Shown piece after piece: positions 1-43,745 of a stretch of 43,745 nucleotides of DNA. Each line of letters opens with the position of its first letter. Position 1 is the first letter of the stretch. Location of the stretch: NCBI RefSeq assembly GCF_000003605.2, contig NW_003116948.1, forward strand, positions 46,796 through 90,540, in the 5' to 3' direction. A program made the position numbers and the translations under genes. The notes under the pieces are model-generated. The model was not told where the DNA came from. It did not search any database and saw nothing but the letters and a program-made list of their open reading frames with translations. This DNA is from Saccoglossus kowalevskii (lineage: Eukaryota; Hemichordata; Enteropneusta; Harrimaniidae).

Positions 1-3000
1 TCATTGTAAACGCTATACTTTTCATATTGAGATTGTAAAATTGTCGGGCTTGCCCATAGTCGTCTATAATAAACTCTTTGCCATGTTTGTAAACACGCAT
101 ACGTGTGCACATGTAGTAAAGTTCACAGGGACAAGAAAAGTGTATACACAACTTTATGAAAACCACCCAATCAAAATAAGCGATTATTCACAATTATAAG
201 AGGTACAAATGTATTTCGACGTTTTGGTCTGATATAACCCAGGAATTAACCCAGGATTGATGCTCTACGGCTCACTACAGTGGGGGTACGTTAACTTAGA
301 AAGTTCATCGAACATATCATTAATCACAAAATTCGTCTGTCTGAGGGGATGAATCTGTCCGGCTAACAATTGAATGGGCACAATAATGTTTAATTTAGGC
401 CGTTTTTTTTTATTATTGGTGACATCGGCACTCCGCAAATATTCCGTGACCTTGATCGTATTCTACACTTATATTCTGTACCATTCGGCGCTGAGACCTC
501 CCTCGTCCGACTCATGTTGGGTATTAAGCTGATTAATAGTGTCGTGCAGCCGTCGTTGCAGTCTGCATCAATGTACTAGTACTCAGCGGCACATGTGTAT
601 ACATCGCCTTAAAGGCCCGACTTGCATTCGGCACTTTTTTCTTTTTACTTTGAGTAAACAATCGACGCACCAACAAACTTTTGTCCAACCTCCCCCACTC
701 ATGTATGCACAAGACTGACTCACTTTTTCTTTTATATCTTCTATCGTCACAGTATGCAACTCAAGCCGAGCCGTCATGCCCCGGGGAAAGTAAAACACCT
801 TTGCACCATTTCCATGATCAGCATTCACCGTGGCGTCTGTATTTTTTATTCAAAGGGAGTGTGGCGTGCGCCCGTTGCCATACGCTACGGGAAACGTTCA
901 CACATCGCATGTTGTACAATTGGTGTGGATGCCTGTCCGGTAACAAATGTCTCTATTTTTTCTTACTTCCGATAGTATAGCAACACCACTGTTTATTTGT
1001 GTTTATCGGCGTTTTCATATATGTACCAATTCATGGTTTTCTTAGTTTTACAATCGGCATTAAAGACCAATGGCATGTATTCGACGTCGTGAGTTTTTTT
1101 TTTCTGTTTGAGAAAACGTAAAGAACAAATTACACTATAACAAAAATTGAAAAAATAAATAAAAATCGAATATTACAGTTATAGTTTTGTTGGCGTAAAT
1201 CAACATTTTAAGTAATATTCTTTTGAATAATTGGTACACAATGTGTGAACACTTAGTCTAAGGTGGTGCCGGGCAGTTCCGAGTCGACAATTATCATAAT
1301 GCGTCACTGCCAAATTTAATTCCATAATTACATTAACAGATATTAATAATTAAAACTTTGAGTGTGTTGATACAGTTCAAATGTATTCTCGTTGAGAAAA
1401 CTAGAATCCATGTTGTTGTTGTTGTTTTTGGACACAAGAAAAAATAGTCTTCCTTCCCAAACGTCATTTTAACTAATTTCAAAAAAATAATGTTAATTTA
1501 TTATTCCGGTTGATACATGACCTTCATTAATAATAATATAATAAGTAATAGCTAAGCAATTGAATCGCTTCGTCGCTAATACGAGTGGAGTGCAAGCGCG
1601 ATCAGCGCAACCCTTTGGGCTTAAAATATAAAAAAAGCATCACCTGCATAAAATAATATCACTATGTAATAACTTTCAATCCATTTCACAAATTATCATA
1701 CTCGTTGGATTTTGCGGCAAGATATTCTCATTGGACCATACTGAGCAACTTTTTGACAAGTTTTAAGCGAAATAACGCACTGAGCATAATAATCGGAACT
1801 TCGTCAGTGTTGATTATAATTTACCGGTTGATGTTTTTTTTTTTCTTACATGAAAGAACCCGTAACGAATAACTCGCATTCTACGTTCAGATGCTTCTAC
1901 TATAGTCTTACTATTCTACGATTAGCATCACGACTTATATTTTTATTACAAATTTTGAATTAGACAATTTGTCTCCTACGAACCTTTAGGATAATTTACT
2001 GTACCTACACCGGAGTGTCGGAACCAACGTCACTGCGGCGTTAGCAAGATTAACGTACTGCACTGTATTGTACATGCTAAGTTCATGGAGATGAAGTTCT
2101 TGTATTATTACAAGCGGGTCTAATTTTTCCTAATTTACAAAACCAATTTTTGAAAATTTACTGATTTAATGTTCCACAATCCAACTCGAGTTGGTGTTTT
2201 CACGGTATATCACATCGAGATAACTGAAACATGGCGCTATATTCTCGTTAGTGTTTAGTGTGTCTCAAGCGATGCGATATTGCGGACGTTTTAGGCAGGC
2301 GTTTAAATTATCATCTCACTCCGTAATATGCCTAGTTTTAGAAGACATGTAGGCTGTTGGTACAAATCAAATGTACATTTCATCGGCAGCGTGTGATTAA
2401 CTGTGCGATGTAGTGTTGTAGCCTTGAAAGCATTTTTCTTACAGGCCGTGGTTGTGACCACTTCAAATTGGTGTTTATTATTAAAACATATATCATGGCA
2501 AATGATATGTTTAGTAACACGAATTAAACCGACACCCACTTGTGTAGCCAGTGGGTCAAAACTGGATTTGTAGCAACGTTGATAGAATCTCGACAAATAA
2601 TCGTAAAAGTACTGGAAGTACCTCGAAATAAAAATCAGTTACCCAGTCTGGTTGCGTTTGAAGTTAGCATCGTAATAGACACACTGGCAAATTTGACCAC
2701 AATGTTGCTCCTGAAACGTACATGTTTTCTTTAAGAATACAACAACTATACACGACATAAAAGTTGGTATTAGGGGAGATTCATGACATTAACTCTGCTC
2801 GTTTTAACTTCAAATTATAGGCATATATTTGTAATGCTGTAGTGAACACATAATTGTGAATAAGTTTTTTGTTTTGTTTTTTTTTGCAAAAACTTGTCTT
2901 GTTACGTGATATAACTTGCTTTGTTTCGATGAATGTTCCATCAATTCGACCGTTGTTAAAATTAAAACTTTCTTTAGTAGTCTCGTTTCTAGTGAGCTTC

Positions 3001-6000
3001 TCCAAATCTGTGATTGTTGTTGACTAGGCGTGGCGACGTGTCGGTGTGTAATGGCTGCTATTTCACTTATATTTGTTGACTCTCCAACAGATTGGGGGTG
3101 ATCAGTATTACTAATGACAATACGCAGCGGATTAAATTAAACTGTATACTTTGATTTTCACTTCACTAGCGGGAAACTTGATCATTGCAGAGCATAGTCA
3201 AATAGTGCCATGTTTGTCGTGGAGAATGGATGTCGTTATCACATCCGTTGATTCTAATAAGTCGAGTCAAGTTTAACATCAGAAATGCAACGTGTACTTG
3301 CCACGACTCGCTACTAAACATTCTAGAACACATGTGTCTCCGTTTTTGTTTGTCCATTTTCATTTGCGAAATATATTAACTGTATCGCCCGAGCCACTTA
3401 TTGTTAAAGTGAAAATAAAATGTAGCAGACATGATAAGTGACCCCGTCAACAACATGACGATGAACTTGGAACGAAATGTGTCGCATATTCTCTACTCAA
3501 AAAAAAAACACCGATACATTTTTCTCCTACATTAGCACTGTTGCTGGCAACTGCCGATTATTTACCGTCCTGATTATTCGGAAGTCAATTCCTTCTACAG
3601 TAGTCGAGAACAAACAGCTTTCACCTTGGCCTAAAACAACACGCGAAGATATCTCCAAACAGTGCAATGGAAACATGTATACTCAGTCATTTGGGTTTTG
3701 CAAGACTCGAGAGAAGTTGTTTGTGCTATTCTTACGGGTGTCAGGAATGCCATCGATTATATACCTCTGCCGTTGAATACAACGGAATGTTCTTTACATC
3801 GATTCAAAAACAATCAGACGCCTCAATTTCATTGATAACTGGCGTTGTGTGTACTGGTTTTCATTGACATTATTTTGGAATTTTAGATTTTAAGTTTTGT
3901 AATTGCATTTAGGGCTCTTCGTTCCGGTTGTTAAAGCATGTTAAAAATCCAGGAATGGACGCCGTGACCTTTTGTGTCACTCTTTATGGTGGCGACGATC
4001 TCGCCCTGGTACTGCACAACACCTCGTTCGCTTAATATCTAAATTTCTCGATTAATAAAATAGAAGGCGATTCACAGTAACTACTCCCGATAAAAACAAA
4101 TAAAAGAGATTTTTAAATACACTTTCAACTATACCATCACAAATTCACTAAAGTCAGCGCTTGTTTGTGTATATTATCAGTATATACCACTAATACTACA
4201 GTGTTTCTGCGAAGAGTCTCGTATATCTGACGACTAGCCACTGCGGTGTCACGAGATACGCTTCAGTTACGAGTAGCGAACAAAAGGGTTAGTGTAACCG
4301 CATACCTCGTTCCCCGCCTCGTATATCCCCCATTTATTATAACATTATGGAGAACTATCTAAACTTGGAGGCGTAAGTGTACATGTTTTCTAGCGACTAT
4401 CGCATCGTAGAATCGAAGAAACACCGACGAGTAATAATTGTAGCGTGTTCGATTGTCATCGCGGCTGATACGACTGACCATGATGTCTCCGATATTCATG
4501 AACTCTGAACGCGTCCCTGTGTTTTTTTTAAAAATCGTAATTTTGTTCTGCGCTTTCGACAAGCTTTAATTGTATTTGAAAGCATTGGCTCGTCGAGTGT
4601 ATAGGTAAGCGACGCTAACGAGATAATGTTCGACCAAGATTAAATACTAGTACTTTTAGCTGCACATAACGCGGTGAAATGAAGAAAACACAACAAAAAG
4701 AGTTAATCGCCTTAAACACTTCTATGATACTAGAGTACTTTTTTGTGTAACGCATAAGCTTCTGAGTAGCCGTTCACCGGCCAAATTCACGCCTAAATTT
4801 GAAACCGCCTTGAAAAAAAAATTAGCACCAGTCATATGATGTTAACTGTACGTATATTGCGCCAGTGTGAATGCACTTTTGATCTTACTTAGTGACAGTG
4901 GATTTACATTAAACTCCAAACACTATAACCACAACCTGCGCAGGTGCTTTCCTCTTTTCAAGTTTTAAACATGCTGAATACGCCAATATTAATTATAGTC
5001 ATGCGTAAAAATTACAGGAAACTGGAAAATTATGAAAATGTGTATATATAAACAAATAGGGGCAACCATCCAACTGAAGGAGATAATAGAGGAAACTTCG
5101 TAACTCAGTAACTTCGACAATGGTGGCTTTTGTAAATCCCACCCAGCTGCAATAGTAACGCTAACCACCAAAATGATTGTTTGTAAATGGCGTAAAATAC
5201 ACTAAGTATGACTTACTATGTAATAACTGACTACATCGTTTGTCGGTCATCTAGCAATATTGCAGAGATTAATACAGTCATTATCAGCGTTCATGTGGAA
5301 CAAGGGTGCTATTGTCAAGTCGAAAAACATGCGATGTCACATTAATCAGTGAGAATCGAAACCTCAGACGTAACTATGCATTCATTCATTTTCATTATCC
5401 CTGTATTTTTTCAGAGTACATACGTTTTGTCGTTATTTAAAACAATGGCTGAATGGTTTTATTTCAGCCTGGGACTCGTGTGTTTATTGTGCATGAATAG
5501 CCAAAGCGGTAAACGAACATAGCTTATCGGTACATATCTAATTTCCCCTATATTTTAATTTACCGACAACATTCTCCCCGAAGAAATAAAGTCGCTTCCG
5601 AAATCCAATTTGTTATCAATTAGCGCAATAGTTCAACAAAAGCCACTGATGCTAGTTTTTTTTTTATGTTCTAATTGTATAATGCTCACGTTTCTTTTTT
5701 CATCAAATTGTTTTTGTCCTCATATATCATCGTTTTTTTTTTCAAAAAAGACACGCGCCAAAGAGACATTTTAGTTTAGGTGCCATCACGTGGTTATCGA
5801 TTTCTACTAACTAAATGTAGATTTCATGTGATGAGGCAGTCAGACTTGGAACAGGGATCGATTCGTTGGCTGTCGAATTTCAAACACCACTTCTTTATTA
5901 TTCCACCCATCGTTGCGCTGCTGTGTGTGTATTTGTATGCTGTGTGTATGCTTCTTAAGTGTGAGTGTGTTAGTTATTGTCGTTCTTTTAACGACATCTC

Positions 6001-9000
6001 CATCATAACCAGGAGGTGTTTTTCGACGTACTATAGGTAACGTTAGTCGGGGAGGATATGCCCGAGGGACCTTTAACGAAAACACTATCGATCACTGCAT
6101 AGAATGAGACTTAACTATACATTAATTGATCGGAAAACATGCAATTTGCTCCGTTTAAAATGTTTCGGCCAAGCAAAGGCACGCTTTTAGTCTAAATTAA
6201 TAACATAATCATTATTCTCGACGCGTTCGTTTTGAAATATGAGGAGTTAGTATTTTTGTTTTTATTTTTTTTAACAACAGTTCGTTGAGTATAATTAAAA
6301 ACCGTTAGAACAATAATCGATAGTTTTTTATGATGATGACGATGATTGTATTCCTTATTCTGATATCTGAGATTTTAAGCTACGATAATACATGTTCATT
6401 TCCCAGAAGGAGGTCCTATGATTTGAACTCTTAATCGCTGTCGTTATGATAAACACTGTAGTTTATTATTGGACTACTAGCAATAATTGTGCAATGTGTT
6501 CAATTAATTCGTTATTAAATATTAGACATGTCCTACAATCCGAAGCCTTTTCATCACAAAATGATATGAGTGGATAATTCTGTTTATTTATTGTTTGTTT
6601 TTTTAAATTTCCCCTCCCTCTTCAACATGTACCGATAGTTATTCTATGAAAACAATAACAGTTATCATGATGGTCACCACGTGATGATTCTTATATAATG
6701 CATTTTGTATTTTGTTTAGTTCAATTTTAGTCCAATGTCCAAGTTGTCAACGCTGTGCTAGCTGAGACTGACAAGCACTGACTTCCACGCGTAACAATGT
6801 CTTTATCTTATTCTAATAATTATCATCATTGATAACATCCTAAATGGAGAACACTTATTTCCTATGAGGACGGACAGCAATTTGGCGGATAATGAATAAT
6901 AATACAATATTCACGATTACAATTACAGTAAAAAAAATACAACCAAATCGCCAATAAATTGATATATTCTGGGTTTTTGCTTTATAAAATATTGGAGATA
7001 TTCACACCTGAATGAGAGTGAAATGAAAACAACATATATATATTTATTATATAATGTATTAAAATATATCCAGTAACATGATGGCGAATCATTCCCACAG
7101 GCATCAGGGAGAGCTAAGTAGAAATTCAATATCTATGTCTAGATGGTTTCAGAATAATAACGAAAAAGTCGCATTTGCACAGAATAATGTCGAATAATAT
7201 ATTGCAAACACATGTCTAGCGGCCAATAGACCCACAGAAAACGCAGTCCGCGTAATTTGGTGACGACGAAGGCGCGGCCCGAGTTTTATCTGCTTTGAAC
7301 GGGAGAGAAAGACAAGGTTGACGCAATAATACATCAAAAATAAAATAAGATATTTCACCCATCAATTACACTAATTACACAGCATATATACGACCCAAGA
7401 ATAAACAATATACCAAATTCAAAAAAAAAAAATTGCTTAAATAATTGATGGCGCGCATTCCATATAAAAAGACAAGAGCAAATAGTTGAATACCCAAATG
7501 ATCAGCTTTACTCAAGTTGTGGGTAAAAATATCTTGGATAAATGGCAATTTTCTTTGTGTGTGCAAGAGGATTAATTCACTACTAATTATACTGAAAAAT
7601 TATACGGGATCATGTTCTCAGGTGGCCGACTTATGCAAATAAACCATTTATTAAAGTTTGACAGGTTATACACCATAGGTAAAGCTCGGAGACTCACTGA
7701 TGCCTGCCAGTGTTGTCTTTTGCGTAATGCTATGTCACCACACACTGTAGGTAGATTCTACCGAGTAAAACGAGAAGTTGAATGATCGATTGTTTAATTG
7801 TATTATCATAAACAGACTATAGTTCGACAAACTTTCTTCAGAGATGGAGCATTCATGTTTGCGCGCGTATGTGGGGGAAAATGAAATAAAAAAGTCTGAG
7901 AGAAATGGAAACTTGTTTCTTTCTGTGTCAGTGTATAGTAACGGTTTAGACCAATTACAATCCGTGTAATCATGCGAGTCCTTATTATGTTCTATTTCAA
8001 TTACACGACATTGCCTCGGGAAACTTTTTTTTCTTTTTTCCTCTAACGACAGGCAATTGGATCAAAATAACCACAGAATATTTTATTGAATTTATCATGT
8101 ACCAAACTACTAAAATTTATAAAACTCGTTCTGGGACTTTGCCCTTTGCCACAGTTCAAAGTATGTTCCGCGGTGTGTGCATGTCCGTTTTGTTTACATT
8201 ATACCCGCACAAACACTAGTACATTACAGGCTATGATAAAAATAACGAACAATTTAACAAAATGCGGAGTACAGCTGTATAATTCAATTAAAAATAATCG
8301 GGTACATTTCTAGATATACATGTAATATACAATAAGCGATAACGGATGATATATACAACGTATACAGCGGTATCAACGTATTCCAGCTTGTGCCGCCGTC
8401 GAAGTGGGCGTTTCCTCGACCTCGTTTTCATTCCAATGTTGCCACCGTGACGGTCCGCGTGACTCCGGTTAATTGGTCGAAGGCACAGAATAAAACATTC
8501 TGTAATTGCTTTTAAAGAAGCGAAAAAAAAATACGATTGATTTTTATTCCCTGCCTTGAAATTTCCGGCAATTTTAGGCAGTGCGGGGATGCGATGTCAG
8601 GACAGTATGTGTACGCAGGAAATTCGATGCGGTAAAAGATAAGAATAATTGGACATCTGAATACTGGATATGTAATTCAAACACATGCGCCATTTTTTCT
8701 TGCTACGTCTATCTGCGCCGACGCGTGTCAGCGCGTTTAAGCCGAAAGAGAAGGAAAGGGGTGAGATAAACGTTGTGTGTGCGGATGGCATTTACTTATA
8801 AACAAATTATAAAGTTTAGCTGTCCCACGATTGTCAAACTGCAATCACTATCACGATTATGAACATTATATGGTATTATGAAGCATGCAACCTTTATTGT
8901 ATTTTAATAGATTAATATTATTACTGAAACTACATGTACAGCGGTCTTGTCAACGAATATACACTGAATGCATTCTTGAAATGATTTATTTTCTAATAAG

Positions 9001-11927
9001 TATACGCTCCACTTCGTGCATATTGCTTCATCACCTACGCGTCAATCCAATTAACAATTACCGTTTTATTTTGAGATGACGTTACGGCGATGCAGCGGAT
9101 CTTACGCTTCCCGTAACATTGGATATTTCGCTTTATACTGCACCATCGCGGTGGCCTGTATTCATATTTATTGTTTTCAGCCTCTCTTTTTATCTTTTGA
9201 AATTGTAAATGTCTAACAGCAAGAATGTTTTTATTTTATTTTTAATTTTGTTCCGGTAGCACCCAGTTACATTTTTAAAAAAAACATTATTTTATTCAGA
9301 GCGATAAATGACCACGTGAATACATCAAAATCACGAATGGACAGTGACCCCAGCATGTTACTTGCGAACTGGACAGATTTCAACTTGAATATTCACAAAT
9401 ATTTTAAAGTAAACTCAATAAAGTAAACACAATATATTTATTACACGGTTTCTAGGCAATAAATGCTTACAATTAATCCAATGTGTCTCATGTTCAATTT
9501 TATCGTGATGTACATCAATATTGTAAGTTTAGCTGCGTAAGATTTATTGATAGATTATTAGTAGTTTTCATATCATATCATAAATTGTTTTTGTATGCAG
9601 TTGGGTGCAGAATTGGCAATTTAGAGAAAATTCAGTGGCTGTGAAAACGAAACTAATAAATAATAATGCAAACCAAAGGAAAATACAAATGGTATTTGGC
9701 ACAACAACAAATGTAATTAATATAACTTTGTTCCAGGCCCAGTAGTAAATTTATTTACACTTTCCTCAAACATGACTAAAGCGACAACGTTCTAGATTAA
9801 AAAAAAACACGCTCAGTTTAGCGACAAAGCGACACCAACGCTATCCTCTGTAACAAAACCTGGATCCACTGATCAATTGTTTACTCAAGTTCAAGTTGTC
9901 AAATCAATTGAGTAATGAACTTATGTTGCCATCCGTTGATTTCAAAAGCTCTTGTGAATAAATGTAATCGTTGTATTCAATGTGATACACGAACTGATTA
10001 GCCATGTGATCTTCCTTTGTTGTCTTGCAATTATTTTTTTTTTATTTTTTGAAGCGGAATGATTCTGGCAGTAAATTGTCAAGTTTATTGGGTCATCGTC
10101 CAGAGAAAAGTATATAGTTTTAATAGGAAAACTGACTGTTGAATATAGAAACATGACGGTAATTGTTTAACGAGGCTCTCCCATCCATTACAGCGGACTC
10201 AAGCGACATACAACGTTGGTCGGATTGAGTTCGATGAAAGAGTCGCTGAACGCTCGCTCGGTGTGGTCGATCAGTCTGTTTAGCATGCAAGACCGTGTGC
10301 CAGTCTTCTGACAACGTTATATGATAAATGACGAGGAAAATGAAATGACATTTGGAAAACTGCAGCTGTAACATATTCTGTAAGTGAGTAAAAACAGTTA
10401 AAGTGCCCATTTCCACGGCGAAGAGTAAACAATTCCCGAACATCAAACAACCGACGGTGATCTGCTGTTGATGCACGGTATCTCCCGTAGCGCCACATCG
10501 GTTTCACCTTAACCCGACTTTATCAATCACCATTAACGCGACTAAGCCTTTAATTGACGTACCTACCTTTCAGACACTTTCAAGTCCTCACTTACTTGAA
10601 TTTTTCGGGATTTAAGAATAATTTGCCGAACATGAAATAGAAAAAAAAAACAGTGCGCATGGAATAAAACAAACAAACTTATGATTGACGTCATCACTGT
10701 GGCGCAATCTGAAAACAGAGCTCGTTGATTATCTTTTTCATACACAGATTTCAGCAAAAAACCGACCCGAGTGCGCTATTAATCACCGCTTGATATTAAC
10801 AGCATGCCGAGTTTTTGTTTGGTTCCTCCTTATGGGCTTACGGCGACGGTTTGTTCAAATTGGTAACACGCGCTGATCGTCGATTCCCCCGATTTAATTC
10901 TTATAATGATGATTTATATCCGCCCCAATACTAACGCTGTAACTGACAAACGTCGCTAATGATTGTGATATTAATTTATCAAAACCAGATTAGTATTCGA
11001 TTATGAGTTATACTAATAATCAGCGTGCGGGTGGTAATCGTTGCGGCGTAGTCTTTGTCCTCGGCCGGAGTTTGTTGTCCCCCCGCCTTCAATGCGCCAA
11101 ATAAGAGCTGTAATTGTGCAATCAATAATAGGTGGAAATGTGACTGGAAAAGTCAAATAACTGAGTAATCATATACCGCTCCTTCCCTGTGCATAAACAA
11201 TGTTCAACTATATAGGACACATTTCTGGCGAGCAGGCACTAGTAACCACCACCTTCATAGCTTATTCGTTTAATATGACGATATTTATTTGGAATTATGA
11301 GACTTCCCAGCATTTTTTTTTTTTCAGAAGAAAATACTATTGCAAAAATCTTATGATACGTTGATGGTTGGGCTATTTCAACAACACGCTCAAAATGATA
11401 TGTTAACATTTTTGCCATACCTGGAAGTTATTGGACACAAGTTGTCAGTAAATTGCTTGTTTGCGTCCGGGTTGGATAGAGCATCTTGGGTTCATAAATT
11501 TACATATTGACGTGTTATACAAGTATTCAGTTTGTGTTTCCCAGTAATTCTTAGCAATTACACATAAATTCTGAAATTAATTGTATTCACAATCTCTAAT
11601 TAATTGGGGCATTTGCATAAAGATATTCAAATTACTTCGCATTCCTCAATTGCAATATGTATCTTATGTTCGACACTGTTCATGCTGGTTCATAATTTAA
11701 AATTTTGCAAAACGTCTGTAATTATATTAATTAGTTAATTTGCATATCGGGCTGCTGTAATTGTTCAAAACATCCTTTTTTTAGCAGCGTGTGTATGTAA
11801 ATAGATATACGAATAGCTTTTGAGCTAATTTTCAGCAAGATCGTCGCGCATCCGCCATCTTGTATTTTTTTTTTAAATGGCTTCTTCGCTTACAGTTTGT
11901 AACTTGTATTGGTTTGATTTCCTTTAT
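1..11927. other. Intergenic / non-coding, no gene recognised
   Basis: I found no ORF here that resembles a known protein. Open frames are all short, unlinked and on both strands, as expected for AT-rich non-coding DNA. The stretch contains homopolymer A/T runs and a short (TGT)n tract at about 1411-1426. An octamer-type motif (ATGCAAAT) lies at 7633-7640. No RNA gene, transposon end or splice-linked exon chain could be supported. Distant regulatory elements of the Fox genes could lie here, but the sequence alone does not show them. Confidence 0.6.
11520..11765. promoter_or_regulatory. Candidate cis-regulatory stretch rich in homeodomain and POU/octamer motifs
   Basis: Two copies of the octamer ATTTGCAT lie at 11611-11618 and 11738-11745. 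Between and around them are several TAATTA/TTAATT homeodomain-type cores. This is a denser set of such words than I see in neighbouring DNA. POU and homeodomain factors are known to bind these words. That it is an enhancer is inference: AT-rich DNA produces TAAT words by chance, and there is no conservation evidence. It lies about 14 kb beyond the 3' end of foxQ1. Confidence 0.2.
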
Positions 11928-12123
11928 TTGACCCACTGAGTGCCAGCGTCAACTTTTACAAATAAACCTAGAAAATCTTTTCCATATATTTTTACTAGAT
12001 AGGGAAATTGGGGAAATGTATCAATTCGATCAAAAAATTAAAAAGAAAAACAATACATAAAGATGTGCAAAAAATTGCACCAACGTGTTGTCTTCCAAAG
12101 AGTTAATGACCATAAGGGTTAAG
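11928..12123. mobile_element. Possible degenerate short inverted-repeat element
   Basis: The left edge (TTGACCCACTGAGTGCCAG) and the reverse complement of the right edge (TTAACCCTTATGGTCATTAA) share a TTRACCC start and a spaced GT/C pattern over about 20 bases. The right edge carries TTAA. Edges beginning TTAACCCTTT are typical of piggyBac-type non-autonomous elements. The inverted match is imperfect and no coding sequence lies inside, so this is a weak call. Confidence 0.2.
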
Positions 12124-13580
12124 AGAAAGTAATTTCTTGAAACTGTAGATTCGAATCTCAAAAAGGTATAAAACTATGTCCACTTCGTGCGATCTCCCCC
12201 AGGACCGATTACCAAGACAGACAATTACGTTGCTTACCGTGCCGTTTGCTTCTCAGTTTGCAAAGTTGTAATAGTTCTCCTAGATCTGACTAAACGAGGA
12301 GACGAATAATTTAATTACAGTCTTAATGTAATCATATACAAAGGGGTTATCGCACTTGAATCCAAGCGGAAACATCCGAGTACGAATTCATCGCAACCCG
12401 GGCGACCACAGAGCTTTGTTTATTTTGCTCACAATCGGTCTGACATTATAAGAAAAATATTCACTTCGGAGTGTAAATTGAAAAGAATTTTAACGTTATA
12501 TAGAGTTGTTCAACTTTAAGTTCAGATCTATCCCAGTGCTTCCCGGTGGGGGTATTGTCGTAGTGGCCCGTGGGAAGTTACCATGCGGTTTCCTGTGGAA
12601 TGATTCCGTGGTGCCAAGGGGGATGTTGCGGGAATAAGCCATTCTTTATTAAGGATAAATAAAGCCAGGCATTTTATCTGAAAACGCCCCTCAGGCGGGT
12701 TTCGACCCCGTCGCAGTTGTACTGCATTTAAGGCAAATAGTGTCCGAGAACTCGAACAAAGTTCTTATTTCAAGAACATCCATCTTATATGGGTGTAACT
12801 GTGCCGTATAAGCTCGTACGTGTACATATCATCGAACACCGTGGTTTATTGCCATACAACAAGGTCGTTACATGCATGGATGACCCAGTTTTTAAACTTG
12901 AGGTCAATCATGATTGTAGTAGGGTTACAAGCTTTCAAAATGATATGTTTAATCAACTGTGCCCACATTAGTATATCTCGTACAAATATGCAAATTTGTA
13001 TAACACTTTCATCGAAAGTTTCTTGGAAACGGTTTACTACACGCGCAATTGTAAATTTTACGGAACACAAAGTGACAGATAGACAATGCATTGCACCGTG
13101 ACGATGAATAACATGGGAATACATTTGTATAATCTATATAGAAACAGTGCTGCCAATAATAACAACACATTTAATATTTCAATTATGGCCACAAGCGGTG
13201 ACTATGCTTTCATTATATCTGGTACGTCCCTTCGTCGATTTGAATCATTTCCGAAAATCATTGCCACTAGTATTCCCCTTCGTATACTACCCACAAATTC
13301 AGTGTTGCATTAGAGTGGATGTCAGCACGGAGTTTGGCATACGAATGTTAGTTACATGCGAACAATTTATATGATTATGCAAATTACAGTAGGCTGAGTT
13401 TTGTTAATATTTCAAGAATAATAATGTGAGTAGAGACCTCAGTTTCAAAGTAGGAGCGCTTTTTATCACTGTCGGTTTAATTAATTAGTTTGTTCACCTT
13501 GCCTAGCCATATTTTTGTAAGTGTTTTATAAAGGATTTCGATGTTTATAACACTCTTCATTTCAGAAGGCCCGAATCATG

Positions 13581-13581
<1 letters not shown>
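12124..13581. other. Non-coding stretch, no gene recognised
   Basis: No recognisable coding sequence. It contains the perfect 12-bp palindrome AGATTCGAATCT at 12147-12158 and two octamer words (ATGCAAAT) at 12988-12995 and 13377-13384. The sequence around 12690-12715 looks vaguely like a tRNA T-arm but does not form a tRNA. Confidence 0.5.

Positions 13582-13660
<79 letters not shown>
13582..13660. repeat. (TA)n microsatellite
   Basis: An uninterrupted TA dinucleotide tract of about 79 bp (around 39 units). It is fully self-complementary and could form cruciform or slipped structures. It is likely to be length-polymorphic and its assembled length may be inexact. Confidence 0.98.
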
Positions 13661-13664
<4 letters not shown>

Positions 13665-16600
13665 AAATATACTAGTAGTACCATGCCGATTTTTATAAAG
13701 AATATAAAACAAACTTTATCCACATGAATATAAATACCTTGAACAAACAGGTGCGAATTGAATTATATTTCACAATTTGTTCTGAGACAGTTAAGCATAA
13801 ACTTTATTTGCAAATCGTGGTCGAGGAGGGTTGGCTCGTACAATAGATGCGATAAAGCTAATGGCTGAGGTTTACTTATTGTCGGCGACGGTGGCGGCGA
13901 TCTTAAGACATGTCACCGCTATTACAAAGCCACAGCGTCATACTAAAACGAGACTATTGGTAGCACGCTTTTTGCGGGACAACGGCGATGACAACGTTTG
14001 TCAAGTGTTTTTTGCAGTCGAATTAAACTTTAATTTTATTTTCCGAAATACGGTTTCCAAGTATCTCACCGTGTTATGTTGTGTACATGCTGAATGAATA
14101 CATTAACATGCATTCCACTGCGCCAATAGCTTGCCTTCTCGGTTTCATTATCCGCGCTTTGCCGACTTAACGTGTTCAAATCACCGCCAATTTCAACTAT
14201 TTTAACACACCTCGCGCTCATGTACCGATTATTGCGGAAATTGTATTTGAAATATTGAATATACACCCCTGTAAAGAAAATACCAGTGGTGGGCGGGTAT
14301 TTTCTACTTACCTAGAAAAGTTTATTTCTCTGGAAAGGACACGTACACCCATGTGCACTGATCTCACGTAAGATGTACTCACTTTGAACACGTCCACGCG
14401 CTCTCAAAAAAGACGAATTCGTGAAAAATGAACATATCTGTTTGGACCGTATTTCTGAATGTGTCTGTATACCAACAACCATATGACACGCGCGATCCGT
14501 AAATGTGTGGTATCAGTGGTCAAATATTATTAGGGGAAAATACACCTTTTCTGCAAGCAGCACCCCCATTATGTTGATGGGGTGCGCTATTTAGCTGGTA
14601 AACGTTCGGTTATATGAAGTGGTCACAGTGTTTTCAAGGGAATGTACTGTTGCATATTGTTGGGTAGTGAGCGGTGTACAACATAGTCGCTGGTGTGGAA
14701 GAACCATGGGTACACATGGCACCGATCAACCGACCGATGATGACGTGTGACGTGACAAACGTGAGAGTCGTTGTAGGGCGTAGGCTTCCCAAACGGTGTG
14801 GCTACATGATAATCAGATGTGAGGGGGCTCTTGTTATATGCGAAGCTACACACATGCACGAAACATTGGAATAGATGGTGGAACACGTGCACATTTTATA
14901 CTTAGCTGTAACAAGTAGGGGATGTTAATTATGTCACTATATTGAGGGAAAGGGACATTGACGCCGCTAAGTTTGCTGAATCTCAGAGGGGATTGATACA
15001 ATATAATAGCCCAGTCTGTCACAATTGTAAATATATCACTGTAGTTGGATTATTTTTTAAATATTCAAGCTTATATATGTGTAGCTGCCACGCGTCTCAC
15101 GGGGCCCTGAATCTGTATATCATGCGATAGTATTAAATCGGTATAGTTCTATAACAATTTGGTTTACGAGAACTGACATTCCGGCGTTTGGATAATTCTG
15201 ATTACAAAAGGACAGTTTATATTAAAATATAAATTAAGGTAGATCACGAGTATTCCACCCGATAAATGGGGTGAACATTTGATCACATTTGTTCTGTTTC
15301 AAGAGTATAATTATGGATGTTGACACATGTCATCAAGTTTTCGGATTTCATTCCCTGTACGAAATATTTATTTGTAGAAAAAAAATAAAAAGATACAAAA
15401 ATACAAAATAAATTTGGTCATAACATAAAGTCATAGTGTGAATGCCAAAGAAAACGATCATTTGTTTCAGTCAATTACCTTCAATCCGTTTTGAAATCAA
15501 CATGGTCGCATCAGTTCGATGCATTGAATAGGTTCGACGATTTGTTTGGTGACTATTAGTTTTCTCAATGTTATGAGAGTGTTGTTGTTTGTTTACTTCG
15601 TCGGGAATATATTCCAAAACAAGCAATAAATATGTACTCTGGCGTTACATTAAACATTGTTTAAGGACAAGAAAAGGCTGCTTCTAGTATTTCTATTTTG
15701 ATCACTTTCTTTTTGTTTTGTTTTTGTTTTTTAACCTCGGAACACAAATATGTGACAACAATCATGTTGCTGACGATTTGATGCAATCACGATAACTGTC
15801 TCAGAATTGGCCAATTGAATGAACCACCATATGCACACACGGAATCATACCTTGTGTATATGTTGTGAAAATGAGTCAACGATCTCGCGGTAGGATAACG
15901 AGGTATGCGACAGCACTTCGAAAGTGCCACTGCTGGTAGAAATTAAAGCTAGGGCGGTGTGTTCGACACCGTCTGTGCACCGGTGTTGCTAGTCCCCGTT
16001 TTTGATGAGAGAAGAATGCGCAAATAGGGGTGTGTAGTATTAGTCGAAGAGCTTTTCTTATGTCGGACCTGGGGAAACTTACAAGCACTGTCTACACGCC
16101 TTCCTCCCACCTTCCTTCCTAGATGTCCAATTTCAATATGTAAATCTTCGACGACTGCGTGTTATTAGCACGGGTGATGTCTGCGGATATACTCGCGTAC
16201 ACTATTTTCTTTTTGTGGACAGTTACAGTGTTTGCATAACTGCTAGTAAAATGGTCGGTAATACCGAGTTTTTACAATGGTTTGTTACCATCGTTGTTGT
16301 CATAAGTACAAATCCCCACTCCCCAAGTCGTAAAACTCGAGATTTAATGATATCAATCTGTTGCTGATGCCATTTATAAATTGAATAATAAACTCCTGTA
16401 ATGTGAAACGGTAGCAATATGCGTGTTGTCTAGATGAAGGCGTAGTGGTTCTGATAGCACCGGTCAAGCTGATGCCAAACGAAATGTATGATTCTAACTT
16501 TATTTGAACACATGTGGCCGCAATAAGTTATAAATACACATAAATACTCTTACTTCGTAAACTATATATTAAATATTAATAATGTTAAAAGATGGTGTAT

Positions 16601-18844
16601 TAGATGATGCAATATTTCTCAGTTTGATCTCTCTGTCACAATTACGACGCGATTGGTAAACAAAATAATAGGAACTTAGGAATGGTAGTGAAGGCCGGCT
16701 GGAATGTTGTAGTTTACAACTTTTCGTCAAATGTTTTCAACAGAACATGGTTCTTGTAAGAGGGTAATTTTCTGAACAAACAGTTACGGTGCATGAAACC
16801 GAACATAGTGTTGTATATTTCCCGGTATAATCCCATACGGTGTTCCATTACACGGGTAACCTAATCTGGGTACCTTTTCATAACCGATTAAGACCCGAGA
16901 TAACAGAATGCCGCTCCCCGACGTGTCTCGTTCTGTGCTGCTTCCCTTCGGAAATAACTGGTTTGCAGCGATCGTGAAGAGGCGTTGTTTCGCTTGTCAA
17001 ACATTTTTCTTTTCATAGTACAGCTGCGCGGTACTTGCGTCAGTGACAGCCAGTGTAAAGAAATAAAGGCCGAACTCGCCTTAGTGTTTTATTTTTAGAA
17101 GCGAACACTGGAATGCATAGTCGTAAGGGCCAAAATATTCTGGCAAATCCACTCTATCAAGATTTACAAAATCAAAATGTTATATGGCGCTATGTTAAAT
17201 CAACTTACTATATCTGTTTGTTTTTTTGGAAATGATTCCTGCACCAGGTATTCGTACATGTGTTGGCGCGCAGTCGTTGCACGTGCGGCATGCGGATATC
17301 TATGGTGCGTGCCTGCACGGTATGTGCAAGTGTATGTACCACCCACCCTGTTCGGGCCGGCTTTCCGCCCGTAGACGCGTCGTTTAATTAAACTCATCTG
17401 GCCTACGGGCGCCGCCTTTCATTGCAAAGGATCGGTTCCATTCTTGCGTAGAACTAAAAGGTCGGTCCGCGAGCGACAGCGCGACTGGGGCGTGTGTTGC
17501 GTATGTACGCAGGCGGTTGACCGGGACACTGGCCGCGTGGATGAAACCGATATCGATTTATTGAGTATCGGGCGGCCGGCATTTAACCACGTGTCATTAA
17601 ATTTCATTCTGGCTTCTCCATACAATAGTATCAACATTTTACAGTAACTGGAATTCTGAAAAAAATTATATTGCCCCGTGTGTTGTGTTGGGAGACCACT
17701 GTTTACACTTTCAATTGACAGACATGACAGACATGAGTCCAAAACAACCTGTTGATTCTTACAGAATACTAGTAATAATAAATCTCGAGTTTTTGAGATT
17801 AACTTTTAACGACCTGTGAATTGTTTATGATCAGTAAAAAATAAAATATTATGTTAATTGTAATTATTGCTGAAACCCTCTTCTTCTGGCAGATCGAAAA
17901 GGTCTATCCCACAAATAGATTGCCTGAAATTTCGTTGTAGGTAGTCTGGTTGAGTAAGTGTTATGACAACACTGGGTAGGGTCAGTTCAATTACAATTTT
18001 GAAAAAAATACACTTTCAACATCTCCTTACAAAATGATCAATTCTATTATTCTAAAAAACCCTTTCCAAGTTGCCGCTCACGTCACAAAGTTTGAACAGT
18101 TTTGAAAGTTGGACGTTTACCAAGTTGAAAAGTCAACTCAGCCTCTGGCGATTGTGCTTAAAGTGTCGTGTCGGGTTTCACCGCGGATGATCGTTAAGGA
18201 CGTTCGATTCTGTAAAGTTTAGAAGATGAACGCACACGAATGCGCCCGTTTTAACCCGATCGACTCTAAACAAGAGTCTCCTTGATGAAAGATCCTAAAC
18301 TTAGTTAACTGTAATGTGGGAAGGAGCGCCCAAGTGAAATCATCACCTGGTTTTTCTGATGTTTATGTGTACTTGGCAGACCCGGTCCTGTGTTGACAGT
18401 TATTAGACTGCTTTCACAAGCAGGTAATATAACCTGTTTATAGATCTATGTTGTGAACACTCACAACACGTTAATTGATCAGCCAGCCATACACCATTAG
18501 TAAACGATACCACAACACTATTGGAAAACTGACAATGTACATCTGTCCTGGCTTCTAAGGCACAACAATTGCTTTACAATTTACAGTCAACGGTAGAAGT
18601 CACGGTAATTTGCAACACGCCGTCACCTGAACGTGTTCGTGCTTGCCCAGCGCGTGCTTAACTATTTTCTAATGTTGTTTTTTAAAAAGTCGCCGATGAA
18701 AGAAGGTTGCATAGGCACGAGTTACACGCCGATAAAGCCGAATTTTGTTCTGGTTAAAATAATGTAATTGTTCTGAAAGTGTGTTGAGGTTTGCAAGACT
18801 TCAGAACTACAAAAACAACCACAACGGACGACGATGATTATATA
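13661..18844. other. Non-coding stretch, no gene recognised
   Basis: Only short unrelated open frames are present and none resembles a known domain. A 9-bp GC-rich inverted repeat (CGCCCGTAG at 17366-17374, CTACGGGCG at 17403-17411) is visible but has no evident meaning. No transposon ends or RNA genes were recognised. Confidence 0.5.

Positions 18845-18890
<46 letters not shown>
18845..18890. repeat. (ATG)n trinucleotide microsatellite
   Basis: A pure ATG/GAT trinucleotide tract of about 46 bp, preceded by degenerate copies (ACGACGATGATTATATAATG). It is not part of a supported coding exon. Confidence 0.95.
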
Positions 18891-21800
18891 CGGACTCCCG
18901 AAGCGCTACCAATGAAACAAACGTATTCATTCCATCAAGTTAACATACATTTCAATCGGCTAATTCGTACACGTGCGGAATGTACAAAGAAGAGCTTAAG
19001 AGAACAGAGGTGGCATTCATGTTATCTCTCTGGTTGGGGACTTATACCTTCGAGAATGCTTTCGGCACTACTTAACGCCGTGAAATCGCCTTTCCTGGAC
19101 ATGATACCCCTTCTCAAACGACAAAGTTTATCCAAATTGTTTTGCCTCCAAAGAAAATACACTTATCTCAATAAAACGGTGAACTTAAGGAAACGATGGA
19201 AGCAATCGCGAATGTCGTCCCTTTCTTCAAAATTCTCTTTCTTTTTGCGTTGCTTGTTCGGGATTTTGCCAATATTTACAATTAAAAGTTAAACTGATGG
19301 CTGTTCAAACAATGGCGGTGCCTGTGGGACAAAAAAGTAGCCTAACGCAAGGCGACTCCATAATCCTTCTTGAATGTGACTCTGAAGACTTTCACCTGCC
19401 AAGTTTACAGGAGTAGTAGTACAAACAAACAAATCAGACCACCTAGGCTGACTGAAAAAAAACACAATGAATACAATAGCCTTGTTACCTCGAAGTTAGT
19501 GCTTTAGAAGACTTACTTGGTCATTTATATTCGTTATATTTCGTTTCCTCAATTTCCTCAGTTGATTTCAGTGAAGTATGACTGAAACAACACACACACA
19601 CGCAAAATAGAGTAGAGCACTAAAACAGAACAAAATATCCATCCACAAACAAACACACAAAGCAACACACTAATATTCCGAGTAACTGAAATGTGTGATG
19701 AAAGGCCCGCCCAGGTATAACGTCAAGAATTATCCGATAACTAATGACACTAAACATATAGTAGAGATACAGAAATACGGGATACCCGTCTTTAATTATA
19801 TGGCGCGTGATCAAAAAATAAATCAATTAAATACATTTTTAGCTGTGCGAGAGAAAAAAATAATTCGTGGACCGGTTAATAAATAAAATGAACAAAGGAT
19901 CTTCGAGATATAATGGGTAGAATATGAGTAAAGTCAACAATGGTATTCATCTCGTGAGTGTCACCAGAATTGACGAGGAAGTCATATTCCGTAATAACCG
20001 GATGCCCGTTGCGCTATTCCAGCTTTTCACTAAACTGGAAATTGAGATAATAATTAAAGGCCCGTTATAGAGAGATGTGAAGTTGAGGTTAATAACACTT
20101 ATGGGAGAGAGTATTTTCTTTTATGCAGAGTGAGCGGCAAATAGTGATATTCCTTCGCGACTGTTTGTCTCTGTATGCTTGCCAGCGGCAATAGGTACTA
20201 ACGTGACGGCTGTCCCGATCCAACATTGTCAGCGAATTGAACGACGAACAAATATTTTCTTATAAATTCGTCTTTTCATACCGCCTAGCTCTTGGTTTCG
20301 ATCGAGTGGTGAAAATCCATAAGTCAAATATAAATAAGATAGAGGTCTTTTATCGGGCTAAATAAAGTACGTGCAGTAGACGAACAATGCGGGCTGCTAA
20401 AAAGATTTTCATTGCAAGTCAAGCGACGCTGGAGTGTGGGAGCGAGAAAGTTTGTCCGATTAATGACTGTCTCGCGGTGTGTTTACGCGGTGCGTTTGAA
20501 AGTTTGTGCGTAAACTCTGGACCACCTTTCACGGGCACTGATGCTTTCCGTCATCCTTTCACGCGGGGTGGGTTATGACAGCAGCTAGCCCCCTGTACAC
20601 AACCGTGGTTTGGCACGCTGCCCATTAAAATGGTTGGCTTCACGTGTACAAATTGTATGAGACCTGTTACATTTTCACGCGTCTGGTGCACGAGGCCGTG
20701 CTCACTAGAAGCGTGGCACTGACGGGAAAAAATATTCTTTTTTTTTTTAATGAAAATTTGCAAATTTGAATAATTTAAAAAAAACATCGATTGAATTTGT
20801 CAGGTATTTGACAGGTACTTAGTAGACGTTGATATGAAGTGTGTGACAATCCTCTGTAACAATAAAACATTTCCTTTCATCCATATCAGTTATGAGTATG
20901 CGTATGTAATGCAGATTAAAGCTGGGGGAGGGAGAGGGGTCAGCAATCATGCATTCAACGTGTGTGACTATGACACGTGTTACGTGTAAGCAAGGCTCTG
21001 AAAAGGATAAATGCAGAAAAAAATAACAATTGAAAAAAAAAATCATCCCAACCATCGCCAGGAGTTCGACGTACGTCCCCTAAAAAATCGAAGGCAGTTT
21101 TTCGGTTGAAATATCCTAATGAATATCTAGTAGTCGAATTGAGCGTAACACCTATAAATAATGTATTCTATAACAATAACTGCTGAAACTAAAATAAAAA
21201 AGTACTGACGAATATCAAAAACAATACTATAACATGTAGATGTCAATCTATGCATGTTGTATGAATACTATACATATACTTCGCTCAGGAGTTTAAACCA
21301 CAGTGTTTAAACATATCATACCGATCTACGATGTCCCCGTATACATGTATACTGAATCTCTGGTTTTATGTATTCACGCCTTTGCCAGAGGCGCTAAATT
21401 GGTTGACAATACATGCTAATCGCAAATGCAAAGAAGGAAATAAACACGAAACAGAACCCGTACATGAGGGTAGAACACAATCTAATTAATGTAACATCAT
21501 GACCATGGCATTGTAGTGAGAGTCCAACACGTGCGTCCATGACATGTTCACTTGCAACTCGATACCGTTTTGTAAAGTTTGTTTTATTCCTGATAATGGA
21601 AATGAAAACTGACATCTGCGGTGTCATCATTGCTTATAGCTGTATGGATAATAAACAATGCATTCAGCGCAATTTGTGAGTTTCACATCAATACGAATGT
21701 CCACAACTGGACCTCCTGACCTGAGTTTCACCGGGGTGTCCTCTCAGAACATCGATTATTGGTATCAGTCGAAGTAACGAAATTGGATTATAGTTTAAAC

Positions 21801-22509
21801 AATATATTGTAGTTCGAAGCCTCGTTTGTTATCATTGTTTTTGCATAAACTATTAACATCACCGTGTTATTTTAGTATAAGAGCTAACACAAAAACATAC
21901 ACGAAGAAGAATTTCGTTATTTATATGTATTTCAAACTATCTTAATAACTTATTCTTCAAAGCAAAGGAACTCCACGAGATCCATTCTGAAAATAAATTA
22001 AACCGCAAAACTGAACGCACATATATATTGCTAAATACATCGATAAACAACATGCTGTTTTGTAACAGCATAACGGGACCCGCTTTCAAAATATCGACTA
22101 TGAGAATGGATATAGTAGAGGTGAACATTGTAATATGGTGACGTTAATATGGCAGCGCTTTGAATCAGCCGGTAGAAAGATGGATATTTTTAACATAACT
22201 GAGCTGTAGGATAATTCCCTGAAAAAAAAAATCTCATCTGCATGATATTGCAATTGAAGCGCACTGTCAAGTACTTACAAACTCGACAGTGTTTGTGTTT
22301 TGGCATGTTTCTCAGATACGTCACATTGGCTACTGGAATTCGACACAATATCAAATTAAAGGAAATACACATAGCCATAGAGACTATATAATCTTGAGAT
22401 GGGAATATTTAACTATGCTTATCTTGACATCACTCATACAATCTAGGGAGGTTCGAAAGTGTTTTAAGTATATATTTTCCAGCACTCATTACGTTACATT
22501 GGCCAAATC
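18891..22509. other. Non-coding stretch, no gene recognised
   Basis: The longest open frame (18912-19292, 126 codons, plus strand, real ATG) matches no family I know and has no compositional sign of coding. A short (CA)n tract lies at 19589-19601. Two GTTTAAAC palindromes sit 14 bp apart at 21291-21298 and 21305-21312. Nothing else is recognisable. Confidence 0.5.
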
Positions 22510-22646
22510 ATTTAAAGGGCGGCAGTCGTCGCGCCGCGTCCTGTTCGATATGGGACTCGTAGCGACGTATACAACGCGTGTAAAATACATTGTTTATTTA
22601 CATGAAATTCGAACATGCGCTGCGCGACGACCACCGCGCTTTAAAT
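22510..22646. mobile_element. MITE-like element with TTAA-flanked terminal inverted repeats (copy A)
   Basis: The left end ATTTAAAGGGCGGCAGTCGT and the right end, whose reverse complement reads ATTTAAAGCGCGGTGGTCGT, form an inverted repeat of about 25 bp continuing into GTCGTCGCGC. Both ends contain TTAA just outside the GC-rich terminus, the target site used by piggyBac-type transposases. The element is about 137 bp with no coding capacity. Its interior resembles 33862-33993, and its termini match the repeat at 34865-35030. The family assignment is inferred from TTAA alone. The ends are clearly seen. Confidence 0.65.
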
Positions 22647-25438
22647 CTATAATGTACTCTGAAGTCTTATGCGTTAACGGTAACCATTATGCGCCACGTA
22701 TACCTGTCCCAATGAAAGGCGCCAGTGCATACCACGAATTATCGGGGTTCACCAAAACAGCCGGATTATTAACGCGAATGAAAGCACGTGTGTGGTTTGA
22801 GAGGACGACGGTGGCATTGAACGATTCAAACATGGATATATTGTGAAAGTGAGTCAATACACTTCACCCACTGCCTGGTTTACACAGCTAACATGGAGGA
22901 CGACTTCTTTTATGTCCACCCTGCTGATCGTCTGGGGGATAAAGAATGCGAACACATTGGTTTGGAACTACTTGTTAATACCACAGCAGTAAATTTTTGA
23001 GTAAATTTACCCCCCCCCCTCCTGTAAGTCGTCAACATTAGTGATACCCAAGGTAGAGTTTACACAATGTCAAGTTTAGAGAATAAAGAACTGAAAATAG
23101 TAAAAAGCGATTCAGGTATACAAAGCCAAAACAGTGTCAGGCGATACGCCCGGATTACAGTTACAGGCAAATAACGCAGCCTTCCGCTCATTTTATGGGG
23201 AATCACGGCCGTAGCACCGACGTAAACTTCTCCGTGTAATCCCCCAGGCGTGAATGTTACAAAGGAGCGTTTACTCGGCCAGCAGAGAAAAGCTAGATAA
23301 ACTTCTCAAATTCACGCTATAAACACGGCACTGAAATTGACACACCTTGGGGTAGTTTTCAACAGTGTGATTATCGACACTGTAGAAGTCACACACACAC
23401 AAACAACAACAAAACATGTGTTATTACGCATTCGACAATTGTACGTGAAATGTTTCAGAAATCCTTATGTTTTTATTACCCAAATAAGATCGTTCAATTT
23501 CCCTCTCCAAATACATTTGATTAAGCAATTAATTATTAAATTGATTGGAAGAAAATCATGAATTAGCCCTTAATTTCCACAATAAAAAACATTCCTCATA
23601 TCATATACATTGCCATGTTGAAACTATAATTTTAGCTAGGCACCTGTCAATACGGTGTGTAACGTTGACCCGTTGATAACAGCCGGCGGCATGACCGGCC
23701 AAAAAAATATGTACCACAACGGGTGAAATATGACATGGGTGTGGATCATGAATTACACGGAATATCCGATGTATTAATAATATACACAAGACCTCGTCTA
23801 AACAAAACAATAATATAAACCGAGGTATGTGGGTGTCTGGGAACATTTACAAATAAAATGTTTATATAAAAATGCCAATCCGACATGATCGGGCATAATC
23901 ATTGAGTCATCGCTGTCGGCTACACGCCATTTTGCATAAACTGAACAAGTGGGTATGCGTCTCCTGGACCATGAAAGCTATTCAAAATACAATTGATGTC
24001 AACCAAACTGGACTTTGAAATAAAAAAAAAATGAACAATAATTGAAAAATAAAAATAATAATTGTCCTAAGTCAGTTATTATAAAAAGTGTCAGCTGACA
24101 TGAAAAATGTCCCTTAGGCGTGTACACACGACGAGCTGCAGCGCATATGGAACACGTTGGAGTTGATGTTTCTCTGCCAAGTCCAAAAAGCCTACGTGAT
24201 TATGTCTACTTCGAGTAATTGAGCGGTAACTCAAACTCGGTTTATTTTACCAAATTCATTGGTATTTACGTTTATTTCGTTAAATGGATGAGTTGGAGTT
24301 AGTCATATCACGGTCACCCGAGGCGTCACCCCCGCAGCAGTGAAGGCGTTGATGAGAATCGAAACGTGCGCCTGGCAACGATAATAACACAAATACATTG
24401 CAGCTATGACTTACTTACATCTCTTTAACAAATTATTCAAAATGTGTGCATCCAGTCTGCAATATTATAGATGATTGTAAGGCCGAAACTTTAATGAAAT
24501 CACAGATACACGTGACATTAAAGTACAAGCTATTTTATGCCGTATGTAATTATGGTATGTCGCCGCGACATACGGAGACAAAGAACATGCATTTTGCAAT
24601 GTTTTGCACTAGCAAATCTACGTCTGTGGGACATTTATTAAAATTACACTGCTCTGCAATCAACATCGAGCATCTTTGTAATCACCTGTGGCAGTATTAC
24701 TGGTGTAGAATCGAAAAGAAATTATTTTCACAGTTCACAGTTTTACAATTACTTAGTTTGTAGTCCGGTTCAATGTGTTCGTATGCAGTTTCCGAATACA
24801 ATGGCGAAATATAAAAGGTGTGTAGTTTCGAAATAAATATATATATATATATATATACACGTTATACCGAAGAATTATATTTATATGATTTTGACTGGAC
24901 TATGCTTTTTATCGTTAACTATCTCTACCCTACGATATAGGGTTCTGTTTTTACAAATCCTCGTTGTAAGTCGGGTTAGAATTTCATATCGCATTTTCAT
25001 AATTGACTGACTTTATCGATACACAGTACCTAATCTAAATCAAGGCAAAATTGGCATGTATAAAGAAAAGAGTCGACATCCCACCATGGAAAATACATTT
25101 TGCTTCTTCGATAAAAAATAAGTCTGTTGTTGAAAATACAGACTATTTATGTCAGCATTGCATGCTATATCGTCTTCGAAATACTCAAACATTATTGTGG
25201 AAGTTTTCTTTTAACATCGAGCTAACAAATATCAGTACAAATTTGAACAGAACTGTCCAAAAAAAAAATATTTTTTGATAGAGTACAGGAACGTGCAATT
25301 GAAGCAATGAATTATGGAATAAAGGCAAGCCTTTCCAATTTCATTTTGTTTTCAGAGTTTTATCTCCACAATGTGTTGTACAAATGTGGAATATTGTACA
25401 GTAATTTTAGCCGTCCAATTTTTTAAATCACAATAACA
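22647..25438. other. Non-coding stretch downstream of foxQ1, no gene recognised
   Basis: No recognisable coding sequence. It contains a C homopolymer at 23010-23019 and an (AT)n tract at 24837-24857. Open frames are short and unconvincing. Confidence 0.5.
24837..24857. repeat. Short (AT)n microsatellite
   Basis: A 21-bp alternating AT tract following AAATAA. Confidence 0.9.
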
Positions 25439-25444
25439 TTTATT
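25439..25444 (-). terminator. Candidate poly(A) signal of foxQ1
   Basis: AATAAA on the minus strand, about 440 bases beyond the foxQ1 stop codon. It is a canonical hexamer I noticed in the correct orientation downstream. Such hexamers are common by chance in AT-rich DNA, so this is only a candidate 3' end. Confidence 0.3.
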
Positions 25445-25884
25445 ACATTAACCCTGAAATTAAAAAAAAACAGCCCTAAAATATGAATTCACTGTAATAC
25501 TAGTACTTAGAAACGCCATATTTATGGGTTTCTCAGAATTGCCTTTTTAGTACATACATTTGAAGAAAAGAAAAAAACATGCAGCCAGTGATTTTAATTT
25601 GGATCTTAAATATCGTATTATACACACCTAACGCTGCCGATTTGACAGAGATATTTTATACCACCCGAGCGGCTACTGCCTCGCATACAATTGTGGTGCG
25701 TTTTATCCGTTCCATGTTCGACTAAAGTCCACCAACGTTTAAACAATGTCATCTTGACAACGGTGTAATGCGATTATCAATTTATGTTGCATTTCAGGAC
25801 GTGCTCACCGACTTAACAGAGTTTGGTTGAAGCTCGGGAACACATACACTACGATACCTGTATTAATACATATTAACACTGTTC

Positions 25885-27102
25885 CTAAGATATCAAATTT
25901 TCCACGCTGAAACTACTTGTACTTTGTCGGAGCGACGGCTCTGCTCGCCGCGTCTGTGAGCTCGCACCGTCCCGCTGATGTCTGCTGCTAACGCGTAAGT
26001 CTTCTGGCATCATGGTAGAGTACACTATGGCAGCCGTAGATGGTTTAACCGCCACGGAGGCTTGTGTGGCCTGGTGGGAATGTAGTTGGTGTGTCGTGCC
26101 GCTGATGTGACTATGCGCGCGGACGTGTTGTTGGAGAGCCTCCATCGCCGGGTACCTGTAACCGGACTGCAGGAGACTTTGGTAATAAGCAGGAATGATC
26201 GCGTGGTGCGCTGTAGCGGCTACCGCAACAGGAGAGAAAGCATGCAGACCCGTACTGGGGACAGGGTAACCGAGCAATTTTCGTTCATATAAATGTTGTT
26301 GCTGCTGCTGCTGCAAAATGAGTCTTTGGTGCTCGATACCATTTACCGTCGAAAATCCGTTGTGCCAGTGCGAAGGAGCCGACACCGCCACAGTGTGGAG
26401 TAGATGAGTCTCATCGTCCGATGATTTTCCAAGGATATTATCAATAGCGAAGGGACTGTTGAATTTTTTCTCTCCTGCAACCGCGATATGATGGCCAGTC
26501 AATCCAATCTCCTTGCTCTTTTTCGACTTTTTCCTGTTGATTCTTTTTCTTCTGCGCCGAAAGACGCCGTCGGCGAAAGTATACTCACTGTTGCAATTGA
26601 TTGTCCAGTAGTTGTCCTTTCCCCAAGGACGAGACGGGTCACGAAGGACTTTCGTGAAACATTCGTTGAGAGAGAGATTATGTCGGACCGAGTTCCGCCA
26701 ACCCGTGTAACTACCGCGAAAGAAGGGATATTTCTTCATCAGGTAGTCGTTGATCTCTGCCAAAGTTAATTTCCTGGTAGGCGATTCTTGTATTGCCGCA
26801 GCAATTAGTGCAATGTACGATAACGGTGGTTTGGGGTGTCGGTGGTATGTCGCCTTTCCTGACGAATTCCCAGAAGTAGTTGTCGTTGTTGTTGTGCTTG
26901 TGGAGATGGTATTTTCTATGTTTCTGTCTTCCATTAAATTGTCCTCGTGACTTTGATCATCAGACCGGTATGACAGCTCATCTTTAATACTGTGTTCGTT
27001 GTCTGACAAATCCATTTTCAAAATGATGTTCTCATTTTCGCTTGACGCAACTACACTTCTTGAAGGAACTATAATAGTTGATGGATCTGCTGTTTCGGGC
27101 AT
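25885..27102 (-). CDS. foxQ1: Forkhead box transcription factor FoxQ1
   Basis: Single-exon gene encoding a nuclear DNA-binding factor of 405 residues. The frame stays open upstream to a TTG at 27124-27126, but no ATG lies between the in-frame stop TAA (27154-27156) and the ATG at 27100-27102, so I start there. The N-terminus is acidic and Ser/Thr-rich with a Thr run near residues 70-76. The forkhead domain spans about residues 90-185. Its recognition helix NSVRHNLSLNECF is at 137-149, followed by KVLRDPSRPWGKDNYW and SEYTFADGVFRRRRKR, which are hallmarks of FoxQ1. A basic tract (182-198) is a likely nuclear signal. FAIDNILG (218-225) and the extreme C-terminal FSVENLIS (398-405) resemble the EH1 motif that recruits Groucho/TLE corepressors. 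A six-Gln run (264-269) and a His/Ala-rich C-terminal half are also present. The length matches FoxQ1 proteins. Forkhead identity is certain. FoxQ1 assignment is strong but rests on motif recognition. Confidence 0.9.
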   Translation of the reverse strand: MPETADPSTIIVPSRSVVASSENENIILKMDLSDNEHSIKDELSYRSDDQSHEDNLMEDRNIENTISTSTTTTTTTSGNSSGKATYHRHPKPPLSYIALIAAAIQESPTRKLTLAEINDYLMKKYPFFRGSYTGWRNSVRHNLSLNECFTKVLRDPSRPWGKDNYWTINCNSEYTFADGVFRRRRKRINRKKSKKSKEIGLTGHHIAVAGEKKFNSPFAIDNILGKSSDDETHLLHTVAVSAPSHWHNGFSTVNGIEHQRLILQQQQQQHLYERKLLGYPVPSTGLHAFSPVAVAATAHHAIIPAYYQSLLQSGYRYPAMEALQQHVRAHSHISGTTHQLHSHQATQASVAVKPSTAAIVYSTMMPEDLRVSSRHQRDGASSQTRRAEPSLRQSTSSFSVENLIS

Positions 27103-27340
27103 CTTCGGTCCGATGTCTCTTTCCAACTTCGTTTTTAAAAATACCAGGTATAATTATTGTCAAAAACGATCCTTATCGAAAATGATTTCGTTACCATAGG
27201 ATGTCGAAAACCAAAGTGCCCGCCGGATGACACTCACTAATCAGTATGTACTCCGCACATAAAGTTTGTAAATCTTCAGTGCGATGATGGCATTCACTCA
27301 GTGGTGTCTTCCTGTTATATACACCACAACCGTATACTGT

Positions 27341-27350
27341 GTATATAAGG
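27341..27350 (-). promoter_or_regulatory. Candidate TATA box of foxQ1
   Basis: On the minus strand this reads CCTTATATAC, about 240 bases upstream of the chosen foxQ1 ATG. A second TATATAAC lies about 25 bases further downstream. A start site about 30 bases downstream would give a 5' leader of roughly 200 bases. TATA-like words are common in this AT-rich sequence, so this is tentative. Confidence 0.25.
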
Positions 27351-28025
27351 CCTGGTGTGGAAAGTTATTGCCCTGCCTAGCAATTGCCTCGAAATGGCAA
27401 GCGTAGCAAAGGATGGATGGTGTTTTTGAAGCAGTATGTCGGCAGCAGGCGTGGCACACGTCCAATAAATTATGGCCGCCCTAAGTTGCTGTTATTTTTT
27501 CCTATGGCCGTCATATTGAATGAAGGTATTGATATCACTAATTCGACTACCACAGGGAGTGAAGAATTGTCTGCACTTTAAGATGAAGAGGACAGCTAAA
27601 TTGGTTAATCCGTGCTTATACTATTATATGTTAAGTGGTCGTGCCTGCAAGTTGCGGCATCATTCGCCCAAATAATACATTTAAATTACTGGGGAGGACA
27701 AAGAACTGCCGCGCATGTTGAGTGTGTACATAACATCAAGGCGAACAATTGAATTTTTTTATGTTGTTTTGTGCGCGTATTTTCTTCTTGATTGCTAAAA
27801 TTTGCAGCCAAATTTACGAATTGGGACGATCATGACACGACGTGATGTCGTTGACTTCTTCTCATTCACTGCATTTCTTGAGTCCGCAAATCAATTATTT
27901 ACTAATTATTGATTTTGATATTGCAGGATCATCAATCAATGGCAGACAAGTCTAGTCCATCCTATTCCAATAGCAGGACGCTGAACACTGTTGATACCAT
28001 AGGGACATCAATGCCCTTTCTCGTC

Positions 28026-28067
<42 letters not shown>

Positions 28068-30320
28068 CCAGCGAGTCTTCTGAGAGCTTTAACGTGGTTT
28101 TGCCACACACACCTGGTGAGTTTCCATTCAAACACTTAGGGGAGCTGGAGTCATTTGCAAACCAGAAAACAGACCGCCCCCTAATCCTCGTCGCTGATAC
28201 CCGATACACAAGGTTTTGTTGCCTGCATACAAGATGCAGGTAGCTTTACTTCTCTGTGTTCCACCCGACACAATTTCAAATCGTGTGTAAGACAATGGAG
28301 AGTATGTTTGATTAAAAAAACAAAGGAAAATGTAAGAGAATTCACACAAAAAAAGCATAAGTCAATAAACTTATACATTAAGTCGGCTGTCATAACGATT
28401 GCCACATAATTGAGGACCTTTCCATCCAGACTTTCACATTTGCTACCTTAAGCAGATTATATGATAACGTTTGGGAGTAAGTTGGCAAACAACAAGTGAC
28501 TCTGTGCGACCTCTGCCAGCCAGGTGACTTCATTTAGTCGCAGGTTTGGCCCAATGCGGAGACGAGGAAGCCTTGGGGTGTGTCATAAAATGTGACAGAC
28601 ACGAATGCGACCGAATGATTCGCTTCGTTTCACTATTTTACCAACCTTGTTAGCATTCTTCCGTCTTTTAGTAGTTGGGAGTTTAAATAGCAGAGCCGCG
28701 CTTTAAGTTTTTAGCAGCCAGCAGCAGATTACGATGCATGAACACGGCTTACCAACAAGCTACCATTGACAGAATTTGTTCATTTCTCATGCCCTGTTTT
28801 GTAAACATCGATTAATAACCGGCCAGTCATGTTTGTTTCCTATCTTGTCACTTTCCATATGATGAATGGGCAACGCAAACGCAAAGCAAACGAGAGGTGG
28901 CAGCTGTTTCCATGGCAGCCAAGAGGGTCAGAGTTGACACGGCGCGGCTTACGTCAACAGTTTTTCGTTGGGAGTGTAAATCGGAAGCTGTCATGTTTAA
29001 TCTAGTTAAACGTAACCAGGAGAAATGTTTAGAATTGAGAAATATTCTAACCAGCTACCCGAATTCATCATATCATATACTATCATTACTAATATTACGA
29101 GGCGAGGGCTCTTAAACAAATAGAAAAAGAAATTGTTTAATTTTGCGCTAAATTAGAAACTGAAGGTGTTTGATTGATGACTTGGTTTGCTTAACAATCA
29201 TCGAGAACACGATGGGCGAACGAGTTCTATATGCGAATGCTAAGTATTACCGCATATATGGCCGCACCGTGGAAAGCCCGTTGATATCAAACCGTTATAG
29301 TATCTGGTATTTCTGGGGGAAAGCTGCACCAAATATGAGCATTTTTGGATAATTCGAACGTATCTGCCATGCGTAATTTAAATTTCTCGCGCATTTTATC
29401 GAGACAGTGACATTGCTCGAAAATGCCGTTGAGTCATCGCCCTTTCGCAGTGATCACATGGCAGTGGACGTCTACGCGGCGCGTTTTAATTAAATAATTA
29501 AAGATTTAATGATGGAATAATATATATTTTTTTCAGAAAATGTATCCCCATAAAAAACGAACGTTCAAATGTTAAATTTAAAATGTCCCGTCATTCCAAG
29601 CGTTATTAGGAAACGTTTCCCAATCATGTTGGCTAGCGTCGCTGTTTCCGTCTCATTTAGATCGCTGGTTCATAAGTATACAGTACTCACAAGCGATTTT
29701 CAGTAACAGGGTTTAGGTGTATTGCGCCCTCTAGTGACAACGTGGGTGTTGTATTCTCTGCATACTGGATTTGTAAAAATCGTCGCATGTACAAAACATC
29801 CAAGCTACTCCATCATTGCAAACACCCTCAAAAAACTAATGAGTGAATTCCCGTGCACTATGAGATCTCGCGTGACGCGTGAAAGGCGCTATACGTACTT
29901 CTACCGCAAAAATCTAATGATTTAATTTTCGATTTTTTTTATATAGCTCAATGTCGCAATTCCTATCTTTCAGAGAGAATATGACGTTGAGATATCTTTA
30001 ATTCATCAAAATTGACCATCATATAGCACATTTCTAAGCGTGGAAATACCCCCCAAATGTTGTTATGTTCCGTTTCACGCATACTGTGAGATCTCGCAAT
30101 GATCGGAAAATGATTTGATTGAAATTGGCTGCCAAAAAAACAATACCACACCTGTACGTGATATAATGTGAGCGGAATACAACCCGAGAAATATTGAATT
30201 GGACATTGCAATGTGATTTAACACAGGTTATTGGTTTGTGTACATTCGGGTTTCTATCTATGGCAACTAGGTACTCCAAAACATGCACAAAATATTGTTT
30301 GTTATCGTTCTATTTTTTAA
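27351..30320. other. Upstream intergenic region between the two Fox genes, no gene recognised
   Basis: No supported coding sequence. It contains the (TC)n tract listed separately and ordinary AT-rich DNA. Because it is 5' of foxQ1 it is a natural place for promoter-proximal control elements, but I cannot single any out. Confidence 0.5.
28029..28065. repeat. (TC)n microsatellite
   Basis: A pure TC dinucleotide tract of 37 bp. On the minus strand it is (GA)n, the type of sequence bound by GAGA-type factors in some animals. It lies about 930 bp upstream of the foxQ1 start codon. Any regulatory role is speculative. Confidence 0.97.
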
Positions 30321-30324
30321 TGTT

Positions 30325-33300
30325 CATATACTAGTCAGTTACGTAAACAAGGTCAGTTACGAAAACGGTGTTAGATACTAACTGGTCAGTTACGAACACA
30401 AGGTTACATAATAGTCATTTGCGAAAACGGTGTTAGATACTAGTTGGTTACGAATACAAGAGGAGATACTGGTCAGTTACGAGAACAAGGATATATGCTA
30501 GTCAATTACGAACACAAGATTAGATACTAGTTAGTTAAGAAAACAAGGTTAGATACTAGTCAGTTACGAACACCAGGTTAGATACTAGTCATTTACAAAC
30601 ACAAGGTTAGATACTAGTCAGTTACGAACACTATGTTAGATACTAGTCGGTTACGAAAACAAGGTTAGATACTAGTCAGTTACGAAAACAAGGGTAGATA
30701 CTAGTCAGTTACGAAAACAAGGTCAAATACTAGTCAGTTACGAATACAAAGTTACTTACTAGTCATGTACGAACACACTGTTAGATACTAGTCAGTTACG
30801 AAAACAAGTTTAGATACTAGTCAGTTACGAACACAAGGTTAGATACTAGTCAGCTACGAAAACAAGGTTAGATACAAGTCAGTTACGAAACCAGGGTTAC
30901 ATACTAGTCATTTACGAAAACAAGTTTAGATACTAGTCAGTTACGAACACATGATCAGATACTAGTCAGTTACGAACACACGGTTAGATACTAGTCGGTT
31001 ATGAAAACAAGTTTAGATACTAGTTGGTTACGAACACACGGTTAGATACTAGTCAGTTACGAACACAGGGTTAGATACTAGTCAGTTACGAACACAGGGT
31101 TAGATACTAGTCAGTTACGAACACAGGGTTAGATACTAGTCAGTTACGAACACACGGTTAGATACTAGTCGGTTATGAAAACAAGTTTAGATACTAGTTG
31201 GTTACGAACACACGGTTAGATACTAGTCAGTTACGAACACAGGGTTAGATACTAGTCAGTTACGAACACAGGGTTAGATACTAGTCAGTTACGAACACAC
31301 GGTTAGATACTAGTCGGTTATGAAAACAAGTTTAGATACTAGTCAGTTACGAACACAGAGTTACTTACTAATCAGTTACGAACACAGGGTTAGATACTAG
31401 TCGGTTATGATAACAAGTTTAGATACCAATCAGTTACGAACACAGAGTTACTTACTAGTTCGTTACGAACACAGGGTTAGATACTAGTCAGTTACGAACA
31501 CAGGGTTAGATACTAGTCAGTTACGAACACACGGTTAGATACTAGTCAGTTACGAAAACAAGGTTAGATACTAGTCAGTTACGAAAACAAGGTTAGATAC
31601 TAGTCAGTTACGAACACAAGGTCAAATACTAGTCAGTTACGAATACAAAGTTACTTACTAGTCATGTACGAACACACGGTTAGATACTAGTCAGTGTCGA
31701 AAACAAGTTTAGATACTAGTCAGTTACGAACACACGTTAGATACTAGTCAGTTACGAACACAAGGTCAAATACTAGTCAGTTACGAACACAGAGTTACTT
31801 ACTAGTCATTTACGAAAACAAGTTTAGATACTAGTCAGTTACGAACACAAGGTTAGATACTAGTCAGCTACGAAAACAAGGTTAGATACAAGTCAGTTAC
31901 GAAAACAGGGTTACATACTAGTCATTTACGAAAACAAGTTTAGATACTAGTCAGTTACGAACACATGATCAGATACTAGTCAGTTACGAACACACGGTTA
32001 GATACTCGTCGGTTATGAAAACAAGTTTAGATACTAGTTGGTTACGAACACACGGTTAGATACTAGTCAGTTACGAACACAGGGTTAGATACTAGTCAGT
32101 TACGAACACAGGGTTAGATACTAGTCAGTTACGAACACACGGTTAGATACTAGTCGGTTATGAAAACAAGTTTAGATACTAGTTGCTTACGAACACACGG
32201 TTAGATACTAGTCAGTTACGAACACAGGGTTAGATACTAGTCAGTTACGAACACAGGGTTAGATACTAGTCAGTTTCGAACACAGGGTTAGATACTAGTC
32301 AGTTACGAACACACGGTTAGATACTAGTCGGTTATGAAAACAAGTTTAGATACTAGTCAGTTACAAACACAGAGTTACTTACTAGTCAGTTACGAACACA
32401 GGGTTAGATACTAGTCGGTTATGATAACAAGTGTAGATACTAATCAGTTACGAATACAGAGTTACTTACTAGTCCGTTACGAACACAGGGTTAGATACTA
32501 ATCAGTTACGAACACACGGTTAGATACTAGTCAGTTACGAACACACGGTTAGATACTAGTCGGTTATGAAAACAAGGTTAGATACTAGTCAGTTACGAAC
32601 ACAGAGTTACTTACTAGTCATTTACGAAAACAAGTTTAGATACTAGTCAGTTACGAACACAAGGTTAGATACTAGTCCGTTACGAACACAGGGTTAGATA
32701 CTAGTCAGTTACGAACACACGGTTAGATACTAGTCGGTTATGAAAACAAGGTTAGATACTAGTCAGTTACGAACACAGAGTTACTTACTAGTCATTTACA
32801 AAAACAAGTTTAGATACTAGTCAGTTACGAACACAAGGTTAGATACTAGTCAGTTACGAACACAGAGTTACTTACTAGTCAGTTACGAACACAGGGTTAG
32901 ATACTAGTCGGTTATTAAAACAAGTTTAGATACTAGTCAGTTACGAACACAGAGTTACTTACTAGTCATTTACAAAAACAAGTTTAGATACTAGTCAGTT
33001 ACGAACACAAGGTTAGATACTAGTCAGTTACGAACACAGAGTTACTTACTAGTCAGTTACGAACACAGGGTTAGATACTAGTCGGTTATTAAAACAAGTT
33101 TAGATACTAGTCAGTTACGAACACAGAGTTACTTACTAGTTCGTTACGAACACAGGGTTAGATACTAGTCAGTTACGAACACACGGTTAGATACTAGTCG
33201 GTTATGAAAACAAGGTTAGATACTAGTCAGTTACGAACACAGAGTTACTTACTAGTCATTTACGAAAACAAGTTTAGATACTAGTCAGTTACGAACACAA

Positions 33301-33382
33301 GGTTAGATACTAGTCAGTTACGAACACAGGGTGAGATACTAGTCAGTTAAGTAAGATATGAGTCAGTCACAAAAACAAGTGC
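30325..33382. repeat. Minisatellite of about 105 units of 29 bp with higher-order structure
   Basis: Tandem units of 29 bp run for about 3.06 kb. Each contains GATACTAGTCAGTTACGAAC followed by a variable ACA(AGG/GGG/CGG) junction. The period was measured directly (GTCAGTTACG at 31081 and again at 31110). Variant classes recur in order: CGGTTATGAAAACAAG, GAGTTACTTACTAG, CAGCTACG and TAGTTGGTTACG. TAGTTG recurs at 31021, 31195 and 32035, giving steps of 174 bp (6 units) and 1014 bp (35 units less one base). Edge units are the most degenerate (30325-30500 and 33345-33382). The unit has stop codons in every frame, so the array is non-coding. It lies between two divergently transcribed Fox genes. 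Confidence 0.97.
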
Positions 33383-33861
33383 TAAGCTCTCACTAGAAAA
33401 AGTATACTTAGACCCAAAATCATGTTACTTCCAACTTTCCTAGCCATAATATTACTCTGCCACCTCTAATACTAAAATACTATTCCATCGAGACTCCTCC
33501 ACGCCTCGACTGGTGGTCAGAAACGTAGAGGCTGACGTAATTGTAAGTATTGGCCAATTGGATGACCAGCAAAAATGATTTTCAAAAGATTTCCGACATG
33601 ACGATACAAGTGCATTGTGCGTCACAGCGCCACCAATCAGGGGTTTGGTCAGCTAATTTTGTTCAGATTGTTTTCGAGGGGCCCCCTCTGCCCCCGATGC
33701 CGCCGCCACTGAATAATAGTTTAGGCAATTCAAAGACAGTACTGTCGGCGATTTAGGCTTAAAAAAATATACAATTAGACAAAGCACACAGTCTATCTAG
33801 ATAAGGTGTGTTCAGACACCAAGGTATATGGGCAATCTCACAAGACCGTTTCTAGGATAAT
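33383..33861. other. Short non-coding stretch with a GC-rich repeat fragment
   Basis: No gene is recognised. Bases 33645-33712, ending in GATGCCGCCGCCACTGA, resemble 37923-38001, ending in CGTGCCGCCGCCACTGA. This suggests a dispersed repeat fragment of unknown class. Confidence 0.45.
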
Positions 33862-33993
33862 ATTATAGGCCTCCCATTTTTCGCGTCACGATGTGTTTGA
33901 TGTGGCTCCGTGTGACGTATATGACGCATGAAAATCGTGGCATTGTTTGCTTACAAGAAACTCGTAGTGCGCCTCGTCGTGGCGGCGTTTTAA
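33862..33993. mobile_element. Degenerate MITE-like element related to copy A (copy B)
   Basis: The interior aligns with the element at 22510-22646: GTGTGACGTATATGACGCATG here against GTAGCGACGTATACAACGCGTG there, then CATTGTTTGCTTACAAGAAA against CATTGTTTATTTACATGAAA. The right end, GCGCCTCGTCGTGGCGGCGTTTTAAA, corresponds to the right terminus of copy A. The left end (TATTATAGGCCTCCC) is degraded. At about 132 bp it is close to the length of copy A. It has no coding capacity. Confidence 0.5.
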
Positions 33994-34864
33994 AGCTATT
34001 CGTTTGTTTAATGTATGCACATGTGCAATCTAGAGAATTGTAAAGCCGCGCTTTAAAAAGATAAGTGTTCGCTCTATAACAGAACAAATCAGCAAAAAGT
34101 TGGGACAGACTCAAGTTGAGACAGTATTATTTGCATCAGAGTTCACAGATTTTGTTTGCGTTTAGTAATTTTCATTCGGCTACCTGTCGTAAATTAAGCA
34201 TCACGCCACGGGATTGGTAATGTATGTTCAATGTACTAGTATTATGGGAGGGAAATTCATATATTGAATATAATGGATAATATTAACACATTGGAAATTA
34301 ACTGAAATAAAATTGAGGATTTATACCAATATATGACATTTTTTTCTATGTCACCGAACACAATTTCGAGGTACAAAAATATTATAACACGAGTGCAAAC
34401 ATTTAATAAACAATTTATATTTTGGACACATAGACTGTAATATCGACTTTGATTTGGAATATACCTAGATATGATGGTGTGACCGAGCGTAAACATGGCC
34501 ATACTCACCACATACTTAAATGGTTTTGTTATAATTACCTCAAATATCTAGAAATCGCCATACATGTATTCACCCCAGCACCTCCATTCAGACGCATTCT
34601 ATTCGTTCGCCGTTGGGGGCGACCGCCAACGAAGCTGATTTTGTTTACATTTTTTTAACAATGTAATTTGAGCAGCAACGACCTTTGCGGTATTAATTTA
34701 GGAAATACGTGTCCATAAGTAATGTACCATCGAATATGTAGGATAATAGTTTGCAGACGGCTGATAAAAGAAATGTTAGTTGACCAAAAATTCATTTCCC
34801 AGCTGCCGAGAGGTTGTTTTCGTACGCGTAGCATGAACATGAACACATTTTTCTGAACCACGAA

Positions 34865-35030
34865 TTTAAAGCGGGGAGTCGTCATCTGCGCATGCGTCAG
34901 ATGGCCATAGCGTGTCACTGTTTACAAACAAGCTTCTACCCAGGAGCCTTTGAGTTTTTAGCGTGTGTTGTTATCGTCGCTTGGGACTCAATTCCCGCGC
35001 GTGTGCAGGTGACGACCCTCCCGCTTTAAA
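34865..35030. mobile_element. MITE-like element with TTAA-type termini (copy C1)
   Basis: It starts TTTAAAGCGGGGAGTCGTCA and ends GACGACCCTCCCGCTTTAAA, an inverted repeat of about 20 bp. Both termini carry TTAA immediately outside AGCGGG, consistent with piggyBac-type target sites. Length is 166 bp with no coding capacity. The interior matches 35600-35726 but not the interior of the 22.5-kb copy, so there are two subfamilies with shared ends. Confidence 0.65.
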
Positions 35031-35599
35031 CTCAGTATTACTTGGAATAAAAGCTATGATAAAACATAAATAACACGTAGATCGTACCTGGAACATTGAT
35101 AAATATATTTTGTTTATTTGACTATACATCCATGATGAATTGACCTACAATTGTTGTAGTTCGACTGTTTCCGGTGGAGTGAACACGTGTAGTTTGGAGA
35201 CTGCCGCTGAATTCATAAAACTAGATAGATGTTCCAATTGGGATAAGCACAGATTGAACAGCCCTATCTGAAGCGAATAGTCACATAGCAGTGGAAGTTA
35301 CGTCATCCTTATTTTTGACTTTCACACATTCTAAAGTAAATATTCTTAGTTAGCGAGCTGCATTGTGGGAGTTCCTCTATGTCGCACGGCTTCAAACTTC
35401 CATTTGGGATCTCACAAGAAGATAATAATTTCAACATATATTTTACCATCGCTTTTCAAATTATTCAATTCATTTCTGATGTTTGTATTATATTGTGATC
35501 TAGTTGTCTGAAATTTTCAAATTTCAAAACATTTCGTTGTACTTTTGTATCCTTTGTATAATTCAGTCTGTGAAACTTCGTTAAAAGTAATATCACAAT

Positions 35600-35726
35600 A
35601 TTAAAGCGGGGGAGTCTTCGCCTGCGCATGCGCCTTGCGCCCATGAGCCTCTGCGTTTTTGGCGTGTGTTGTTATTGTCGCGGCTTGGGACTCAATTCCA
35701 GCGCGTGCGCAGGTGACGACCCTCGA
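35600..35726. mobile_element. Truncated MITE-like element related to C1 (copy C2)
   Basis: Aligns to 34865-35030 through TTAAAGCGGGGGAGTC, TGCGCATGCG, GCGTGTGTTGTTAT, CTTGGGACTCAATTCC and CAGGTGACGACCCTC. About 30 bp is missing internally, and the right terminus is lost after GACGACCCTC. It lies in the same orientation about 735 bp downstream of C1. Whether it arose by segmental duplication or independent insertion is unclear. Confidence 0.65.
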
Positions 35727-35912
35727 CGATTCTTCTTCGTATGTGTATACTGTATATGTGTGTGTTGTTTGTGAGAATATACCAAGGTGAACGTAATGTC
35801 ACGCCACTTTGAACTTTAGATGAACTATGCATGCAAAGTATTCTTATTGAAACAATACTTCGCGTCAATAATGGACAGCCCCGGGAGAATAGAACCGAGC
35901 TGAATGGGGCGT

Positions 35913-36300
35913 TTTATTATTATTATTATAATTATTGACCTTTATTGCAGATCAAGCTAATAGACATAATATAGAAATCTAAAATTGGCAAAACATATAT
36001 AATGACATAGAATATTACACATATTTCCGTTTTCTTCACATATGCCCGATGAGTGATTTATAAAAAAAAATATCACAGTTCAAAATATTCTTTAAAATAT
36101 AGTTGGTACTCGGCAAAATGTGCTTAGAAAAAATAAAACATCATTTGTCTAAGCTTAAATTTGAAAATTGTCTACATGTAACGAAGCAAATGTCTCTGGA
36201 ATACATGTACTGCTTATGATCATTGTGGGATATATTATATAACATAATAACTGCATTATTTTAAGCTACACGAATTGCATGCATGTTTGCCACATTGTAA
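35913..36300 (-). mobile_element. Probable LINE 3' end (minus strand), coding part not recognised
   Basis: Read on the minus strand, this ends with TCTGCAATAAAGGTCAATAA followed by an (ATA/AAT)n tail at 35917-35937. A poly(A)-signal-like CAATAAA followed by a short trinucleotide tail is characteristic of CR1/L2-type non-LTR retrotransposon 3' ends, and the plus-strand LINE at 39.3 kb ends in the same manner. I saw no reverse transcriptase coding sequence upstream of it, so it would be a 5'-truncated copy. The 5' limit is a guess. Confidence 0.4.
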
Positions 36301-38780
36301 TTACAGATGAATACAATACAGGGTTGAACAGTAACTACGAAAAGGACGTAAATACTAGTATACCAATATAAGAACAGCTACCAAATCTACGCACGTAACG
36401 CACCAGCAGATTGGCTCTAACGTAGCCACCACGCAGCTAGTTTTTTTAAATACAAGTATTGTCCTGTGTAAAATAATATCCTAAATAATAATACACACTA
36501 ACAATTTTAAGGGGCTACCTATTAAGATACACGTGGGGGGCACGCCAAATGCCGGGGGTCAGGGGTATATATACAAACTGATTTATTGATATTAAACATA
36601 ATATCAAACTCAAAAACATATTTCTTACAAGCGTTCACAATACGTTTAAGATTTAACGTGATCGTCTACATAGAACATATGATCAATATCGTTAAGATCA
36701 AGACCAACACTAATAATTAAGATTAAGATTAACGTTGAAGATTGAAAAGCGAAGGCGTGAGTACTCCCCCCCCCCTCTTGCCGCACCCCGTTTGAAACAA
36801 CAATGTAGCTAATTTGCTGACTATTATAACCACAGTCACTCTTCTAGGACGGTTAGGAAGCGCCGCGTCGTTCTATTGTAACTACCCTCGTCTCCATAAA
36901 CATTGAAACAAAAGCGGTGTTAACGAGCTAAGACGTCATTAGCATAAAACTAGCGACGGAAAACACGCGATAAATCATGAGACATTGCGAGAGTTGCGTC
37001 ATTTTTTCCCACAAAGCATTGCAATACGTGGCACTTTACCCTTTCACCGAAGAGCAGACTCAAACACGGAAATAAACATGCTTTGTATATACACGTTTTT
37101 CCCCCGAGAAAATCTTGCTGTCTTGTATGGCATTCTGAAATTATTAATAGTTAATAGAATACTTATTATATACATTAGTATATCACCCACAAAATTCCCA
37201 CACACAAATTAACATCCGGGTATTTTATCCTGTCTCGCCCCTGTCTCGACTGAATCAAAAAGCAGTGCGAAATAAACCGTTCATAAAGTTGTCACAAAGT
37301 AAAGTCATAACAAAAAAGTATTCAAACGAAACTAAATATGACTCGTAGCACCGATACAGCTGAACGGGATGTGTATCAGTCGTCAAATAAAGCGAATGGA
37401 GGGATATGAAAACACAACAATCAAAAATCTCTTACGTCCGATTACTTCCATTGAAAACCATGCATTAAAGCAACATGGCGACCACCTCCATAGACGATGA
37501 AAACATGCAAAATTTCGCCATAAAGTGAATATAAAAACACACAAAAATAGCGAGAATGGACAAAGGAATATTGTAAAGGTTTGCAGATATCAATGTTTTT
37601 AGCGATAAAGTTGTTTTTACACTGAGCGAGGGGTTTATTTTACGGACCGAAAGACGTTTAGAGATCGAGAGAAAGAGACTGTCAATAAAACACCGTTTTT
37701 CTCGAGTAGAGTAACTGTGTTATAACAGTACATTAAAAGCGTCACAAAAATCGTAAAAACTTGACCAGCAATTAACGTTTAAACCTTGTGACTTATCTGG
37801 GACTGTCACATTTGTTTGGACCGGGAGGCTTTTTGTCCAGTGTCGCAGAGGCGACGGCAGGAAATTTTGCATGCGGAGGTGAGATCTGAAATCTACACCC
37901 TCTGAAACGCTATTTCCTGCATTTTGAGGGGCAAATTTTGCTAACACAAATGTTTTCAGCTTGATTGCTGCCCCCCCCCCCGGCCGTGCCGCCGCCACTG
38001 AGATGTTTTGTCCGGGAGACAAACACCGATTCGTTAACACGGCGATAAACGGTCCATCATTTCACAAACCGGCGGTATATATTTGATAATGTTTGAGCGA
38101 AAATAGCGGAAATAAAACACTGTGGAAAATTAATTAACGTTTAGAGTATGCCCTGTATTAATATGTGTACATGTACATATCACGCTGCGTAGTACGAAAT
38201 ATTAGGTTAAATTCCACGTGAGGACAATGACTGCGATACGAGACCACCAATAATCTTAATCGACATGAGTATGAGTAATACCGATCGACAGTTTCTGTCC
38301 CGAATATGAAACGTATTACATGGTCAAACCGAAATTTTATAAGTTACATGTATTGTATTGAAGCAGTAGTATTTTAAAATCACAGTGCCAAAGTATATCA
38401 TATGCATATTCAACTTCCCAACAGCATTGTTCCCCTGACACATTTAATGTGTGTGTTTTTGTTTGTTTGACAAAACGTCTCCCGGACCACAGTTCTTCTA
38501 TCCATGATAGAAAGACAGTGCCCGGACAAATCGTTTCCCGAGTTTTAATTCATGCGTCGAGTGTTTTTAATTTGTGCACCGGTGACGATGACAGTCAAAC
38601 CTATTACATATTGTTTTAATTCAAACGTCGCATTTCTACGAAATACCTTCTTTATTCTACAAATTGTCTAAGATCAATTATTGGAAATACGTTACTATTT
38701 CTCCTTACCGAATTTCGAAACAACAACAACGAAAGAATTGTGTACAATTAGTGTGTTCACACTCGGATTTACCGCGGCCA
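36301..38780. other. Non-coding stretch, no gene recognised
   Basis: Two C homopolymers (36766-36775 and 37971-37981) and the GC-rich repeat fragment near 37923-38001 are present. A 106-codon minus-strand open frame at 37720-38040 overlaps that fragment and reads Gly/Ala-rich through the C-run. I regard it as repeat-derived or spurious. Confidence 0.45.
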
Positions 38781-38799
38781 AAGTATTCACCACCGAAAC

Positions 38800-39341
38800 G
38801 TCGGCCCTAGAAAAACATTCGAATATACTTCAAACGTATTGCTTGTTTAAACAAGATTTAATATGTGAAAGATATCTTTCTGCTATTTCGTTGGCTACTC
38901 CTGTCTATTCATGTGCTATAACTAGACTTAGAATTTCCTGTCATCCCCTAGAAATTGAAAATGGTAGAACATTGAGTATTCCACGTGACCAAAGGTTATG
39001 TCCATTTGGTTGCAGGGTCACAGAGGACGAATACCATTTCACTATGATTTGTCCAAAATATGAAGCAATTAGACAAAAATTCTTACCAAAATAGTATTGT
39101 TCGGCACTAACCAAGATGAAATTCATTGCATTACTACAGAGTACTAACTCGTATATTTTATTAAGTTTGGGTAAATATTTGTTTAAGAGTTTTCATTAAC
39201 AGAGAAACTGAAATGGAAGTATGATTTGAAGTATATGTATCTTGTAATTTTAAAGCGACCGTGTGTAATTTAAGTTTTGAAATGTAACAGTACTTTAGGC
39301 CGGTGGCCATATAGTGCGGAATAAAGAAATAATAATAATAC
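38800..39341 (+). pseudogene. 5'-truncated LINE (CR1/L2-like) C-terminus plus 3' UTR
   Basis: The reading frame ending at TAG 39092-39094 encodes the region typically found C-terminal to the reverse transcriptase of CR1/L2-type LINEs. It has a QTYCLFKQDL..ERYLS block, RLRISCHPLEIENGR, then LCPFGC...DEYHFTMICPKY, a CxxxC-H-C zinc-knuckle-like cluster. The same frame continues past the TAG with family-like sequence (MKFIALLQSTN, LGKYLFKSF) to TAA at 39197-39199. The TAG is therefore a disabling mutation inside the ORF. A 3' UTR of about 140 bases follows, ending GCGGAATAAAGAAATAATAA, the usual AATAAA plus (AAT)n tail. The 5' part is missing. Domain identity is recognised from pattern only. The 5' boundary is approximate. 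Confidence 0.75.
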
Positions 39342-39740
39342 AGCATTGGTTGACTAATAACGGGCTTACATTGGATAAAAACAAGACTAAGTGCATGTTT
39401 TGGGAAACTTTTGGAAATTTATTGTACATAAACATAGCAAATTCAATGATTACTAAGTATATGTCCAGAAACTTACATAACTTGGCGTATGGTTTGGGAC
39501 AATTGAGAAAACAAAATGAGTAACAAAATTTCTGGAATGTTAATATTGAGCAGACGTCGGCGGTTTATCCTAAAATATATTGCAAACCTGCTCTTCAATT
39601 CAAAGGTGTCACCTGTGTTTGAGCTCAGACTAAATTTTACTAGCCTGAGGTTTGAGTATGCAGACTGTGTACGTCATAACTGTACACGAGGTAAAACAAA
39701 AGCGAGGTCTATTCGAAAGTGTAAGACAGAATGATTGTTA
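39342..39740 (+). pseudogene. LINE reverse transcriptase fragment, frameshifted
   Basis: Immediately after the (AAT)n tail of the preceding element, one frame reads IQHWLTNNGLTLDKNKTKCM, the block following the catalytic motif in CR1/L2-like reverse transcriptases. After the stop at 39521-39523 a second frame (from 39516) continues with NKISGMLILSRRRRFI and FEYADCVRHNC, resembling the thumb-side FDYAD..W.NC block. The order is that of one RT split by a frameshift. Both ends are missing: no catalytic (F/Y)xDD box and no C-terminal zinc region. It is dead. Confidence 0.7.
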
Positions 39741-41699
39741 TGTAAATTAGGTTGGTTGTCATGTGAACAATACATGTACATGTCTGAGCACAAGTACATG
39801 TACTTAGTACTCGCTCTCATTTTTAGCACCCCCTTCGTTACCTTAACGATCCAGTCTTGTTTCATCTTCGCAAAACTACATTACTAGGCAAGCTAATCGC
39901 AGTGGATTGCATGTGCATTCCTACATCAAAAACGTAAATAAATAAAAGGGGAAATAATTGTCAAAGTGCTAAAACGTGGACTCGTAATAATTGAGAGACT
40001 CCTAACATTTTTAAATCCAATTTTATAAAAGTTATATTTGTTGTAATTCTAAGCTATATTTAGTCTTCCTTATTTCATTTTGTATACTATTTTGCAACAC
40101 TTTAAATGTGCGTAAATATATATATGTTATAGGTCCTCAACAGAAAACATTTATATAATGATATTAGGTAAATAAATAGATAAACAGAAATTTAAAAAAG
40201 GGAATGGAGAGACAGAGGTAATATAATCGCCTTTATTTGGACCATGAAATTAAAAGCAAGCCTGCAACGTATGTTTGAATAATGTAGAAATCATTAACTT
40301 GGAATGTTTTGTGGTTAATATCAATGCCTATAACCCTTCAAATACTGATTTCCAGTTTGCGGAAGTTAATCAAGCATGTACGCATGTAGGCGGGAACTCA
40401 GGGCGGGAACTAAAGGGTGTTAGGCTGGAAATGGGAGGGGTCGTACTTTCATTTGTTAGCTACATAGGAAGTAACAGCTTCTAATTGGTATTTGGACATT
40501 AATTGGCCTTCATCAAGACATGATTGTTTTACGAGATTACATGGGATTAACATGTGCTGATTAATTTTGGATGTCAGGCAGGATTAAGATCTGTCAGCGG
40601 GATCAATCTCTGTGAACAGAGAAGAGTGACGTGATCAACTTCATTTTTCTGAATAAAAAAAAAACTCTGTTGACTTATCGAAATAATTAAATGTTTTGCA
40701 TTTTCGCGCTCACTCCAGACTTTTGTTAGCTCTGCCATTCGGAGTATTTTTAAACTTGAAACATAAAAACTTAAAACGGCTAATGTATGAATCTACTAGT
40801 ACATTTGTACATGGTCGTGTTAGTACGTTCATGATTTATGTGTGACCACATATATCCGCGAAATCTGAATACACGTAGAATGTTGTGAATAAATAGTAAC
40901 AATGGTCTTTGGACGAAAACGTCGTGCACTGGAAAATGGTCCGTTTTGATGGTAGTATGATAATGAAATTTGTTCCGAATGTAGGAACTTAGGACAACGA
41001 CATTTTCGGTCTGCATTTCAAACCCAAACTATTTTGACCAGGCTTTGTGCAGAAGGCGGATTTCGTATGTTTCTAAGTAATTCGTATGTTCTCAGACAAC
41101 TAATAATTCGTTTCCTAGGGAATGTTTTATTAACATGGTGGCCGAAACTTCCGTGAGCGAAAGCGAAACTTCCCCGTGCATTCCGTTGTTGTAGAAATTC
41201 GACGATGATTGTGTGTATCACGTTTAATGATGCTCTGTCGGGGTATCTAGAAGCGATGGTGCGTTTTGCGACGTGCCGGGGTTACACGGCAAAAAAAAAA
41301 CTTCCCTGATACATTCGTGGCATTTGCGCCTGCATCAGATAAACGTGTAGGCACGTTCATGATTGACAAGAATCTCAATGGGATAATCTCTATTTTGAAG
41401 TGTGTGCACAAATTTACCAAACCAGCTGCCCCGCCTCTGTTATTTTAGCGTCAAATGTGAAAATCCGTTCGCTTGGTTGACATTTGAGTGACATGGCACC
41501 TTCTCGGTGAAGAATCAATTTCGGAGAAGTTTAGACATTTAAAAAAAATGTCTGTTATAATGATACTAATACGAATCTGACTTGTATCGTTCTAGTGTTT
41601 TGTCTTTTCACTGTCGGGGACGGTGGTCTATAGTCTAGCACCACTGAAAAAAAAAGTCTAGCACAGTCGACTGTCTAACCATATTGTTTATTTTCCGAT
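39741..41699. other. Non-coding stretch upstream of the second forkhead gene
   Basis: No gene is recognised. A cluster of ACATGT words lies at 39769-39805, including the perfect 14-bp palindrome AAGTACATGTACTT at 39792-39805. The remainder is AT-rich with short spurious frames. Confidence 0.5.
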
Positions 41700-41872
41700 T
41701 TAAGATATGACCACGAGGGCGTCCCCACACCTACTTTCTCTTTGTTTGGAGGTGTGAATTGGCGTCTTAGGATGTCTCAGGAACACGTAAAAGAGAGAGT
41801 GAAACCTCACAACCGCATTCGTCCGGTCCGCTCCGCGCTCTCTCTCTCGAACGGTACGCTTATATCTCCACC
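41700..41872 (+). promoter_or_regulatory. Presumed 5' leader / proximal promoter of the second forkhead gene
   Basis: This is the sequence just before the ATG. It becomes GC- and CT-richer (CCGCTCCGCGCTCTCTCTCTC at 41829-41849) than the AT-rich DNA upstream. A CT/GAGA tract close to the start codon suggests a promoter or leader. No TATA box is evident. The transcription start cannot be placed. The ATG context CTCCACCATGA is a good Kozak match. Confidence 0.35.
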
Positions 41873-43311
41873 ATGAAAGACCAAGACATCGGCGAAACTT
41901 CGCAAGGCTCGGCTTCATCGACAACGAGTGGGTTTACTCGTCCTCACTACCGTCGCAGAAACAAACCACCCTTCTCATACGCAGAACTCATCAGCTTGGC
42001 AATTTTGTCTTCTGATTTCAAGAAACGGACTCTCCGTGAAATTTGTGAGTATCTCGAGTGCACGTTTCCCGTCTTCCAAGGGGAGTACACGGGATGGAGA
42101 AACAGTGTCCGACACAACCTCTCTGCCAGCGGCCGTTTCGTTAAAGTTCTTCGCGATCGCAAACGTCCATTTGGGAAAGACAACTACTGGGCCATAAAGC
42201 CCAATACTAAGCACGATATACAAAAAATGCAAGAGAGGCTTGATGAATATCTCTCATCGAGCAAGGGTAAAAACACTGCGAATGAGCGAAAAGAAAGACG
42301 ACCGAACACGTCGCCTGCATCGGGCACTGTTAGGAACAAACAACTCCCGGTCGCGCCACGCCAGAAAGCTCCACACTCCGGTGTCTCTGTGTATGATAAG
42401 ACACCACGAACCGAAGCATCAATGGACACGTACCGAAATCATTCTTTCACAAACTTCCAACAGCCACGTACGGTGACACTGCAACACGACCAGTATTACT
42501 ACGACTACACAGCATATCAGCAGTATTGCGCATATCAGGCTGCCAGCATGTACCGGTACAAGCCAAGTGACTCCAAAGTGCCGGACCAGAACTCAGTAAC
42601 CACTGCTCAAGTCAACGGTTCACCCTGCCAATCGCCATACCAGTTCGGCCGAATATACCAGTACAACCGAGACCAAATGACTCCTTTATCGGAAACTGCT
42701 TATCTAACTGACGACGATGAGTCTATGTACACCAGTGGTGCAAGTAAACTACAAGACCCGACCCAAATGCAGTCTGACTTCGAATGCAAAACTTTCCAGG
42801 TGAGTTATACATTGAAATATATTGTAGTTGCACACATTCTTTTTAACTTCAGGTTCTATATACTGTTCATTCCAAACTAAACATGTGACATATGATGAAA
42901 CATACGACAATTATTGCCATTTGCTTTATCTGAGAAATAGTGGACAGCACGAATTTGTACGTAATTGTTTGGAATTACATTTTTGCGAGTACGGCATATA
43001 TATATATATATTGTAATGTAATTTTGTATTCTTTTTTTCATTTCCAGACTCTCATCGACACCGACACGAACACGATATCCACTGGTGCGCATGTTGTTTG
43101 CAAGACTGAAGATTGCGGCAACGGCGAATCAACTTACGATAGCGGCAGTTCCGACGAACAACGAGGAGAAAGCTGCATGTATGACACGGTCTCCATGTTC
43201 GAATACGAAAAGGGAACCTTCCAAACCGTGAGCGATATACTAAACGGAGTGACCGAACTCATTGATGACACCAGTCTGGCTTCGCTCACTGAGATGACAG
43301 ATGGACCCTAA
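41873..43311 (+). CDS. Divergent forkhead transcription factor (FoxQ1-like or FoxH-like), two coding exons
   Basis: Exons at 41873-42799 and 43048-43311 give 396 residues. The donor is CCAG|GTGAGT and the acceptor TTTCCAG|ACT, with a phase-0, 248-bp intron. The start has context CCACCATGA. The forkhead domain is at about residues 31-112, with the recognition helix at NSVRHNLS (77-84). Against the foxQ1 product of this window I count about 49 of 84 identical residues without gaps, including YTGWRNSVRHNLS, KVLRD, RP and GKDNYW. It lacks the usual LSLN after the helix (LSASGR instead) and the TFADGVFRRRRKR wing tail, which is replaced by HDIQKMQERLDEYL. A Tyr-rich segment lies at 207-230 (YYYDYTAYQQY). 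The tail encoded by exon 2 is acidic and Ser/Thr-rich (VSDILNGVTELIDD), possibly an activation region. Forkhead identity is certain and subfamily unresolved: FoxQ1 paralogue or FoxH-type. No PPNK-type SMAD-interaction motif was seen. Confidence 0.92.
42800..43047 (+). other. Intron of the second forkhead gene
   Basis: A GT-AG intron of 248 bp with strong donor GTGAGT and a polypyrimidine tract (TTCTTTTTTTCATTTCCAG) before the acceptor. It contains a 16-bp AT dinucleotide tract at 42996-43011. Reading straight through meets a stop at about 42878-42880, which would give a 335-residue product if the intron were retained. Splicing rejoins a clean frame of 87 further codons. Confidence 0.85.
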
Positions 43312-43466
43312 ATCCGAATATAATCAGAGCATTTGTTCTCTCAAATTATGTACGATAACGACGTTTTAGTATTGAAGATGTGCATACTATTTTTAATCTT
43401 ATAGTGTGCCATGCTTCGTTTTCCCAGATCATAGTCGGGACCACAGTCAGCTGGCGCACACGTGAT

Positions 43467-43477
43467 AATAAAATAAA
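43467..43477 (+). terminator. Candidate poly(A) signals of the second forkhead gene
   Basis: Two overlapping AATAAA hexamers (43467-43472 and 43472-43477) lie about 155 bases beyond the stop codon, in the right orientation and at a plausible distance for a 3' UTR end. Confidence 0.5.
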
Positions 43478-43745
43478 TTTGATATTTACTATATGGGGGC
43501 CGCCATCTTGAATGACGCATAAAACTAAATAAGACACAAGTTGTGAAACGAGTTTTTCAGATTCCTACAAATCAGGACAAAAATACCAATCTTTCACAAA
43601 AATACGGTCCGTTGGGGTTATATTAAGCCAACCGATAACAAAATTCGGCCGAATTCGTCGTTTTTGTGTGGAAAAATCCCTTGCATACGAACACCTAATT
43701 ACGCGAAGAACCTAGAACACTAAGCCGGGGTATTTGAAACCGAAA
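43478..43745. other. Terminal non-coding stretch
   Basis: No gene recognised. A YY1-type word CCGCCATCTTG is at 43500-43510. The window ends without further features. Confidence 0.5.

What the first reader, a model, noticed from the sequence alone, without database searches (positions are those of the whole stretch)
25885..43311. Head-to-head pair of linked forkhead genes, one a fast-diverging copy
foxQ1 (minus) and a second forkhead gene (plus) are the only genes in 43.7 kb, with start codons about 14.8 kb apart and no gene between. Their forkhead domains align ungapped over 84 residues with about 49 identities by hand, including 13 consecutive residues in and before the recognition helix. 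Known bilaterian Fox clusters combine FoxQ1 with FoxC, FoxF and FoxL1, and the second gene is none of these. The simplest reading is a tandem duplication of foxQ1 followed by rapid divergence. Linkage to a FoxH gene is the alternative.
Basis: partly seen in the sequence, partly recalled or inferred. Interest (0 to 1): 0.75.

Follow-up and report, generated by a model that had tools for sequence, protein, structure and literature searches.

The report
Old, fast-evolving FoxQ1 sister gene
An invertebrate-like genome carries, 15 kb from its foxQ1 gene and transcribed away from it, a second forkhead gene that looks like an old duplicate of foxQ1 which kept the DNA-reading helix but lacks the repressor motifs, so it may be an extra member of a very old animal gene cluster.

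Summary
Observation confirmed. Gene 1 (25885-27102, minus) is FoxQ1: closest to the rat FoxQ1 domain, FoxQ1-type wing 2, two eh1 motifs. Gene 2 (exons 41873-42799 and 43048-43311, plus, 396 aa) shares 49 of 82 ungapped domain residues with it, 13 of them in a row. Starts lie 14,771 bases apart. Maximum likelihood joins gene 2 to FoxQ1 (96/91); FoxH comes next (87/80) and shares with both a one-residue wing-1 insertion absent from 18 other domains. FoxH membership is not supported: 0 of 6 FoxH-private and 2 of 6 FoxQ1-private residues are shared, and neither FoxH1 DNA-contact change is present; but the AU test does not reject FoxH (p 0.055). Gene 2 does not look like a recent copy of this FoxQ1. 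The contig also carries two IRF loci, neighbours of the Fox clusters in human. Gene 2 lacks eh1 and ends in an acidic exon, so I infer an activator reading FoxQ1-type sites. In passing: 87 of 119 forkhead matches lie in tandem arrays on six short contigs.

The parts
25885..27102 (-). FoxQ1, single-exon ORF, 405 aa from its first ATG
   Evidence: ORF 25885-27126 from TTG; first ATG at codon 9; length; Pfam Forkhead 105.5 bits; best PDB match 1kq8, 180.5 bits, through the FoxQ1-type wing 2 EYTFADGVFRRRRKR
26530..26853 (-). FoxQ1 forkhead domain with flanks
26428..26451 (-). eh1-like Groucho motif FAIDNILG of FoxQ1 (residues 218-225 of the ATG protein)
   Evidence: PMC1939712 lists FAIDSILS-type motifs for FoxQ1 (passages)
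25888..25911 (-). second eh1-like motif FSVENLIS at the FoxQ1 C-terminus (residues 398-405)
41873..42799 (+). Gene 2, exon 1 (forkhead domain plus Tyr-rich middle region)
41960..42220 (+). Gene 2 forkhead domain (Pfam stretch, residues 30-116)
42800..43047 (+). Gene 2 likely intron, GT-AG, phase 0
   Evidence: sequence only, no RNA data
43048..43311 (+). Gene 2, exon 2: acidic C-terminus, 87 aa with 18 D/E and 3 K/R; only match in the genome is itself
27103..41872 (.). Intergenic stretch between the two start codons
30352..33349 (.). 29-bp minisatellite, 103 copies, inside the intergenic stretch

Best explanation
Gene 2 is a paralogue of FoxQ1 that arose by duplication within the ancestral Fox-cluster neighbourhood and then diverged fast; the pair stayed linked in divergent orientation. 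Shown: the two ORFs, their likeness, the best-tree placement beside FoxQ1, IRF loci on the same contig. Inferred: the duplication predates most substitutions private to this genome's FoxQ1, so it is old. Inferred mechanism: gene 2 keeps the three base-reading residues of helix 3 (Asn, Arg, His) and should bind ordinary forkhead sites, overlapping those of FoxQ1; FoxQ1 keeps two eh1-like (Groucho-recruiting) motifs and is a likely repressor, whereas gene 2 has no eh1-like motif and ends in an acidic exon, so it most likely works as an activator that competes with or complements FoxQ1. Confidence 0.7 is for 'FoxQ1-lineage paralogue'; the activator step alone I would put near 0.35.
For: Best PDB match of gene 2 is the FoxQ1 domain 1kq8 (103.7 bits); three FoxH1 chains score 87.7, 80.1 and 67.3, the best FoxD-type chain 75.6. 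Identity over 82 residues: rat FoxQ1 51, own FoxQ1 49, FoxH1 41, 35, 30. ML placement with FoxQ1 96/91, kept in five variants that hold FoxQ1. Private residues: 2 of 6 FoxQ1-private shared, 0 of 6 FoxH-private; wing-1 insertion shared with FoxQ1 and FoxH only, 0 of 18 other rows. At 10 sites fixed differently in FoxQ1 and FoxH, gene 2 has FoxQ1's residue at 7, FoxH's at 0, neither at 3. Age: of 17 sites where own and rat FoxQ1 differ, gene 2 matches rat at 4 and own at 2; tree puts it with rat, 85/73. Setting: two IRF loci at 451 and 462 kb of the same contig; IRF4 and IRF8 lie by the human Fox clusters (PMC1634998, passages). eh1-like motifs: two in FoxQ1, none in gene 2. H3 residues: PMC9701222 (section 11).
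Against: AU tests do not reject FoxH membership (p 0.059, 0.055, 0.168) or a clade with FoxQ2 (0.096). With FoxQ1 rows removed gene 2 goes to FoxH (64/77); without the three diagnostic columns support for FoxQ1 drops to 91/82. Its branch is very long. Only vertebrate FoxH was in the trees, and I saw no other gene that looks like FoxH among the genome's forkhead matches (class labels mine, fragments on C1550 and C2595 not classed), so 'fast-evolving FoxH' stays open. 4 of the 6 FoxQ1-private residues and FoxQ1's wing 2 are absent. The C-terminal regions of the two proteins show no likeness (261 of 1000 shuffles score as high), the N-termini only a weak one (15 of 1000). Some of the FoxQ1-like residues may be old states. 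The order own FoxQ1 / rat FoxQ1 / gene 2 is unresolved (p-AU 0.062 and 0.066 for the two alternatives). EXOC2, a FoxQ1 neighbour in human, is on another contig.
Confidence: 0.7

Rival explanations
1. Gene 2 is this animal's FoxH (Nodal/Activin effector class), fast-evolving, sitting next to FoxQ1 because FoxH itself arose from FoxQ1 by tandem duplication in the bilaterian Fox cluster.
For: Fish FoxH1 is closest to FoxQ1 outside its own class (106.5 bits against 100.4 for FoxC2; own FoxQ1 is its best match in this genome); FoxQ1+gene 2+FoxH form a clade (87/80, 90/82) and alone share the wing-1 insertion. No other FoxH-like gene seen (labels mine). AU test not rejecting (p 0.055); with FoxQ1 removed gene 2 joins FoxH at 64/77. 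Tunicate FoxH-like proteins also lack eh1 (PMC1939712 passages).
Against: 0 of 6 FoxH-private residues, 0 of 10 fixed-difference sites with FoxH's residue. The two FoxH1-specific changes (Asp in helix 3, Leu/Ile in helix 2; PMC9701222) are Asn and Cys in gene 2. Fish FoxH1 matches gene 2 with only 88.6 bits, below FoxQ1 and eight other Fox genes of the genome (one of them by 0.1 bit). No PPN-type Smad motif (motif recalled).
Confidence: 0.18
2. Recent, species-level tandem copy of this very FoxQ1 that diverged within a short time.
For: Linkage at 14.8 kb; long branch; clade {own FoxQ1, gene 2} not rejected (p-AU 0.077, 0.066, 0.494 core only).
Against: Gene 2 shares slightly more residues with rat FoxQ1 (51) than with its neighbour (49), and at the 17 sites where those two differ it matches the neighbour at 2 and rat at 4; it has an intron and an 87-aa last exon without counterpart in FoxQ1; a self-comparison of the window shows no DNA match that links the two genes or their surroundings.
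Confidence: 0.08
3. A divergent member of another class (FoxQ2, FoxF or an orphan) that only looks like FoxQ1 through shared old residues.
For: FoxQ2 clade not rejected by AU (p 0.096); FoxF is the next relative of FoxQ1 and FoxH in the tree (97/97).
Against: lnL 9.99 (FoxQ2), 9.64 (FoxF, p 0.015) and 16.55 (FoxD, p 0.024) worse; FoxQ2 domains have a deletion where gene 2 has an insertion.
Confidence: 0.04

Closest known systems
FoxQ1 (Fox cluster Q1-F-C-L1)
   Same: Forkhead domain with two FoxQ1-private residues, Thr (YTGW) and Asp (GKDNYW), wing-1 insertion, ungapped alignment, position beside the genome's FoxQ1 on a contig with IRF loci
   Different: Wing 2 EYTFADGVFRRRRKR absent, no eh1-like motif, SLNECF after the recognition helix reads SASGRF, one likely intron, acidic C-terminal exon
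FoxH (FoxH1)
   Same: Wing-1 insertion; Tyr and Arg in the N-terminal loop (also in FoxQ1); no Leu after RHNLS
   Different: Helix-3 Asp and helix-2 Leu/Ile absent; 0 of 6 FoxH-private residues; no PPN motif
FoxS1 of vertebrates
   Same: An extra Fox gene in a Fox-cluster region; PMC1634998 considers it a possible obscured paralogue of cluster genes (passages)
   Different: FoxS1 is described in vertebrates, on a paralogon with IRF10 and MLCK2; gene 2 is FoxQ1-like and next to FoxQ1

Membership tests
FoxQ1 | Groups with FoxQ1 in a tree of clade-I domains | tested here: met
   96/91; 96/91, 99/99, 95/90; 97/95 and 91/82; only one FoxQ1 from another species in the tree; FoxH alternative not rejected (p 0.055)
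FoxQ1 | FoxQ1-private residues of the domain | tested here: inconclusive
   2 of 6 shared
FoxQ1 | Wing 2 EYTFADGVFRRRRKR | tested here: not met
   gene 2 reads TKHDIQKMQERLDEY there; hence filed as a FoxQ1 paralogue, not as a FoxQ1
FoxQ1 | C-terminal eh1 Groucho motif | tested here: not met
   none in gene 2, two in FoxQ1
FoxQ1 | Linkage to FoxF, FoxC, FoxL1 | tested here: inconclusive
   F-C-L1 (labels mine) lie on C4503 at 23.5, 73.7 and 103 kb; FoxQ1 and gene 2 on C1049; stretches next to the window and the start of C4503 read N; IRF loci on C1049
FoxH | Asp for Asn in helix 3 (GG/GT reading) | tested here: not met
   Asn in gene 2; feature from PMC9701222
FoxH | Leu/Ile for Tyr in helix 2 | tested here: not met
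   Cys in gene 2; feature from PMC9701222; which column it is, is my reading of the alignment
FoxH | Groups with FoxH1 in a tree | tested here: inconclusive
   not in the best tree; lnL 5.8 worse, p-AU 0.055; joins FoxH at 64/77 if FoxQ1 is left out; vertebrate FoxH1 only
FoxH | Long, ordered wing 2 | not testable with these tools
   structure prediction busy, then switched off
FoxQ2 | Groups with the genome's four FoxQ2-type domains | tested here: inconclusive
   not in the best tree; lnL 9.99 worse, p-AU 0.096; wing-1 deletion of FoxQ2 absent

The most novel reading that the evidence does not exclude
The locus preserves the birthplace of FoxH: FoxQ1 duplicated in place in or before early bilaterians, one copy became FoxH, and gene 2 is either that FoxH still next to its parent or a third product of the same burst. 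FoxQ1, gene 2 and FoxH would then be one cluster-born clade marked by the wing-1 insertion, and the Nodal effector FoxH would be a former member of the Fox cluster.
Probability: 0.2. Interest if true: 0.72.

Novelty: new variant of a known kind. Interest (0 to 1): 0.42.

Why it matters
The Q1-F-C-L1 cluster is traced to the bilaterian ancestor, and why it persists is debated (PMC9539403, PMC8918179, passages). A linked, old and fast-evolving FoxQ1 sister without the repressor motifs would give a further cluster member with which to test co-regulation, and the wing-1 insertion would be a marker tying the FoxH class to FoxQ1.

Tried and rejected
Recent copy of the neighbouring FoxQ1: disfavoured, not excluded. 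FoxF, FoxD: rejected by AU at 0.05. FoxT: passages of PMC8918179 place it near FoxN1/4, unlike this clade-I domain; not tested in a tree. Is gene 2 kin to the arrayed forkheads? In the one tree that held both, the array copy fell in the other main group. Smad (PPN) and eh1 scans of gene 2: empty. DNA shared by the two genes' surroundings: none found. EXOC2 lies on C205, so that neighbour does not support the linkage; EMC8/NOC4 and COX4 gave no match anywhere in the genome or controls and say nothing; the GMDS search did not complete. Phylum from mitochondrial genes: AAA reads as Lys at the conserved sites I looked at and COX1 has no AGA/AGG in 513 codons; no phylum claimed. Structure prediction: not available. 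Two array scripts failed on my patterns (in its second half).
Full report
What is there. The window is G000:C1049:46796-90540 of an unnamed 572-Mb assembly in 4,830 contigs, an animal by its genes. It holds two forkhead genes. Gene 1, minus strand, ORF 25885-27126, first ATG at 27102, is FoxQ1: its domain matches the PDB chain 1kq8 (HFH-1, that is rat FoxQ1; synonym and species recalled) with 180.5 bits, above FoxH1 (115.2) and FoxC2 (113), and the match runs through the whole wing 2. It carries two eh1-like motifs, FAIDNILG after the domain and FSVENLIS at the C-terminus, the first close to the FoxQ1 motif FAIDSILS listed in PMC1939712 (passages). Gene 2, plus strand, has its ATG at 41873 and an in-frame stop upstream; a phase-0 GT-AG intron (42800-43047) joins the listed ORF to the second one and gives 396 aa. 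Its last exon has no other match in the genome. Start codons are 14,771 bases apart, 5' ends facing.

No other gene reached a threshold in what I scanned: 0 tRNAs, 0 Rfam matches, and 11 distinct non-Fox ORFs without a Pfam match above cut-off, out of 183 stop-to-stop ORFs of 60 aa or more, three of which are frames of the Fox genes. Small or many-exon genes could have been missed. The ORF at 38672-39091 belongs to a dispersed repeat (150 scored matches among 1,136 candidates); I take it for a retrotransposon tail by eye. A 29-bp minisatellite of 103 units fills 30352-33349.

What gene 2 is. By search its best PDB match is the FoxQ1 domain (103.7 bits), then two FoxH1 chains (87.7, 80.1), then FoxD-type (75.6). 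I built trees from the window pair, 15 other single-exon domains of the same genome (class labels mine), one arrayed copy (dropped in later runs) and six domains read off PDB alignments (FoxQ1, three FoxH1, FoxC2, FoxD3); genes with a split or incomplete domain were left out. Result: {own FoxQ1, rat FoxQ1, gene 2} 96/91; with FoxH 87/80; with FoxF 97/97. The FoxQ1 grouping held without the array row (96/91), without FoxH (99/99), on the core domain only (95/90), under plain LG+G4 (97/95) and with the three diagnostic columns removed (91/82). Without the FoxQ1 rows gene 2 moves to FoxH at 64/77. AU tests: with FoxH lnL 5.8 worse, p 0.055 to 0.059 (0.168 core only); gene 2 outside a FoxQ1+FoxH clade p 0.040; with FoxF 0.015; with FoxD 0.024; with FoxQ2 0.096. 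So other homes are worse, but FoxH and FoxQ2 are not formally excluded.

Residue counts agree. FoxQ1, FoxH1 and gene 2 have one extra residue in wing 1; none of the 18 other rows has it. Of 6 residues private to FoxQ1 gene 2 has 2 (Thr of YTGW, Asp of GKDNYW); of 6 private to FoxH it has 0. Of 10 sites fixed differently in the two classes it has FoxQ1's residue at 7, FoxH's at 0, neither at 3; some of the 7 are likely ancestral states. The two changes that give FoxH1 its GG/GT preference (Asp in helix 3, Leu/Ile in helix 2; PMC9701222, passages and one section) are Asn and Cys in gene 2. Against this, FoxQ1's wing 2, four of its six private residues and its eh1 motifs are missing, so I call gene 2 a FoxQ1-lineage paralogue and not a FoxQ1.

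Age. Own and rat FoxQ1 differ at 17 of 82 sites; gene 2 matches rat at 4 and its neighbour at 2, and it is no closer to its neighbour (49) than to rat FoxQ1 (51). The tree puts it with rat FoxQ1 (85/73), but {own FoxQ1, gene 2} (p 0.066 to 0.077; 0.494 core only) and {own FoxQ1, rat FoxQ1} (p 0.062) are not rejected. I read this as a duplication that predates most changes of the local FoxQ1; the date is open.

Setting. The genome's FoxF, FoxC and FoxL1 lie in one orientation on C4503 at 23.5, 73.7 and 103 kb. The IRF search gave five matches, which I read as two loci on C1049 itself (451 and 462 kb) and one on C2729. In human, IRF4 lies by FOXQ1-FOXF2-FOXC1 and IRF8 by FOXF1-FOXC2-FOXL1 (PMC1634998, passages). 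C1049 is 0.08% of the assembly, so this is unlikely to be chance even though four neighbours were tried and answered: EXOC2 was elsewhere, EMC8 and COX4 gave nothing. GMDS did not complete. The stretches fetched next to the window and the first 4 kb of C4503 read N, so a join of the two contigs could not be examined.

How it most likely works. Forkhead proteins read TGTTTA through Asn, Arg and His of helix 3 (PMC9701222). Gene 2 keeps all three and the 13 residues around them, so it should bind ordinary forkhead sites, as FoxQ1 should. It lacks wing 2's basic run and any eh1-like motif, and its last 87 residues hold 18 Asp/Glu against 3 Lys/Arg. I therefore infer an activator that shares sites with a Groucho-recruiting FoxQ1. 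No binding, expression or structure result stands behind this step.

Literature. Searches of the held library for FoxQ1 with FoxH, linkage, paralogue or cluster terms (18 of 18 listed, 12 of 14, 15 of 442) and with IRF and synteny (1 of 1) listed no paper that, from titles and abstract starts, reports a FoxQ1-FoxH pair or a linked FoxQ1 paralogue in an invertebrate. I saw passages, not whole texts, of PMC9539403, PMC4077281, PMC12828049, PMC8918179, PMC1939712, PMC7535936, PMC9701222 (one section in full), PMC9269926, PMC3314550, PMC6824466 and PMC1634998; figures and supplements were not seen. FoxQ1 is reported lost in conchiferan molluscs (PMC9539403) and FoxH undetected in the hemichordate Saccoglossus and likely lost in ambulacrarians (PMC4077281).

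A larger surprise in passing. By my count, 87 of the 119 forkhead matches of the genome (matches, not genes; some are pieces of one unit) lie on six short contigs (C112, C3072, C4502, C2214, C3756, C434), head to tail in units of about 1.94 kb (1.81 kb in part of C434). I read DNA of three of the six contigs. The intact ORFs carry one forkhead and a C-terminal FSIAKIL motif, eh1-like by eye. The class is unresolved (nearest FoxL1 82/66; FoxQ2 not rejected, p 0.34). In 13 copies chosen for an open frame through that motif, pooled pN/pS over pairs is 2.1; counted by site, 43 of 382 non-synonymous and 7 of 101 synonymous sites vary (Fisher p 0.27), so no purifying selection is visible and no positive selection is shown. 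For scale, a 2025 survey names 13 as the record number of FoxQ2 genes in one species (PMC12828049, passages); one search for arrayed forkheads (15 of 18 listed) showed no such report among titles and abstract starts. Haplotypes or assembly duplication may inflate the count.

Noticed in passing
G000 contigs C112, C3072, C4502, C2214, C3756, C434 (loci L033, L034, L035, L040, L041 read from three of them): Tandem arrays of a single-exon forkhead gene, about 1.94 kb per unit, 93.9-98.6% identical over the unit-length matches in the fetched part; 87 of the genome's 119 forkhead matches, several broken; class unresolved, no purifying selection visible among 13 open copies.
   Followed up: partly
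window 30352-33349: 29-bp minisatellite, 103 copies, between the two Fox genes; the unit contains GGGTTAG.
   Followed up: no
window 38672-39091: ORF fragment of a dispersed repeat, likely the C-terminal tail of a retrotransposon reverse transcriptase (the name is by eye).
   Followed up: partly
G000:C4503:23501-103385: FoxF, FoxC and FoxL1 in one orientation within 80 kb: a partly conserved bilaterian Fox cluster in the same genome (labels mine).
   Followed up: partly
G000:C1049:451311-453361 and 461905-462060: Two IRF loci on the contig of FoxQ1 and gene 2.
   Followed up: partly
G000:C998:885957 and 912103: Two FoxQ2-type genes 26 kb apart; four FoxQ2-type genes in all outside the arrays (labels mine).
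   Followed up: no
L039 (G000:C4830, mitochondrial): COX1 lies on the opposite strand to ND1 and COX2 (gene names by eye except COX1).
   Followed up: no
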